Below are positions 1 through 64,000 of a stretch of 64,000 nucleotides of DNA, piece after piece. Each line of letters starts with the position of its first letter. Position 1 is the first letter of the stretch. The position numbers were made by a program, and so were the translations under genes. The notes under the pieces were generated by a model, which made no database searches, was not told the origin of the DNA, and saw nothing but the letters and a program-made list of their open reading frames with translations. The stretch is from Rhodospirillaceae bacterium SYSU D60007. GTDB taxonomy: Bacteria > Pseudomonadota > Alphaproteobacteria > Reyranellales > Reyranellaceae. The DNA lies in the NCBI GenBank assembly GCA_003574685.1, contig QOCQ01000012.1, positions 1 to 64,000 on the forward strand. Direction: 5' to 3'.

Positions 1-361
1 GCTGCGCCTCAGCGACGCGCAGGGCTTCCTGCTGGTCCGGAGACGGCCGGCGACGCTGCAACAGGAGGATCAGCAGACGGTCGTTGTAGCTCCTGAACGA
101 GCCGACCTGCTTGCCGCGATAGAATACCGGCTTTTCGACGCCCTCGAGCGCTCGGTGCAGCGCCTCGTCCTCCATCGCCTCGGTGGCGGCTGTCGTTGCA
201 TCGTCCCATTGCCGCGCGAAGTCGGGGTCTCGCTGCCGCCATTTGTAGAGCAGGGTGCGGTTGACGCCGGCGACCTCGGCCGCGGCGCTGACCGCCAGGC
301 CCTTTTCCGTGGCCGCAATGAACCTCGCCCGCTTTTCGCGCGCCGCTGCCTCACGCTTCAT
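1..361 (-). CDS. Partial phage terminase small-subunit-like HTH protein (C-terminus outside window)
   Basis: An open frame starts at the ATG at 361 and runs off the left edge, giving at least 120 residues. A GGGAG ribosome site lies about 8 bases upstream. The N-terminal part reads as a helix-turn-helix (AAAEVAGVNRTLLYKWRQRD, residues 27-46), followed by an acidic helical region and the run YNDRLLILLLQRRRP near residue 97. That last run resembles the YSDTLLIFLLK-type segment of small terminase-like proteins found in prophages and as strays on proteobacterial chromosomes. Family assignment is by motif resemblance only. It is the only phage-like gene in the window and lies downstream of the catabolic block on the same strand. 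A solitary HTH regulator is the alternative. Confidence 0.6.
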   Translation of the reverse strand, partial: MKREAAAREKRARFIAATEKGLAVSAAAEVAGVNRTLLYKWRQRDPDFARQWDDATTAATEAMEDEALHRALEGVEKPVFYRGKQVGSFRSYNDRLLILLLQRRRPSPDQQEALRVAEAQ

Positions 362-445
362 CGCCCGCACTCCCAATGTCAGGAATGCGATCTTTGTATA
401 TCATGGCTTATGAAAAATCAAGCTTGCAGGCCAGGCGTGCCCTGA
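362..445 (-). promoter_or_regulatory. Short AT-rich spacer with a possible promoter for the terminase-like gene
   Basis: This 84-base gap is clearly more AT-rich than its neighbours. Read on the minus strand it holds TTGATT and TATACA hexamers about 15 bases apart. The spacing is shorter than ideal for a housekeeping promoter, so this is only a candidate. Confidence 0.25.
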
Positions 446-1948
446 CTAGGCCGGAAAGGGCGCTGTCACGTTGTCGAGCGGCCATACCGGGCGGCGCAGC
501 TTTGTGTAGTTGAAGCGGCGAGCATCGGGTGAGCACAACGCGCCGGAGTCGACGACGACGATGTCGCCGGCGATCGGGGCGAAGGCCGCGCGGAAATGCT
601 GGATGCTCTTCACCACCAGCACGCGGCAGCGCGCCGGGTCGATGCCCTGGCTGAGAAAGACCTGGAGGTCGGTGGTCTGGATGCGGTTGGAGATCGTGAT
701 CACGTCAATCCCGCCGACACGCAGCACCGCGGTCGTGCCCATTGAGCGGCGCACGCCCTTGCCCATCGGGCCGTCGTTGATAAAGGTGCCGTCAGAGAGC
801 AGCCGCACCCGCGCGGTCACCGGAATCGGCGCACCGAACGCGGGGTCGTGATGCCCGCCAAGTTCAACGGATACGTCGCTGCCGACGCCGGCCCGGATCG
901 CCGCCTGTACGGCCGCCGGATCGAAGATGGTGCCGACGGCGACCCCTTCGATGCCGGCATCCATCAGCGCCTTCAGCATGCGTGTGGCATCGCCGTAGGC
1001 GCCGCCGCCCGGATTGTCGGTGCCATCGGCAATGACCAGCGGCCCCTTTGAGGCATCGTGCGATCGGGCGCGGGCGAGGGCATCCTCGACCGACAGCAGG
1101 TGGACTGTCTCCTCGGCCCGGCGGTCCCAGATCTCCTGACAAAGCTGGCGGGCGATTTCCTGTGCGCGCTGCTCGGTGCCCGGCGCGTAGCTCACGGCGA
1201 TGGACGGCCCGACATTGGAGATGTCGGACGGCATGAATCCGGCCTGGATGCTGACCACGTTGATGCCCGGCTCCTTCTCGAAGGCGTCCGCCTTCACGAG
1301 CAGGTCACGCATCGGACCGGGCGTGGTCGTGCGCCCGTGATCGGCACCGACCATGCAAGCCGGCTGCAGCACCAGGCACCGGGCCTTCGTGCGGCCTTCC
1401 ATGATCCCTTGGACCAGGTCCGCCGCCTGTCGCGCCCGCTCGTACTGATCGACGTGCGGATAGGTGCGGTAGCTGATGAGCGCACTCGCCAGCCGCGCCA
1501 TGCGCTCAGTGACATTGGCGTGCAGGTCCAGCGTCATGGCGATGGGCACGTCAGGGCCCACGATGTCGCGAATCGCCTCCAGCAGCTCGCCTTCGGGATC
1601 ATCGGATGTTTCCGTGACCGCCGCGCCATGGCAGGCCAGACAGATGCCGTCGAGCTTTCCGGCGTTGCGCACGGCCGAAACGATGCCGTCCCGGATCGTC
1701 TGCCACGTCTGCGCCGTCAACTTGCCGGAAGGCGTGGCGTTGGCTGCCAGCGCCGGGATCAGCGTCCACCCGTAGGCATCGGCCGCATCGAGCAGGCCGC
1801 CGATCTCGGTTTTGGTGCCGCGGAACCGCTCGCCCAGCTCGTTGCCGTAGACGAGCCAGGTACTGCGGTAGTCATCCAGCGTCGTCGGCAGCCTGCTGAA
1901 GGTGTTGGTCTCGTGCATGAACTGCGCGATGAGAACGCGGTACGGCAT
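446..1948 (-). CDS. M81 family metallopeptidase (MlrC-like)
   Basis: The 500-residue protein matches the usual length of the M81/microcystinase C (MlrC) family. The N-terminus has the family-typical start with QFMHETNTFS (residues 9-18). Probable zinc ligands are visible as DLHAN (D141, H143) and YPHVDQYERA (H165), with CHGAA at 106-110 and the conserved C-terminal MlrC domain. These cytoplasmic zinc enzymes cleave peptide or amide bonds. MlrC acts on linearised microcystin, but most family members sit in small-molecule catabolic clusters and have unknown substrates. It is the last enzyme of the minus-strand block, 48 bases after the M20 gene and probably cotranscribed with it. The substrate cannot be read from sequence; microcystin is not implied. 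Confidence 0.85.
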   Translation of the reverse strand: MPYRVLIAQFMHETNTFSRLPTTLDDYRSTWLVYGNELGERFRGTKTEIGGLLDAADAYGWTLIPALAANATPSGKLTAQTWQTIRDGIVSAVRNAGKLDGICLACHGAAVTETSDDPEGELLEAIRDIVGPDVPIAMTLDLHANVTERMARLASALISYRTYPHVDQYERARQAADLVQGIMEGRTKARCLVLQPACMVGADHGRTTTPGPMRDLLVKADAFEKEPGINVVSIQAGFMPSDISNVGPSIAVSYAPGTEQRAQEIARQLCQEIWDRRAEETVHLLSVEDALARARSHDASKGPLVIADGTDNPGGGAYGDATRMLKALMDAGIEGVAVGTIFDPAAVQAAIRAGVGSDVSVELGGHHDPAFGAPIPVTARVRLLSDGTFINDGPMGKGVRRSMGTTAVLRVGGIDVITISNRIQTTDLQVFLSQGIDPARCRVLVVKSIQHFRAAFAPIAGDIVVVDSGALCSPDARRFNYTKLRRPVWPLDNVTAPFPA

Positions 1949-1996
1949 GGCGCGACTCCACTGGCTACAGGTTGTTCGTGTCTTTGCTGCGCAGCC

Positions 1997-3391
1997 TCAC
2001 GCCGGCCGGCCTTGCTCGCCCAGATCCCAGAACAGGCCGGTCATGAGGCGCAGCGCCTCGCGCGCGACGGGGGCCAGCAGGTGCTCGTTTGGGGCGTGCT
2101 GGCTGCATGAGGCGTAGGAGTGCGGCACCCAGACGGTCGGCATGCCAAGGATGTCGGTGAACACCTCGTTGGGCAGGGAGCCGCCGAGATTGGGGATCAC
2201 GTCGGGCTTGCTGCCGGTCGTGCGCTCGATGGAGGCGACGGCCCATTTCGCCCACGGATTGTCGGGGTCGAGGCGCGTGGCATTCATGATCACGTCGCGC
2301 GCCGGCGCCACCTCGACACTGCCAAATCCGTGCTTGTCCAGATGCCGGCGCAGGGCCGGCAGGATGTCAGCGGGGTCCGTGCCGACCACGAAGCGGAGCT
2401 GGCAGTGCGCGACCGCGTTGGGCGGGATGGCATTCACCGGCTTCTCGGGATTACCGGTGCGGAACGCGAGCACCTCGAAGCTGTTCCACCCGAAGACGCG
2501 CTCCGCCGGAGTCAGGGCCTCTTCACCCCAGTCAGGATCGATGCTCGGGCCGTCCGGGCCGCCATCGATCGTGAGCCCGGCCAGCGCCATGCGCACGGAG
2601 TTGGTGAGCGTTCTGGGCCGCCACTCCGGCACCCGGATCTGGCCGCGCGCATCGGCGATGCAGGCGATGGCATGCGAGAGGATCAGGCCGGGATTGGCCA
2701 GCAGGCCGCCCCAGTTGCCGGAATGGTGCCCGCCTTCGCGCAACTGCAGCGTCAGGGTGAAGTTCAGCGTCCCGCGCGTGCCGCCGAAGATCGCGGGACG
2801 CCTCGGCTGCAGCCGCGGCCCGTCCGAGCCGAGCAGCGCATCGGCCTTCAGCTTGTCCCGATGCTGGCGGCAGAATTCGGCTAACCCAGGCGATCCCGTC
2901 TCCTCGCCGGTTTCAATGAGGATGGTGGAGTTGAAACCCAGTCTGCCCCGCTCCGCCATCACGGCCTCGATCGCCGCAATGTTGATGGAGTGCTGGCCCT
3001 TGTTGTCGGCCGTGCCGCGGCCATAGATGCGTTCGCCCTCGACAACGATCTTCCACGGCGACAGGCCGGCGCGCCACTGATCCTCCTGGCCACGCACGAC
3101 ATCGCCATGCCCGTAGGTGAGCACCGTCGGCGCCGCCGGATCTTCCGTCCGCCGCGCGATCAGGAACGGCCCGTACTCGGCCCGCGGGTTGTCGATGATC
3201 TCGCAGGCGTAGCCCAGCTTCGCCAGGCTGGGCTGCATCTCGTCCGCGAGATAAGCCCGCAACGCCGGCATCGAACCAGGTTCCTGGCTGGTCGAAGGGA
3301 TCGCCACCCGGCGCTGCAAATCGGCGAGAAAGCTGCCGTCGTCAAAATACGTCTCGATCCGCCGTATCGCGCCGTCCCGCGTGCCTTGCAT
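1997..3391 (-). CDS. M20 family metallopeptidase / amidohydrolase
   Basis: This 464-residue protein carries the full di-zinc site of the M20 (ArgE/DapE/CPG2/carnosinase) family: GHGDVV (H95, D97), GRGTADNKG (bridging D129), TGEETGSPG (catalytic E163, metal E164), SDGP (D190) and a C-terminal histidine in NEH. A lid/dimerisation domain is inserted after residue 200, as usual. M20 enzymes hydrolyse dipeptides, N-acyl or N-carbamoyl amino acids. In a cluster with HyuA/HyuB a carbamoylase-like role is possible, but the motifs look closer to the dipeptidase/ArgE branch. It lies 48 bases upstream of the M81 gene on the same strand. The upstream gap holds a long inverted repeat. Family is secure, substrate is inferred. 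Confidence 0.88.
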   Translation of the reverse strand: MQGTRDGAIRRIETYFDDGSFLADLQRRVAIPSTSQEPGSMPALRAYLADEMQPSLAKLGYACEIIDNPRAEYGPFLIARRTEDPAAPTVLTYGHGDVVRGQEDQWRAGLSPWKIVVEGERIYGRGTADNKGQHSINIAAIEAVMAERGRLGFNSTILIETGEETGSPGLAEFCRQHRDKLKADALLGSDGPRLQPRRPAIFGGTRGTLNFTLTLQLREGGHHSGNWGGLLANPGLILSHAIACIADARGQIRVPEWRPRTLTNSVRMALAGLTIDGGPDGPSIDPDWGEEALTPAERVFGWNSFEVLAFRTGNPEKPVNAIPPNAVAHCQLRFVVGTDPADILPALRRHLDKHGFGSVEVAPARDVIMNATRLDPDNPWAKWAVASIERTTGSKPDVIPNLGGSLPNEVFTDILGMPTVWVPHSYASCSQHAPNEHLLAPVAREALRLMTGLFWDLGEQGRPA

Positions 3392-3433
3392 GAATGGATG
3401 TCCCCGCTGTTCGCACGATACCTAGCGCGAAAC

Positions 3434-3563
3434 GCCGGGAGCGCGCCACTCCAGTGGCGCATCGCCCGCAGCGAAGCGGAGGGCGACCAACGTCGTGTGC
3501 GCAAGCTTGCATGATGGCGGCGTTAGCACGCCGCCGGCGCCACTGGAGTGGCGCGCTCCCGGC
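3434..3563. repeat. 27-bp perfect inverted repeat between the M20 and ureohydrolase genes
   Basis: The arms 3434-3460 and 3537-3563 are exact reverse complements, separated by 76 bases. Each arm contains its own near-palindrome, GCGCCACTCCAGTGGCGC, so the element can fold as one long stem or as two small hairpins. It has no reading frame of note and no T-run. It lies in the 196-base gap between two same-strand genes. It may be a small non-autonomous repeat or an mRNA-processing structure. Confidence 0.85.
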
Positions 3564-3587
3564 AGGGGAGGGTTTGAGAAATGCGGG

Positions 3588-4580
3588 CTACCGGCGCCGC
3601 ACCTTCGGCCGCGGGCGGTTGTGGCGTCGGGATACGCCTTCGGCCAGCAGGCACATCAGCTCCCACATCATGGTCACCCCGACCAGCGCGGTGGCGCCGC
3701 CGGGATCGAACGGCGGCGAGACCTCGACCACATCAGCGCCCACGAGATCGAGCCCGCGAAGGCCGCGGATCATGCGCTGCGCCTCGTGCGTGGAATAGCC
3801 GCCCACCTCCGGCGTCCCAGTGCCGGGGGCAAAGACCGGGTCGAGGCCATCCACGTCGAAGCTCACATAGGTCGGCTGGTCGCCCACCAGGCGACGCGCC
3901 TCGGCAATCACCTTCTCGGGTCCCAGGTCGAAGTACTCCTCGATGGTGACGACGCGGATGCCCTGGTCATAGGCCCATTTCAGGTCGTCATTGCCGTAGA
4001 GGGAGCCGCGGATGCCGATCTGGATGGTGCGCTTCGGATCGATCAGGTCCTCTTCGATGGCGCGCCGGAAGGGGGTGCCGTGGGTGTATTTGTGGCCGCC
4101 GAAATAGGTGTCCCAGGTATCGCTATGGGCATCGAAATGCACGATGCCCAGCGGCCTGCGGCGGGCAATGGCGCGCAGGATGGGCAGGATCACGAGGTGG
4201 TCGCCGCCCGCGGTCAGCGGCACCGTGCCGGCCTTGTGCAGCCGCGCATAGAACGCCTCGATGCGCTTGAGGCTGTCATCGATGCTGGCAGGGTTGACCG
4301 GCGCATCACCCAGATCGCCGATGCGCGCCAGCTCGTAGGGGGCAATGCCGCTGACATGGTGCACGCGGCGCATCAGGGTCGACATTTCACGCATCTGGCG
4401 CGGACCGTGGCGCGCGCCGGGTCGGTTGGTCGTTCCGCCATCCCAGGGCACGCCCACCAGGCCGATATCAACATCGGCAGGGTCCTCGAAGTACGGCAGG
4501 CGCATGAAGGTGGCGATGCCGCCGAATCGCGGTACCACCAGGCCGGATTGCGGCTTCGGGAAGGGACGGGGCTCGCTCAT
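3588..4580 (-). CDS. Agmatinase/ureohydrolase family protein
   Basis: The 330-residue protein has all binuclear manganese motifs of the arginase/agmatinase superfamily: GGDH (125-128), DAHSD (150-154) and SFDVDGLDP (240-248). These enzymes hydrolyse a guanidino group to urea plus an amine. Substrates in the family include agmatine, guanidinobutyrate, guanidinopropionate and guanidine. An upstream in-frame ATG at 4598 would add six residues. The ATG at 4580 (MSEPRPFPKP) is preferred by the look of the N-terminus, although neither has a strong ribosome site. Neighbouring TRAP transporter, hydantoinase and amine oxidase genes suggest a role in catabolism of a guanidino or N-methyl compound rather than polyamine synthesis. 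speB is the nearest standard name, but the substrate is not proven. Confidence 0.85.
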   Translation of the reverse strand: MSEPRPFPKPQSGLVVPRFGGIATFMRLPYFEDPADVDIGLVGVPWDGGTTNRPGARHGPRQMREMSTLMRRVHHVSGIAPYELARIGDLGDAPVNPASIDDSLKRIEAFYARLHKAGTVPLTAGGDHLVILPILRAIARRRPLGIVHFDAHSDTWDTYFGGHKYTHGTPFRRAIEEDLIDPKRTIQIGIRGSLYGNDDLKWAYDQGIRVVTIEEYFDLGPEKVIAEARRLVGDQPTYVSFDVDGLDPVFAPGTGTPEVGGYSTHEAQRMIRGLRGLDLVGADVVEVSPPFDPGGATALVGVTMMWELMCLLAEGVSRRHNRPRPKVRRR

Positions 4581-5023
4581 GAGGCAGGGCATCCGCATAT
4601 GGCGATTTGCCGTCGTCCTGAGCGCAGCGAAGGACCTTGCGGTCGCCCAACCGTGAACGCTCGCGGCGGTGAATCACCGATTCTGCCGGTCTTTATCCGA
4701 ACCATCGCAGGGTCTCGCTTCGCGCAGGACGACGACAAATGCGGCGTCAAGGCCATATGCGAACCTCATTACCCGCCTGGCTCCGCTGCACGGCTCGCCC
4801 ACTTTTGTGCCTTCTCCCCGCGAAGGCGGGGAGAAGGGAAGACGGCGCAAGCTCTGTCTAGCTCCGTACGCGCCAGCGGAGCCAGCCGGGTAATCAGGTA
4901 TGCGAATGCCCTGGCTCATCAGGGGGCTCCGCGCCGTCGGGAACCGGTCCCACGGCCGGTCCCGTTCATTGTCGCAGTGTGCCGCAATTCATGGGGCGGC
5001 GCGAGGTCTTCAGGCCGTCTTAC
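4581..5023. other. 443-base gene-free gap holding repeat sequence
   Basis: No credible gene is visible between the ureohydrolase and the amine oxidase. The gap holds an imperfect palindromic element (4755-4909, listed separately). It also holds a solo hairpin at 4611-4636 (GTCGTCCTGAGCGCAGCGAAGGAC-like, of the same type as the lon terminator stem) and an inverted, partial copy (about 4898-4922) of the sequence around the ureohydrolase start. The small frames here are fragments of repeats. The gap separates two probable transcription units on the minus strand. Confidence 0.7.
4755..4909. repeat. Palindromic intergenic element, family B copy 1
   Basis: Left arm 4755-4788 and right arm 4874-4909 are imperfect inverted repeats built on TTACCCGCCTGGCTCCGCTG. 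Between them lies a perfect 12-bp stem with a GAAG loop (4810-4837, CCTTCTCCCCGC arms). The same terminal sequence bounds another element at 14102-14259 with a different interior, so this is a dispersed MITE-like or REP-like family rather than a local terminator. Confidence 0.75.
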
Positions 5024-6205
5024 TCACACGACATTGCGCTCGATGATCGGCCGTCCGGCGGCAATCCGCTCGAATCCAAAGGGTGTCAGGTCGAGCGTCG
5101 AATAGCGGCCACCGGTCAGCCATTCGGCGACGGCGCGGCCGACTGCCGGCGATTGCTGGATGCCGTGGCCGCTGAATCCCGTGGCGAAGATCAGGTTCGC
5201 AATCTCCGGATGAGGGCCGACGATGCCGTTCTGGTCGAAAGTGTTGTATTCGTAGTAGCCGGCCCAGGCGTTCACGACCTTCACCGCCCCGAAGGCGGGC
5301 ACGCGCGCTGCAAGGGCCGGCCAGACCAGCTCCTCCCATTCGGCATGGTTGACCTCCAGCGGCAGGTCGGGCGGGTCGCGGTCTTCCGGCGGGGAGATGC
5401 CGCCGATGAAGAAGCGGCCCTCCGGCCGGCTCCAGGCCCCTGTCGTGTCGATCAGCAGCGGCATCCGCTCGATCCTCTCGCGGCAATCGAACACAAACAC
5501 GCAGCGGCGGCGCGCCTCGACGGGCAGTCTGATGCCCGCCATGGCGGCAATCGCTGCCGACCAGCAACCGGCGGCATTGACCACAGCACCTGTCTGCACG
5601 GTGCTTCCCGATGCAAGCTGCACGGCCGCGATCTGACCGTGCTCAACAGAGAGGCCGATCACCTCGTCGTGCAGGTAGACGGCACCCTGTGACCGGGCCT
5701 TGCGGCGGAACGCCTGCATCAGCGCCGGACCATCGAACCAGCCCTCGTTGGCAATGCCATGCGAGGCCAGCCGCACGTTCATGGTGTCGATCCACGGGAA
5801 GCGGGCCTCGAGCGCATCCGGCTCCAGCAACTCGACGGCGCAGCCCTCCCGCCGCTGGATGTCATGGTTGTCGCGCAGGACGGCCTCGCCGGCTTGCGAG
5901 GCAAGAAACAGGTAGCCGGGTTCGCGCAGGCCCAGCTCGACCGGCGGCTCGCCTTCGACGGACAGCAGTTCGTGCGCCTGGCGCAGGAAGCCGATGCCGA
6001 AGCGCGAGAGGTGGATGTTGAGCGGCGTCGAGAATTGCTGGCGAATGGAGCTGGCGGACAGCGCCGAGGAGGCCCGGGTGTAGGCGGGATCGCGCTCGAT
6101 CACGGCCACACGGCCGGCCCATGAGGGATCGCGCGTCAGCCAGTATGCAATCGAGCTGCCGACGGCGCCGCCACCGATGATGACGATGTCATAGCGTTGC
6201 GTCAC
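5024..6205 (-). CDS. FAD-dependent amine oxidase (DAO / sarcosine-glycine oxidase-like)
   Basis: The 393-residue protein begins with a Rossmann dinucleotide site, IVIIGGGAVGSS (residues 7-18), followed by an acidic end of beta-2 (VIERDP). It has the C-terminal FATGFSGHGIQQSP region typical of the DAO family (D-amino acid, sarcosine and glycine oxidases). Such enzymes oxidise secondary or primary amines with FAD and release hydrogen peroxide or pass electrons on. The GTG at 6205 is chosen because it overlaps the TGA of the upstream TRAP gene (GTGA) and follows an AGGGGG run. An earlier start at 6235 would lie inside that gene. Translational coupling to the TRAP permease argues that its substrate, or a breakdown product of it, is what the transporter imports. 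Confidence 0.87.
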   Translation of the reverse strand: MTQRYDIVIIGGGAVGSSIAYWLTRDPSWAGRVAVIERDPAYTRASSALSASSIRQQFSTPLNIHLSRFGIGFLRQAHELLSVEGEPPVELGLREPGYLFLASQAGEAVLRDNHDIQRREGCAVELLEPDALEARFPWIDTMNVRLASHGIANEGWFDGPALMQAFRRKARSQGAVYLHDEVIGLSVEHGQIAAVQLASGSTVQTGAVVNAAGCWSAAIAAMAGIRLPVEARRRCVFVFDCRERIERMPLLIDTTGAWSRPEGRFFIGGISPPEDRDPPDLPLEVNHAEWEELVWPALAARVPAFGAVKVVNAWAGYYEYNTFDQNGIVGPHPEIANLIFATGFSGHGIQQSPAVGRAVAEWLTGGRYSTLDLTPFGFERIAAGRPIIERNVV

Positions 6206-7512
6206 TTGCCCCCTGCCAGGGTTTGCGGCAACCACAGCGCGATCTCCGGAAAGACCGTCACCGCCATCGTGAACAGGATCATGATGATCAGATAGGGCAG
6301 GGTGACACGCGCGATGTACCCCAGCCCTTCACGCACCAGCCCCTGGATCACGAAGAGGTTGAAACCGACCGGCGGCGTGATCTGCGCCATCTCGACCACC
6401 AGCACCAGGAAGATGCCGAACCAGACCTCGTCGAAGCCGGCTGCCTTGATGATCGGGAATACGATCGGCAGTGTCATGACGATCATCGAGAAGCCGTCGA
6501 GGAAGCAGCCCAGCATGATGTAGAAGATCGTCAGGGCCACGACGAGCATGAACGGCGACAGGCCCAGCCCGACGACAAAATCGGCGACTGCGCGGGGCAC
6601 GCCGAGGAAGGCCGTGGCATTGCCTAGGATGTTGGCGCCGAGCACGATCAGTCCGATCATGCTGCAGGTCTGCACGGCGCCGATGCAGACGTCGCGCAGC
6701 GCCGTCCACGACAGAGCCCCCTGCAGCCAGCTTACGATCACCGCCCCGAGCACGCCGACAGCCGCCGATTCCGAAGGCGTGGCGATGCCGGCATACATCG
6801 ACCCCAGTACGCAAAGGATCAGGAACACGACCGGGCCGAGCTCCTTCAGGGACGCCAGCCGTTCGCCCAGCGAGGCGTGGCGCAGGGCGCGTTCGCTGGC
6901 GGGAACGAGGTCGCGGCGCATCGCGGTGTGGAGCATGATCCACAGCATGAAGGCGCCGGCCAGCAGGAAGCCGGGAATGAAGCCGGCGGTGAACAGCTTC
7001 AGGATCGAGACTTCGGCCAGCACGCCGTAGATGATGAGGATGTTGCTGGGCGGTATCAGGAAGCCGAGTGTGCCGGCACCTGCCAGGCTGCCGATGGCGA
7101 CGTCCTTCGAATAGCCGCGGCGCAGAAGCTCGGTCAGCGAGATGCGCCCTACCACCTGCGTGGTCGCGGCCGACGACCCCGAAATCGCCGCGAAGATCGA
7201 GCAGCCGATGACGTTCACGTGCAGCAGGCGTCCGGGCAGGAACCCTGCCCACGGTGCCAGCCCGCTGAAAAGCGCGCTGGACAGGCGGGTGCGGAACAGC
7301 AGCTCGCCCATGATGATGAACAGGGGCAGCGCCAGCAGTTCCGATGTCGTGAGGATGTTCCAGGTCCACTGCGGCAGCAGCTTGTCCAGCGGGATATCGC
7401 GGAAGATCGCGAGCAGGATCAGGCCCGTCAGCATCAGCGTCAGGCCGATCCAGATTCCACCCGCCAGTGCCGCGAACAGCACGGCGAACATGGTGCTGAC
7501 GATGCTGCCCAT
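6202..7512 (-). CDS. TRAP transporter large permease (DctM-type)
   Basis: The 436-residue, very hydrophobic protein has about 12 membrane segments and the DctM family patterns: GIATPSESAAVGVLGA near residue 245, GCFLDGFSMIVMTLPIVFPI near 340, and QITPPVGFNLFVIQG near 380. DctM subunits couple sodium flow to import of a substrate delivered by the periplasmic DctP protein. The gene starts 8 bases after the small permease gene and its stop overlaps the amine oxidase start by 4 bases, so dctP-dctQ-dctM-oxidase form one translationally coupled unit. Confidence 0.93.
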   Translation of the reverse strand: MGSIVSTMFAVLFAALAGGIWIGLTLMLTGLILLAIFRDIPLDKLLPQWTWNILTTSELLALPLFIIMGELLFRTRLSSALFSGLAPWAGFLPGRLLHVNVIGCSIFAAISGSSAATTQVVGRISLTELLRRGYSKDVAIGSLAGAGTLGFLIPPSNILIIYGVLAEVSILKLFTAGFIPGFLLAGAFMLWIMLHTAMRRDLVPASERALRHASLGERLASLKELGPVVFLILCVLGSMYAGIATPSESAAVGVLGAVIVSWLQGALSWTALRDVCIGAVQTCSMIGLIVLGANILGNATAFLGVPRAVADFVVGLGLSPFMLVVALTIFYIMLGCFLDGFSMIVMTLPIVFPIIKAAGFDEVWFGIFLVLVVEMAQITPPVGFNLFVIQGLVREGLGYIARVTLPYLIIMILFTMAVTVFPEIALWLPQTLAGGK

Positions 7513-7520
7513 ACGATCGG

Positions 7521-8108
7521 CTACTCGGCGGTGGACGAGACGCGCAGGCGCTCGTCCTCCAGCGGCAGGCCGAGCAGCGCCTGAAGCAGGCGGCCGGCCA
7601 TCTGCAGCGCCAGCAGGGCCGCGCCCGCGACCAGCGACATTTGCGGGATCCAGAGTGGCGAGGCGCTGGAGATCGACGTCTGGTCCCGCTCGTACGCCTC
7701 AAGCGCGAAGGACAACAGCGACCATGCCAGAAAGACGGTGAGCGCCGTGCCACCGGCGGCGGACACGGTTTCCAGCGCTCGCCGTACGGCCGGGCGCGCG
7801 TTGGCAAGCAGCAGCGAGACGCGGATGTGGCTGCCGGCACGCAGGGTCATCGCGGCACCGAAGAGGAAGCTGGCCCCCATCAGGTAGGAGCTGTATTCCC
7901 AGGCCACGGGGATATCGGCGGGCACGGCGGCGATGAAATCCGACAGCAGCCGCACCGCGATTTCCGCCAGGATCAGCAGGGTCAGGACCACGAGGCAGCC
8001 GGCGGCGATCCAGCCGCCGGCGAAGCCCATCCAGTCGATCCAGCGCAGGACGGCAGCCACAGGAGCCGGCGCGGACCCGTAGGGTCCGCCGGGAGCCGGG
8101 GGCGTCAT
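7521..8108 (-). CDS. TRAP transporter small permease (DctQ-type)
   Basis: This 195-residue protein has four predicted membrane helices and the DctQ-type central patterns WEYSSYLMGASFLFGAAMTL and GSHIRVSLLL. It is the small membrane subunit that pairs with the large permease. It is placed 4 bases after the binding-protein gene and 8 bases before dctM, the standard order. The first 17 residues are Pro/Gly-rich and cytoplasmic. Confidence 0.88.
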   Translation of the reverse strand: MTPPAPGGPYGSAPAPVAAVLRWIDWMGFAGGWIAAGCLVVLTLLILAEIAVRLLSDFIAAVPADIPVAWEYSSYLMGASFLFGAAMTLRAGSHIRVSLLLANARPAVRRALETVSAAGGTALTVFLAWSLLSFALEAYERDQTSISSASPLWIPQMSLVAGAALLALQMAGRLLQALLGLPLEDERLRVSSTAE

Positions 8109-8112
8109 GCCC

Positions 8113-9114
8113 TCAGGACTTCTTGGTTTCGGCGAGATACGCCTTCACCGGTTTTTCCGCAGCCGGCACCCGCTTGAGGAAGGCATCGAGCAGCGGCGCA
8201 GTCTTCGCGCGAAGCTCCTTCATCATCGCCGGCGAAATGCTGACGAGCTCCATCCCGTTGTCCGTCAGCTTCTTGAGGCTGTCCTTGTCGTTTTTCACCG
8301 AGACGGCCCAGAACTCGGGTTCCAGCTTCTGCGCCAGCGCTTCGATCGCCTTCTGCTGCTCCGGCTTGAGTTTCTTCCAGGAGTCGAGATTGACGTTCAT
8401 CATCTGGCACGACCAGGTGTGGTTGGTCGGGTAGATATATTTCAGGAACTCCCAGAACTTGCCGTCCACGCCCGAGGTCGCCGAAGTGGAAACGCCATGG
8501 ACCGCGCCGGAGGCCAGCGCCGGAATCGTCTCGCCCCAGGGGATCAGGATCGGCGCCATGCCGATGGCCGCCAGCATGTCCTGGGCGTTCTTGTCGGGCA
8601 CGCGGATCTTCACGCCTTTCAGGCCGTCGATGGAATCGACCTTGATCTTCAGGTGCAGATACTGGGTCGGCCACGGCACCATGTAGAGGATCTTCTGGTT
8701 ATTGCGCGCGGCCACCTTCTCGAACTCCGGCCGCAGGTACTTGTGCAGCACCTTCAGCTCGTCCGCCGAGCTCACGAGGAAAGGAATCGACTCGGTGCCG
8801 AGGATCGGCTCGTCGCCGATCTGCTGGATGTTGAGCACGTCGGCGATGGGCACCAGGCCGTCGCGCACCGCGCGCAGGTGTTCGGGTCCCTTGAAGCCAA
8901 GCTGGCCGCCGGCTTTCACGACGATCTCGACCTCGCCGCCGGTGGCCTTCTTCACTTCCTCCGCAAAGCGCTTGGCGTTCTGCGTATGGAAGTTGCCGTC
9001 CGGCCACACCGTTGAGAGATCCCACGTCACTCCGGCCTGCGCGGCACGCACGCCGATCGCCATCGCAGCGCCGCCGGCTGCCGTGCCCAGGAAGGTCCTG
9101 CGTGTGCTGTTCAT
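8113..9114 (-). CDS. TRAP transporter substrate-binding protein (DctP-type), Tat-exported
   Basis: The 333-residue protein has a twin-arginine signal peptide (STRRTFLG, residues 3-10, then a small-residue hydrophobic stretch ending in RAAQAG). A DctP fold follows, with the KVWPD-like N-terminal strand, GGEVEIVVKAGGQLGF and KIRVPDKNAQDMLAAIG. The ATG at 9114 is chosen because the signal peptide begins there with an AGGGAG site upstream; a longer frame back to 9300 lacks family sequence. TRAP binding proteins capture carboxylates and similar small acids in the periplasm. The ligand here is unknown. Tat export implies folding, or folding with a cofactor, before secretion. Confidence 0.9.
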   Translation of the reverse strand: MNSTRRTFLGTAAGGAAMAIGVRAAQAGVTWDLSTVWPDGNFHTQNAKRFAEEVKKATGGEVEIVVKAGGQLGFKGPEHLRAVRDGLVPIADVLNIQQIGDEPILGTESIPFLVSSADELKVLHKYLRPEFEKVAARNNQKILYMVPWPTQYLHLKIKVDSIDGLKGVKIRVPDKNAQDMLAAIGMAPILIPWGETIPALASGAVHGVSTSATSGVDGKFWEFLKYIYPTNHTWSCQMMNVNLDSWKKLKPEQQKAIEALAQKLEPEFWAVSVKNDKDSLKKLTDNGMELVSISPAMMKELRAKTAPLLDAFLKRVPAAEKPVKAYLAETKKS

Positions 9115-9175
9115 GATGATTGCGCTCCCTGTTGGTTGTTCACCCCGTTTCAGGCCACTTGCCGTCCTGCGGACG

Positions 9176-10843
9176 CTACTCCGCTGCCTTGCGCTGCAAC
9201 CCGTACGTCTCCTGTGCCGATTGCGGCGACACCAGACCTTCGGCGACATCCTGCTCCACCGCCTGCGGATCGCGCTGCCGCGGATCGCCCAGCCCGCCAC
9301 CGCCCGGGGTCATGATCACCAGCCGGTCGCCGGGCGGGATCGTCTGTGAGCCCTTGCCCTTCAGCGTCCTGCCCGATTTCAGGCCGACATAGCCAGGCGC
9401 GCCATTCCGCCCGCCGTCGCGGCCGCGCGGCGGATAGTCGATGCGGTCATAGGCGGCCAGCAGGTCGAACGGCATGTCGACGCCGGAGCCGACCTCGATG
9501 ATCTGGCCCAGGCCGCCCCGGTGCGTGCCGGCGCCGCCGCTGTCGGGCCGCAGCTCCTTCTTCCAGAAGATCAGCGGCGTGATCGACTCCGCGATCTCGA
9601 CCGGCGTGCCGCGCACGCCGGAGGGGTAGGCCGTGGCCGACAATCCGTCGGCGTGCGGCCGCGCGCCGGTGCCGCCGTTGCTGGTGACGGCCATGGTGAA
9701 GCCGTAGTTGCCGCCTTCGCCGCCCTTCACCATGCCGCGCACGTTCAGGTTCCACAGGCACGAGGTGCCCTCGGCAGGCACCCGGTCAGGAACGGCCTGG
9801 CGCAGGCAGCCAAAGGCCACATCGGGAAGCATCTGGCCGATAATGTGGCGTGACAGGACGGGTGCCGGCTTCTGGGCATTGAGGATGCAGCCCGGCGGCG
9901 CCGACACCGTGAGCGGCGCCAGCGAGCCGGCATTGTTGGGAATGCGTGCGGAGACGACGCAGCCAAGGCCGAACACGGTGTAGGCGGTGGTGTAGGCGAT
10001 CGGCACGTTGATGCCGTGCCGGGCCTGCGGGTCGGTGCCGGTGTAATCGACGTGAATTCCCTTGTCGCTGATCGTCGTGGTGGCGGCCAGCCTGATCGGC
10101 GAGTCATAGCCGTCGATCATCATCTCGTTGCGCCAGGAGCCCTTGGGCAATTTCGCGACCTCGGCCAGGACCGCCTCGCGGCTGCGCTCCAGGACGAAGC
10201 CGGACAGCGTGTCGAGATCGGCCAGCTCGAACTCCTCCATCATCTCGACCAGCCGCCGGCAGCCGATATCGTTGCAGCCGGCCAGCGAGTAGACATCACC
10301 CTCGGTATCGACCGGCAGGCGGGTGTTGGCCCGGATCATCGCCAGCAGGGTTTCGTTCATGCGCCCCTGATCCGCGAGCTTCAGCATCGGGATGTAGAGG
10401 CCTTCCATGAACACGTCTGTAGCGTCGGGGCCGAAACCGATACCGCCGATATCCGTCAGATGGCTGGTGCAGGAGAACAGCGCCACCAGCCGGCCGTCCT
10501 TGAAGCAGGGAGTCGTCAGCACGAAGTCGTTGGTATGGCCGGTGCCCATCCACGGGTCATTGGTGATGTAGATGTCGCCCGGCTTCATCGTCTGGGTGGG
10601 GAAGTGGCGGATGAAGTGCTTCACCGACTCCGCCATCGAGTTGACATGACCCGGCGTGCCGGTGACGGCCTGCGCCAGCATGCGGCCTTTCAGGTCGAAG
10701 ACGCCCGCCGACAGGTCGCCGGCCTCGCGCACGATCGGGCTGAAGGCCGTGCGCATCAGCGTCTGCGCCTGTTCCTCGACGACCGCGATCAGCCGGTTCC
10801 ACATGATCTGCAGGTCGATCTGGCCGAGACTGTTGGACGACAT
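9176..10843 (-). CDS. hyuB: Hydantoinase B / N-methylhydantoinase subunit B (HyuB) family
   Basis: The 555-residue length and motifs fit the HyuB/oxoprolinase C-terminal family. TNDPWMGTGHTNDF lies at about 94-107, and other patterns include VDYTGTDPQARHGINVP, GCILNAQKPAPV and a C-terminal GGGGLGDP close to the end (about 519-526). HyuB works with HyuA in ATP-dependent opening of cyclic amides such as N-methylhydantoin, 5-oxoproline or acetophenone-type carboxylation substrates. The gene lies 31 bases after hyuA and 61 bases before the TRAP genes. Ring-opening is known for the family; the exact substrate is not determined here. Confidence 0.9.
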   Translation of the reverse strand: MSSNSLGQIDLQIMWNRLIAVVEEQAQTLMRTAFSPIVREAGDLSAGVFDLKGRMLAQAVTGTPGHVNSMAESVKHFIRHFPTQTMKPGDIYITNDPWMGTGHTNDFVLTTPCFKDGRLVALFSCTSHLTDIGGIGFGPDATDVFMEGLYIPMLKLADQGRMNETLLAMIRANTRLPVDTEGDVYSLAGCNDIGCRRLVEMMEEFELADLDTLSGFVLERSREAVLAEVAKLPKGSWRNEMMIDGYDSPIRLAATTTISDKGIHVDYTGTDPQARHGINVPIAYTTAYTVFGLGCVVSARIPNNAGSLAPLTVSAPPGCILNAQKPAPVLSRHIIGQMLPDVAFGCLRQAVPDRVPAEGTSCLWNLNVRGMVKGGEGGNYGFTMAVTSNGGTGARPHADGLSATAYPSGVRGTPVEIAESITPLIFWKKELRPDSGGAGTHRGGLGQIIEVGSGVDMPFDLLAAYDRIDYPPRGRDGGRNGAPGYVGLKSGRTLKGKGSQTIPPGDRLVIMTPGGGGLGDPRQRDPQAVEQDVAEGLVSPQSAQETYGLQRKAAE

Positions 10844-10874
10844 GCTGCGGTATCCTCAGCTACGTGCGGAAACT

Positions 10875-12989
10875 CTAGGCCGCCCGGGGGCGGCTCGTCG
10901 ATGTTTTCCGCTCCAGTACGATGCCGCCTGCGGCATCGAGCCACGCTTCGAATGTTGCCGATACGAAGGTCGAGGTCTCGTCCTCGGCGATGATAGCCGG
11001 TCCGGTGACCGTTGAACCCGGGACAAGGTCGTTGCGCCAGTAGACCGGCACCTCGACGTGCTGCGACAGGCGGGCGTCAAAGAAGCGGCGCGTCCCCACC
11101 GGCTTTGGCGGCGGTTGCCGGTCCGGCGGCGTTACCGGCTCGGGCCGCCGTACCTCGGTCGAAACCGTGACCGACCAGCTCAGCACCTCGATGGCGGCGC
11201 CCGGAATGTGCCGTTCGAACAGCACGGCATATTCCTTCTCGAAGGTGGTGCGCAGAGCGTCAGCATCCTTGGCGGTCAATGCCCGCACCGGCAGCGGCAC
11301 GGTGATCTCATGCCCCTGGCCGACATAGCGCATATAGGCAACCCGCGTTTCGACGACCTTCTGTCCGCGCGCGCCCGGCGCGACCAGGGCATGTGCCTCG
11401 CGCGCCATCTCGTCAATGAGGGCGTTGGCCGCTGCGGGATCGAACTCGTCCAGTCGCATGTAGCGCGAGTGAATGAGCTCGTACGCCACCGGCGCCTGCA
11501 GAAAGCCGACAGCCGACCCGACACCGGCGTTGGGCGGCACGACGATGCGGTCAAGCCCCAGCTTCTCCGCCAGCCGCGCGGCGTGCAAAGGCGCCGCACC
11601 GCCGAAGGCGATCATCGTGTGCTCGCCGATGACCGCACCGCGCTCGACGGCATGCACACGCGCGGCGTTGGCCATGTTCTCATCGACAATCTCGCCGACA
11701 CCGTACGCCGCCATCTCGCCCGACAGCGCCAGTTCGCCGCCGATCGCCGCGTCAAGCGCCTTGCGGGCGCTCTCGACATCGAGGTGGATCGTGCCGCCGG
11801 CGAACCGCGCCGGATCGATCTTGCCCAGCACCACATCGGCATCGGTTACGGTCGGCCTGTCGCCGCCGCGGCCGTAGGAAGCGGGACCCGGTTCCGCGCC
11901 GGCGCTCTCCGGTCCCACGACGATGCGTTTGAGCTCATCGACACGCGCGATCGACCCGCCGCCCGCGCCGATCTCGACCATCTCGATGACGGGGATCCGC
12001 AGCGGCAAGCCACTGCCCTTGAGAAACCGTGCCGCGCGGTCCACCTCGAAGCTGCGGGACTTGAAGGGCGTGTAGTGCTGGATCAGACAGATCTTGGCTG
12101 TCGTGCCGCCCATATCGAAGGAGAGCACCTTGTCCTCGCCGCGCTCCGCCGCGATGTTGGCTGCCAGGATCGCGCCCCCCGCCGGTCCGGATTCGACAAG
12201 CCGGATCGGGAACTTGCGCGCCGTCTCCAGCGCCGTCAGTCCGCCACCCGACGTCATCAGGTACACCGTGCCGCGGAAGCCCTCGGCTGCAAATCCGTCG
12301 CGCAGCCGTGCGAGGTAACCCGCCATCAGCGGCTGGATGTAGGCGTTCGCCACTGCGGTCGATGTGCGCTCGTACTCGCGTACTTCCGGACAGACCTCGC
12401 ACGACAGCGTGATGGACAGTCCCGGCATCGCCTCCAGCAGGATCTCCCGCGTGCGCAGCTCGTGCACCGGATTGGCGTAGGAATGCAGGTAGGCAATCGC
12501 CACGGCGCCGATTTCCTCGCGCCGCAGGGCCGGCACCAGGGCGCGTACGGCAGCCTCGTCGAGCGGCAGGCGTACGCTGCCGTGCACGTCGAGCCGCTCC
12601 GGCACGGTGAAGCGCAGTGCGCGCGGCACGAGTTGCCGGGGCTTTTCGATGAAGACGTCATACTGGTCGTAGCGGCTTTCGTAGGCGATCTCCAGCGTGT
12701 CGCGGAATCCCTCGGTGGCGATCAGCGCGGTCTTCGCGCCCTTGCGTTCGATCACGGCGTTCGTCGCCAGGGTCGTGCCGTGCACGAAGACATCAATCTC
12801 GGCAAAACCGCGATTGGCATCGTTCAGGATTGCGCGCGTGCCGCTCATCACGGCTTCTTCGGGTGCGCGCGGCGTCGTCAGCACCTTGCGCGTGAGGCGC
12901 CTGCCGCCAGCCCGGGGATCGCCGATCTCCAACACCACGTCAGTGAACGTGCCGCCGATATCGACGGCCAGACGCATCGCATCACTCAC
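10875..12989 (-). CDS. hyuA: Hydantoinase A / N-methylhydantoinase subunit A (HyuA) family
   Basis: The 704-residue protein carries the ASKHA ATP-site phosphate-1 loop DIGGTFTD (residues 10-17), HGTTLATNAVIERKG, SGPAGGAILAAN, the second phosphate loop DMGGTTAKI and the GAGGGSIARVD segment. It is the ATP-hydrolysing partner of HyuB. A GTG start at 12989 is chosen for its GGAGA site 8 bases upstream; the ATG at 12977 is an alternative. It is the first gene of the minus-strand catabolic block and has a 135-base upstream gap, where its promoter should lie. Acetone or acetophenone carboxylase subunits share this fold, but no carboxylase gamma subunit is nearby. Confidence 0.9.
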   Translation of the reverse strand: MSDAMRLAVDIGGTFTDVVLEIGDPRAGGRRLTRKVLTTPRAPEEAVMSGTRAILNDANRGFAEIDVFVHGTTLATNAVIERKGAKTALIATEGFRDTLEIAYESRYDQYDVFIEKPRQLVPRALRFTVPERLDVHGSVRLPLDEAAVRALVPALRREEIGAVAIAYLHSYANPVHELRTREILLEAMPGLSITLSCEVCPEVREYERTSTAVANAYIQPLMAGYLARLRDGFAAEGFRGTVYLMTSGGGLTALETARKFPIRLVESGPAGGAILAANIAAERGEDKVLSFDMGGTTAKICLIQHYTPFKSRSFEVDRAARFLKGSGLPLRIPVIEMVEIGAGGGSIARVDELKRIVVGPESAGAEPGPASYGRGGDRPTVTDADVVLGKIDPARFAGGTIHLDVESARKALDAAIGGELALSGEMAAYGVGEIVDENMANAARVHAVERGAVIGEHTMIAFGGAAPLHAARLAEKLGLDRIVVPPNAGVGSAVGFLQAPVAYELIHSRYMRLDEFDPAAANALIDEMAREAHALVAPGARGQKVVETRVAYMRYVGQGHEITVPLPVRALTAKDADALRTTFEKEYAVLFERHIPGAAIEVLSWSVTVSTEVRRPEPVTPPDRQPPPKPVGTRRFFDARLSQHVEVPVYWRNDLVPGSTVTGPAIIAEDETSTFVSATFEAWLDAAGGIVLERKTSTSRPRAA

Positions 12990-13124
12990 TCGCCAGGTCT
13001 CCGTTCGCTTCTCGATTCATCGGGCAACGCGTGCGTCCTCGCGGCCGGGTGCGCACACTAGTGGGCATGGTCTTTCGATGCAATTCAGATGCCGCAGGCG
13101 TTCCGGAATACGGGAAAGGGCCGC

Positions 13125-14054
13125 TCACATCGCAACACCTTGGGGGTCTGGCCCAATCAGCGCCCATGTGAGTTCGTGCCTGTTGTGGTGCGCATGAAAC
13201 AGCCGGGTGCCGGGAATGACCAGGAATTTGGCTGCCGTGTCGTGATCGGTGGCACTCTGGAATTTGAGTGTGCAGACGAAGTTTCGGACATTCCCGGTCG
13301 CACGCCAGCGCTGCACCAGTGCCAGCAGCCGCGGCGGATAGCAAATGATGTCTGCACATAGCCAGTCGATGCGCTGGAAGTGCGCAGGATCAAGCGCGAA
13401 GGCACTCTCGTTGCGCCATTCGACGCCGGGCATCGCCGCCACAGCCGGGTCGAGCGCTGCCTTGTCGACGGCGATGACGCGTGCGCCAAGTTTTGCCAGC
13501 ACCCAGGTCCAGCCGCCCGGCGCGGCACCCAGATCCAGACACAGCTCGCCCGCACGGGGTCGCACACCGAGCCGGGTGAACGCCTCCCAGAGCTTGAGAT
13601 AGGCTCGGCTGGGCGGTCCCGACCGGTCCTCGACGAAGGTGATTTCGCCGTTGGGGAATGGCGAATCGCATCGCGCTGCATGGAGGAGCCTGTCCGGCGC
13701 CAGCAGCGTCCATGAACCCAGCGGCGCCTGCGGCGGATCGGAAGGAAACTCCAGGGGCCTTGCCGATACATGCGGCAGGCGATTCTGGATCAGCGCGGCG
13801 CGCCGGTGATGCAGGGGTGTGTACATTGCCCAGTTGCGCTGTATGGCGCGCAGCTTCGTCGCCGCATCGCTGATCGAGGCAATCGAGGCTTCCTGCACGT
13901 CATGCCAGACATTGGCCGCCCAGGCGCTCGCCACGGCAGCACCCTCGGTCACGAACAGGCGCCCGTGGATCATAACCACGCGCACCTGGGCACGGCGCAG
14001 CTCCTCCGCGAGCTGCGGCTCGAATCCTTCGGCGGCAAGATAGGCGGTACGCAT
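13125..14054 (-). CDS. RlmM-like 23S rRNA 2'-O-methyltransferase (FtsJ fold)
   Basis: The 309-residue protein has an N-terminal THUMP-like region (MRTAYLAAEGFEPQLAEEL) and a C-terminal Rossmann methyltransferase with the SAM loop LDLGAAPGGWTW (173-184), AVDK and a late CTLKFQ segment. This arrangement fits the RlmM family, which methylates C2498 of 23S rRNA using S-adenosylmethionine. It is shorter than E. coli RlmM (about 366 residues). The start at 14054 is chosen because GGGGGAG lies 5 bases upstream. The longer frame to 14195 is built from a repeat element. It is transcribed alone on the minus strand. Confidence 0.8.
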   Translation of the reverse strand: MRTAYLAAEGFEPQLAEELRRAQVRVVMIHGRLFVTEGAAVASAWAANVWHDVQEASIASISDAATKLRAIQRNWAMYTPLHHRRAALIQNRLPHVSARPLEFPSDPPQAPLGSWTLLAPDRLLHAARCDSPFPNGEITFVEDRSGPPSRAYLKLWEAFTRLGVRPRAGELCLDLGAAPGGWTWVLAKLGARVIAVDKAALDPAVAAMPGVEWRNESAFALDPAHFQRIDWLCADIICYPPRLLALVQRWRATGNVRNFVCTLKFQSATDHDTAAKFLVIPGTRLFHAHHNRHELTWALIGPDPQGVAM

Positions 14055-14101
14055 GGCGACTCCCCCGAACTCGCCCTTTGCGCGCCGCTTTGCAAGCAGC
14101 G

Positions 14102-14259
14102 CATTCGCGTACCTGTTTACCCGCCTCGCTCCGCCGATCCATACGCGAGCGAACGCCGCGTCGAAATTGCCTTCATGGTGAACTTGTCGAACCATGAAGC
14201 GGTTCTCTCGTCCCCGTGTTCGCCCAGCGGAGCGAGGCGGGTAATCAGGATTGCGAATG
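14102..14259. repeat. Palindromic intergenic element, family B copy 2
   Basis: Left arm 14102-14134 and right arm 14227-14259 are inverted repeats based on TTACCCGCCTCGCTCCGC flanked by an outer GCATTCGC motif. The arms match the ends of the element at 4755-4909, but the interior is different and lacks the GAAG-loop hairpin. It separates the methyltransferase from the small membrane protein gene. Confidence 0.75.
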
Positions 14260-14267
14260 ATCTGCGG

Positions 14268-14588
14268 CTATAAGCAGTGAGAGTCGGATGTGCTGACGAT
14301 CAGCCAGTCGCGGCGTGCACGGTCTGGCGATGTCGTGGAGTCTATGTCGCCGACAGCGGGCGCACGGGGCCGTCGCGCCGCCAGCAATTGCCAGAGCCGG
14401 AAGAGATTGCACGGCAATAACAGAAGATGGAGAACAATGACCGGCTCCAGAAGCGCGACTGTCCCGTAAGCAATGAACGACAGGTTGGAGGCCACCGCCG
14501 CGATACGCAGAGCGAGCATCGACTGCATGGAGAAGGTCAGCAGGGTCAGGGCCGCGGCCAGCCAGCCTGTCAGTTCGCCTGCGGACAT
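14268..14588 (-). CDS. Small inner-membrane protein, three predicted helices
   Basis: The 106-residue product is dominated by three hydrophobic segments at about 6-30, 31-48 and 49-68. An arginine-rich turn follows, then a polar tail of about 35 residues. The core (LRIAAVASNLSFIAYG, then PVIVLHLLLLPCNLFRLWQL) resembles the short membrane cores seen in YgjV-like or cyclic-nucleotide-linked membrane proteins. No catalytic motif is visible. The ATG at 14588 lies 34 bases beyond the stop of the next upstream gene on the same strand, so the two may be cotranscribed. Function unknown. Confidence 0.6.
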   Translation of the reverse strand: MSAGELTGWLAAALTLLTFSMQSMLALRIAAVASNLSFIAYGTVALLEPVIVLHLLLLPCNLFRLWQLLAARRPRAPAVGDIDSTTSPDRARRDWLIVSTSDSHCL

Positions 14589-14621
14589 GGATCGGCGCCG
14601 CCTGCCGGCGTTGAGCGTGTG

Positions 14622-15320
14622 TCAGATCCGGCAGCGGAAGACCTCATCGATATAGGCTGCCACGTTCCTGTGCACTTCATTGCCTGAACGCTCCAGCCAG
14701 GCCTTGATGGGCGGGTACGTGAGGACGCTTGCCGGGTCTTGCGGGTTGATGGCCGTTTGTGCGTCGACGATCGATCGGCGGGCGCCGAAGTAAAGGCCGA
14801 TGCCGATTTGCCACTGATCGTCTATCGGGCGGCCTGGTTTCCCCGCGTCCTTGACCCGAAGGGCAAGATACCCGGCAATGAAGAAATCAGCGGTGATCGG
14901 GTTGATGACATCCACGGGATAGCCCTTCAGGGTCAGGGGCAGCCGGTGTGCGCCCGAATTGCAGTGGTCCGTCCCCATATGCGCGAGAAACTGATCCAGT
15001 TCGGGTTTCAGCTTCGACCGCACATCGTTGTACGCCGCCACATAGAGCTGACCCGGGCCCTGCCCGCCGGTCCATCCGTGCAGTTTGCGCGCCAGGGGAC
15101 CGAGGCGACCCAGCACGGGAACGTTGGGGGAAATGTCGTGCGGGATGATCTGTTCGCCCAGCCATTCGCGGAATCCGATCCGCCTGGCCTCGGCGCGGAT
15201 GATGCCCCACACCCGCAGCGGCGTCAGCCCGTTCCTGGTGTGGGCGTCAAGCGTCATGCTGGTCTTGAGAATGGCGACCGCGGCGCCCTTGCTCTCGCGG
15301 GGAAGAGATACCTGGCTCAT
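14622..15320 (-). CDS. Unrecognised 232-residue cytoplasmic protein
   Basis: I do not recognise this gene. The start at 15320 (MSQVSLPRES) is supported by AAGGAG 6 bases upstream; the frame extends to 15446, but that extension reads through the likely promoter. The product has no signal peptide or membrane segment. Notable stretches are TPLRVWGIIRAEARRIGFREWLGEQIIPHDISP, a His/Cys-containing GTDHCNSGAH around residue 140, and a PVDVINPITADFFIAGYLALRV segment. It is divergent from the first AraC regulator across a 208-base gap, the usual position of a regulator target. Confidence 0.65.
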   Translation of the reverse strand: MSQVSLPRESKGAAVAILKTSMTLDAHTRNGLTPLRVWGIIRAEARRIGFREWLGEQIIPHDISPNVPVLGRLGPLARKLHGWTGGQGPGQLYVAAYNDVRSKLKPELDQFLAHMGTDHCNSGAHRLPLTLKGYPVDVINPITADFFIAGYLALRVKDAGKPGRPIDDQWQIGIGLYFGARRSIVDAQTAINPQDPASVLTYPPIKAWLERSGNEVHRNVAAYIDEVFRCRI

Positions 15321-15528
15321 CCAACGCTCCTTGTCGCCGAACGGGAAGTTGCGGGACCCATGTGTGTTCACACTACTGATCCCGGCACGTCCCCTCTTGG
15401 ACGGGCACGACAATAAAGTAGGACTGAAGCGCCAGTTAGTAATCACTCATTTCCGTTGCGCCGTAAATTTGATACGTTGGGTGAAGCGGCAGGCACGAAG
15501 ACGGTCAACATCGAAGGCGGGCCTGGTC
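15321..15528. promoter_or_regulatory. Divergent promoter region between an unknown gene and the AraC pair
   Basis: This 208-base gap lies between oppositely oriented genes and is locally AT-rich at 15410-15480. It contains a GTGTGTTCACAC-type near-palindrome at about 15362-15373 that could be an operator. No consensus promoter can be named with confidence. Confidence 0.4.
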
Positions 15529-16524
15529 ATGAGCACTGCGGGCATTATCGCAACCGGCGATCGCAGCGATTGCTCCATCGTCCGGTTCTCGACCGAGGAC
15601 TACGCGCCGCACGAGCGCCTTGATGCATGCCGTGACGTCTACGGGCGAACGCTGTCCAGGCGGGACATCGAGCCTCTCCCGGACGAGCCATTTCGTACCG
15701 ACGTCACCCTGTGGCGCATGCCGGGCCTGGGGATCGCGAAGGCCCGCCGATCGGCAGCGATCTATCGTCTGCCGCGGCAATTCATCGACAGCGACGATGT
15801 GTTCATCACCGTCGGCCTGACCTCCGGCTGCGAGGTGCATCAGCGCGGCCGCCTGCTCGATCTGAAGCCGGGCGAGGCGAGCGTGATGATCACGTCGGAA
15901 CCGGCCTGCCTGAAGGTGCCGAGCTGCGGCCAGTACATCAACGTGCGGGCGCCACGGCGCGTCCTGTCGCCGTCCGTCGCCGACCTGGACGCCGCGTGTT
16001 GTCAGCGCATCCCCGCGCACAATCCCGCGCTGCGGCTGCTGACCTGCTATATCGGCCTCATCGAGGAGACCCAGGATTTCGCTGCGCCTGACCTGCGACG
16101 GCAGGTCGTGACGCATATCCACGACCTCATGGGGCTGGCCATCGGCGCGACACGCGACGCCGCCGAAACCGCCCGGAGCCGGGGCGGGCGCGCGGCGCGG
16201 TTGCGCGCCATCAAGCAGGACATCGCCAACCGGCTCGACCAGCCTGACCTGTCGGTGGCGCTGATCGCCGCGCAGCACCGGGTGAGGCCGCGCTGGCTCC
16301 AGCGGCTGTTCGAAGCCGAGGGCACGACCTTTACGGAGTACGTTCTCGCGCAGCGCCTTGCGCGCGCCCACCGCCTGCTGACCGATCCGCGCCGTGCCAG
16401 CATGAAGATCAGCGCGATCGCGCTCGATACCGGCTTCGGGGATCTGTCCTATTTCAACCGCGCGTTTCGCCGGCGCTACGGCGTGACGCCCTCCGAGTTG
16501 CGCGCGACAGCCATCTGCGGCTAA
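15529..16524 (+). CDS. AraC family transcriptional regulator, tandem copy 1
   Basis: The 331-residue protein has an N-terminal ligand/oligomerisation domain of about 215 residues and a C-terminal double helix-turn-helix of the AraC/XylS type: LSVALIAAQHRVRPRWLQRLF, then KISAIALDTGFGDLSYFNRAFRRRYGVTPSE. The ATG at 15529 is chosen because both paralogues share the same start context (GGCGGG-CTGGTC-ATGAG). It is followed after 29 bases by a paralogue. The C-terminal 120 residues are nearly identical between the two, whereas the sensor parts share only about half of their residues by eye. It is divergent from the unknown gene at 14622-15320, a likely target. The ligand is unknown. Confidence 0.88.
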   Translation: MSTAGIIATGDRSDCSIVRFSTEDYAPHERLDACRDVYGRTLSRRDIEPLPDEPFRTDVTLWRMPGLGIAKARRSAAIYRLPRQFIDSDDVFITVGLTSGCEVHQRGRLLDLKPGEASVMITSEPACLKVPSCGQYINVRAPRRVLSPSVADLDAACCQRIPAHNPALRLLTCYIGLIEETQDFAAPDLRRQVVTHIHDLMGLAIGATRDAAETARSRGGRAARLRAIKQDIANRLDQPDLSVALIAAQHRVRPRWLQRLFEAEGTTFTEYVLAQRLARAHRLLTDPRRASMKISAIALDTGFGDLSYFNRAFRRRYGVTPSELRATAICG

Positions 16525-16553
16525 AGACGCTGGCATCGAGGCGGGTCTGGTTC

Positions 16554-17558
16554 ATGAGGACTTCGGGCACTATCGCAACCGGCAATGGCAGCGATTGCAG
16601 CGTCGTGCGGTTCTCGACCGAGGACTACGCGCCGCGCCAGCGCCTCGATGCCCTGCACGAGATCCTCGGCCGCAATTTGCAGAAGGTGCATGTCGAGCCG
16701 CTGGCAGGAGAAGCCTTCCATACCGCCGTGACGCTGCGCCAGATGCCCGGCCTGTTCCTGTATACGGCCTCCCGTTCGGCAGCGATCTATCGGCGGTCCC
16801 GCGAGTTCATCGAGCACGATGACGTCGTCGTGATCTGTGGGTTCGCCGCCGGCTACGAGGTCCATCATCTCGGCCGCCCGCTCGCGATGGGACCGGGCGA
16901 AGCGGTCATCCTCACCGGCGCCGAGCCTGCCTTGTTCGGCGGACCGGATCAGAGATGCGTCCGCCTGCTGCGCGTGCCGGTGCGCCTGCTCGCGCCGCTG
17001 GTTACCGACCTTGACGCCGCGTATGGGCGGCTGATCCCCGCGGACAATCCCGCGCTGCGGCTTCTCGTCGGCTACTTCGGCCTTCTCGAGGAAGCAGAAA
17101 CCTTCGAAGCACCCGAGCTGCGCCGGCAGGCCGTGACCCACGTTCACGATCTCGTTGCGCTTGCTATCGGCGCCACGCGCGATGCAGCGGAAATTGCCGG
17201 ATGCCGCGGTGCGCGCGCAGCGCGTTTGCGTGCGATCAAGCAGGACATTGCAAACCGGCTCGATCAGCCCGACTTGTCGGTGGCGACGATCGCCGCGCAG
17301 CACCGGGTCAAGCCGCGGTGGGTCCAGCGGCTGTTCGAACGCGAGGGCACGACCTTTACCGGGTACGTTCTGGCGCAACGCCTTGCACGCGCGCACCGCC
17401 TGCTGGCCGATCCGCGCCATGCCAGCGTGAAGATCAGCGCCATCGCGCTCGATGCCGGCTTCGGTGATCTGTCCTACTTCAACCGTGCCTTTCGCCGGCA
17501 CTATGGCATCACGCCCTCCGAACTGCGCGCTACGGCCAGCGAGCACAGCGAACCTTGA
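16554..17558 (+). CDS. AraC family transcriptional regulator, tandem copy 2
   Basis: The 334-residue paralogue of the preceding gene has the same architecture: an N-terminal sensor domain of about 218 residues, then LSVATIAAQHRVKPRWVQRLF and KISAIALDAGFGDLSYFNRAFRRHYGITPSE. The upstream sequence (CATCGAGGCGGG-TCTGGTTC-ATGAG) repeats that of copy 1, which shows a tandem duplication including the ribosome site. The near-identical recognition helices should bind the same DNA sites, while the diverged sensor half suggests a different inducer. The two copies could also form heterodimers. Confidence 0.88.
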   Translation: MRTSGTIATGNGSDCSVVRFSTEDYAPRQRLDALHEILGRNLQKVHVEPLAGEAFHTAVTLRQMPGLFLYTASRSAAIYRRSREFIEHDDVVVICGFAAGYEVHHLGRPLAMGPGEAVILTGAEPALFGGPDQRCVRLLRVPVRLLAPLVTDLDAAYGRLIPADNPALRLLVGYFGLLEEAETFEAPELRRQAVTHVHDLVALAIGATRDAAEIAGCRGARAARLRAIKQDIANRLDQPDLSVATIAAQHRVKPRWVQRLFEREGTTFTGYVLAQRLARAHRLLADPRHASVKISAIALDAGFGDLSYFNRAFRRHYGITPSELRATASEHSEP

Positions 17559-17616
17559 CGCAACTGGGGCTGCGGAGTACCTACGCGCCGGTTTTCCGGG
17601 CGTTGCCCGGCCCGAT

Positions 17617-17694
17617 GGCGGCCGTAGCTCAGTTGGTTAGAGCGCCAGATTGTGATTCTGGATGTCGCCGGTTCGAATCCGGTCGGCCGCCCCA
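17617..17694 (+). tRNA. tRNA-His (GTG)
   Basis: A complete cloverleaf is visible. The acceptor stem GCGGCCG pairs with CGGCCGC, the anticodon loop is TTGTGAT with GTG, the T-loop is TTCGAAT, and CCA is encoded. An extra G-1 at 17617 faces C73 at 17691. This is the canonical bacterial tRNA-His identity pair, which many alphaproteobacteria have lost. Confidence 0.97.
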
Positions 17695-17718
17695 AATTCC
17701 GGTACGATCCCAGCCGCC

Positions 17719-19155
17719 ATGATCGACGATCTCGCCCTGCTGACGTGCGCCGAGATGCAGGCGGCGGAGCGCCATGCCATGCGCGCGGGCATCCCGGCGC
17801 GCGAGTTGATGGAACGCGCGGGTGCGGCGGTGGCGGCCGCGATCATGGCGCGGTTTCCGGCACAGCCCGTGGCGGTGCTGTGCGGGCCCGGCAACAATGG
17901 CGGCGACGGCTTCGTGGTGGCGCGTCACCTCGGGGCGGCGGGCTGGCCGGTGCGGGTGGCGGCGCTACCGGGCGCGCGGCCGGCCGGGCTATGGCACGGA
18001 CCGGTGGAGGCGCTGGCGCCCGTCGTGCTGGAGGGCCGGCCGCTGGTGGTGGACGCGCTGTTTGGCGCCGGGCTGGGGCGGCCGATTGAAGGGGTTGGGG
18101 CGGAAATCATCCGGGCGATCAACGATGCGGGGCTGTCGTGCGTCGCGGTCGACCTGCCCAGCGGGCTGGCCGGCGACAGCGGCCAGATCCTGGGCTGCGC
18201 CCCGAAATGCGCACTGACCGTCACCTTCTTTCGACGCAAGCCGGCGCATCTGCTGGTCAATGGCCGGGTGCTGGGCGGCGAACTTGTGGTGGCCGATATC
18301 GGCATCTCGCCGGCGGCGCTGGACGAGGTGGGCCCCCGCCAATGGCGCAACGATCCGCGTCTGTGGCGCCTGGAGCTGCGGCAGCCCTCGCTTGCCGACC
18401 ACAAATACGTACGCGGCCACGTGCTGGTGGTGGGTGGCAGCCGCATGACCGGTGCGGCGCGGCTTGTGGCGCTGGCGGCGCGGCGGGTGGGCGCGGGGCT
18501 GGTGACCATCGCGGCCCCGCCCCAGGCGATGCCGGTCTACCAGGCGGCCGAGGCCGGCAACATCGTCGTGCCCCTCGAGGGGCCCGGCGCCTTCCGCGGC
18601 CTGACGGCCGACCCACGCCGCAACGCCTTCGTGATCGGTCCAGGCGCCGGTGCAAACCCCGCGACGCGGCAGCAGGTCACTGACGCGCTGGCTACCGGCC
18701 GGACCTGCGTGCTCGATGCCGATGCGCTGACGGCTTTCGCCGGAAACGCCGCGGCCCTGGAAGGCGCCATCCTCACGCCGCACGAGGGGGAATTCGCGCG
18801 TCTGTTCCCCGACATCGGCAAGGAGCGGGGCAAGCTGGAGCGCGCCCGCCAGGCGGCCCGGCGGGCCGGTGCGGTGGTGCTGCTGAAGGGTGCCGACACG
18901 GTCGTGGCCGCCCCCGACGGCCGTGTCGTTATTAATGACAACGCGCCGCCGTGGCTGGCCACTGCAGGTGCTGGCGACGTGCTGGCGGGCATGGTGGCCG
19001 GGCTCGCCGCACAGGGCATGAGCCCGTTCCCAGCCGCGGCGGCAGCGGTGTGGATGCACGGTGCCGCGGCCACCCGGGTGGGGCCTGGCCTGATCGCCGA
19101 AGACCTGCCGGCGACAGTGCCCGCGGTGCTGTCGGAGCTGGCGATAACCCTTTGA
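17719..19155 (+). CDS. nnr: Bifunctional NAD(P)H-hydrate epimerase / ADP-dependent dehydratase
   Basis: The 478-residue product fuses the two NAD(P)HX repair enzymes. The N-terminal YjeF_N epimerase domain (1-215) shows LMERAGAAV, CGPGNNGGDGFVVARHL and VDALFGAGLGRPI. The C-terminal ribokinase-like dehydratase shows GGSRMTGAARL, GPGAG, DADALTAF, LTPHEGEFARLF and TAGAGDVLAG. It restores hydrated NADH and NADPH, using ADP or ATP for dehydration. The ATG at 17719 starts the conserved region; longer frames enter the tRNA gene. It lies between tRNA-His and tRNA-Leu on the same strand. Confidence 0.93.
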   Translation: MIDDLALLTCAEMQAAERHAMRAGIPARELMERAGAAVAAAIMARFPAQPVAVLCGPGNNGGDGFVVARHLGAAGWPVRVAALPGARPAGLWHGPVEALAPVVLEGRPLVVDALFGAGLGRPIEGVGAEIIRAINDAGLSCVAVDLPSGLAGDSGQILGCAPKCALTVTFFRRKPAHLLVNGRVLGGELVVADIGISPAALDEVGPRQWRNDPRLWRLELRQPSLADHKYVRGHVLVVGGSRMTGAARLVALAARRVGAGLVTIAAPPQAMPVYQAAEAGNIVVPLEGPGAFRGLTADPRRNAFVIGPGAGANPATRQQVTDALATGRTCVLDADALTAFAGNAAALEGAILTPHEGEFARLFPDIGKERGKLERARQAARRAGAVVLLKGADTVVAAPDGRVVINDNAPPWLATAGAGDVLAGMVAGLAAQGMSPFPAAAAAVWMHGAAATRVGPGLIAEDLPATVPAVLSELAITL

Positions 19156-19204
19156 CCCACCAGTGCGTGCAGGCTAGAAGGCGCGCCTTGGCCGCGGCCG
19201 CTCC

Positions 19205-19289
19205 GCGGGCGTGGTGGAATTGGCAGACACACCAGATTTAGGTTCTGGCGCCGCAAGGCATGGGGGTTCAAGTCCCTCCGCCCGCACCA
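19205..19289 (+). tRNA. tRNA-Leu (TAG)
   Basis: This is a class II tRNA of 85 bases with acceptor GCGGGCG/CGCCCGC, anticodon stem CCAGA/TCTGG with loop TTTAGGT (anticodon TAG), a variable arm, T-loop TTCAAGT, and encoded CCA after A73. It directly precedes tig, the common alphaproteobacterial arrangement. Confidence 0.96.
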
Positions 19290-19322
19290 ACGGACAACCA
19301 GGGTTCACCGGATCCTCGACAC

Positions 19323-20663
19323 ATGCACATCACCGAAATCACCAATGAAGGACTGAAGCGCGCCTACAAGGTCGTGGTGCCCCAGGCGACGCTCGCCGGC
19401 CAGGTCGACAGCCGGCTGAGCGAGATGTCGAAGACGGCGGTGATGCCCGGCTTCCGCCGCGGCAAGGTGCCGGTACACCTGCTGCGCAAGCAGTTCGGCC
19501 AGGCGCTGTTCGGCGAGGCGGTCCAGAAGGCGGTCAGCGACAGCATCGAAAAGACGGTCGAGGACAACAAATTGCGTCCCGCCCTGCAGCCGAACATCGA
19601 GGTGAAGGCGCTGGGCGAGGACAAGGATCTGGAATTCGACGTCACTGTCGAGGTCATGCCCGAGATTGATGACGTCGATTTCGGCGCCATCGAGCTGGAG
19701 CGGCCGAAGGTTGCCGTGGAGGAGAAGGCGGTCGATGAAGCGATGGAGCGCATCGCGGCCGCCAACAAGGAGGAGAGGGAGCTGGCATCGCCTCGCCCGG
19801 CCGCAAAGGGCGACATGGTGAAGATCGACTTCACGGGCTATGTCGATGGCACGGCGTTCCCCAACGGGACGGCCACGGACTACACGCTGGAGATCGGCTC
19901 GGCCAGCCTCATCCCTGGCTTCGAGGATCAGCTCGTCGGGGCCAGCGCCGGCGAAGAGCGCGATGTCAAGGTTACGTTTCCCGCCGAATACGGCGCGAAG
20001 GAGCTCGCCGGCAAGGAGGCCACCTTCAAGGTGAAGGTGAAGGAAATCCGCGACCTCGTGGCGCGGCCGATCGACGAGGAGCTGGCCAAGAGCTCGGGCT
20101 TCGACAGCCTGGAAGCCATGCGCAAGGCGGTTCGCGAGCGCATCGAGCAGGAGTACCAGCAAGTTTCGCGCAACATCGTCAAGCGCAAGTTGCTCGACCA
20201 GCTCGCGGAGCGCTGCAAGTTCGCCGTTCCATCGGGTCTGGTCGACATGGAGTTCGAGGCGATCTGGAAGCAGGTCGAGGATGCAAAGAAGACCGGCCAG
20301 AAGGTTGAAGAGGATGAGGAAAAGCTGAAGGCCGAATACCGCGCCATCGCCGACCGGCGGGTGCGTCTGGGCCTGCTGCTGGCCGAGATCGGCCGCAAGA
20401 ACAACATCGAGGTCAGCGCTGCGGAGATAAACCAGGCGGTGCTGCGCGAAGCGCAGCGCTTCCCCGGCCAGGAGCGGCGGGTGCTCGAGTTCTACCAGAA
20501 GAGTCCCGAGATGCGCGATCGTCTGCGCGCGCCGATTTTCGAGGACAAGACCATCGATTTCGCGCTCGAGCTGGCCCGGGTCACCGACAAGCCGGTTTCC
20601 CCCGAGGAACTGCTGAAATCGGCGCGCGACGACGAGGAAGAGAAAGCGGGCGCAGCGGCGTGA
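19323..20663 (+). CDS. tig: Trigger factor, ribosome-associated chaperone / peptidyl-prolyl isomerase
   Basis: The 446-residue protein has the three trigger factor domains. The N-terminal ribosome-binding domain carries the signature MPGFRRGKVP (about residues 40-49). An FKBP-like isomerase domain follows (about 150-235, GDMVKIDFTGYVDG and LIPGFEDQLVGASAGEE). A long helical C-terminal chaperone domain ends in an acidic tail. It binds nascent chains at ribosomal protein L23 and delays misfolding. The ATG at 19323 begins the conserved MHITEITNEGLKRAY. It is followed by clpP and clpX, linking co-translational folding and proteolysis genes. Confidence 0.97.
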   Translation: MHITEITNEGLKRAYKVVVPQATLAGQVDSRLSEMSKTAVMPGFRRGKVPVHLLRKQFGQALFGEAVQKAVSDSIEKTVEDNKLRPALQPNIEVKALGEDKDLEFDVTVEVMPEIDDVDFGAIELERPKVAVEEKAVDEAMERIAAANKEERELASPRPAAKGDMVKIDFTGYVDGTAFPNGTATDYTLEIGSASLIPGFEDQLVGASAGEERDVKVTFPAEYGAKELAGKEATFKVKVKEIRDLVARPIDEELAKSSGFDSLEAMRKAVRERIEQEYQQVSRNIVKRKLLDQLAERCKFAVPSGLVDMEFEAIWKQVEDAKKTGQKVEEDEEKLKAEYRAIADRRVRLGLLLAEIGRKNNIEVSAAEINQAVLREAQRFPGQERRVLEFYQKSPEMRDRLRAPIFEDKTIDFALELARVTDKPVSPEELLKSARDDEEEKAGAAA

Positions 20664-20665
20664 CG

Positions 20666-20694
20666 CTTGCGGCGGAGGACGCCGCACGCCATCT
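20666..20694 (+). promoter_or_regulatory. Candidate sigma-32 (RpoH) promoter for clpP
   Basis: CTTGCGG (20666-20672) and CGCCATCT (20687-20694) are spaced by 14 bases, close to the heat-shock consensus CTTGAAA-N13/14-CCCCATNT. The -10-like box is identical to the one in front of lon. It lies 90 bases upstream of the clpP start. Prediction by eye only. Confidence 0.45.
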
Positions 20695-20783
20695 CTGCGG
20701 TGCTACGCAGGCTTGAATTTTTCGCCGGTCAGCCGTTTCCGACAGGAGCCCGGCCGCCGGCCCGGGGTAAAGGGACAGGCAGA

Positions 20784-21428
20784 ATGATCCGCGAGCGCGA
20801 TCCCCTCGAGGTCTACAGCAACATCTACGTGCCGATGGTCGTGGAGCAGACGGCGCGCGGCGAGCGCGGCTACGATATCTGGTCACGCCTGCTGAAGGAG
20901 CGCATCGTCTTCCTCAGCGGTCCGGTCGAGGACCACGTATCGACACTGCTGTGCGCACAGCTTCTGTATCTGGAATCGGAGAACCCGACCAAGGACATCG
21001 CGTTCTACATCAATTCCCCCGGCGGCGTCGTCTCGTCCGGCCTCGCGATCTACGACACCATGCGCTACATCCGGCCCGGCGTGTCCACGGTATGCATCGG
21101 CCAGGCGGCGTCCATGGGCTCGCTGCTGCTGACCGCCGGCGAGAAGGGCAAACGTTTCGCGCTGCCCAATGCGCGGCTGATGATCCACCAGCCGTCAGGT
21201 GGCGCACAGGGGCAGGCGGCCGATATCGAGATCCAGGCGCGCGAGATTCTCGCGACGCGCAACAAGCTTAACCGCATGTACATGGAACATACCGGCCAGC
21301 CGCTGGACGTCATTGAACAGTCGATGGATCGCGACAAGTTCTTTAGCCCCGAGGAGGCCAAATCGTTTGGCCTGATCGATGACGTGCTGCTGAAGCGGCC
21401 CGTGGCCGCAGAGCAGAAGACAGGCTGA
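20784..21428 (+). CDS. clpP: ATP-dependent Clp protease proteolytic subunit
   Basis: The 214-residue serine peptidase carries the complete catalytic triad: S110 in GQAASMGS, H135 in LMIHQPSGG, and D184 in MDRDKFFS. It forms a tetradecameric barrel that degrades substrates unfolded by ClpX or ClpA. The ATG at 20784 opens the conserved N-terminal axial-loop region (residues 1-20). The longer upstream frame contains the promoter region. It stands between tig and clpX, with a sigma-32-like promoter upstream. Confidence 0.97.
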
Positions 21429-21493
21429 GTCGGCACAATTGCGGTGGGGCGGCCGTTCATGCGGCCTGCAGTCATACCCACAATATTTTGAGG

Positions 21494-21523
21494 TTGTGCC
21501 TGAGGGACCGGCAAGCGTAACAT
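21494..21523 (+). promoter_or_regulatory. Candidate housekeeping promoter for clpX
   Basis: TTGTGC (21494-21499) and TAACAT (21518-21523) are spaced by 18 bases in the 140-base clpP-clpX gap. The gap also has a small CACAA...TTGTG inverted repeat just upstream. This suggests clpX can be expressed apart from clpP. Confidence 0.3.
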
Positions 21524-21568
21524 AGTTATAGCGTGCCGGACGGTGCGTTCTGGAGGCAGAGTACGCCC

Positions 21569-22840
21569 ATGGCGACGAACAAGACCGGCGGCGATTCGCG
21601 GAACACGCTCTACTGTTCGTTCTGCGGCAAGAGCCAGCACGAGGTCCGCAAGCTGATCGCCGGGCCGACGGTATTCATTTGCGATGAGTGCGTCGAACTG
21701 TGCATGGACATCATCCGGGAGGAGAACAAGACCACCCTGGTGAAGTCCAAGGACGGCGTGCCGACCCCGCGGGAAATCCGCCAGATCCTCGACGACTACG
21801 TGATCGGGCAGGACTACGCCAAAAAGGTGCTCTCGGTCGCCGTCCACAACCATTACAAGCGCCTGCATCACGGCGCCAAGAACAACGACGTCGAGCTCGC
21901 CAAGTCGAACATCCTGCTGATCGGCCCCACCGGCTCGGGCAAGACGCTGCTGGCGCAGACGCTGGCGCGCATGCTGGACGTGCCCTTCACGATGGCCGAC
22001 GCCACGACGCTCACCGAGGCGGGCTATGTCGGCGAGGATGTCGAAAACATCATCCTGAAGCTGTTGCAGGCCTCGGACTACAACGTCGAACGGGCGCAGC
22101 GCGGCATCGTCTACATCGACGAGGTCGACAAGATCAGCCGCAAGTCCGACAACCCCTCGATCACGCGCGACGTGTCGGGCGAGGGTGTGCAGCAGGCGCT
22201 GCTGAAGATCATGGAAGGCACGATCGCCAGCGTCCCGCCGCAGGGTGGACGCAAGCATCCGCAGCAGGAATTCCTGCAGGTCGATACGACCAACATCCTG
22301 TTCGTCTGCGGTGGCGCCTTCGCCGGGCTGGAGCGGATCATCTCGCACCGCCGCCAGGGCACCTCGATCGGCTTCGGCGCCGAGGTACGGGGGCCGGACG
22401 ACCGGCGCACCGGCGAGATCCTGCGCGATCTGGAGCCCGAGGACCTGCTGAAATATGGCCTGATCCCCGAGTTCGTCGGCCGCCTGCCGGTCGTGGCGAC
22501 ACTCGACGATCTGGACGAGCAGGCGCTGGTCGAGATCCTGACCAAGCCCAAGAACGCGCTGGTGCGCCAGTACCAGCGACTGTTCGACATGGAGAGTACC
22601 CGCCTGAAGTTCACCGAGGATGCGCTGCGCTGCGTTGCCCAGAAGGCGATCGCGCGCAAGACCGGCGCCCGGGGGCTTCGCTCGATCATGGAAGCCATCC
22701 TGCTGAACACCATGTACGAATTGCCCGGCCTGCAGGCGGTCGACGAGGTGGTGGTCAACCGCGAGGTCGTCGAAGGCCGGGCCCAGCCGCTGTATACCTA
22801 CAGCGAGCGCAAGGAGCTTGAGGCGCCGGCAGGCGCTTGA
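21569..22840 (+). CDS. clpX: ATP-dependent Clp protease ATP-binding subunit ClpX
   Basis: The 423-residue AAA+ unfoldase has an N-terminal C4 zinc-binding domain (C16, C19, C38, C41), Walker A GPTGSGKT (119-126), Walker B YIDEVDK, and the IGF loop (in [13 protein letters not shown]) that docks onto ClpP. It unfolds tagged proteins and feeds them to ClpP. The start at 21569 gives the usual [10 protein letters not shown]-type leader. GGAGG lies 12 bases upstream, a somewhat long spacing. Confidence 0.98.
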
Positions 22841-22930
22841 GTCGGCATTTCGCAGCGCGATAGGGCGATTGCATTCGGTTGGGGAATTCCTCAGCGATTG
22901 AGGGGTTAAGGTCCGTACAGGCGGGCCATC

Positions 22931-22958
22931 CTTGAACGTGCGTCACGGATCGCCATCT
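22931..22958 (+). promoter_or_regulatory. Candidate sigma-32 (RpoH) promoter for lon
   Basis: CTTGAAC (22931-22937) and CGCCATCT (22951-22958) are separated by 13 bases and match the heat-shock consensus at most positions. The element lies about 95 bases before the lon start in a 213-base gap. The same -10 box occurs upstream of clpP. The rpoH gene lies in this window. Confidence 0.6.
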
Positions 22959-23053
22959 GTTCACAGGCAAATGGACCGGATTGTCCGGTATGCTGTGCTG
23001 GCATCCCCCGGCCGGCGGCGGCATATAGACCGCGAAGGTCAAAGTGAGGCGTG

Positions 23054-25456
<2,403 letters not shown>

Positions 25457-25479
25457 CGAGCGGGCCGGCCTTCGCCAGG

Positions 25480-25518
25480 CCGTCATCCCGAACGTAGCGA
25501 GGGATGACGGCTTTTTTT
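25480..25518 (+). terminator. Rho-independent terminator after lon
   Basis: A perfect 10-bp stem (CCGTCATCCC at 25480-25489 with GGGATGACGG at 25501-25510) is followed by seven T residues at 25512-25518, 24 bases after the lon stop. The stem also belongs to a dispersed GTCATCCCGA-type repeat whose relatives lie near 4611 and 62149. Confidence 0.92.
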
Positions 25519-25541
25519 GTTATCCGAGGGATTCTTCTTCA

Positions 25542-25619
25542 CTGGGACCGCGCGGCTCCCACCGCGCTCATAATCCGGCGCTGGCGCGCCGGTGCGCAGC
25601 CGGAGCCGCGCGGTCCCAG
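25542..25619. repeat. 18-bp perfect inverted repeat between lon and hupB
   Basis: The arms 25542-25559 (CTGGGACCGCGCGGCTCC) and 25602-25619 are exact reverse complements around a 42-base interior. The interior itself contains the palindrome-rich CCGGCGCTGGCGCGCCGG. No T-run follows. The spacer 25457-25737 otherwise holds only the lon terminator and the hupB promoter. Confidence 0.85.
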
Positions 25620-25669
25620 CAGGACAGGCGCTACATGCGGCACCCGCACGCGGCCACAGCCCCTAAATC

Positions 25670-25699
25670 TTGACGGCGGGTGAAGGGGGCTCCTAGACT
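25670..25699 (+). promoter_or_regulatory. Housekeeping-type promoter for hupB
   Basis: TTGACG (25670-25675) and TAGACT (25694-25699) are spaced by 18 bases, 38 bases upstream of the HU start codon. Both boxes are good matches to the sigma-70 consensus. Confidence 0.6.
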
Positions 25700-25737
25700 G
25701 GCGAACAAGCGCAGTCAGCAAAGGGGCCCCTCCGGAC

Positions 25738-26010
25738 ATGAACAAGAACGATCTTATCGCGGCGGTGGCGAACGCGACGAATTTGTCCAAGAGCGGCGCC
25801 GCCGAGGCCGTCGATGCGGTGTTTGCCTCCATTACCCGCGCCCTGAAGAAGAAGGACAGGGTGCTGATCGTGGGGTTCGGCACGTTTTACGCCACGAAGC
25901 GCAAGGGCGGCGTGGGCCGCAATCCGCGCACCGGAGAGCCGATCAAGATCGCGCCGGCGGTGCAGCCGAAGTTCAAGGCCGGCCGCGGGCTGAAGGACGC
26001 GTTGAACTGA
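25738..26010 (+). CDS. hupB: HU family DNA-binding protein
   Basis: The 90-residue protein aligns by eye over its whole length with bacterial HU: MNKNDLIAAVANAT, the helical dimer core, GFGTFYATKRKGGVGRNPRTGEPI (the DNA-wrapping beta arm with the conserved RNPRTG) and a C-terminal FKAGRGLKDALN. HU compacts and bends nucleoid DNA. It follows lon, the common lon-hupB order in proteobacteria, but has its own promoter. Confidence 0.97.
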   Translation: MNKNDLIAAVANATNLSKSGAAEAVDAVFASITRALKKKDRVLIVGFGTFYATKRKGGVGRNPRTGEPIKIAPAVQPKFKAGRGLKDALN

Positions 26011-26067
26011 CCGGCGCTTGCCGCGTGCGTCGCCACCGGTCCCTGTGATATGACCGCGACGGCGCAA

Positions 26068-26143
26068 GGGCGATTAGCTCAGTTGGTAGAGCATCTCGTT
26101 TACACCGAGGGGGTCGGCGGTTCGAGTCCGTCATCGCCCACCA
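26068..26143 (+). tRNA. tRNA-Val (TAC)
   Basis: A full cloverleaf: acceptor GGGCGAT/ATCGCCC, anticodon loop TTTACAC (anticodon TAC), T-loop TTCGAGT, A73 and encoded CCA. It begins 57 bases after hupB. Confidence 0.96.
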
Positions 26144-26182
26144 GGCGCCACCGCCAGGCGTTTCGCCAGTCCTCTGAAAATC

Positions 26183-26214
26183 AAGGGGAACCGCGGCTTG
26201 CGCCGCCCCTTTTC
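26183..26214 (+). terminator. Probable terminator after tRNA-Val
   Basis: AAGGGG (26183-26188) pairs with CCCCTT (26206-26211), enclosing an inner CGGC-TTGC-GCCG stem, and is followed by a short TTTT run. It is a plausible intrinsic terminator between the two tRNA genes. Confidence 0.5.
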
Positions 26215-26268
26215 ATTGACACGCAGGGGCCCGGACGTCTAAACGTGCGCCCGCCAACGAGGCCATGC

Positions 26269-26345
<77 letters not shown>

Positions 26346-26501
26346 CTTCTCAGGGAGGGAAGGGCAGGTCGGCCCCGTCCGGCAAGGGGTGAGACGATTC
26401 GTCTCCAGCCTGGCCCCTCCCGCGCACGCCGGAACGCACCAAGAATGCGGCAGCGCGAGCCGGTCAGGTTGCCCGCGGCGGCCGCCGGACGAGGGGAAGC
26501 G

Positions 26502-26867
26502 ATGGACGCGTTGCTGATCGAATACCTGCCGATCCTCGTCTTCATCGGCATCGCCGCCGGTCTGACCATCGCCATGGTCGGTGCTTCTTACCTCATCGCC
26601 CGGCAGGCGCCGGATTCGGAGAAGCTGTCGCCCTTCGAGTGCGGCTTCGCGCCCTTCAGCGACGCGCGGGCCCAGTTCGACGTGCGTTTCTATCTGGTCG
26701 CCATCCTGTTCATCATCTTCGACCTCGAGGTTGCGTTCCTGTTTCCCTGGGCGGTGGCGTTCAAGGATATCGGCACGTTCGGCTTCTGGTCGATGATGCT
26801 GTTCCTCGGCATTCTCACCGTCGGTTTCGTTTACGAATGGAAGAAGGGAGCTCTCGAATGGGAGTGA
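26502..26867 (+). CDS. nuoA: NADH-quinone oxidoreductase subunit A
   Basis: The 121-residue membrane subunit has three predicted helices (about 8-30, 62-84 and 92-112) and the family motif [23 protein letters not shown], followed by [12 protein letters not shown]. NuoA sits at the junction of the peripheral and membrane arms of complex I near the quinone site. It is the first gene of the complete nuo operon. Its start has GAGGGGAAGCG immediately upstream, and its end overlaps nuoB by 10 bases. Confidence 0.97.
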
Positions 26868-27385
26868 CGGCTGCCGATCCCGCCGCCGGCACCGCCGCGC
26901 TGAACCGCGCGCTCGAGGGCGAGCTGGCGGACAAGGGCTTTGTCGTGGCCCAGCTCGACAAGCTGGTGTCCTGGGCGCGCTCCGGTTCGCTCTGGGGCCT
27001 CACCTTCGGGCTGGCCTGCTGCGGCGTGGAGATGATCCACACCTGGATGAGCCGCTACGATCTGGATCGTTTCGGCGTGGCGCCGATGCCGAGCCCGCGC
27101 TCGGCGGACATCATGATCGTGGCCGGCACGCTTACCAACAAGATGGCGCCGGCGCTGCGCAAGGTCTACGACCAGATGGCCGAGCCGCGCTACGTGATTT
27201 CCATGGGCTCCTGCGCCAATGGCGGTGGCTACTATCATTACAGCTATTCCGTGGTGCGCGGGTGCGATCGCATCGTGCCGGTCGATATCTACGTCCCCGG
27301 CTGTCCGCCGACGGCCGAGGCGCTGCTCTATGGCGTCCTGCAACTGCAGAAGAAGATTCGCCGCACCGGCACCCTGGTCCGTTGA
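26858..27385 (+). CDS. nuoB: NADH-quinone oxidoreductase subunit B
   Basis: The 175-residue protein carries the ligands of terminal iron-sulfur cluster N2: the tandem cysteines in LACCGVEM, one cysteine in [12 protein letters not shown], and one in [11 protein letters not shown]. It transfers electrons from the peripheral arm to ubiquinone together with NuoD. The start overlaps the nuoA stop, which implies coupling. Confidence 0.98.
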
Positions 27386-27394
27386 AGCTGCGCC

Positions 27395-28000
27395 ATGGAC
27401 GAAAAGCTCAAGGAACTCAGCGCTCACATCGCCGCCACCAGCGGCGATGCCGTTGTTGCGTCCACGATCAGGCTGGGCGAGCTGACCGTGCAGACGACCG
27501 CCACGCATCTGCTGGCGCTGATGAACTTCCTGCACGACGATCCGAAATGCCTGTTCCGGCAGCTTGTGGATGTCTGCGGCGCGGATTATCCGGAACGGCC
27601 GCAGCGCTTTGATGTCGTCTATCACCTGCTGAGCCACCGCCTGAACCAGCGTGTCCGGGTCAAGCTTGCCACGGACGAGCAGACGCCGGTGCCGTCGGTA
27701 TCGGCCATCCATCCGGCAGCAACATGGTTCGAGCGCGAAACGTGGGACATGTACGGTGTCTGGTTCGCCGACCATCCCGACCTGCGGCGCATTCTTACTG
27801 ACTACGGTTTCGAAGGATTCCCACTGCGCAAGGATTTCCCGCTCACGGGCTTCGTCGAGCTGCGCTACGACGAGGAGCAGAAGCGGGTGATCTACGAGCC
27901 GGTGAAGCTGGCGCAGGAGTTCCGCCGCTTCGACTTCCTGAGCCCGTGGGAAGGCGCGCGCTACGTGCTGCCCGGCGACGAGAAGGCGAGCAAGAACTGA
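27395..28000 (+). CDS. nuoC: NADH-quinone oxidoreductase subunit C
   Basis: The 201-residue subunit has the 30-kDa family signature [22 protein letters not shown], then [12 protein letters not shown] near residues 140-150. It is a structural part of the peripheral arm. It is a separate protein, not fused to NuoD as in E. coli. Its TGA overlaps the nuoD ATG (ATGA-type junction at 28000). Confidence 0.97.
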
Positions 28001-29184
28001 TGTCCGACGTCGCCATCAAGAACCTCACCTTCAACTTCGGCCCGCAGCATCCGGCGGCGCACGGCGTGCTGCGGCTCGTCGTCGAGATGGACGGCGAGGT
28101 CGTGGAGCGCTGCGATCCGCATATCGGCCTGCTGCATCGCGGTACCGAGAAGCTGATCGAGTACAAGACTTACCTGCAGGCGGTGCCGTACTTCGACCGT
28201 CTCGATTACGTCTCGCCGATGTGCCAGGAGCATTCCTTCGCGCTGGCCGTCGAGAGGCTGCTGGAGATCACGCCGCCCGAACGCGCCCAGTGGATCCGCG
28301 TGCTGTTCTCCGAGATCACGCGCATCCTGAACCACCTGCTGAACGTCACCACCTTCGCGATGGACGTGGGCGCGCTGACGCCCACCCTGTGGGGCTTCGA
28401 GCAGCGCGAGCTGCTGATGGAGTTCTATGAGGGCGTGTCCGGCTCGCGCATGCACGCGGCCTATTTCCGGCCCGGCGGCGTGCATCAGGACCTGCCGGCG
28501 GGCATGCTGGACCGGATCAAGGCGTGGTGCGAGCAGTTCCCGACCTTCATCGACGACCTGGAAGTGCTGATCACCGAGAACCGCATCTTCAAGCAGCGGA
28601 CGGTCGATATCGGCACGGTGAGCGCCGGGGACGCGATCGCATGGGGCTTTTCCGGGCCCATGCTGCGCGCTTCCAACGTCGCCTGGGATCTGCGCCGCGC
28701 GCAGCCCTACGATGTCTACGAAAAGGTCGATTTCGAGATTCCTGTGGGCAAGACCGGCGACTGCTTCGCGCGTTACCTGGTGCGCATGGAGGAAATGCGC
28801 CAGAGCCACCGCATCATGCTGCAGTGCATTGACGCGCTGCGCACGGTGAGCGGCCCGGTGCGCGTCGATGACCGCAAGATCGCGCCGCCGCGGCGCGCCG
28901 AGATGAAGACCTCGATGGAAGCCCTGATCCACCACTTCAAGCTCTATACTGAGGGTTACAAGGTACCGGCCGGCGAGGCCTATGCCGCCGTCGAGGCGCC
29001 CAAGGGCGAGTTCGGCGTCTATGTCGTGTCCGATGGCACCAACAAGCCCTATCGCTGCAAGATCCGCGCGCCCGGTTTCCCGCACCTCCAGGCGCTGGAC
29101 ATGATGAGCAAGGGCCACATGCTCGCCGACCTGTCGGCAAATATCGGCTCGCTCGACATCGTGTTCGGCGAAGTCGACCGGTAG
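28000..29184 (+). CDS. nuoD: NADH-quinone oxidoreductase subunit D
   Basis: The 394-residue 49-kDa subunit opens with [16 protein letters not shown], the quinone-pocket loop, and contains the hydrogenase-like core [23 protein letters not shown]. It ends in the conserved [10 protein letters not shown]. With NuoB it forms the ubiquinone reduction site. It overlaps nuoC by one base. Confidence 0.98.
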
Positions 29185-29197
29185 GAGGGCGGACATC

Positions 29198-29830
29198 ATG
29201 GCCATGATTACCGCCGACCCGCAGGACGTACCTCGCGTCGAATCCTTTTCGTTCACGCCGGAGAACATGGAGAAGGTCCGCGCGCTGATCGCCCGCTATC
29301 CGGCGGACCGGCAGGCCAGTGCCGTGATCGGCTGTCTCGATCTGGCGCAGCGCCAGGCCGGCGGCTGGCTGCCGCGCGCGGCTATGGACCACGTGGCCTC
29401 GCTGCTCGACATGGCGCCGATCCGCGTCTACGAGGTCGCCACCTTCTATACGATGTTCCATCTGAAGCCGCGCGGGCGCTACCTGCTCCAGGTCTGCACC
29501 ACCACGCCCTGCTGGCTGCGCGGCTCGGACGCCGTGATGAAGACATGCCGCGAGGTCACGGGCGTGGCGCCCGGCGAGATCAGCGCCGATGGCCTGTTCA
29601 CCACGGTGGAGGTCGAGTGTCTGGGCGCCTGCGTCAACGCGCCCGTCATCCAGGTGAACGACGATTTCTACGAGGACCTCGACGAGGACTCCACGCGCCG
29701 CCTGCTGGAAGCGCTGCGGCGGGGCGAGATGCCGAAGGCGGGACCGCAGATCGACAGGCAGTCGTCGGCGCCCGTCGGCGGCCCGACGACGTTGACGACC
29801 ATTCCCGGCGGCGCCGCGCCACGAGAATGA
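29198..29830 (+). CDS. nuoE: NADH-quinone oxidoreductase subunit E
   Basis: The 210-residue 24-kDa subunit has a thioredoxin-like fold with the four [2Fe-2S] cysteines in CTTTPC and CLGAC. It passes electrons off the main path near the flavin. The C-terminal 30 residues are low-complexity Gly/Pro/Thr-rich. It is separated from nuoF by a 256-base spacer containing a hairpin element, unusual in an otherwise tightly packed operon. Confidence 0.96.
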   Translation: MAMITADPQDVPRVESFSFTPENMEKVRALIARYPADRQASAVIGCLDLAQRQAGGWLPRAAMDHVASLLDMAPIRVYEVATFYTMFHLKPRGRYLLQVCTTTPCWLRGSDAVMKTCREVTGVAPGEISADGLFTTVEVECLGACVNAPVIQVNDDFYEDLDEDSTRRLLEALRRGEMPKAGPQIDRQSSAPVGGPTTLTTIPGGAAPRE

Positions 29831-29884
29831 CAAGGCATTCGCAGATGACCCTGGACCTGCGTGTTCTCACGGACATTTCCCTGC

Positions 29885-30068
29885 CCTCTCCCCGCGAAGG
29901 CGGGGAGAGGAGGGGCCCATCGCGCCAGCGATGGGAGGTGAGGGGCTTCGCGGCCTTGCGGATCGCACGAGGTTTGGATCACAAGCGCAGTGTCGAGCTT
30001 TGGCGTGGCGCCGCGAAGCCTCTCATCCGCCCTTCGGGCACCTTCTCCCCGCCTTCGCGGGGAGAAGG
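29885..30068. repeat. REPIN-like paired-hairpin element between nuoE and nuoF
   Basis: The left hairpin 29885-29910 (CCTCTCCCCGC arms, GAAG loop) and right hairpin 30041-30068 (CCTTCTCCCCGC arms, CTTC loop) face each other across 130 bases. Inside the left end is a CCATCGC...GCGATGG stem, and inside the right end is a GCCC-TTC-GGGC stem. The core hairpin matches the solo one at 4810-4837. No coding sequence is present. It splits the operon but is not followed by a T-run, so read-through is expected. Confidence 0.8.
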
Positions 30069-30086
30069 AAAAGGGAGTGAAGGGTG

Positions 30087-31373
30087 ATGCTGGCGGACGA
30101 AGACCGCATCTTCAGGAACCTCTACGGCTTTGACGACTGGGGTCTGGATGGCGCGCGCCGGCGCGGCATCTGGGACAACACGGCGGCCCTGCTGGCGATG
30201 GGGCCGGCGGCGATCATCGACGAGATCAAGAAATCCGGCCTGCGCGGGCGCGGCGGTGCCGGCTTCCCGACCGGGCTGAAGTGGTCGTTCATGCCCAAGG
30301 AGGTGGGCGAGCGGCCGCATTACCTGGTCGTCAATGCCGATGAGTCGGAGCCGGGCACGTGCAAGGATCGCGACATCATGCGCCACGATCCGCATCTGCT
30401 GATCGAGGGCTGCCTGGTCGCTGGCTTCGCCATGAAGGCGCATGTCGCCTACATTTACGTGCGTGGCGAGTTCTATGACGAGGCCGTCAAGCTGGAGGCC
30501 GCGATCCGCCAGGCCTATGACGCGGGCCTGATCGGCAGGAATGCCTGCGGTTCGGGTTGGGATTTCGACGTCTACGTCCATCGCGGCGCCGGCGCCTATA
30601 TCTGCGGCGAAGAGACGGCCCTGCTGGAAAGTCTCGAGGGCAAGAAGGGCATGCCGCGGCTCAAGCCGCCGTTCCCCGCGGGCGCCGGGCTCTACGGCTG
30701 CCCCTCAACCGTCAACAACGTCGAATCGATCGCCGTGGCGCCCACGATCCTGCGGCGCGGCGCGACATGGTTCGCCGGCATCGGACGGCCGAACAACACC
30801 GGCACCAAGCTCTTCTGCATTTCCGGCCACGTGAACAAGCCGTGCAATGTGGAGGAGGCCATGGGCATCCCCCTGCGCGAGCTGATCGACAAACATGCCG
30901 GCGGCGTGCGCGGCGGCTGGGACAATTTGCTGGCGGTCATTCCCGGCGGCGCGTCGGTGCCGCTGATTCCCAAATCCATCTGCGACGACGTGCTGATGGA
31001 TTTCGACAGCCTGCGCAACGTGCAGTCGGGGCTGGGCACGGCGGCCGTAATCGTGATGGACAAGTCGACCGACATCATCAAGGCGATCGCGCGGCTGGCC
31101 TATTTCTACAAGCACGAGAGTTGTGGGCAGTGCACGCCCTGCCGCGAAGGCACGGGCTGGATGTGGCGCGTCATGGAGCGCATGGTCGTGGGGAATGCGC
31201 GGATCGAGGAGATCGACGTGCTGCACGACGTCACCAAGCAGGTCGAGGGACACACCATCTGCGCGCTGGGTGACGCCGCGGCGTGGCCGATCCAGGGCCT
31301 GATCCGCCATTTCCGTCCGGAGATGGAGCGGCGGATCAACGAGTCGAAGACGCGCCGGATGGCGGCGGAGTAG
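30087..31373 (+). CDS. nuoF: NADH-quinone oxidoreductase subunit F
   Basis: The 428-residue 51-kDa subunit holds the NADH/FMN site [13 protein letters not shown] (about residues 53-65), [13 protein letters not shown] for FMN, and the N3 [4Fe-4S] ligands in [14 protein letters not shown] plus the later TICALGDAA cysteine. It oxidises NADH. Start choice is between GTG at 30084 and ATG at 30087. The ATG is taken because GGGAG lies about 9 bases upstream. Confidence 0.97.
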
Positions 31374-31379
31374 GCCATC

Positions 31380-33431
31380 ATGCCGAAGATGAAGATCGAC
31401 GGAATCGAGATCGAGGTGCCGGCCGGCATCTCGGTGCTGCAGGCCTGCGAGATGGCCGGCATCGAGATTCCCCGCTTCTGCTACCACGAGCGGCTCTCCA
31501 TCGCCGGCAATTGCCGCATGTGCCTGGTCGAGCAGGAAAAGGCGCCCAAGCCGATCGCCTCGTGCGCCATGCCGGTGATGGAAGGCATGGTGATCCACAC
31601 CAACACGCCGATGGTGAAAAAGGCGCGCAACGGCGTGATGGAATTCCTGCTGATCAACCATCCGCTGGACTGCCCGATCTGCGACCAGGGCGGCGAATGC
31701 GACCTGCAGGACCAGGCGATGGCCTACGGCTATGACCGCAGCCGCTTCCACGAGAACAAGCGGGCGGTGCCGGACAAGGAGCTTGGGCCGCTGGTCAAGA
31801 CGTCGATGAACCGCTGCATCCAGTGCACCCGCTGCGTGCGCTTCGCGACGGAGGTGGCGGGTATCGAGGATCTCGGCGCCACCGGCCGCGGCGAGCAGAT
31901 GGAGATCACGACCTACGTCCAGCGGACGCTGACCTCGGAGCTGTCGGGCAACATCGTCGATCTCTGCCCTGTGGGCGCGCTGACATCCAAGCCCTACGCC
32001 TTCAATGCCCGCCCGTGGGAGCTGCGCAAGACCCAGTCGATCGACGTGATGGATGCGCTGGGCTCGAACATCCGCATCGACACGCGCGGCCGCGAGGTGA
32101 TGCGCGTGCTGCCGCGGATCAACGAGGACATCAACGAGGAGTGGATCGCCGACAAGACGCGGCATGCCATCGACGGCCTGAAGCGGCAGCGGCTCGACCG
32201 CCCCTATGTGCGGCGCAACGGCAAGCTGCAGCCGGTGGACTGGACCGAGGCCTTCGATGTGATTGCCACGCGGCTGAAGGACGTTGCGGGCGCCAAGATC
32301 GCGGCGATCGTGGGCGACCAGTGCGATGCCGAGGCCATGCTGGCGCTGAAGGACCTGATGGCGGCGCTGGGCTCCTCCGCCGTCGAATGCCGCCAGGATG
32401 GCGCCCAGCTCGATGCTTCCGTGCGCGGCGCCTACCTGTTCAACGCCGGCATCGCCGGGATCGACCGGGCGGATGCGATCCTGCTGGTCGGCGCCAATCC
32501 GCGCTGGGAAGCCCCGGTGCTCAACGCGCGCATCCGCAAGCGCTATCTCGCCGGCAAGGTCCGCATCGGCCTGATCGGCGAGGTGCCGATGGACTTGACC
32601 TATCCAGTGGAACGCCTGGGCCACGGTCCTTCGGCGCTGGACGACGTGGCCGAAGGCCGGCTTGCGTTTCTCGACGCGCTCAAGGGCGCGAAGAACCCGA
32701 TGATCATCCTGGGCCAGGGGGCGCTGTGTCGGCCGGACGGTGCGGCCGTGCTGGCGCGGACGCGGGTGCTGGCGGAGTCGGTCAACGCGGTGCGTGACGA
32801 CTGGAACGGCTTCTGCGTGCTGCACACCGCCGCCGCGCGTGTCGCCGCCCTCGATCTCGGCCTCGTCACGCCGGGCGGGATCGAAGGCGTGTTCGCGGGC
32901 TGCGAGAAGGGCGACATCGAGGTGGTCTACCTGCTGGCGGCCGACGAGTTCGACATGAAGCGGCTGGGCAAGGCGTTCGTGATCTACCAGGGCCATCACG
33001 GCGATGCCGGCGCTCATCGTGCCGATGTGGTCCTGCCGGGTGCCGCCTACGCCGAGAAGCCGGGGATCTACGCCAACACCGAAGGCCGGATACAGCTTGC
33101 CCGCCGTGCCGGCTTCCCGCCGGGCGAGGCGCGCGAGGACTGGGCGATCCTGCGCGCGCTGTCGGCGGTTCTGGGCAAGAAGCTGCCCTACGATTCGCTG
33201 GACCAGCTCCGCCAGCGCCTGGTGCAGGCCAACCCGGTCTTTGCCGCGCTTGACCGGCAGGAGGCGGGCGCCTGGGGTACCTTCGGCACACCGGGTGCGA
33301 TGGGCGATGCGCCCTTCCGCTCGCCGATCGCCAACTATTACATGACGTGTCCGATCAGCCGCGCGTCGCAGACCATGGCGGCCTGCACGGCGGTGCGCCA
33401 GGCGCAGCAGCAGGCCCTGGCGGCGGAGTAG
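31380..33431 (+). CDS. nuoG: NADH-quinone oxidoreductase subunit G
   Basis: The 683-residue 75-kDa subunit has N-terminal clusters ([2Fe-2S] around [19 protein letters not shown], His/Cys-ligated N5 in [15 protein letters not shown]4 in [10 protein letters not shown]...CPVGAL) and a molybdopterin-oxidoreductase-like C-terminal domain without a cofactor. It carries electrons from NuoF towards NuoI. It starts 6 bases after nuoF. Confidence 0.97.
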
Positions 33432-33436
33432 GCGAG

Positions 33437-34465
33437 ATGACGCTGGCGCAGTTCTTCACCACGCACTGGCTCGGCCATCTTATCGTCATGGTGGCGCAGT
33501 GCCTTGCGATCGTGGTGCCGCTGCTGGTCGCGGTCGCCTACATGACCTATGCCGACCGCAAGATCTGGGCCGCGATCCAGCTCCGCCGCGGTCCCAACGT
33601 GGTGGGGCCGTTCGGCCTGCTGCAGCCCTTCGCCGACGGGCTGAAGCTGGTGCTGAAGGAAACCATCGTGCCCAGCGGCGCCAACAAGGTGCTGTTCGTC
33701 CTGGCGCCGATGATCACCTTTATCACGGCCCTGATCGCCTGGGCGGTGGTGCCGTTTGATGACGGCTGGGTGGTGGCCGACATCAACGTCGGCATCCTCT
33801 ACCTGTTCGCGATCTCCTCGCTGGGCGTCTACGGCATCATGATCGCCGGCTGGGCCTCGAACTCGAAATACGCCTTCCTCGGCGCGCTGCGCTCGGCGGC
33901 GCAGATGGTGTCCTACGAGGTGTCGATCGGCTTCGTGCTGATCACCGTGCTGCTGTGCGCCGGCTCGCTGAATCTCAGCGCCATCGTCAAGGCGCAGGAG
34001 GGCGGCTTCTGGTCGTGGTACTGGCTGCCGCTGTTTCCGATGTTCATCGTGTTCTTCATCTCGGCGCTGGCCGAGACCAACCGCACGCCGTTCGACCTGC
34101 CGATGTCGGAGGCGGAGCTGGTGGCGGGCTTTCACACCGAATACTCGGCCATGACGTTCGGCCTGTTCTTCCTCGGTGAATACGCCAACATGATCCTGCT
34201 GTCGGGCATGGGCGCGGTGCTGTTCCTGGGCGGCTGGTACTCGCCGTTGCCGTTCGCGCCGTTCACCTGGATTCCCGGCGTCGTCTGGTTCGCGCTGAAG
34301 ATCGCGGTGCTGCTGTTCGTGTTCTCGTGGACCAAGGGCACGGTGCCGCGCTATCGCTATGACCAGCTCATGCGGCTGGGCTGGAAGGTCTTCCTGCCGT
34401 TTTCACTGCTGTGGGTCGCGCTGACGGCGGCGGCCATACAGCTCTTCGGCTGGGGCCCCGGTTAA
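33437..34465 (+). CDS. nuoH: NADH-quinone oxidoreductase subunit H
   Basis: The 342-residue ND1-type membrane subunit has about eight helices and the quinone-channel loops [26 protein letters not shown] and [25 protein letters not shown]. It links the membrane arm to the quinone site. It starts 5 bases after nuoG. Confidence 0.97.
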
Positions 34466-34482
34466 GGGACGGGACAAGGGAC

Positions 34483-34971
34483 ATGGCTTTTCTCGACCGC
34501 ACGGCGCGCACGTTCCTGCTGAGCGAGATCGTCGCGGGTTTCGTGCTGACGCTGAAATACATCTTCAAGCCGAAGGTGACGGTGAACTATCCCTTCGAGA
34601 AGGGACCGCTGTCGCCGCGCTTCCGCGGCGAGCATGCGCTGCGCCGGTACTCCAACGGGGAAGAGCGCTGCATCGCCTGCAAGCTGTGCGAGGCGATCTG
34701 CCCGGCGCTCGCGATCACCATCGAGGCCGAGCCGCGCGCCGATGGCAGCCGCCGCACGACGCGCTACGACATCGACATGACGAAGTGCATCTACTGCGGC
34801 TACTGCCAGGAGTCGTGCCCGGTGGATGCCATCGTCGAGGGGCCGAACTTCGAGTTCTCGACCGAGACGCGCGAGGAGCTGATGTACGACAAGGAGAAGC
34901 TGCTCGCCAACGGCGACCGCTGGGAGGCCGAGATCGCGGCCAATCTCGCGGCCGAGGCACCGTACCGGTGA
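34483..34971 (+). CDS. nuoI: NADH-quinone oxidoreductase subunit I
   Basis: The 162-residue 23-kDa subunit has two ferredoxin-type [4Fe-4S] motifs, [12 protein letters not shown] (about 61-72) and [12 protein letters not shown] (about 100-111), binding clusters N6a and N6b. The N-terminal amphipathic segment ([18 protein letters not shown]) anchors it on the membrane arm. Confidence 0.98.
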
Positions 34972-34999
34972 GCGGCGGCGCGGCGGGGGGAGACACGGC

Positions 35000-35608
35000 A
35001 TGATCCATGCGCTTGCGTTCTACGTGTTTGCCGCCGTCACGGTGGTGTCGGCGTTCATGGTGATCTCCGCGCGCAATCCCGTGCATTCGGTGCTGTACCT
35101 GATCCTGGCCTTCTTCAACTCGGCGGCGCTGTTCCTGCTGATGGGCGCCGAGTTCATCGCCATGATCCTGGTGATCGTCTATGTCGGGGCGGTGGCGGTG
35201 CTGTTCCTGTTCGTGGTGATGATGCTCGACATCAACATCGCCGAGCTGCGCCAGGGATTCCTGAAGTATCTGCCGATCGGCGCAGCCGTGGGGATTGCGC
35301 TTTTCGCCGAGATTCTGCTGGCGCTGGGGGCGTGGTCGGTGTCGCCGGTCGCCGCCGGCTCGCTGCGCGCGAAAGTGTCCGATGTGCCCAACACCGAGGC
35401 GCTGGGGCGGCTGATCTACACCGACTACATGTTCCTCTTCCAGGCAGCCGGCATGGTGCTGCTGATCGCTATGATCGGCGCCATCGTGCTGACGCTGCGC
35501 ACCCGTCCGGGCGTGCGGCGCCAGAAGATCGCAGCCCAGATCGGCCGGCGGCGCGAGGAGGCGGTGGTGCTGGTCAAGACCCGTGTCGGGGAGGGGGTGT
35601 CGTCATGA
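35000..35608 (+). CDS. nuoJ: NADH-quinone oxidoreductase subunit J
   Basis: The 202-residue ND6-type subunit has five predicted helices, with the conserved [20 protein letters not shown] and [26 protein letters not shown] (the third helix with its pi-bulge region). It belongs to the proton-conducting membrane arm. Its stop overlaps the nuoK start (ATGA). Confidence 0.96.
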
Positions 35609-35913
35609 CCATTGGCCTCGCGCATTACCTCACCGTCGGCGCGATCCTGTTCACGCTGGGCATCTTCGGCATCTTCCTGAATCGCAAGAACGTCATTGTC
35701 ATCCTGATGTCGGTCGAGCTGATGCTGCTGGCGGTCAACATCAACCTGGTCGCGTTCTCCACCCATCTGGGCGATCTGGTTGGCCAGGTATTCGCGATGT
35801 TCGTGCTGACTGTCGCGGCCGCCGAGGCGGCGATCGGGCTGGCCATCCTCGTGGTCTATTTCCGCAACCGCGGCACGATTGCCGTCGAAGAAATCAACCT
35901 GATGAAGGGGTGA
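35605..35913 (+). CDS. nuoK: NADH-quinone oxidoreductase subunit K
   Basis: The 102-residue ND4L-type subunit has three helices. The conserved buried glutamates lie in [12 protein letters not shown] and [11 protein letters not shown]. These residues take part in the proton path between the quinone end and the antiporter-like subunits. It overlaps nuoJ by four bases. Confidence 0.97.
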
Positions 35914-35948
35914 GGCCGGCCTGACCGGCGCGCCGACGGATCCGCGCG

Positions 35949-37916
35949 ATGGAATTCCTCGTCAAAGTCATCGTCTTCCTGCCGCTGATCGCCTGCCTGA
36001 TCGCGGGCTTCGCCGGCCGCGCCATCGGCGATCGCGGGGCGCAGTGGGTGACGACGCTGGGCCTGCTGGTCAGCGCCGTGCTGTCGTGGATCGTCTTCTT
36101 CAAGGTCGGCTTCGAGGGCGCCGGCGGCACCTTCCGCGTCGCCACCTGGATCGTGTCGGACACGTTCGAAAGCGCCTGGTCGCTGCGCGTCGATACGCTG
36201 ACGGCGGTCATGCTGATCGTCGTGACCACGGTCTCGGCCATGGTCCATCTCTACTCGATCGGCTACATGGCCGAGGACCCGGGCATACCGCGGTTCATGT
36301 CCTATCTGAGCCTGTTCACCTTCGCCATGCTGATGCTGGTGACGGCGGACAACCTGGTGCAGCTCTTCTTCGGCTGGGAAGGGGTGGGCCTCGCCTCGTA
36401 CCTGCTGATCGGCTACTGGTACGAGCGTCCCTCGGCCAATGCCGCGGCCATCAAGGCCTTCATCGTCAACCGCGTCGGCGATTTCGGCTTCGCGCTCGGC
36501 ATCTTCGCGGTCTACATGCTGACCGGCTCGGTGCAGCTCGACGCCATCTTCAAGGCCGGCCCCGAGCTCGCGGCGATGAACTTCGAGTTCCTCGGCGTCC
36601 AGGTGCCGGCGCTGACCACGATCTGCATCCTGCTGTTCATCGGCGCCTGCGGCAAGTCGGCCCAGATCGGCCTGCACACCTGGCTGCCCGACGCCATGGA
36701 AGGCCCCACGCCTGTCTCCGCCCTGATCCATGCCGCGACCATGGTGACCGCGGGCATCTTCATGGTGGCGCGCCTGTCGCCGCTCTTCGAGTTGTCGCAA
36801 ACGGCGCTGGCCGTGGTGACGGTGGTGGGCGCCTCGACCGCGTTCTTCGCCGCCACGATCGGCCTCACCCAGTGGGACATCAAGCGGGTGGTGGCCTATT
36901 CCACCTGCAGCCAGCTTGGCTACATGTTCTTCGCCTGCGGCGTGGGCGCCTACGGCGCCGCCATCTTCCATCTGATGACGCATGCCTTCTTCAAGGCGCT
37001 GCTGTTCCTGGGTTCGGGCTCGGTGATCCACGCCATGCACCACGAGCAGGACATGCGCCATATGGGCGGGCTCAAGGACAAGATCCCGCAAACGCACTGG
37101 CTGATGTGGATCGGCACGCTGTCGCTGGCCGGTATCGGCATTCCCCTGATACTGGGCCACGGCATCGGCTTCGCCGGCTTCCACTCCAAGGACATCATCC
37201 TGGAGGCCGCGTACGGCGCGCATTCCGGCGTCGGCTTCTACGCCTTCTGGCTGGGCATCGCCGGCGCCTTCATGACGGCGTTCTATTCCTGCCGCCTGAT
37301 GTTCCTGACGTTCTTCGGCCGCCCGCATGATCACCATCATTACGAGCAGGCCCACGAGTCGCCGCCGGTGATGCTGATTCCGCTCTACGTGCTGGCGCTC
37401 GGCGCCGTGGTGGCGGGCTTCGCCGGCTACAACATCTTCGTCGGCGATGGCTGGGAAGGCTTCTGGCGCGGCTCCATCGCCATGGAGGGAAGCCGCGAGG
37501 CACTGCATCACGCGCATGAAGTGCCGTGGCTGGTGAAGGTCCTGCCACTGGTGATGGGCGTTGCCGGCATCGCCGTCGCCTGGTGGTTCTATGTCGGCTC
37601 GCGGGCGAACCTGCCGCAGATGATGGCCAACGCGTTCCCCGCGCTTTACCAGCTCTCGTACCGGAAGTGGTACTTCGACGAGCTGTACGACTTCCTGTTC
37701 GTGCGTCCCGCGCTGTGGATCGGCGGCCAGTTCTGGAAGAAGGGCGATGTCGGCATTATCGACGGCGTCGGCCCCAATGGCCTGGCCGCGGGCGCCGCGC
37801 GCATGTCGCGCATCCTCGGCCGCGTGCAGAGCGGCTATCTCTATCACTACGCGTTTGCCATGCTGATCGGCGTCGCCCTGCTGGTCACCTGGTACATGCT
37901 TTCGAGGGGGCAGTAG
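35949..37916 (+). CDS. nuoL: NADH-quinone oxidoreductase subunit L
   Basis: The 655-residue ND5-type, antiporter-like subunit has about 16 helices and the family core [62 protein letters not shown] and SLAGIGIPL. The long C-terminal lateral helix is expected near residues 530-600. It pumps protons at the far end of the membrane arm. A hairpin element separates it from nuoM. Confidence 0.97.
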
Positions 37917-37958
37917 GTGATGTGCCAGGAGCGCGCCACGGCGTATGCGCGTCTTTGT

Positions 37959-38097
37959 CCTTCCCCCGGAGGGGGAAGGTGGCGCGCCAGCGCCGGAAGG
38001 GGGACGCCTCAACGAGCGCGGCGTCGAGAACGATTCGCCGAACGTGTTGCACCATCCCCCTTCCGCCCTTCGGGCACCTTCCCCCTCCGGGGGAAGG
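37959..38097. repeat. REPIN-like paired-hairpin element between nuoL and nuoM
   Basis: Two 9-bp hairpins (CCTTCCCCC arms) at 37959-37979 and 38077-38097 face each other. Next to the left one is a GGCGCGCCAGCGCC-type sub-hairpin; next to the right one is a GCCC-TTC-GGGC sub-hairpin. The interior is about 60 bases of unrelated sequence. The 219-base nuoL-nuoM spacer holds nothing else. Confidence 0.85.
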
Positions 38098-38135
38098 TTG
38101 TTTGGGCGCTCCCGGCGCTTGCGGCGGGCTGAGCC

Positions 38136-39653
38136 ATGTCATCCTGGCCGATCCTGTCGCTTGTCACGTTCCTGCCGCTGGTGGGGGCGGCGTGGATCCT
38201 GGCGGTCTGCCGCGAGGACGAAACGGGCGCCAACAACGCGCGCCATGCGGCGCTGTGGACCTCGCTCGTCACCTTCCTCGTGTCCCTGGTGCTTTGGGTG
38301 AACTTCGACCCGAGGAACCCGGGCTTCCAGTTCGTCGAGCGCGCGGAATGGGTGCCTGCGTTCGGCATCAGCTATCACATGGGCGTCGATGGCATCTCGA
38401 TGTTCTTCGTGCTGCTGTCGACCTTCCTGACGCCGCTTTGCGTACTGGCGAGCTGGACGGCGATCGAGAAGCGCGTGCGCGAGTACATGGTTTCCTTCCT
38501 TGTGCTCGAGACCCTGATGGTCGGGATGTTCTGCGCACTCGACTTCGTGGTCTTCTATCTGTTCTTCGAGGGCGTGCTGATCCCGATGTTCCTGATCATC
38601 GGGGTCTGGGGCGGCAAGGATCGCGTCTACGCCGCCTTCAAGTTCTTCCTCTATACGCTCGCCGGCTCGGTGCTGATGCTGCTGGCGATCATCGCCATCT
38701 ACTGGCACGTGGGCAGCACCGACATCGTGCAGGCGATGAACTACGGCAAGCTGCCGTTCGAGTGGCAGTTCTGGCTGTGGCTGGCGTTCTTCGCCTCCTT
38801 CGCCGTCAAGGTGCCGATGTGGCCGGTGCACACCTGGCTGCCGGACGCCCACGTCCAGGCGCCGACGGCCGGTTCGGTGATCCTGGCCGGCGTGCTGCTG
38901 AAGATGGGCGCCTACGGATTCCTGCGCTTCTCGCTGCCCATCATGCCGCTGGCCTCCGAGTACTTCGCGCCGCTGGTCTTCGGGCTCTCCTGCGTGGCCG
39001 TGATCTACACCTCGCTTGTGGCGCTGGTGCAGGAGGACATGAAGAAGCTGATCGCCTATTCGTCAGTGGCGCACATGGGCTTCGTGACGATCGGCATCTT
39101 TGTCGTCAATGCCCAGGGCGTGCAGGGCGCGATCTTCCAGATGCTGAGCCATGGCGTGGTGTCGGCGGCGCTGTTCCTCTGCGTCGGCGTCGTGTACGAC
39201 CGCCTGCACACGCGCGAGATCGCCGATTACGGCGGCCTGGCCGACAACATGCCGAAATACGCGCTGGTGTTCATGGTGTTCACCATGGCGAGCGTCGGCC
39301 TGCCGGGCCTGTCGGGGTTCGTAGGCGAATTTCTGGTGCTGGTTGGTGCCTTCAAGGCCAACACCTGGGTGGCGACGCTGGCGGCAACAGGCATGATCCT
39401 GGGCGCTGCCTATGCGTTGTGGCTGTACCGCAAGGTGGTGTTCGGCATCATCACCCGGGACGCCGTGCGCGCCATGCCTGACATGAGCATGCGCGAGATC
39501 GCGGTATTCGCGCCGCTGGTGCTGGTCACCGTGTGGATGGGCATCTACCCCGCCTCTTTTCTCGACGTGATGGACGCCTCCGTCGCCAAGCTGGTGGCTG
39601 ACTACCAGGCGGCGCTGAAGGCGGCCGGGGCGACCGCATTGCTGGGCCGGTGA
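38136..39653 (+). CDS. nuoM: NADH-quinone oxidoreductase subunit M
   Basis: The 505-residue ND4-type antiporter-like subunit has about 14 helices with the proton-channel residues in [57 protein letters not shown] and [19 protein letters not shown]. It pumps protons in the middle of the membrane arm. It lies 6 bases before nuoN. Confidence 0.97.
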
Positions 39654-39659
39654 GACGAT

Positions 39660-41102
39660 ATGGACGGATTGCACAACTGGACCCTGGCAGCGCCGGAGAT
39701 CTTCCTCGCGGCGGCGGCGATGATCCTGCTGATGATCGGAGTCTATCGCGGCGAGCGCGGGGCCGATCTCGTTTCCTCGCTGTGCGTGGCGAGTCTCGGC
39801 ATCGCCATCTTCCTCGTGCTGCGGCTGGAGCACGGCACGGCGTATCACGAGCTGTTCCTGGTCGATGCCTTCACCAAGATGATGAAGGTGCTGTCGCTGC
39901 TGGCCGCTGGAATCGCCATCGTGATGTCGCGCAGCTACTTCGTGCTCGTCGGTGTCTGGCGCTTCGAGTTCCCCGTGCTGGTGCTGCTGGCGACTCTGGG
40001 CATGCTGGTCATGATTTCGGCCAACGATCTCATGACGCTGTATCTCGGGCTGGAGATGCAGTCGCTGGCCCTCTACGTCACGGCCGCCTTCCAGCGCGAC
40101 AGCGAGCGTTCGACCGAGGCGGGCCTGAAGTACTTCGTGCTGAGCTCGGTGGCGTCGGGCATGCTGCTTTACGGCGCCTCGCTGGTCTACGGCTTTGCCG
40201 GGACGACGAGCTTCCCCGGCCTGGCGCGCGGCTTCCTCGCGGGCGATGTGGCGACCGGCGCGATCATCGGGCTGGTCTTCGTGCTGGCCGGGCTGGTGTT
40301 CAAGATTTCCGCCGTGCCCTTCCACATGTGGACGCCCGACGTATACGAAGGCGCGCCGACGCCAGTGACGGCCCTGTTCTCCGTCGCCCCCAAGATCGCG
40401 GCCATGTCGCTGATCGTGTCGGTTGTGATGGGTCCGTTCCGCCCGCTGCTGGCGCAGTGGCAGCAAATCCTCGTGGCGGTGGCGGTGCTGTCCACCATCT
40501 GGGGTGCCATCGCCGCGCTGCGGCAGGAGAACATCAAGCGGCTGATGGCCTATTCCTCCATCGCCAACATGGGCTACGTCGTGCTGGGCCTCGCCGCCGG
40601 CACGGAGGAAGGCGTCCGCTCGGTGGTGATCTACATGATCATCTATCTGGCGATGAACGTCGGCACCTTCGCCGTCATCCTTTCGATGCGGCGCAAGGGC
40701 GTGATGGTCGAGCGCATTTCCGATCTCTCGGGACTCGCCCAGCGCCAGCCGATGATGGCCCTGGCGTTGCTGCTGTTCATGTTCTCGATGGCAGGCATCC
40801 CGCCGCTGGCCGGGTTCTTCGCCAAGCTCAACGTCTTCCTCGCGGCAATCAACGCCGGGCTCTACGTAGCGGCAACCATCGCCGTGCTGGCCTCGGTGGT
40901 GGGCGCCTACTACTACGTGCGCATCGTCAAGGTGATGTACTTCGACGATCCCGCAGAAGCTTTCGACCGGCCGGTCGAGCGCGACATGGCCGTGGTGATG
41001 CTGGCCACGGCGCTCTTCGTCTTCCCTGTCTTCCCGGTCTTCCAGGCGCCGTTCATGAACGGCGCCCAGGCGGCAGCCAAGACGTTCTTCTCCGGAAGAT
41101 GA
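39660..41102 (+). CDS. nuoN: NADH-quinone oxidoreductase subunit N
   Basis: The 480-residue ND2-type subunit has about 14 helices and the motifs [44 protein letters not shown] and [20 protein letters not shown]. It is the last antiporter-like subunit and the end of the nuo cluster. birA follows after 31 bases on the same strand. Confidence 0.97.
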
Positions 41103-41133
41103 GGATCCGGCGCCGGAAGCGCCGGACGCGGAC

Positions 41134-41892
41134 ATGAAAGATCTGGTCCTTCCGCCGGGATGGACGGCCATCGCCTTTGATTCGATCGGCAGCACCAACG
41201 ACGAGGCGCTGCGGCGCGCGGAGGCGGGCGCGCCCGAAGGCACGGTCATCACCGCCCGGCAGCAGCAGGGCGGGCGCGGCCGGCGCGGCCGGAGCTGGAG
41301 CTCGCCGCCCGGCAACGCCTACAGCTCCACCATCGTGCGGCCGGACTGTGCGCCGGAGCGCGCCGCCCAGCTCGGCTTCGCGACGGCACTGGCCGTGAGC
41401 GACGCCGCCCTCGCCAGATTGCCGCTGGACAGGCAAGTACGGCTCAAATGGCCCAACGATGTGCTGGTCGATGGCGCCAAGATCGCCGGCATCCTGCTGG
41501 AGTCCTCCATCGGTGGCGACGGGCGGGTCGCGCATGTGGTGATCGGCACCGGCATCAATGTTGCCGCAGCACCGTCCGCAGGCGCGGCAGGCTATGCTGC
41601 GGCGAGCCTGCACGATCTCGGCGACACGCGCGAGGCGCCGGCCGTGCTGCAGGCGTATCTGGGTGCGCTGGCGGCGCGTCTGGCGCAATGGCGGGACGGC
41701 TTCGCAGGGACCCGCGCGGACTGGCTGGCGCGCGCGGCGTGGCTTGGCGACACCGTAGCGGTTTCGCAGGGCGACGAACGCATTGAAGGGCGTTTCGTTG
41801 GGCTTGACGCCGATGGGGCGCTGCTGCTGCAACCGGCAAGCGGGCCGGTGCGCCGCATCGTCTCGGGCGAGGTATTCCGCCCACTGGCATAG
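41134..41892 (+). CDS. birA: Biotin--[acetyl-CoA-carboxylase] ligase (no DNA-binding domain)
   Basis: The 252-residue enzyme starts directly with the catalytic domain: SIGSTNDEA (18-26), the biotinyl-AMP loop GGRGRRGRSW (46-55), LKWPNDVLVDGAKIAGIL and GIGINV. It also has a C-terminal SH3-like domain. It lacks the N-terminal winged helix of E. coli BirA, so it is a ligase and not a repressor. It biotinylates carboxyl carrier proteins. Its place between nuoN and coaX is typical of alphaproteobacteria. Confidence 0.95.
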   Translation: MKDLVLPPGWTAIAFDSIGSTNDEALRRAEAGAPEGTVITARQQQGGRGRRGRSWSSPPGNAYSSTIVRPDCAPERAAQLGFATALAVSDAALARLPLDRQVRLKWPNDVLVDGAKIAGILLESSIGGDGRVAHVVIGTGINVAAAPSAGAAGYAAASLHDLGDTREAPAVLQAYLGALAARLAQWRDGFAGTRADWLARAAWLGDTVAVSQGDERIEGRFVGLDADGALLLQPASGPVRRIVSGEVFRPLA

Positions 41893-41904
41893 CAGGAGGG
41901 GCCC

Positions 41905-42681
41905 ATGCTGCTGGCGCTCGACATCGGCAACACCAACAGCAAGTTCGCGCTGTTCCAGGGTGAAGAGCTGGTGGCCCAGTGGCGGCTGCGCACCGAGGGC
42001 AAGCGCACGGCCGACGAATACGCCGTCTGGCTGAGCCAGCTCATGGACCTCAAGGGCATGCGGCTTGGCGATATCCGCGGCGTGATCATCGCCTCGGTGG
42101 TGCCGGCGGCCTTGTTCAACCTGAAGCGCCTGTGCGAGAGCTACTTCGACGTCGAGCCGCTGGTCGTGGGGGAACCCAACGTCGAGCTGGGCGTGAAAGT
42201 GCTGATCGACCGACCGCAGGAAGCAGGCGCGGACCGGCTGGTCGATGCCATCGCCGGCTACAAGAAATATGGCGGCCCTCTGATCGTGATCGATTTCGGC
42301 AGCGGCACGACGTTCGAGGTGGTTGACCGCGACGGCAATTTCCGCGGCGGCGCCATCGCGCCGGGTATCGAGCTGTCGATCGAGGCCTTCTACCTGATGA
42401 CGGCGCGCCTGCCGCGCATCCGCGTCGACAAGCCGGCGAGCGTCATCGGCCGGTCAACGATCTCGGCGATGCAGTCGGGCATCTTCTGGGGCTATGTCGG
42501 CCTGATCGAAAGTCTGGTGTCGCGCATCCAGGCCGAGTTCGGCGAGCCGATGAAGGTGATCGCCACCGGCGGGCTGGCGCCGGTGTTCGAGGCGGAAACG
42601 AAGGTCATCCAAGCCATCGAGCCCGACCTCACGCTTTACGGCCTGCTCGAAATCTGGCACCGCAACCGGCCCCCGGCATGA
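41905..42681 (+). CDS. coaX: Type III pantothenate kinase
   Basis: The 258-residue ASKHA-fold kinase has the phosphate loop LDIGNTNSKF (5-14), GADR (108-111), DFGSGTTFEVVD (130-141) and GGAIAPG. It phosphorylates pantothenate in the first step of coenzyme A synthesis and is typically insensitive to feedback by acetyl-CoA. It lies 12 bases after birA. Confidence 0.96.
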   Translation: MLLALDIGNTNSKFALFQGEELVAQWRLRTEGKRTADEYAVWLSQLMDLKGMRLGDIRGVIIASVVPAALFNLKRLCESYFDVEPLVVGEPNVELGVKVLIDRPQEAGADRLVDAIAGYKKYGGPLIVIDFGSGTTFEVVDRDGNFRGGAIAPGIELSIEAFYLMTARLPRIRVDKPASVIGRSTISAMQSGIFWGYVGLIESLVSRIQAEFGEPMKVIATGGLAPVFEAETKVIQAIEPDLTLYGLLEIWHRNRPPA

Positions 42682-42702
42682 TGGCGAAGGGCAACCCAAC
42701 AA

Positions 42703-42842
42703 CCTTCCCCCGCAGGGGGAAGGTGCCCCGAAGGGGCAGAAGGGGGATGGTGCAACCGGCTTGTTATCCCGTCTTTGGCGCGGTGTTTGTTGAGGCATCC
42801 CCCTTCCGGCGCTGCGCGCCACCTTCCCCCTCCGGGGGAAGG
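42703..42842. repeat. REPIN-like paired-hairpin element between coaX and rnj
   Basis: Hairpins 42703-42723 and 42822-42842 (CCTTCCCCC arms) face each other. The left arm carries the GCCCCGAAGGGGC sub-hairpin and the right arm the GGCGCTGCGCGCC sub-hairpin, the reverse orientation of the nuoL-nuoM copy. The interior includes TGTTGAGGCATCCCCCTTCC, also seen in the 49.7-kb copy. Confidence 0.85.
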
Positions 42843-42862
42843 TTTAAAGAAGGCGAGCCGGC

Positions 42863-44521
42863 ATGACGACGCCCGGCGACGAGCTGTTGTTCTTGCCACT
42901 GGGCGGGGCCGGCGAGATCGGGATGAACCTCAATCTCTACGGCTGCCGCGGCAAGTGGCTGATGCTCGATCTCGGCGTCACCTTTGCCGACGAGTCGATG
43001 CCGGGCCTCGACGTGCTGATGCCGGATCCGGCCTTCATCGTCGAACGGCGCGACGATCTGCTGGGCATCGTGCTGACGCACGCGCATGAGGATCACCTCG
43101 GCGCGGTGCCCGATCTCTGGCCGCTGCTGCGCTGTCCTGTTTATGCCACGCCGTTCGCGGCGTCGGTGCTGGGGCGCAAGCTGCATGAAGCCGGCCTGCA
43201 GGACGAGGTGCCGGTCACCGTCGTGCCGCTGGGTGGCAAGCTGTCGCTGCCGCCCTTCGAGCTGGAGCTGGTCACCATGACCCACTCCATCCCCGAGCCC
43301 AACGCCGTGGCAGTGCGCACGCCGCATGGTCTGGTGCTGCACACCGGCGACTGGAAGATCGACCCCGCACCGCTGATCGGCGAAGTGACGGACGAGGCGG
43401 CGTTGCGGCGGCTGGGCACGGAGGGCGTGCTGGCGATGGTCTGCGACTCGACCAACGTCTTTGTCGAGGGCGAGGCCGGTTCGGAATCCGAGGTGCGCAC
43501 GAAGCTGGCGGAGGTGATCCGCCACCGCCAGGCATTGGTGGCTGTAACATGCTTTGCTTCCAACCTCGCGCGCGTGGAAAGCGTGGCGAAGGCAGCGGTC
43601 GCGGCTGACCGGCATCCCGTGCTCGTGGGGCGCGCGCTGCATCGCATGGTCGAGGCGGCGCAAGAGAACGGCTATCTCACGGATTTTCCACCCACTGTCG
43701 GCGAGCGCGATGCCGGCTGGCTGCCGCGTGAGAAGGTCTGCCTGATCTGCACCGGCAGCCAGGGTGAGCCGCGCGCGGCGCTCGCGCGACTGGCATCGGG
43801 CGAGAACCGCGACATCACGCTGCGGCCCGGCGATACCGTGGTCTTCTCCTCGCGCGTCATTCCCGGCAACGAGAAGGCGATCGGCCGGCTGCAGAACCAG
43901 CTCGCCGCCATGGGCGTCGAGATCGTCACCGACCGCGATGCCGACATCCACGTCTCCGGCCATCCCGCCCGCGATGAGTTGATCCGGCTCTACCAGTGGG
44001 TGCGTCCGCAGATTGCTGTGCCCGTTCATGGCGAGCAGCGGCATCTGGTGGAGCATGCCGCACTCGCCAGGGAGTGCCAGGTGCCGGCCGCCATCGTGGC
44101 GCCCAATGGCAGCCTGGTTCGGCTGGCGCCAGGTCCTGCCGTGGTCATCGATCATGTGCCGACAGGCCGCCTGGCACGGGATGGGACGCGACTGGTGTCG
44201 ATCGACGATTCCGGCCTGAGAGATCGCCGCAAGATGCTGTGGAATGGCTCGGCCGTCGCGACCCTGGTGCTGGACGGCACCGGCCGTCCGCTCACGGCCC
44301 CGAAGTTGACGGTGCAGGGGCTGGGCGGCGACCCCGCGGCCATTGAGGAGGCGGTGGCCGCCTGCATCGATGCGCTACGCGCCTCGGTGGCGGATTTGAG
44401 CGACAGCGAGGCGCGCGACGATGCCACTGTGGCCGAGGCGGCGCGCCGCGCGGTGCGCCGTGTCTTCAAGTCGCGGTTCGACAAGAAGCCGTTGACGGAA
44501 ATGCAGGTGGTCCGCATTTAA
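42863..44521 (+). CDS. rnj: Ribonuclease J
   Basis: The 552-residue protein has a metallo-beta-lactamase/beta-CASP nuclease core with the zinc motif HAHEDH (73-78), a DSTNVF segment after the first domain, beta-CASP motifs (CFASNLARVESV, CTGSQGEPRAALARLASGE), VSGHPARDEL and a C-terminal domain ending at VVRI. It is a 5'-3' exonuclease and endonuclease acting on mRNA and rRNA. It follows the coaX-associated hairpin element. The coaX-rnj-mce order is common in alphaproteobacteria. Confidence 0.95.
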   Translation: MTTPGDELLFLPLGGAGEIGMNLNLYGCRGKWLMLDLGVTFADESMPGLDVLMPDPAFIVERRDDLLGIVLTHAHEDHLGAVPDLWPLLRCPVYATPFAASVLGRKLHEAGLQDEVPVTVVPLGGKLSLPPFELELVTMTHSIPEPNAVAVRTPHGLVLHTGDWKIDPAPLIGEVTDEAALRRLGTEGVLAMVCDSTNVFVEGEAGSESEVRTKLAEVIRHRQALVAVTCFASNLARVESVAKAAVAADRHPVLVGRALHRMVEAAQENGYLTDFPPTVGERDAGWLPREKVCLICTGSQGEPRAALARLASGENRDITLRPGDTVVFSSRVIPGNEKAIGRLQNQLAAMGVEIVTDRDADIHVSGHPARDELIRLYQWVRPQIAVPVHGEQRHLVEHAALARECQVPAAIVAPNGSLVRLAPGPAVVIDHVPTGRLARDGTRLVSIDDSGLRDRRKMLWNGSAVATLVLDGTGRPLTAPKLTVQGLGGDPAAIEEAVAACIDALRASVADLSDSEARDDATVAEAARRAVRRVFKSRFDKKPLTEMQVVRI

Positions 44522-44551
44522 CAGGAAGATTTCTGGCTCCCGGAGAGCATC

Positions 44552-44956
44552 ATGATCGGCCGGCTCAACCACATTGCGATCGCCGTTCCCGACCTCGGCA
44601 AGGCGGCGGCGCTGTATCGCGATACCATGGGGGCCAGGGTCAGCGATCCGGTGCCGCAGCCCGCGCACGGCGTGACGGTGGTGTTCGTGGAGCTGCCCAA
44701 CACCAAGATCGAATTGCTGCATCCGCTGGGCGAGAAGTCGCCGATCGCCAATTTCCTGGCGCGCAATGCCGATGGCGGCATTCATCACGTCTGCTACGAG
44801 GTCGAGGACATCTACCAGGCGCGCGACCAACTCAAGGCCAAGGGCGCCCGCGTGCTGGGCGACGGCGAACCCAAAATCGGCGCCCACGACAAGCCGGTGC
44901 TGTTCCTCCACCCCAAGGATTTCAACGGCACCCTGATCGAGATCGAGCAGGTGTAG
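44552..44956 (+). CDS. mce: Methylmalonyl-CoA epimerase
   Basis: The 134-residue vicinal-oxygen-chelate protein matches the epimerase family in full: LNHIAIAVPDLGKAAALYRDTMGA, metal ligands H7 and the glutamates in IELLHPLGE and LIEIEQ, and GGIHHVCYEVEDI. It interconverts the (R) and (S) forms of methylmalonyl-CoA in propionyl-CoA catabolism. It is located 30 bases after rnj. Confidence 0.95.
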   Translation: MIGRLNHIAIAVPDLGKAAALYRDTMGARVSDPVPQPAHGVTVVFVELPNTKIELLHPLGEKSPIANFLARNADGGIHHVCYEVEDIYQARDQLKAKGARVLGDGEPKIGAHDKPVLFLHPKDFNGTLIEIEQV

Positions 44957-44967
44957 TGCGCCATTAA

Positions 44968-44989
44968 CCTTCCCCCTCCGGGGGGAAGA
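44968..44989. repeat. Solo hairpin of the REPIN family
   Basis: A single CTTCCCCC...GGGGGAAG stem lies in the 57-base mce-DUF1467 gap with no partner arm and no adjacent sub-hairpin. It is probably a decayed or single REP unit of the same family as the paired elements. Confidence 0.7.
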
Positions 44990-45013
44990 TTAGTGAAGTA
45001 CCGGAGCGTGCCC

Positions 45014-45253
45014 ATGAGCTGGGCGACGGGCGTCATGGTTTTTGTCGTCATCTGGTGGACGGTCGTGTTCGCCGTCCTGCCGCTGGGCGTGCGCCGGGCC
45101 GAGGACCTTGTGCCCGGTGCCGACCGCGGCGCGCCGCAGCGGCCTGACCTCGTCCGCAAGGCGCTCATCACCACCGCGATCACCGCGGTGCTGTGGCTTT
45201 TTTGGTACGTCGCCTGGGTGCTCGATATTTTCGGTCTGCGGCTTGCCGGATAG
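45014..45253 (+). CDS. DUF1467 family small membrane protein
   Basis: The 79-residue protein has two predicted helices, about 6-25 (MVFVVIWWTVVFAVLPLGV) and 52-73 (TTAITAVLWLFWYVAWVLDI). Between them is a short arginine-containing, proline-rich loop. This matches the alphaproteobacterial DUF1467 family, usually found beside mce and proS as here. The ATG at 45014 (MSWATG) is preferred, with GGAG 8 bases upstream; a 7-residue longer frame exists. Function unknown. Confidence 0.85.
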   Translation: MSWATGVMVFVVIWWTVVFAVLPLGVRRAEDLVPGADRGAPQRPDLVRKALITTAITAVLWLFWYVAWVLDIFGLRLAG

Positions 45254-45553
45254 CGCGCCACTCCGCCCAAAAAACAAACGGTAAATCCCGGAGGATTTAC
45301 CGTTCGTACGCGCAGCGGCTTGTCTCTCGCACGGTTCTGGTGCCGTGGCTGCCCTTTCCGGGCGTCGTTCCTCCCTCAAACTCGGGCTCCGGGCCAAGGC
45401 CCCAACTCCCGACCGCGCGTTTCTAGCGGAACACGAAACGCCTGCCTAGGAATTTTTCTTGCGAGTGGACACTTATTTTTGAAATCCCGAGCGAATTTGC
45501 GGTTCGTTCGTCGTCATACCATTTCACCGAAAGCGCTTCGCGAAACGTAGCAA
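45254..45553. other. 300-base gap with local hairpins, possible 3' UTR or small RNA
   Basis: No protein gene is supported. The gap is unusually AT-rich at 45440-45553. It holds a GCGTTTC...GAAACGC stem near 45414-45438 and the minus-facing terminator at 45269-45304. On the minus strand it is downstream of the purine permease and could be a long 3' UTR or a separate small RNA ending at that terminator. Confidence 0.45.
45269..45304 (-). terminator. Rho-independent terminator facing the minus strand
   Basis: A perfect 12-bp stem (AACGGTAAATCC at 45277-45288 with its complement at 45293-45304, loop CGGA) is followed on the minus strand by TTTGTTTTTTGG. On the plus strand no T-run follows. It therefore most likely ends transcription coming from the permease gene about 250 bases upstream. 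Confidence 0.8.
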
Positions 45554-46849
45554 TTAGCCGATGACGGCGAACTTGACCACGAACAACACGGCGAGAATCG
45601 CCACCGCCGGATGCACGTCATTGAAGCGGCCTGCCGCAACCTTGATCGCGGCGTAACTGATGAATCCGAAGGCAATGCCCTCGGCGATCGAGAACGTGAA
45701 CGGCATCGCCAGCGCCGTCACCACGGCCGGCGCGGCCTCGGTGACGTCATCCCACTCGATCTCGGTCAGGCCACGCGCCATCAGGCAGGCGACGTAGAGC
45801 AGGGCGGGCGCCGTGGCCCATGCCGGCACCGAGCCGGCGAGCGGCGCGAAGAACAGCGCCAGCAGGAACAGGACGGCGACGACAACACCCGTCAGCCCGG
45901 TGCGACCGCCGGCGTTGATACCTGACGCGCTCTCGATATAGCTGGTGGTGGTCGAAGTGCCGATGGCCGCGCCCAGCATCGCCGCCGAGGAGTCGGCAAT
46001 CAGGGCCCGGCCCAGCCGCGGCACCTTGCCGTCCTTGCCGATGAACCCGCCGCGATGCGCCAGCCCGATCAGGGTGCCGGTATTGTCGAACAGGTCCACG
46101 AACAGGAAGGCGAAGATCACCGTCACCAGCCCCACGTTCAGGGCCCCGGCGAGGTCCATCTGCAGGAACACCGGGCTGATATCAGGCGGGAGCTGCACGA
46201 CGCCCGAGAAGGTCGCGCCCGTAGGCAGCAGCCACGAGGCGATGGAGACGGCCAGCACGCCGATGATGACCCCGCCCGGAATGCGCCAGTGCTCCAGCGC
46301 CGCGATCACCACGAAGCCAGCGGCGGCCAGGATCACCGGCCAGCTCCTGAGATCGCCGGCCGTCAGCAGGGTGGCGGGATGGTCCACCACGATTTTGGCG
46401 CCTTGCAGCGCAATCAGGGCCAGGAACAGGCCGATGCCCGCGGCGATCGCCATCTTCAGCGAGTGGGGAATGGCGTTGACGATCCATTCCCGCACCGGCA
46501 GCACGCTCAGGATCAGGAACAGCACGCCGGAGATGAACACGCAGCCCAGCGCCACCTGCCACGGGTACTGCATGCCCAGCACAACGGTGAACGCGAAATA
46601 GGCGTTCAGCCCCATGCCGGGCGCCAGCGCGATGGGATAGTTCGCGAGAAAGGCCATCAGCAGCGTACCGATAGCTGCCGCCACGCACGTCGCCACGAAC
46701 ACCGCGTCGCGCGGCATGCCTGCCTTGGAGAGAATGTCCGGATTGACGAAGATGATGTAGGCCATGGTCAGGAAAGTCGTGATCCCGGCCAGAACCTCCG
46801 TGCGGACGTTTGTCCTGTTTTCTTGAAGCTTGAAAAGCGATTCCAGCAT
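45554..46849 (-). CDS. AzgA-type NCS2 purine permease (adenine/guanine/hypoxanthine)
   Basis: The 431-residue membrane protein has about 12-14 helices. It opens with the AzgA pattern RTEVLAGITTFLTMAYIIFVNPDIL and has LAPGMGLNAYFAF, SYIESASGINAGGRTGLTGVVVA and SIAEGIAFGFISYAAIKV. It imports purine bases, probably by proton symport. The ATG at 46849 is chosen (AGAGAGG 3 bases upstream); the longer frame to 46909 crosses the upstream region. It is divergent from proS and stands alone on the minus strand within a plus-strand housekeeping stretch. Confidence 0.92.
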   Translation of the reverse strand: MLESLFKLQENRTNVRTEVLAGITTFLTMAYIIFVNPDILSKAGMPRDAVFVATCVAAAIGTLLMAFLANYPIALAPGMGLNAYFAFTVVLGMQYPWQVALGCVFISGVLFLILSVLPVREWIVNAIPHSLKMAIAAGIGLFLALIALQGAKIVVDHPATLLTAGDLRSWPVILAAAGFVVIAALEHWRIPGGVIIGVLAVSIASWLLPTGATFSGVVQLPPDISPVFLQMDLAGALNVGLVTVIFAFLFVDLFDNTGTLIGLAHRGGFIGKDGKVPRLGRALIADSSAAMLGAAIGTSTTTSYIESASGINAGGRTGLTGVVVAVLFLLALFFAPLAGSVPAWATAPALLYVACLMARGLTEIEWDDVTEAAPAVVTALAMPFTFSIAEGIAFGFISYAAIKVAAGRFNDVHPAVAILAVLFVVKFAVIG

Positions 46850-46966
46850 CGACCTCTCTCCCCCGTCACCGCCGCGCCGATTGTGCGAAACAGGCAGGTA
46901 GCGGACCACTCGCCGGTTCGCGATTCCTGGGGAAAATCAGGCTGCGGCTGAAATTGCGCCGCCGGT

Positions 46967-46995
46967 TTGCCTTCCAGGCACAGCTTGCCTAAATT
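46967..46995 (+). promoter_or_regulatory. Housekeeping-type promoter for proS
   Basis: TTGCCT (46967-46972) and TAAATT (46990-46995) with a 17-base spacer lie 52 bases before the proS start codon, in the 197-base divergent gap with the permease gene. Confidence 0.5.
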
Positions 46996-47046
46996 CCCGC
47001 ATCTTCTTCCCCGCAAGCTTCCGAACCCGCCCACAGGTCCGACACG

Positions 47047-48366
47047 ATGCGCCTGAGCCAGTACTTCCTGCCCACACTGCGCGAGAATCCGGCCGAGGCG
47101 CAGATCGTGTCGCATCGCCTGATGCTGCGCGCCGGGATGATCCGCCAGCAGGCTGCCGGCATCTATGCCTGGCTGCCGCTGGGCTACCGCGTGCTGCGCA
47201 ACATCGAGCACATTGTGCGCGAGGAGCAGGACGCCTCCGGTGCGCAGGAGGTGCTGATGCCGACTATCCAGTCGGCCGAGCTATGGCGCGAGAGCGGCCG
47301 CTACGATGCGTATGGGCCGGAGATGCTGCGCATCCGCGACCGCCACGGCCGCGAGATGCTCTACGGCCCCACCAACGAGGAGGTGATCACCACCATCTTC
47401 CGTGACGGTGTGAAGAGCTACCGCGACTTGCCGAAGAACCTCTATCACATCCAGTGGAAGTTCCGCGACGAGGTGCGGCCACGCTTCGGGGTCATGCGCG
47501 GGCGGGAATTCCTGATGAAGGACAATTACTCCTTCGACATCGACAAGGCCGGCGCAACGCGCTCCTACAACAAGATGTTCGTGGCCTATCTGCGCACCTT
47601 CGCGCGCATGGGGCTGAAGGCGATTCCCATGCAGGCGGAAACCGGTCCCATCGGCGGCGACCTCAGCCACGAGTTCATCATCCTTGCCGACACCGGCGAG
47701 AGCGCGGTGTTTTGCGACAGAGGGCTGGTCGACAAGGACATCCTGGGGCGCGCCATCGACTACGAGGCGGACTTGCAGCCGCTGGTCAACGAGTGGACCG
47801 CGCTCTACGCCGCCACCGACGAAAAGCACGACCAGGCCAAATTCGAGGCCGAGGTGCCGCCGGACCGGCGGCTGTCCGCAAGGGGCATCGAGGTCGGCCA
47901 TATCTTCTATTTCGGCACCAATTACTCCGCGCCGATGAACGCGGTGGTATCGGGTCCGAAGGGCGAGCCGATCATCCCCGAGATGGGATCGTACGGCATC
48001 GGCGTGTCGCGCCTGGTGGGTGCGATCATCGAGGCAAGCCATGACGATGCCGGCATCATATGGCCCGAATCGGTGGCGCCCTTCAGGGTCGGCCTGCTGA
48101 ACCTGAAGCCGGACGACGCGGCGGTGAGCCGGGCCTGCACGGAACTCTATGCCGGTCTCAAGGGGAAGGGCGTCGAAGTTCTCTATGACGATCGCGACCT
48201 GCGGCCGGGCGCGAAGTTTGCCGACATGGACCTGATCGGCCTTCCCTGGCAGGTGATCATCGGGCCCAAGGGGCTGGCGGCCGGCAAGGCGGAGGTCAAG
48301 GCCAGGGCCGGCGGCCAGCGAGAGGAAATTCCGCTCGAGTCGGTCGTGCCGAAGTTCACGTCGTAG
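47047..48366 (+). CDS. proS: Proline--tRNA ligase (short form without editing insertion)
   Basis: The 439-residue class II synthetase has [25 protein letters not shown], motif 2 region [10 protein letters not shown]...[24 protein letters not shown] and motif 3 [13 protein letters not shown], followed by an anticodon-binding domain. It lacks the INS editing domain of about 180 residues present in E. coli ProS (572 residues), as usual for alphaproteobacteria. It charges tRNA-Pro. Confidence 0.97.
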
Positions 48367-48392
48367 AAGCGGCGCGAACACCCGGACACCCG

Positions 48393-49721
48393 ATGGCCTT
48401 CAGCGCCGCCGAACGCCTGATCTCGCTGCGCTATCTGCGCGCCCGGCGGGAGGAGGGGTTCATCTCCATCATTGCGTGGTTCTCGCTGGTGGGCATCGCC
48501 CTTGGCGTCGGCACGTTGATCGTCGTCATGGCGGTGATGAACGGCTTCCGGATCGAGCTGCTCAACCAGATCACGGCCGTGAGCGGCCATCTCGGCGTCA
48601 CCTCGACACGCGGCCCATTGCCCGAGGACGATGCACTGCTCGACAAGGTGCGGCGGATACCGGGCGTCGCGTCCGTGAACCCCGTGGTCGAGGGGCAGGC
48701 CGTCGTGGTGTCGCGCGATGGCGTGCGCGGCGTGCTGGTGCGCGGCATCCCGCTGGACGACCTGAAGGCACGCGCCCCGATCGCCCGCTCGCTGACGCCG
48801 GCCGTGGCCAGCCGGCAGGGCGGCCGCGCGCGCGATGTCTGCGCGCCGCGCGAGAGCGCGACGACGGCGATAACCGATCGCGGGTCGCTGGACAGCCTTG
48901 CCGATCAGAACACGGTCGCCATCGGCGTGCGGCTGGCGGAGCTGCTGAACGTGCAGATCGGCGGAGAGATTTCCCTGATATCGCCGCGTGCGACCGATAC
49001 CCCGCTGGGCCGCCTGCAGAAGAAATGGGACCTGCGCGTGGGCGCGATCTTCGAAGTGGGCATGTTCGACTACGATTCGAACTTCATCTACATGCCGTTC
49101 GACCGGGCGCAGGACTTCTTCGACATGCAGCGCCGGGTATCGCTGCTGGAGGTCTTTGCGAGCGATCCGGGCGACTATCTCCGGCTGGAGCCGCAGATCT
49201 CCGAGGCGCTGGAGTGGCGCGCCTATGCGTTCGACTGGGTCGAAGCCAATGCCGGCTTCTTCAACACGGTGCGGGTGCAGACCAACGTGATGTTCCTGGT
49301 CCTGACGCTGATCATTCTGGTGGCGGCGTTCAATATCGTGTCCAGCCTGATGATGCTGGTGCGCACCAAGGGCCCTGACATCGCGATCCTGCGCACGGTG
49401 GGGGCATCGCGCGGCCAGATCCTGCGGATCTTCCTGGCCGACGGCATGGGCATCGGGATCGCCGGCGTGGGGCTGGGCGTCGTGCTGGGGCTGCTGTTCG
49501 TGCGCAACATCGAGGCGCTGCGCCAGTGGCTGCAATCGACCTTCGGCGTTTGCCTGTTCGATCCGCAGCTCTATCTGCTTTCCGAGCTGCCGGCCCGCAT
49601 CTCCGCCGGGGAGGTGGCGGTCATCGCCGGCATGGCGCTGGTCTTCGCGTTCGTGGCGACGCTCTACCCCGCCTGGACCGCCACCCGCCTCGACCCCGTA
49701 GAGGGCCTGCGCCGTGGGTAG
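48393..49721 (+). CDS. LolC/LolE-type lipoprotein-releasing permease, copy 1
   Basis: The 442-residue ABC permease has one N-terminal helix (ISIIAWFSLVGIALGVGTLIVVMAV), a periplasmic MacB-like domain of about 230 residues and three C-terminal helices (FLVLTLIILVAAFNIVSSL, then MGIGIAGVGLGVVLGLLF and the last one before LYPAWTATRLDPVEGLRRG). It contains the cytoplasmic coupling segment [25 protein letters not shown]. It extracts lipoproteins from the inner membrane with LolD. About 20 extra residues (near 145-165) relative to its neighbour include an Arg-rich, cysteine-containing stretch. Confidence 0.92.
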   Translation: MAFSAAERLISLRYLRARREEGFISIIAWFSLVGIALGVGTLIVVMAVMNGFRIELLNQITAVSGHLGVTSTRGPLPEDDALLDKVRRIPGVASVNPVVEGQAVVVSRDGVRGVLVRGIPLDDLKARAPIARSLTPAVASRQGGRARDVCAPRESATTAITDRGSLDSLADQNTVAIGVRLAELLNVQIGGEISLISPRATDTPLGRLQKKWDLRVGAIFEVGMFDYDSNFIYMPFDRAQDFFDMQRRVSLLEVFASDPGDYLRLEPQISEALEWRAYAFDWVEANAGFFNTVRVQTNVMFLVLTLIILVAAFNIVSSLMMLVRTKGPDIAILRTVGASRGQILRIFLADGMGIGIAGVGLGVVLGLLFVRNIEALRQWLQSTFGVCLFDPQLYLLSELPARISAGEVAVIAGMALVFAFVATLYPAWTATRLDPVEGLRRG

Positions 49722-49738
49722 CCTCCTGCAAGACCCTC

Positions 49739-49857
49739 CCTTCCCCCGGAGGGGGAAGGTGCCCGAAGGGCGGAAGGGGGATGGTGCAACAGGCACCGTG
49801 CTTGTTGAGGCATCCCCCTTCCGGCGCTGCGCGCCACCTTCCCCCTCCGGGGGAAGG
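49739..49857. repeat. REPIN-like paired-hairpin element between the two lol permease genes
   Basis: Hairpins 49739-49759 and 49837-49857 (CCTTCCCCC arms) form the shortest copy, 119 bases. The left arm has the GCCCGAAGGGC sub-hairpin and the right arm has the GGCGCTGCGCGCC one, the same orientation as the copy at 42.7 kb. It fills nearly all of the 147-base spacer. Confidence 0.85.
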
Positions 49858-49868
49858 CAGAAAGCGCC

Positions 49869-51131
49869 ATGAGCCTCTTTCCCACCCTGCCCGAGCGGAT
49901 GATCGCGATGCGCTATCTACGCACGCGGGAGAAGGACGGGTTTATCTCCTTCATCGCGATCTTCTCGCTGATCGGCGTTGCGCTGGGGGTGGCCACGCTG
50001 ATCGTGGTGCTGAGCGTGATGAACGGCTTTCGCGGGCAGCTCTATGACCGCATTCTCGGCATGAACGGCCACATCCAGATCGCGCCGGAGAAGGGTGTGA
50101 TCACGGACTGGGAGTCAGTTGCCGAGCGCGTGGCCCGCGTGCCCTTCGTGATGGCGGTGACGCCCGTGGCGGAGCGGCAGACGATGCTCACGACTGAGAA
50201 CGCAACGCGCGCGCTCACCCTGCGCGGCATCCGCGCCGAGGACCTGGAACGACGCGAGATCATCGCGCAGAACATCGTCAGCGGCTCGCTGGCCGGCTTC
50301 ACGGACAAGAACAATCCCATCGTGCTGGGCGAAAGGCTGCGGCAGGGGCTGGGCCTGCGCGCTGGCGAGCAGATCCGCGTCGTTGCCTATGTGCGCGACG
50401 ACAAGGGCGGCGTGCAGACGCGCTCGGTCACCTACGAGATCGTGGCCAGCTTCCTGACGCGGCGGTTCGAGTTCGACAATGCGCTGGGTTTCGTGCCGCT
50501 GGACCTCTTCCAGGAGGATTTCGGCCTGGCCGAGGATGCCGTGACCTCGATCGACATCATGGTCGCCGATGCGGCGCGTGCGGGCGAGATGGTGCCGCAG
50601 GTACGCGAACAGCTTGATCGCGAAGGGCTGCGGGTCAGCGACTGGCGCACCCGCAACGCCCGCCTGGTGGGCGCGCTGGAGCTGGAACGGGTGATGATGT
50701 TCCTGATCCTGGGCCTGATCGTGCTGGTCGCCTCGATGAACGTGATCGCGAGCTTCACCATGCTGGTGCGCACCAAGGGCAGGGGCATCGCCATTTTGCG
50801 TACCGTGGGGGCGACACGCGGCGGCGTGGTGCGCATCTTCTTTCTCGCCAGCGCCAGCGTCGGCGTGGTGGGCACGCTGGCCGGCGCCGCCTTGGGCCTG
50901 CTGATCTGCGCCAATATGAAGCCGATCGGCGCGCTGCTGACGCAAATCACCGGCGGACCGCTGCGCGGCGGCGCCGAGGTGGAGTTCCTGGCCACGCTGC
51001 CGGTGCGGGTGCAGGCGGGTGAGGTTGCAGCGATCCTCGTGCTGGCGCTGGCACTGTCGCTGGCCGCTGCCATCTACCCGGCGCGGCGGGCGGCACGGCT
51101 CGATCCGGTGGAGGCCCTGCGCTATGAATGA
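49869..51131 (+). CDS. LolC/LolE-type lipoprotein-releasing permease, copy 2
   Basis: The 420-residue paralogue of the preceding gene has the same topology: N-terminal helix ([26 protein letters not shown]), periplasmic domain, coupling segment [25 protein letters not shown] and three C-terminal helices. Many alphaproteobacteria have a single LolC/E-like protein; two tandem members suggest a heterodimeric LolCDE complex here. The stop overlaps the lolD start by 8 bases. Confidence 0.92.
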
Positions 51132-51810
51132 GCAGGCAACCGCGCTGGCCCTGCGCGACATCAGGCGCACCTTCCGCCAGGGCGACAGGGCACTGGAGGT
51201 GCTGGCCGGCGTGTCGCTTGACCTGATGCCGGGCGAGATCGTGGCGCTGGTGGGACCCTCAGGCGCCGGCAAGTCCACGCTGCTGCACATCGCCGGTTTG
51301 CTGGAGAAGCCGGATGGCGGTGATGTGCTGCTGGCCGGCCGGCCGGCCGCGTCCCTGTCGGACGCTGAGCGCACGGCGCTGCGCGGCCGGTATCTCGGCT
51401 TCGTCTATCAGTACCATCACCTGCTGCCCGAGTTCTCGGCGCTGGAGAACGTGATGCTGCCGCAGATGCTGATCGGCACATCCCGGCGCGAAGCCCGCAA
51501 GCGCGCCCGCGAATTGCTGAAGATGGTCGGGCTTTCGGAGCGCGAAAGCCACCGGCCGGCGCGTCTCTCGGGCGGTGAGCAGCAGCGGGTCGCCATTGCC
51601 CGGGCCGTGGCTAATGGGCCGCGCGTTCTGCTGGCCGACGAGCCTACCGGCAATCTCGACCACGCGACATCCGATGCCGTATTCCGCCAGTTGCTGGCGC
51701 TCACCCGCGGCGCCGGCCTGGCTGCGCTGGTCGCCACGCACAATCCCGAGCTGGCCGCCCGCATGGACCGCGTCGTACGGCTGGAAAGCGGCATGCTGGT
51801 CGCGGCATGA
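51124..51810 (+). CDS. lolD: Lipoprotein-releasing ABC transporter ATP-binding protein
   Basis: The 228-residue ATPase has Walker [10 protein letters not shown] (44-52), Q-loop [19 protein letters not shown], signature [14 protein letters not shown], Walker [13 protein letters not shown] and an H-loop in VATHN. It powers lipoprotein transfer to LolA with the two upstream permeases. The start ATG at 51124 lies inside the end of the permease gene, showing translational coupling. Confidence 0.96.
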
Positions 51811-51903
51811 GGGACATTCTGCCTCTGGCCATGCCGGGCCGGTTCGGTGCAGGCTGGGCCCCGAGGAAGCGTGCGATAATTCCGCTTGCGATGGAGGGAA
51901 AAA

Positions 51904-53334
51904 ATGGCCGACCACCTGAACTTTTACATCGACGGCGCCTGGGTCGCGCCGGCTGAGCCGAAGCCGTTCGACGTGATCAATCCGGCCACGGAGGAACCGT
52001 GCGCCCGCATCAGCCTGGGTTCGGCCAAGGATGTCGATCGGGCCGTGAAAGCGGCCAAGGCGGCGTTCCCGAAATTCTCGCGCACCAGCCGCGAGGAGCG
52101 GGTGGCGCTGCTGGAGGCGATCGTGGCGGCCTACAAGAAGCGCTATGACGACATTGCCAAGGCAATTTCGATGGAAATGGGCGCGCCGATGACGCTCGCC
52201 ACCAAGGCCCAGGCGGCGACGGGCGTCGGGCATCTGAACCAGATGATCAAGGTGCTGAAGGAGTTCAGCTTCGAGGAGCAGCGCGGCAGCACGTTGCTGG
52301 CCAAGGAGCCGGTCGGCGTGTGTGGCTTCATCACGCCGTGGAACTGGCCGATCAACCAGATCGTCTGCAAGGTCGCGCCGGCGCTGGCGGCGGGCTGCAC
52401 GATGGTGCTGAAGCCCAGCGAGATTGCGCCGCTCAACGCCATCCTGTTCGCCGAGGTCCTGCACGACGCCGGCGTTCCCAGGGGCGTGTTCAACCTCGTG
52501 AACGGCGACGGGCCGACGGTGGGCCAGGCGATCGCATCCCACCCCGATGTCGACATGGTGTCGTTCACCGGCTCGACCCGCGCCGGCGTGCAGGTCGCGA
52601 AGGCGGCGGCTGATACAGTCAAGCGTGTGCACCAGGAGCTGGGCGGCAAGTCGGCCAATATCGTGCTGCCCGACGCCGATCTGGAGAAGGCGGTGTCCAG
52701 CGGCGTTGTGCAGGTCATGCGCAATAGCGGCCAGTCCTGCAACGCGCCCACCCGCATGTTCGTGCAGGCGGCCCAGCACGACCGTGCCGCCGCCATCGCC
52801 AAAAAGGCGGCCGAAGGCATGAAGGTCGGCGATCCGCAGGCGGCCGACACGGCGCTGGGCCCAGTGGTGAGCGAGGCGCAGTTCAAGAAGATTCAGCGCC
52901 TGATCGAGGCGGGGATCGCTGAGGGCGCCACGGTGGTAACCGGCGGGCCGGGCCGTCCGGAAGGCTTCAACCGCGGCTACTACGTGCGACCCACCGTGTT
53001 CGCCAACGTACGCAACGACATGACGATCGCTCGCGAGGAGATCTTTGGGCCTGTTCTGGCGATCCTGCCCTATGAGACCGAAGAGCAGGCCATCACCATG
53101 GCCAATGACACGCCCTACGGCCTCGCCGCCTATGTCCAGGCAGGCAGCCCCGAACAGGCGCGCAAGGTCGCGGCGCAGTTGCGGGCCGGCAACGTGCATC
53201 TCAATGGCGCGCCGATCGACGTCGCCGCGCCATTCGGCGGCTACAAGCAGTCGGGCAACGGCCGCGAGTACGGCGAATGGGGCCTCGACGAGTTCCTCGA
53301 GCTGAAGGCCGTGATGGGCGTGCAGGCGGCGTAA
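51904..53334 (+). CDS. Aldehyde dehydrogenase family protein
   Basis: The 476-residue NAD(P)-dependent enzyme has the complete catalytic set: N147 in PWNWP, K170 in LKPSE, FTGSTRAG, E245 in QELGGKS and nucleophile C279 in NSGQSCNAPT. The ATG at 51904 has GGAGGGAAAAA directly upstream. It oxidises an aldehyde to the acid; the substrate cannot be told from motifs. It lies 93 bases after lolD with a changed functional theme, so it is probably its own unit. Confidence 0.93.
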   Translation: MADHLNFYIDGAWVAPAEPKPFDVINPATEEPCARISLGSAKDVDRAVKAAKAAFPKFSRTSREERVALLEAIVAAYKKRYDDIAKAISMEMGAPMTLATKAQAATGVGHLNQMIKVLKEFSFEEQRGSTLLAKEPVGVCGFITPWNWPINQIVCKVAPALAAGCTMVLKPSEIAPLNAILFAEVLHDAGVPRGVFNLVNGDGPTVGQAIASHPDVDMVSFTGSTRAGVQVAKAAADTVKRVHQELGGKSANIVLPDADLEKAVSSGVVQVMRNSGQSCNAPTRMFVQAAQHDRAAAIAKKAAEGMKVGDPQAADTALGPVVSEAQFKKIQRLIEAGIAEGATVVTGGPGRPEGFNRGYYVRPTVFANVRNDMTIAREEIFGPVLAILPYETEEQAITMANDTPYGLAAYVQAGSPEQARKVAAQLRAGNVHLNGAPIDVAAPFGGYKQSGNGREYGEWGLDEFLELKAVMGVQAA

Positions 53335-53344
53335 CGCTTCACCG

Positions 53345-53383
53345 GCTCCGGCAGGATCTCAGTCGGTCTGATCCTGCCGGAGC
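53345..53383. terminator. Bidirectional stem at a convergent gene end
   Basis: A perfect 14-bp inverted repeat (GCTCCGGCAGGATC at 53345-53358 with its complement at 53370-53383, 11-base loop) lies 11 bases after the aldehyde dehydrogenase stop and covers the last codons of the minus-strand gene. There is no long T-run, but the position between convergent genes suggests transcription ends here from both sides. Confidence 0.55.
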
Positions 53384-53664
53384 AGTTCCTCGACGATTGT
53401 ATCCCATTCGCGCTCCAGCGGCTCGGTGGCAGCAGGGCGCTGCGCGCGCCCGTACCAGTAGCGGGCATTCGACAGATCGCCTTCGACGCGATGCAGATGC
53501 GCGTGCACCCAGGCGCAGGACTGGTCATCCTCATGGGCCTGCACGATCTCGTGCGCCCTGTTCCAGTCGCCCTTGGCCGTCCACCACAAGGCCTGCAGGG
53601 GCGGCGACAGGCCCTTCTGCGGCTGCTCCGCGTCCAGTGCCCCCTTGAAGCTGGCGACATCCAT
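53359..53664 (-). CDS. Conserved hypothetical protein, TPR-like
   Basis: The 101-residue protein is rich in Trp and Ala. Its pattern LQALWWTAKGDWNRAHEIVQ, then SCAWVHAHLHRVEGDLSNARYWYGRA, looks like two tetratricopeptide-like helix pairs. I recall the same layout in a widespread uncharacterised family but know no function. There is no signal peptide. It is divergent from the DUF2157 gene across a 97-base gap and convergent with the aldehyde dehydrogenase. Confidence 0.7.
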   Translation of the reverse strand: MDVASFKGALDAEQPQKGLSPPLQALWWTAKGDWNRAHEIVQAHEDDQSCAWVHAHLHRVEGDLSNARYWYGRAQRPAATEPLEREWDTIVEELLRQDQTD

Positions 53665-53726
53665 CTGACCGCTCCGAAAAATCGTCTGTTTTCAAGGCTG
53701 CCTCTCACTGCGCGTTCTGTCATCCG

Positions 53727-53757
53727 TTGACAAATAGTGAGTAATTGCTCATATAGC
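53727..53757 (+). promoter_or_regulatory. Strong promoter directly abutting the DUF2157 start codon
   Basis: A perfect -35 box TTGACA (53727-53732) is followed at 17 bases by CATATA (53750-53755) or at 19 bases by TATAGC (53752-53757). The ATG is at 53762, only 4-6 bases beyond, so transcription should begin at or next to the A of the start codon. This implies a leaderless mRNA. Confidence 0.6.
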
Positions 53758-53761
53758 GGAA

Positions 53762-54934
53762 ATGTTCGCAAACCGCTATCTGGGTCGCTGGCGTGATGCT
53801 GGGCTGATCGACGATGAAGCCGCCAGGCGAATCACGGCTTGGGAGGCCTCGCAGGCGCGCCCCGTCTGGCTGTGGGCGCTGGCGGGCCTCGGCGCGTTCG
53901 CGCTCTGCATGGGCGTGCTGGCCATCGTTGCCGCCAATTGGGAGCGCATCCCGGGCTGGCTCAAGATCGCGGCCAACCTTTCGCTCAATACCGCAGCTGC
54001 GCTGGCGCTGCTGCTGGCGTGGACGCGGGGATGGCAGAAGACGCGCGAATTGCTGGCACTGATTCTCGCCGGCCTGGTGCTGAGCGGCATCGCCCTGATC
54101 AGTCAGGTCTATCAGCTCGACGGCGAGGTCTGGCAGGCGCTGCTGATCTGGCTGGCAAGCTGCACGCCGTTCGTTGTGCTGGCCACGCGCAGCCGCCTGC
54201 TTGGCATTGCGTGGGCGCTTGCCGCGGCCGCCACTTACATCGCCGGGATCGAGAAGCTGGAAAGCTTCCTGGGAAGCGTCCTGCAGGGCGAGGCGATGAT
54301 CCTGCTGGTATGGGTGCCCGCCCTGTTGCTGCTTGTTGCCGGCCTCGCGCGCCGGTGGCTGCCCGAAGGGCGAGCCCAGGGAGATGCGATCATCGGCTGC
54401 GGCGTGCTGGGGCTGCTGTTTGCCGCCAGCTTTCCGCAGCTCATCGTGTTCAGGCCCGCCCAGGAAGCGGGCACCGCCATCGCGATCGTCCTCAGCCTGC
54501 TCGTGGCAGCTCTGTTGTGGCGGGAAGCACAGCGCGGCAAACGCGGTGCTTCAGCCCTCCTTATCATCGTCCTTGTCGGCCTGGGCACGTGGCTGGCCAC
54601 CATCGCCATCTGGCGCCTGTTCGGCAGCGAGGGCGGCGCGTTCTGGCAACGTCGGCACGAGGACGCCCTGCCGCATCTGCTTGCCGCGCTGGCGTTCATT
54701 GCCTTCTGGGCGACGGTGAGTTGGCTGGCGTTGCGCGCGGGCCGCCGGGCGCTTTTCGCCGCGGCCTTTGCCGTCATCGTGGTGCGCGTCTTCATCCTCT
54801 ACTGGGAAGCCTTTGGCGGCCTGCTCAACACCGGCATGGGTCTGATCGGCGGCGGGCTGCTGTGCCTGGGGCTGGCGGCGGCGGGCTGGCACATCGCACG
54901 CCGAAGCGGCCGGCCCGTGGAGGCGGCGATATGA
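53762..54934 (+). CDS. DUF2157 domain-containing membrane protein
   Basis: The 390-residue protein starts with a short cytoplasmic segment (LIDDEAARRITAWEASQ), typical of DUF2157. About 11 hydrophobic helices follow (first WLWALAGLGAFALCMGVLAIVAANWERIPGWLKIAAN). No catalytic residues are evident. No alternative start with a good ribosome site exists nearby, consistent with leaderless translation. The next gene overlaps by 4 bases. DUF2157 and GDYXXLXY genes are commonly paired, which suggests a shared but unknown envelope role. Confidence 0.88.
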   Translation: MFANRYLGRWRDAGLIDDEAARRITAWEASQARPVWLWALAGLGAFALCMGVLAIVAANWERIPGWLKIAANLSLNTAAALALLLAWTRGWQKTRELLALILAGLVLSGIALISQVYQLDGEVWQALLIWLASCTPFVVLATRSRLLGIAWALAAAATYIAGIEKLESFLGSVLQGEAMILLVWVPALLLLVAGLARRWLPEGRAQGDAIIGCGVLGLLFAASFPQLIVFRPAQEAGTAIAIVLSLLVAALLWREAQRGKRGASALLIIVLVGLGTWLATIAIWRLFGSEGGAFWQRRHEDALPHLLAALAFIAFWATVSWLALRAGRRALFAAAFAVIVVRVFILYWEAFGGLLNTGMGLIGGGLLCLGLAAAGWHIARRSGRPVEAAI

Positions 54935-55503
54935 AACGCCTGACGCTCGTCCTGATGATGCTGGCGCTGGCATTGCCGCTGGCCGTGCTGGGGCTGATGG
55001 TGGCCGAGGCCGAACGGGCCCGTGCGGATGCCGGCGTCATCCGTGTCGCCATCCGCGGCTATGACCCGCGCGACCCGCTGCGCGGCCACTATCTGCGCTA
55101 CCAGTTCGACTGGAACGCCGAGACGCCATTCGTCGGCGAAGTGCGCCGGCTCTGCGTGCTGTCGGCGCCGCCAAGCCAGCCGTCCCGCGTGCGGCCGCTG
55201 GCCGAGGGCGCTTCTACGGCAGGGTGTGTGCTCGTGCTCAACGGCCGGGGTCAGGTGCTGGCCGAAGCGCGGCGTACGGAGCCGGGCGAAACAGGGCCCG
55301 CGGGCCGGCTGCAGTTCACGCCCAAGGGCGTCGAGAGCGGCCGCCTCTACGTGCCGGAGGAGCACGCGCGGGAACTGGAACGGCTTTTGCGCGAGGACAG
55401 CGTGCGGCTGACGATTGATCTCGCCGTCCGCCGCGACGGCCACGCCGGCATCCGGGCGTGGCACATCGACGGCAAGACGGTCGAGGCCTTCTTCGCGCGT
55501 TAG
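54931..55503 (+). CDS. GDYXXLXY domain-containing protein
   Basis: The 190-residue protein has an N-terminal membrane anchor (residues 4-27) and a soluble domain with the defining motif, seen here as RGHYLRYQF (residues 50-58, histidine instead of the usual aspartate), and a C-terminal basic/hydrophobic strand (GKTVEAFFAR). It is likely periplasmic and membrane-tethered. It starts within the DUF2157 stop (ATGA) and its own stop shares bases with the rpoH stop on the other strand (TTAG). Function unknown. Confidence 0.82.
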   Translation: MKRLTLVLMMLALALPLAVLGLMVAEAERARADAGVIRVAIRGYDPRDPLRGHYLRYQFDWNAETPFVGEVRRLCVLSAPPSQPSRVRPLAEGASTAGCVLVLNGRGQVLAEARRTEPGETGPAGRLQFTPKGVESGRLYVPEEHARELERLLREDSVRLTIDLAVRRDGHAGIRAWHIDGKTVEAFFAR

Positions 55504-56390
55504 GCGCGGGCGGCCTGCACGACGGCGTTCTTCATCGCGCGCTGGAGCTTCTCGAAGGCCCGCACCTCGATCTGGCGCACGCGCTCGCGGCTGATCTTGA
55601 ACTCGTCCGACAGGTCTTCGAGCGTCTTGGGCTCGTCGATCAGCCGGCGCTGCGTCAGGATGTGCCGCTCGCGGTCCGACAGCGTACGCATCGCGTCGGT
55701 CAGCAGGGCCCGGCGCTGCTCCAGCTCCTGGCTCTCGGAGAAGCGCGCTTCCTGGTCGGGCGTGTCGTCGACCAGCCAGTCCTGCCACTCCGACTCGCCG
55801 TCGGTGCGGGTCGGCGCGTTCAGCGACTGGTCAGGCGCCGTCAGGCGGCGGTTCATGTTGACCACCTCGTCCTCGGGCACGCCCAGCCGGTGCGCGATCT
55901 TTTTTACCTGCTCGGGGTTGAGATCGCCTTCCTCGATTGCCTGCATCTGGCCCTTGATCTTGCGCAGGTTGAAGAAAAGCTTCTTCTGCGCCGCCGTGGT
56001 GCCCATCTTCACCAGCGACCAGCTATGCAGGATGTATTCCTGAATCGAGGCGCGGATCCACCACATGGCATAGGTCGCCAGCCGGAAGCCGCGGTCCGGA
56101 TCGAAGCGCTTCACCGCCTGCATCATGCCGACATTGCCCTCGGAGATGAGCTCACCGATGGGCAATCCGTAGCCGCGGTAGCCCATGGCGATCTTGGCCA
56201 CCAGCCGCAGATGCGAGGTGACCAGCTTGTGCGCCGCGTCGGTGTCATTGTGCTCGCGCCAGCGCTTGGCGAGGATGTACTCCTCGTCCTGCGACAGCAT
56301 CGGGAATTTGCGAATCTCCTGCAGATATCGGGTCAGGTTCCCGTCTGGCGACAGGCTGACAACGGCAGGCAGTGCGGCAGCAGTAGCCAT
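55500..56390 (-). CDS. rpoH: RNA polymerase sigma-32 factor
   Basis: The 296-residue sigma factor has region 1.2 (LTRYLQEIRKFPMLSQDEEYILAKRW), region 2 (LRLVAKIAMGYRGYG...RFDPDRGFRLATYAMWWIRASIQEYIL), the RpoH box QKKLFFNLR (135-143), and region 4 with its HTH (TLEDLSDEFKISRERVRQIEVRAFEKL). It directs transcription of heat-shock genes. GGAGGGGA lies just before the ATG at 56390. The promoter overlaps a CIRCE operator, and the 5' leader is about 110 bases. The gene ends tail-to-tail with the GDYXXLXY gene, the stops overlapping. Confidence 0.97.
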   Translation of the reverse strand: MATAAALPAVVSLSPDGNLTRYLQEIRKFPMLSQDEEYILAKRWREHNDTDAAHKLVTSHLRLVAKIAMGYRGYGLPIGELISEGNVGMMQAVKRFDPDRGFRLATYAMWWIRASIQEYILHSWSLVKMGTTAAQKKLFFNLRKIKGQMQAIEEGDLNPEQVKKIAHRLGVPEDEVVNMNRRLTAPDQSLNAPTRTDGESEWQDWLVDDTPDQEARFSESQELEQRRALLTDAMRTLSDRERHILTQRRLIDEPKTLEDLSDEFKISRERVRQIEVRAFEKLQRAMKNAVVQAARA

Positions 56391-56480
56391 ATCTCCCCTC
56401 CGGTTGCGTGCGGGACTCCCAAGCGGCTGCCCCGTACGTAGCGGAACGCGTCAGGTAACGCGGTGGCTCCCAGCCCAGCA

Positions 56481-56507
56481 TTGGCACTCGGATACCACGA
56501 GTGCCAA
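56481..56507. promoter_or_regulatory. CIRCE operator (HrcA-binding) at rpoH
   Basis: TTGGCACTC (56481-56489) and GAGTGCCAA (56499-56507) are perfect inverted repeats with exactly 9 bases between, against the known CIRCE consensus TTAGCACTC-N9-GAGTGCTAA. The site begins right after the predicted -10 box of rpoH and covers the expected transcription start, the classic position for HrcA repression. Confidence 0.88.
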
Positions 56508-56536
56508 AATATATGCTGCGCTGCGGCGTCACGCAA
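56508..56536 (-). promoter_or_regulatory. rpoH promoter
   Basis: On the minus strand TTGCGT (56536-56531) and TATATT (56513-56508) are spaced by 17 bases. The start of transcription should fall near 56501, inside the CIRCE element. An overlapping CTTGCGT...CAGCATAT pair at 12 bases also has some sigma-32 character, so autoregulation is conceivable. Confidence 0.65.
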
Positions 56537-56570
56537 GCACGATACCCGAGTAAACATGTCGGAAATGTGT

Positions 56571-57641
56571 TCAGTCCAGCGACCTGAGCAACAGAATTAA
56601 TTCATTGAGATCATGAGGAAATCTTGTCTCGAATGCGACCTTCCGGCCGTTGCCGGGATGGTCAAATGCGAGCAACTGCGCGTGAAGCGCCTGCCTTGGA
56701 AAGGTTCTAACCACTTGGGGCAGCGTGCCAGAACGGGCCACCCGACCGCCGGCATAGAGCGCATCGCCGATCAGCGGATGGCCGCGATGGGCCATGTGCA
56801 CGCGTACCTGGTGGGTGCGCCCGGTCAGCAGTTCGCAGCGTACGAGACTGGCCGCAGGTTTGGTCGCCGCGCCGAACGTCTCGATCACGGCATAGCGCGT
56901 CGCCGCCGGCTTGCCGCCGCTGCGGACCACCGCCATGCGCTGACGGTCGCGCGCATGGCGGCCGATATTGCCTTCGATCAGGCCCGCCCGGGGCAGGGGC
57001 GCGGCGTAGACGGCCGCGACATAGGCACGATCAATCGTGTGCCTGGCGAACTGCGCCGCGAGCCCGCTGTGGGCCCGGTCGTTCTTGGCGACGACCATGA
57101 CCCCGCTCGTATCCTTGTCCAGCCGATGCACGATGCCGGGCCGGCGCACGCCGCCGATGCCGGACAGGCTGTCGCCGCAATGGGCCAGCAGGGCATTGAC
57201 CAGGGTACCGTCGGGATTGCCGGGTGCGGGGTGGACCACCAGTCCGGCGGGCTTGTCGAGCACCAGCAGGTCGGCGTCCTCGTACAGGATCTCCAGCGGG
57301 ATCGCCTGCGGCTGGGGGATGGCCGCCACGCTCTCGGGCACCCTGATTTCATAGGTCTCGCCTGCCTTGACCTTGTGGGAGGCGTCGGCCATCGTCGCGC
57401 CCGCCTTGCCGGGCGCCTGGCGCAGGACGCAGCCAGACTCGATCAGGGCCTTGCCGCGGCTGCGTGACAGGCCCGGCAGCCAGGCCGCGAGGCGGCGGTC
57501 GAGCCGGTCGCCGTCATCTTCGGCAGCGACGGTGTGGCTGTAATGGCCGGCCGCCGGGGCGTCCGCCGCGACGTCTGCGGGCGGCAGGACATCATCGTCG
57601 AGATCGTTGTCGGCTGTCGGCGAGGGGCTGCGGCGGGCCAT
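56571..57641 (-). CDS. rluD: RluA/RluD family 23S rRNA pseudouridine synthase
   Basis: The 356-residue protein has an acidic N-terminal extension of about 35 residues, an S4 RNA-binding domain (DRLDRRLAAWLPGLSRSRGKALIESGCV) and the RluA catalytic domain with HRLDKDTSG (172-180, catalytic D175). LTGRTHQVRVHMAHRGHPLIGD follows. It converts uridines in helix 69 of 23S rRNA. The ATG at 57641 is used; a longer frame overlaps the divergent gene. It lies upstream of rpoH on the same strand, 180 bases apart. Confidence 0.92.
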   Translation of the reverse strand: MARRSPSPTADNDLDDDVLPPADVAADAPAAGHYSHTVAAEDDGDRLDRRLAAWLPGLSRSRGKALIESGCVLRQAPGKAGATMADASHKVKAGETYEIRVPESVAAIPQPQAIPLEILYEDADLLVLDKPAGLVVHPAPGNPDGTLVNALLAHCGDSLSGIGGVRRPGIVHRLDKDTSGVMVVAKNDRAHSGLAAQFARHTIDRAYVAAVYAAPLPRAGLIEGNIGRHARDRQRMAVVRSGGKPAATRYAVIETFGAATKPAASLVRCELLTGRTHQVRVHMAHRGHPLIGDALYAGGRVARSGTLPQVVRTFPRQALHAQLLAFDHPGNGRKVAFETRFPHDLNELILLLRSLD

Positions 57642-57675
57642 CGGGCAGGGCAGGGGCGGAGGGTAACGGAAGCGG

Positions 57676-58044
57676 ATGGAGCAGGACCCGGACTCGCGCG
57701 GCGGACGCCTGATGATCTGGATCGTGGGCGTGATGGGCGTACTGATCGTCGTCGGCTTCGCGGTCCTGCTGGTCGAGATCGGACGCCGCATGTTTACGCC
57801 CAAACCCGGCGTGCCGGAACCGGCTTCGGTGCGCACCGTGCCCGGCGGAAGCCCCACCGGCTTCGGCCAGGTGGATGTCCCGATCCCCGCGGGTGCCCGG
57901 GTCGAGGCGCTGATCGCATCAGGCGGCCGGGTGGTGGCGCATGTCCGTACGCCGGACGGCACATCGCTGGGCTATGTCATCGATCCGGCCAGCGGCGCGC
58001 TGCTGGGCGTGATCCGCTTCCCTGCCGCTCCCGCATCGCAATAG
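57676..58044 (+). CDS. Small single-helix membrane protein (DUF6476-like)
   Basis: The 122-residue protein has a short polar N-terminus, one hydrophobic helix (about 13-35, MIWIVGVMGVLIVVGFAVLLVEI) and a soluble C-terminal part with a beta-rich repeat pattern (VEALIASGGRVVAHVRTPDG, YVIDPASGALLG). It resembles the alphaproteobacterial DUF6476 family, which I recall next to rluD. Only 34 bases separate its start from that of rluD, so the promoters overlap. Function unknown. Confidence 0.65.
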   Translation: MEQDPDSRGGRLMIWIVGVMGVLIVVGFAVLLVEIGRRMFTPKPGVPEPASVRTVPGGSPTGFGQVDVPIPAGARVEALIASGGRVVAHVRTPDGTSLGYVIDPASGALLGVIRFPAAPASQ

Positions 58045-58051
58045 GGCCGCG

Positions 58052-58429
58052 ATGCTGGACCACGTCTCCATCACCGCGACCGACCTTGAGCGTGCGCAGC
58101 ATTTCTACGACGCGGTGATGTCCGCCTTGGGGTATCCGCGCGTCTACAGCAACCAGCGCGGCATCGGCTACGGCGAACGCGGTGGACCCGACGCCTACAT
58201 CTCCGTGTTTCTCGGCGACAACGTCGTTGCCGACCGACGTCACTGGGCTTTCCGCGCACGCACCCGTGCGGCCGTGCGCGCCTTCCACGCGGCGGCGCTG
58301 GCCGCCGGCGGGCGCGACGACGGTCCTCCGGCGCTACGGCCCGAATACGATCCGACCTACTACGCCGCTTTCGTTCTCGATCCCGACGGCAACCGTATCG
58401 AGGCGGTGTGCCGGCAGCCCGGAGAGTAA
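58052..58429 (+). CDS. VOC family (glyoxalase-like) protein
   Basis: The 125-residue single-module vicinal-oxygen-chelate protein has LDHVSITATDLERAQHFYDAVMSALGY at the N-terminus and FVLDPDGNRIEAVC at the C-terminus. Likely metal ligands are H4 and the late glutamate. Members include glyoxalases, dioxygenases and resistance proteins, so the reaction cannot be assigned. It lies 7 bases after the small membrane protein and 6 bases before the threonine aldolase gene. Confidence 0.85.
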   Translation: MLDHVSITATDLERAQHFYDAVMSALGYPRVYSNQRGIGYGERGGPDAYISVFLGDNVVADRRHWAFRARTRAAVRAFHAAALAAGGRDDGPPALRPEYDPTYYAAFVLDPDGNRIEAVCRQPGE

Positions 58430-58435
58430 AGTTCG

Positions 58436-59497
58436 ATGAATGAGGTGCTGGATTTCCGCAGCGACAACACGGCCGGGGCGCATCCCGCGATCATCGAGGC
58501 GTTGGCGAAGGCCTATCGCGCGGGGCCGATGTCCTCCTACGGTGAGGATCCGCTGACAGAGCGCGTGCAGCAGCGCCTGCGCGAGATCTTTCAGCACGAG
58601 ACGCTGATCGCTTATCCGGTCGCCACGGGCACGGCCGCCAATGCGCTGGCGCTCTCGTGCCTCACGCCGCCCTGGGGCGTGATCTACTGTCATCCCGCCG
58701 CCCATATCCAGGTCGACGAGGCGGGTGCACCGGAGCTGTTCACCGGCGGCGCCAAGCTGCTGCCAGTCGATGGCCCTGCCGGCCGGATCGATGCCGCGGC
58801 CCTGGCGGGTGCGCTGGCTGCCGACGTGAAGGGCGTCGTGCACCATCCTCAGCCGGCCGCGATTTCGATCACCCAGGCGACGGAATGCGGCGCCAGCTAC
58901 ACACCCGACGAAATCCGTGCGCTCTCGGCACTGGCGCGAAAGCACGGTCTCGCGCTGCACATGGACGGCGCACGCCTCGCCAACGCGGTGGCGCATCTGG
59001 GCTGCAGCCCGGCGGCAGTGACCTGGCAGGCGGGCGTGGACGTGCTGAGTCTCGGCGCCACCAAGAACGGTGCGCTGGGCGCCGAGGCCGTGGTGTTCTT
59101 CGATCCGGCGCGGGCAGCGGAATTCGAGTTCCGGCGCAAGCGCGGCGGGCACCTGTTCTCCAAGATGCGGTTGCTCTCAGCCCAGCTCGACGCATATCTC
59201 GCGGATGGCCTGTGGCTTCAGAACGCGCGGGACGCCAATGCCATGGCAGCGGCGCTGGAGCAGGGACTCTCGAAGCTCAACAGCGTGCGCCTGCTCTATC
59301 CGCGGCAGGCCAACGAGCTCTTCATCGCGCTGCCCGATGCGGTGACGGAGCGGCTGCGCGCGGCCGGCGTGCTGTTCCATCCCTGGCCCGGCGACCGGCC
59401 GGACGAGAAAGCGTACCGCTTCGTCACCTCGTTCGAGACCAGCCCGGCGCAGGTCGCGCGGCTTGTTGAGATTGCTGAAGGGAGGGCAGAGCGATGA
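58436..59497 (+). CDS. Low-specificity L-threonine aldolase family protein
   Basis: The 353-residue PLP enzyme has FRSDNTAGAHP at the N-terminus, the glycine-rich turn ATGTAANALAL, the aspartate that contacts the pyridine (HMDGARL, D177) and the Schiff-base lysine K210 in SLGATKNG. The family cleaves L-threonine or allo-threonine to glycine and acetaldehyde and also accepts other beta-hydroxy amino acids. The stop overlaps the next start (ATGA). ltaE is the usual name for the family. Confidence 0.88.
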   Translation: MNEVLDFRSDNTAGAHPAIIEALAKAYRAGPMSSYGEDPLTERVQQRLREIFQHETLIAYPVATGTAANALALSCLTPPWGVIYCHPAAHIQVDEAGAPELFTGGAKLLPVDGPAGRIDAAALAGALAADVKGVVHHPQPAAISITQATECGASYTPDEIRALSALARKHGLALHMDGARLANAVAHLGCSPAAVTWQAGVDVLSLGATKNGALGAEAVVFFDPARAAEFEFRRKRGGHLFSKMRLLSAQLDAYLADGLWLQNARDANAMAAALEQGLSKLNSVRLLYPRQANELFIALPDAVTERLRAAGVLFHPWPGDRPDEKAYRFVTSFETSPAQVARLVEIAEGRAER

Positions 59498-60423
59498 TCG
59501 ACCCTGAACTGCGGCCGTTCCTCAAGATGTGGGACGCACGCTGGGCGGCACTGCCCGCCGGCGCGCCGGTACAGGCGCGGCGCGCGATCATCGATGGCAT
59601 TGCAGCCGAGTTGCGCCAGCCGTTGCCGGAGGGCGTCGTGCTGGAGGAGCGCCGCGTGCCGCACGGCGATGACGGCGTGCGGGTCTGCATCTGGCGCAAG
59701 AGCGCCGTCCGTCCCGCGCCGACGCTGGTCTACCTGCATGGCGGCGGCTTTGTGCAGGGCAGCCCGGAGACGCACGATGCGATCACGGCGGCCATCGCGG
59801 AACGCACCGGCTACACGGTGATCAGCGTCGATTACGCGCTGTCACCCGAGCATCGCTTTCCGGTGGCGCTGCGCCAATGCGAAGCGGTGGTGCGGTGGGC
59901 GTTCGCGCAGGCCGACGCGCTCGGCATCCGAGCGGATGCCATCAGCGTGGGCGGCGACAGCGCCGGCGGCAATCTCGCCGCTGCGCTCACCCTGCTGTTT
60001 CGCGGCACGTCCCAGAGCCTGCGCGGCCAGCTTCTGATCTATCCGGTCGTGGCGTTCGATCCCGATACGCCGGCGATGAAGGAGAATGCCGACGGGCCGA
60101 TCATCAGCGCGGCGTCGGTGCCGGGCGCGCTGGAGCTCTATGCGTCCGGTCCGGCCGATCGCCGCAACCCGCTGTTCGCGCCGCTGCTGGCCGAGAGCCA
60201 CGCCGGCCTGCCGCCTGCATATGTTGCCATCGCCGAGCATGATCCACTTCCACTGCGCGACGAGGGCCGCGCCTACGCCGACCGCCTGCGCGCCGCCGGC
60301 GTGCCGGTCACGCTCGACACCGGCACGGGCCTGATCCACGGCTACCTGCGTGCGCTGAGGTACAGTGCAGCCGTGCGCGCTTCGTTCGGCCGCATGTGCG
60401 AGTGGCTGGAACGGTTGGCGTGA
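59494..60423 (+). CDS. Alpha/beta hydrolase, hormone-sensitive-lipase family esterase
   Basis: The 309-residue hydrolase has the HSL-family oxyanion motif HGGG (82-85, LHGGGFVQGSPETHD), nucleophile S156 in GDSAGGN, a late acid in EHDPLPLRDEG and a catalytic histidine in LIHGYLR. It likely hydrolyses short-chain esters or lactones in the cytoplasm. It is translationally coupled to the aldolase gene. Confidence 0.9.
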   Translation: MIDPELRPFLKMWDARWAALPAGAPVQARRAIIDGIAAELRQPLPEGVVLEERRVPHGDDGVRVCIWRKSAVRPAPTLVYLHGGGFVQGSPETHDAITAAIAERTGYTVISVDYALSPEHRFPVALRQCEAVVRWAFAQADALGIRADAISVGGDSAGGNLAAALTLLFRGTSQSLRGQLLIYPVVAFDPDTPAMKENADGPIISAASVPGALELYASGPADRRNPLFAPLLAESHAGLPPAYVAIAEHDPLPLRDEGRAYADRLRAAGVPVTLDTGTGLIHGYLRALRYSAAVRASFGRMCEWLERLA

Positions 60424-60445
60424 CGTTGGGCCTGTTCATCATGGG

Positions 60446-60583
60446 CCTTCCCCCAGAGGGGGAAGGTGGCGCGCAGCGCCGGAAGGGGGTCCTGCGGCAA
60501 GCACGCTTCCTAGAAGCGACACGCCGAGCGCGTTGAGGCATCCCCCTTCCACCCTTCGGACACCTACCCCCTCCGGGGGAAGG
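60446..60583. repeat. REPIN-like paired-hairpin element after the esterase gene
   Basis: Hairpins 60446-60466 and 60563-60583 (CCTTCCCCC-type arms, one mismatch in the right one) face each other. The left arm has the GGCGCGCAGCGCC sub-hairpin and the right arm the decayed TCCGAAGGGT one, the same orientation as the nuoL-nuoM copy. It fills the 192-base gap before the methyltransferase gene. Confidence 0.82.
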
Positions 60584-60615
60584 AGTCTTTTATTAAGTGT
60601 TTCGGAGCAATTCTC

Positions 60616-61620
60616 ATGGCTTCACCCGAGCGGCTCGACACCACGCGTTTGCAGGCCATGGCGCTGGCCTATCAGCAGAGTGCCGCGCTGATGGCGGCGG
60701 TCGAGCTGGACGTGTTCACGGCGATCTCGGGCGGCGCCACCACGATTCCCGCGATCGCCGCCGCCATCGGCATCACGCCGCGGCATGCCGAGCGGCTGGT
60801 GACGGCGCTCACAGCGATGACGCTGCTCAGCAAGACGGGCGAGAAATACGCCAACGCGCCCGATGTCGAGCGCTTCCTGGTGAAGGGCTCGCCGCGCTAT
60901 GCCGGACCGTGGATCACCTTCACCAAGCCCCGCTGGGAAAGATGGGGGCGGCTTTCAGAAGCGCTGAAGCGTACGGACGAGAAGGTGCTGGGCGACTATG
61001 AGAACTTCACCGTCGCCGACGCGCGGCGCTATCACGCCGCCACCAACTCCATCGGCATGGGTGCGGGCCGCCGCTTCTGCCGCCAGGTCGATCTGTCGGA
61101 CCGGCGCCGGCTGCTCGATCTCGGCGGCGGCTCCGGGGCGTACAGCATCGTGGCGGCGCAGACCTGGCCGCAGCTCGAAGCCATCGTGCTCGACTTGCCG
61201 CCTGTCGTGGTCGTCGCTCGCGAGTATATCGCGCAGCACGGCATGGCCGGCCGCGTGACGGCGGTAGCGGGCGACTTCACCAAAGACGAGTTGCCGCGGG
61301 ACGTCGATGTCGTGCTGATGGCGAGCAACCTGCCGCAATACAGCCCCGAGCTGATCCAGCGCGTGGTGGACAAGGCGTTCGCGGCCCTGGTGCCCGGCGG
61401 CGAGATGCACCTGGTGGGGGAGATGCTGAACGACGACCGCAGCGGGCCGCTGAACCCTGCGCTGTGGGGTCTCAACGAGGCGGTGTTCGGCAGCACCGGC
61501 GTGGCTCACAGCGAAGCCGGTGTGCGGGGCTATTTCGCCAGGGCGGGCTTCGTCGGCGTCACGGTCAACGAGTTTGTGTCGGGAGTCCTGAGCCGCGTCA
61601 CCGGCCGCAAGCCCGCGTAG
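60616..61620 (+). CDS. SAM-dependent O-methyltransferase-like protein with winged-helix dimerisation domain
   Basis: The 334-residue protein has an N-terminal winged-helix domain (residues 8-95: ALMAAVELDVFTAISGGATTIPAIAAAIG) and a C-terminal Rossmann methyltransferase with SAM motif LLDLGGGSGAYS (166-177), VLDLPPVV and LMASNLPQYSPE. This architecture is that of class-I small-molecule O-methyltransferases (hydroxyindole/caffeate type). The acceptor is unknown. It follows a hairpin element and precedes tRNA-Glu. Confidence 0.85.
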   Translation: MASPERLDTTRLQAMALAYQQSAALMAAVELDVFTAISGGATTIPAIAAAIGITPRHAERLVTALTAMTLLSKTGEKYANAPDVERFLVKGSPRYAGPWITFTKPRWERWGRLSEALKRTDEKVLGDYENFTVADARRYHAATNSIGMGAGRRFCRQVDLSDRRRLLDLGGGSGAYSIVAAQTWPQLEAIVLDLPPVVVVAREYIAQHGMAGRVTAVAGDFTKDELPRDVDVVLMASNLPQYSPELIQRVVDKAFAALVPGGEMHLVGEMLNDDRSGPLNPALWGLNEAVFGSTGVAHSEAGVRGYFARAGFVGVTVNEFVSGVLSRVTGRKPA

Positions 61621-61683
61621 AGCCGCCCGCTGAAGGGGTTGCGCCCGCCCGGCTGTTAGACTACAAGCCGCCGGTCAGGCCTC

Positions 61684-61759
61684 GCCCCCTTCGTCTAGAG
61701 GCCCAGGACGCGGCCCTCTCACGGCTGAAACAGGGGTTCGAATCCCCTAGGGGGCGCCA
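61684..61759 (+). tRNA. tRNA-Glu (CTC)
   Basis: Acceptor GCCCCCT/AGGGGGC, anticodon stem CGGCC/GGCTG around loop CTCTCAC (anticodon CTC), T-loop TTCGAAT, G73 and encoded CCA. The last coding bases and stop of a truncated minus-strand hicB frame lie inside its 3' end. Confidence 0.96.
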
Positions 61760-61986
61760 CCACTTCCTGCCCGGACATGATAGCCCCTGCCGGTCGAAGG
61801 AGCAGGGATCGGTTCGCGCTTCGCGAGTCGGGCCTCCAATGCTTCCTCGATGGCGTCAACGGCATGCAGAAGGGCGTCAGCCTCGTCATCGCCGAAGGAA
61901 GTGACCTCCGGCAGATCGGGGCACGTCACCATCACCGTGTCGTTGTCATCGGGCGACAGAGCCACCCGCCAGCAAGGCGCGCCCAT
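61747..61986 (-). pseudogene. Truncated HicB-like antitoxin remnant
   Basis: The 79-residue frame reads as the N-terminal RNase-H-like half of a HicB antitoxin: WRVALSPDDNDTVMVTCPDLPEVTSFGDDEADALLHAVDAIEEALEARLAKREPIPAPS. Full HicB proteins continue with an HTH or ribbon-helix-helix domain of about 50-60 residues. Here the frame ends instead with GSGGAP and a stop encoded by the 3' end of tRNA-Glu. No HicA-like toxin frame (short, with a GSHH motif) was found next to it on either strand. It is most likely a decayed fragment left by recombination at the tRNA gene. Expression of the fragment as a stand-alone protein is possible. Confidence 0.6.
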
Positions 61987-62148
61987 GGTTGCGCTTCTTC
62001 TCTTGAGCTTCAATCTGGTTTGCAACATTCGCGGCGAGTCGACCACGATGGCGCCCAGCAATTCCTTTCAGGCGCTGCACATTGTGCCATAGCTGACTTG
62101 CCCGATGTCTAAAATGCGTATGCATGGGATTGACACGGTAGCGGAGGA

Positions 62149-62177
62149 GAGATCCCTTGCAACGCTCGGGATGACAG
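62149..62177. repeat. Dispersed GTCATCCCGA-type stem
   Basis: GATCCCTTGCAACGCTCGGGATGAC is a degenerate inverted relative of the lon terminator stem (25480-25510) and of the stem near 4611-4636. It lies close to the 3' end of treY, where it may help end transcription. Confidence 0.5.
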
Positions 62178-62190
62178 CGGGTCCAGTGCC

Positions 62191-64000
62191 TCAGGGGCCG
62201 GTGCATTCGAGAATCGAGATCGGCAGAAGGGACATTGCGTCTCTCAGCAGAATTGATGACGCGGACGCAGCCGGCGTCACCTCATCCAGCACATTGACCC
62301 ATCGGCCGGCGTGCAGGGGTTCTGGCAAGGCGATGGCGGTGTCTGCCCATAGATGCGGCGGGACCAGCGGCGCGTCGAGATGCGGGCTTAGGCCCAGCGG
62401 CAGGCGCGTGCCGAGCACGATGACGGCCTCGTCCTTGTGGCGGCGGGCAAAGGCAATGACGTGCTGCGCGGCGGGGCCGGTTGCCTTGAGAGGAGCATAG
62501 TCGCCGTCGGCGAACAGCGCCGGTCGACGGCGGCGCAGGTCGAGCGTACGTGAGATCAGGTGCTGCTTCAGGGCGCCGTCGCGCCAGTCGGCAATCGTCA
62601 TCGCGTGCGTGGCGTACGACTCCAGCAGGTGTTGACGGTGGGTGAAATCGACAGGGCGGCGATTGTCGGGATCGACCATGCTGAAGTCCCACAGCTCGGT
62701 GCCCTGATAGAGGTCGGGCACGCCGGGCGTTGTGAGTCGCAGCGTGGTTTGCACCAGGCTGTTGAGCGCGCCGGCGGCGGCGATGCGCTCGACGAAGCGA
62801 TGCAGGGCTGTGCGGAATGCGGCGTGATCGCACAGCGCTCGCACAACGAACTCGCGGCAGGCCATCTCGTAAGTGTGCTGCGGCAACTGCCAGCTGGTGC
62901 GGCGCTTGGCCTCGCGCAGCGCCTTCTCCTGCCAGGCCGCGAGGCGCTCGGCGAAGGCGGCCACGCCCGGTGCATCGTCGGGCGACAGGTCCGGCGGCCA
63001 GGCGCCGACGGCCATCTGGTAGAGCATGTACTCGTCGGCGGCATCAGGCGCATCGCCGCCTGATGTCCGCCGGCGCAACGATGCGTTTGTCTCCCGCCAC
63101 GGGCGGACGGCGGCTTCCCATTCGCCAGGCACTTCGCTCAGCACCACGAGCCGCGCGCGCACATCCTCGCCGCGCTTGTGATCGTGGGTCGCAGTTGCCA
63201 GCATCGCCGAGGGGAATGATCGTCGCCGCTCCCTGCACGCCGCATGGAACGCTTCAGGCGTGATGGCGAATTGTGCCGGCGAGGCGCCAACTTCGTTGCG
63301 CGAGAGCAGGCAGCCGTAGCGATAGAAGGCGGTGTCCTCGACGGCCTTCGCCGCCAGCGGCGCCGAAAGCTGGTGGAAACGGCGGGCTGCCTTCTGGCGG
63401 CTTGCGTCGGCGTGCGCAGCCGAACGGCCGGCCAGAATGTCGGCGACCAGACGCAACGCCGGGCGCTCGGCCAGGGGCAGTTCCCGGCGTGCGCCTTTCA
63501 GCGCGACCGCAAGGGTGCGCCTGTCCTGTTCATCGGCACGGGGCTGGCCGTAGAGCCGGTAGGCGGGCATATGCGTCAGGACCGCCGTGAGGGCGCGGCG
63601 CAGCGCGCCGGGCGGCGTATCGCGCCAGCGCAGGCCCGCGTTGGCGACCTGACGGAACGCGGCGACCGCGGCATCCAGCTCGCCGGCGAAGGAGCCCGCG
63701 AGAACCTCGCGACGCGCGGTCCGGGCCTCTTCCTCGAAATCGCCGGACTGGCCGGAAAATTCATGCCATAGCCTGCGCAGGTGCGGCTCGCCGTCGGGAT
63801 TGTGTTGCACGGCCGAGACTTCGCTCATGAAGTCGTAGCCTGTCGTCCCGTCGATACGCCAGGAGGTGCGCAGGCGTTCGCCGGGCGCGAGGATCTTCTC
63901 GACAAGGATCCATGCAGGCCCCCGCTGCTTCGCAGCCCCTTCGAGCCGGCGGCGCAGGCGGCGACAGTACCCCGCGGGATCGACCAGCCCGTCAACATGA
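62191..64000 (-). CDS. treY: Malto-oligosyltrehalose synthase, partial (N-terminus outside window)
   Basis: About 602 C-terminal residues are present and the frame is open at the right edge. The sequence begins with HVDGLVDPAGYCRRLR and ILVEKILAPGERLRTSW-IDGTTGYDF, the catalytic-core region of the GH13 TreY family, and ends with YQGTELWDFSMVDPDNRRPVDF and a C-terminal beta domain. TreY rearranges the terminal alpha-1,4 bond of maltodextrins to alpha,alpha-1,1, and TreZ then releases trehalose. Full-length enzymes are about 850-950 residues. An internal ATG at 63828 is not the start. treZ or glgX would be expected upstream, outside the window. Confidence 0.93.
   Translation of the reverse strand, partial: HVDGLVDPAGYCRRLRRRLEGAAKQRGPAWILVEKILAPGERLRTSWRIDGTTGYDFMSEVSAVQHNPDGEPHLRRLWHEFSGQSGDFEEEARTARREVLAGSFAGELDAAVAAFRQVANAGLRWRDTPPGALRRALTAVLTHMPAYRLYGQPRADEQDRRTLAVALKGARRELPLAERPALRLVADILAGRSAAHADASRQKAARRFHQLSAPLAAKAVEDTAFYRYGCLLSRNEVGASPAQFAITPEAFHAACRERRRSFPSAMLATATHDHKRGEDVRARLVVLSEVPGEWEAAVRPWRETNASLRRRTSGGDAPDAADEYMLYQMAVGAWPPDLSPDDAPGVAAFAERLAAWQEKALREAKRRTSWQLPQHTYEMACREFVVRALCDHAAFRTALHRFVERIAAAGALNSLVQTTLRLTTPGVPDLYQGTELWDFSMVDPDNRRPVDFTHRQHLLESYATHAMTIADWRDGALKQHLISRTLDLRRRRPALFADGDYAPLKATGPAAQHVIAFARRHKDEAVIVLGTRLPLGLSPHLDAPLVPPHLWADTAIALPEPLHAGRWVNVLDEVTPAASASSILLRDAMSLLPISILECTGP

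Follow-up and report, generated by a model that had tools for sequence, protein, structure and literature searches.

A Predicted HrcA Operator over the Putative Transcription Start of rpoH, Conserved in the Sampled Genomes of Reyranella and Relatives

The rpoH gene of Rhodospirillaceae bacterium SYSU D60007 is preceded by a CIRCE inverted repeat with perfect arms, which is very probably a working HrcA operator lying over the predicted transcription start, with a housekeeping promoter driving transcription. The repeat was found in the window, i.e., the whole stretch of 64,000 nucleotides analyzed here (contig QOCQ01000012.1, positions 1 to 64,000). In the window species and in the relatives examined, one stress sensor (HrcA) would probably control the supply of the other (sigma-32). 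HrcA repression and sigma-32 activation are usually drawn as parallel systems in Proteobacteria. Control of rpoH by HrcA is proposed because an operator, a matching promoter layout, the hrcA gene, other CIRCE sites and conservation of the repeat are found together, and it is also favored by cases in seven other families and by a prediction in Geobacter.

The CIRCE Site and the Promoter of rpoH

The site is an 18-base operator interrupted by an N9 spacer (Table 1). All 18 arm bases fit TTAGCACTC/GAGTGCTAA with the G/C variant at position 3 and its partner; the spacer is 9 bases long and varies in sequence among loci (N9 in all 41 family loci, a length that the scan assumed); the site overlaps or adjoins the predicted promoter and start of a stress gene, rpoH; and hrcA is present in the same genome (PF01628, 213.5 bits for a cut-off of 22.2). 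No further CIRCE match exists in the window, even with up to three mismatches, the mean in dinucleotide shuffles being 0.02.

The earlier note had placed a perfect CIRCE just downstream of a 17-base-spaced rpoH promoter, and these coordinates are borne out on the minus strand, where the two promoter-like hexamers are 17 bases apart and CIRCE comes directly next. This promoter matches the consensus at 8 of 12 positions, with only 3 of 6 in the -35 alone, and was not listed by an automated promoter scan with a threshold of 9/12. The weakness of the window -35 lowers the case for HrcA control, as do the congeneric loci L009 and L010, both scoring 6/12 and the latter being without a convincing promoter. 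The rpoH start lies 90 nt downstream of CIRCE, and the stop codon of the RluA-family gene 63 nt upstream of it. The rpoH product is RpoH according to TIGR02392 (374.5 bits vs. a cut-off of 323.1), a profile with two matches in the genome, among which the window rpoH alone is above the cut-off. A terminator for the upstream RluA-family gene was considered and rejected, as none was found in 56300-56700.

Table 1. Features of the rpoH locus, with positions numbered along the window.
Feature	Position	Strand	Basis
CIRCE operator (predicted HrcA site), TTGGCACTC-N9-GAGTGCCAA	56481..56507	-	Pattern match and family conservation
-10-like hexamer TATATT, adjoining CIRCE (predicted)	56508..56513	-	Promoter match; family -10 placement
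-35-like hexamer TTGCGT (predicted)	56531..56536	-	Promoter match; TTGAC in 38/41 family loci
isc-type (IscR-like) palindrome ATTTCCGACATGTTTACTCGGGTAT, 5 nt upstream of the -35	56542..56566	-	Alignment and motif scoring
rpoH, heat-shock sigma factor sigma-32, 296 aa	55500..56390	-	TIGR02392 profile match
RluA/RluD-family pseudouridine synthase, upstream neighbor of rpoH on the same strand	56571..57641	-	Family match

hrcA and the Other CIRCE Sites of the Genome

A search of the genome for hrcA and for further CIRCE, as proposed in the earlier note, recovered a single copy of the repressor gene and three good sites besides the one at rpoH. Judging from ORF translations, the hrcA locus runs in the order rph-like gene (opposite strand), hrcA, grpE, and dnaK, hrcA alone having been tested with a profile; it has no CIRCE, the best match there showing 7 mismatches. 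Altogether, the pattern scan of the genome returned four good CIRCE (0-1 mismatch) and a fifth match having 3 mismatches. The good sites other than that of rpoH are located upstream of groESL, of an hsp20 gene pair, and of a DUF1178 gene; the divergent neighbors at the hsp20 and DUF1178 sites are a putative aminotransferase and a putative methyltransferase.

The degenerate site with 3 mismatches lies upstream of a second groEL-like gene (L251, G000:C18:65910). The hsp20 genes form a tandem pair behind a perfect CIRCE (L002, G000:C14:38197); no hsp20 gene was found behind the 32 CIRCE retrieved from relatives among the matches listed. A CIRCE precedes the DUF1178 gene (PF06676) both in the window genome (L003:1001-1471, G000:C45) and in nine of the relatives (L217, L219, L221, L223, L227, L231, L233, L235, and L237), and from these sites the gene looks like a recurrent member of the HrcA regulon. 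The N-terminus of its protein reads as a putative zinc ribbon. Ruc from M. tuberculosis, which the available passages of PMC7448276 describe as a redox-regulated chaperone likewise controlled by HrcA, offers, purely by analogy, a possible parallel in function to the DUF1178 protein.

Conservation across the Family

The family sample (f1, Reyranella and relatives) consisted of 37 genomes (G000-G036), the window genome being G000. A CIRCE precedes rpoH in each of the 35 sampled genomes having an intact rpoH start; left out of this count are one genome without an rpoH match (87% complete) and one with rpoH at a contig end (67% complete). The earlier note had made its interpretation depend on conservation of the repeat before orthologous rpoH genes, which is what was seen in every testable genome of the family. 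Six further contigs bring the family loci to 41, including L040 and L043, which duplicate loci of the 35; the genus g3 is taken as Reyranella, as L040 (Reyranella sp.) has the same rpoH upstream as L030 (G020, g3). Counted strictly, i.e., when position 3 may be G or A and the base paired with it C or T, arm mismatches number 0 in 5 of the 41 loci, 1 in 35, and 2 in 1. In G037 (L035), a genome of the same order, CIRCE was not found upstream of rpoH.

The repressor is nearly as widespread, hrcA being found in 23/24 sampled f1 genomes (the exception is 67% complete). In 8 of 14 g3 genomes, rpoH and groESL have the sole CIRCE-like sites among the matches listed, at up to 2 mismatches to the relaxed CIRCE pattern. 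Non-rpoH CIRCE fetched from relatives amount to 32 among the matches listed (30 from f1 and 2 from G037, the sites of G001-G003 being left out), 23 of them at groESL and 9 at DUF1178.

That the arms are kept while the spacers vary, together with the presence of the site in all 35 genomes, points to selection on the CIRCE arms. This bears on the view that CIRCE is a leftover or acts too weakly, the stability and translation of sigma-32 being the main means of rpoH control. Such a view is in line with E. coli, where post-transcriptional control of sigma-32 dominates, and with the occurrence of at least one non-consensus arm base in 36/41 family loci; however, it fits poorly with selection on the arms and with the perfect site of the window itself, and is considered decidedly improbable.

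Regarding the promoters, TTGAC is found at the best -35 in 38 of the 41 family loci, scores of at least 9/12 are reached in 32/41 loci compared with 2.7% of mononucleotide shuffles, and the best -10 ends between -2 and +6 nt from CIRCE in 40/41. It can alternatively be hypothesized that sigma-32 itself recognizes the rpoH promoter, CIRCE being a secondary brake, since sigma-32 autoregulation of rpoH has been reported in Caulobacter and the window sequence reads CTTG-N18-CATATAT, near the alphaproteobacterial sigma-32 consensus. However, the relatives combine TTGAC with TANANT-like -10 boxes, a housekeeping pattern, and the sigma-32 promoter, which agrees with the window yet disagrees with the majority of relatives, was set aside as unlikely. 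A housekeeping promoter under HrcA is the preferred arrangement. The proposal of the earlier note, in which HrcA would repress the gene for the heat-shock sigma factor itself, is supported at the level of sequence by hrcA, the other CIRCE, the 35/35 conservation and mostly recognizable promoters.

An Asymmetric Operator

At position 7 of the promoter-proximal arm, G replaces C in 36/41 family rpoH loci (30/35 sampled genomes), and the opposite arm keeps its partner G at every one of the 41. A change at the same place was found in 2 of the 32 non-rpoH CIRCE of relatives, among the matches listed. The CIRCE of the window is of the perfect form. When placed on an RpoH protein tree (38 distinct family rows, one of which, L279, is on a long branch), the arm state requires at least two changes, one separating the g3-g4 clade from the rest and one within the genus of the window, a count that does not tell gain from loss. 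The C-to-G form is perhaps a tuned operator; selection for a weaker site is something that we infer with caution, because only two events are involved. Being a departure from consensus in 36/41 loci, the change might also reduce HrcA control, and to this extent it weakens the case for such control.

The same base also helps to decide whether the repeat works in DNA or in the mRNA leader, where it could form a hairpin or RNA thermometer of rpoH. In E. coli, an RNA thermometer controls rpoH translation, and the repeat lies near the transcript start, the predicted start being in most relatives at the outer edge of the repeat, such that the stem could be transcribed. In the window, however, the predicted start falls inside the left arm, so that part of the stem would be missing from the transcript, and the leader fold is no better than that of shuffles (z -0.17), which led to the rejection of this candidate. 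Moreover, 36 of the 41 family loci have a G-G mismatch in the stem, the arms otherwise retaining the operator letters. A change that breaks the stem and spares the other operator letters speaks for a function in DNA over one in RNA, and a leader element is regarded as barely credible next to an HrcA operator.

CIRCE at rpoH outside the Family

Across the class, CIRCE at rpoH is rare, which counts against HrcA control: outside the family, 1/74 named alphaproteobacterial rpoH loci has it (L056). A further survey covered 80 rpoH upstreams chosen among the matches listed (338 of 387 class genomes had an rpoH match), 4 of which were shortened by contig ends. Six of the 80 (G145, G148, G190, G193, G289, and G119) have a CIRCE that departs from the relaxed pattern by no more than 1 mismatch, a number that is not a rate since the set favored genomes with at least two CIRCE (45/80). 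Degenerate CIRCE with 3 mismatches occur at rpoH of G123 and G270 in the same set, and G047 is another rpoH case outside the family. The seven cases with at most 1 mismatch span seven families (f110, f113, f52, f131, f88, f84, and f12). A TTGAC-type promoter scoring 9/12 ends on CIRCE in G145, G193, G289, and G047, and a TTGACA-type promoter ends 7 nt before it in G190 and G270; promoter scores are low elsewhere (7 in L056, 7 in G148, and 6 in G119). As regards the number of sites per genome, the 0.8-Mb alphaproteobacterial genome G237 stands out with nine that are CIRCE-like; the second-ranking count in the sample of 387 is four.

There is a precedent for an HrcA operator on rpoH: CIRCE was predicted upstream of Geobacter sulfurreducens rpoH (Rodionov et al., 2004; PMC545781, Table 8); the predicted operator is here conserved across the family sampled. 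As described in the available part of PMC545781, G. sulfurreducens likewise has a consensus CIRCE near the rpoH start codon (position -51) and one at groESL. Unlike the window species, it belongs to another class, and it also has a CIRCE at hrcA-grpE-dnaK-dnaJ, absent in the window genome. The Geobacter case is a prediction only, for one species of those studied, and the available part of that paper does not mention arm asymmetry or a second palindrome.

A Second, isc-Type Palindrome by the -35

In the alignment of family upstreams, a palindrome close to ATACCCGA-N9-TCGGATTT is conserved immediately ahead of the -35. It was seen upstream of rpoH in L008-L034 and L036-L043, and in many g3 loci a similar copy also covers the -10. 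Among isc loci, a motif score of at least 17 is reached in 19 of 25 orientable loci (26 fetched), with shuffled maxima of 14-16; the motif is located either in the iscR promoter or about 1.5 kb further on, where a NifS-like gene ends directly ahead of iscS. A matrix made from 19 isc-cluster sites recognizes 35/36 rpoH upstreams at p ≤0.01 (L056 plus 35 family loci, a set without the six that were fetched last) and 0/64 flanks of other CIRCE sites, in a test that was not fully blind, the isc-site consensus having been drawn up after the rpoH palindromes were viewed and with the help of an E. coli consensus. With the same matrix, 33/74 named and 26/80 further alphaproteobacterial rpoH upstreams are positive (59/154), compared with 1/71 control regions downstream of rpoH. 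In seven g3 genomes, the rpoH-palindrome pattern occurs at rpoH in 7/7, at the isc cluster in 1, and at two other places in G023.

None of the four isc loci from the genus of the window reaches 17 (scores of 14-15), and the iscR promoter of the window genome has weak palindrome copies only. The Rrf2 protein of this genome has IscR (TIGR02010) as its best hit, with 187.1 bits and below the cut-off of 207.55; in the cluster of G008, a neighbor is IscS, above its own cut-off. A generic IscR consensus scan of the window genome gave no excess over its reversed control (23 vs. 35), and a looser palindrome score applied to class rpoH upstreams gave no clear pattern.

For Caulobacter crescentus, the available text of PMC11475020 reports IscR targets as confirmed in its gel-shift section, one of them being the regulatory region of rpoH, and also cites earlier work on the rise of rpoH in iron deficiency. 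The window resembles this case in having an isc-type palindrome by the rpoH -35, but the motifs in the available text are unlike the window palindrome, and the HrcA site is not involved there. IscR may add an Fe-S input to rpoH.

Proposed Control of rpoH and Its Meaning

HrcA binding, repression, heat induction, and feedback at rpoH are what we infer from these sequences. A housekeeping promoter would drive rpoH, with CIRCE covering the start point. In unstressed cells, GroEL-folded HrcA on CIRCE would keep rpoH transcription low, as for groESL. When misfolded protein fills GroEL, HrcA would become inactive and rpoH be derepressed, and the new sigma-32 would switch on the wider heat-shock set; the rise of GroESL would then restore HrcA and close the loop. 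The dependence of HrcA on GroEL in Alphaproteobacteria is drawn from a review on Caulobacter crescentus, where CIRCE and HrcA control groESL and GroESL keeps HrcA folded (PMC8119881). The class, the operator and the repressor are the same as in the window species; the difference is that the target named in the available passages of this review is groESL, with no mention there of CIRCE at rpoH.

Counting against HrcA control of rpoH, the title of one cited work terms the roles of RpoH and HrcA in Agrobacterium independent. HrcA control of rpoH is not described in the available parts of PMC3989490, PMC10696704, PMC7448276, PMC8119881, PMC3557214, PMC6032397, PMC4989314, PMC8762339, or PMC2758279. 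A family-wide CIRCE at rpoH, an asymmetric operator and a combination of CIRCE with an isc-type site did not come up in the portions of the open full-text literature searched.

A broader reading is offered tentatively and with somewhat less than even confidence. The rpoH promoter would join two stress sensors that are not related to each other, an IscR-type input, sensing Fe-S through the palindrome by the -35, and an HrcA input, sensing free chaperonin through the operator over the start; the HrcA operator would have switched between perfect and weakened forms at least two times, at the same base and in the same arm, which would determine whether rpoH derepression comes before, or is less tight than, that of groESL. 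Of the two, the IscR-type input would be found widely in Alphaproteobacteria, and HrcA control would have been added repeatedly. Confidence in this integration is slightly lowered because the isc loci of the genus of the window stay below 17, the IscR-like protein is below its cut-off, and the genome scan gave no excess, and likewise because the motifs printed in PMC11475020 differ and the direction of the arm change is unsettled. With HrcA control of rpoH, the HrcA and sigma-32 systems would act in series, an arrangement kept throughout the sampled family, with chaperonin occupancy setting the supply of the global heat-shock factor, and the recurring one-base difference in the arm would provide a natural series on operator strength versus order of derepression.
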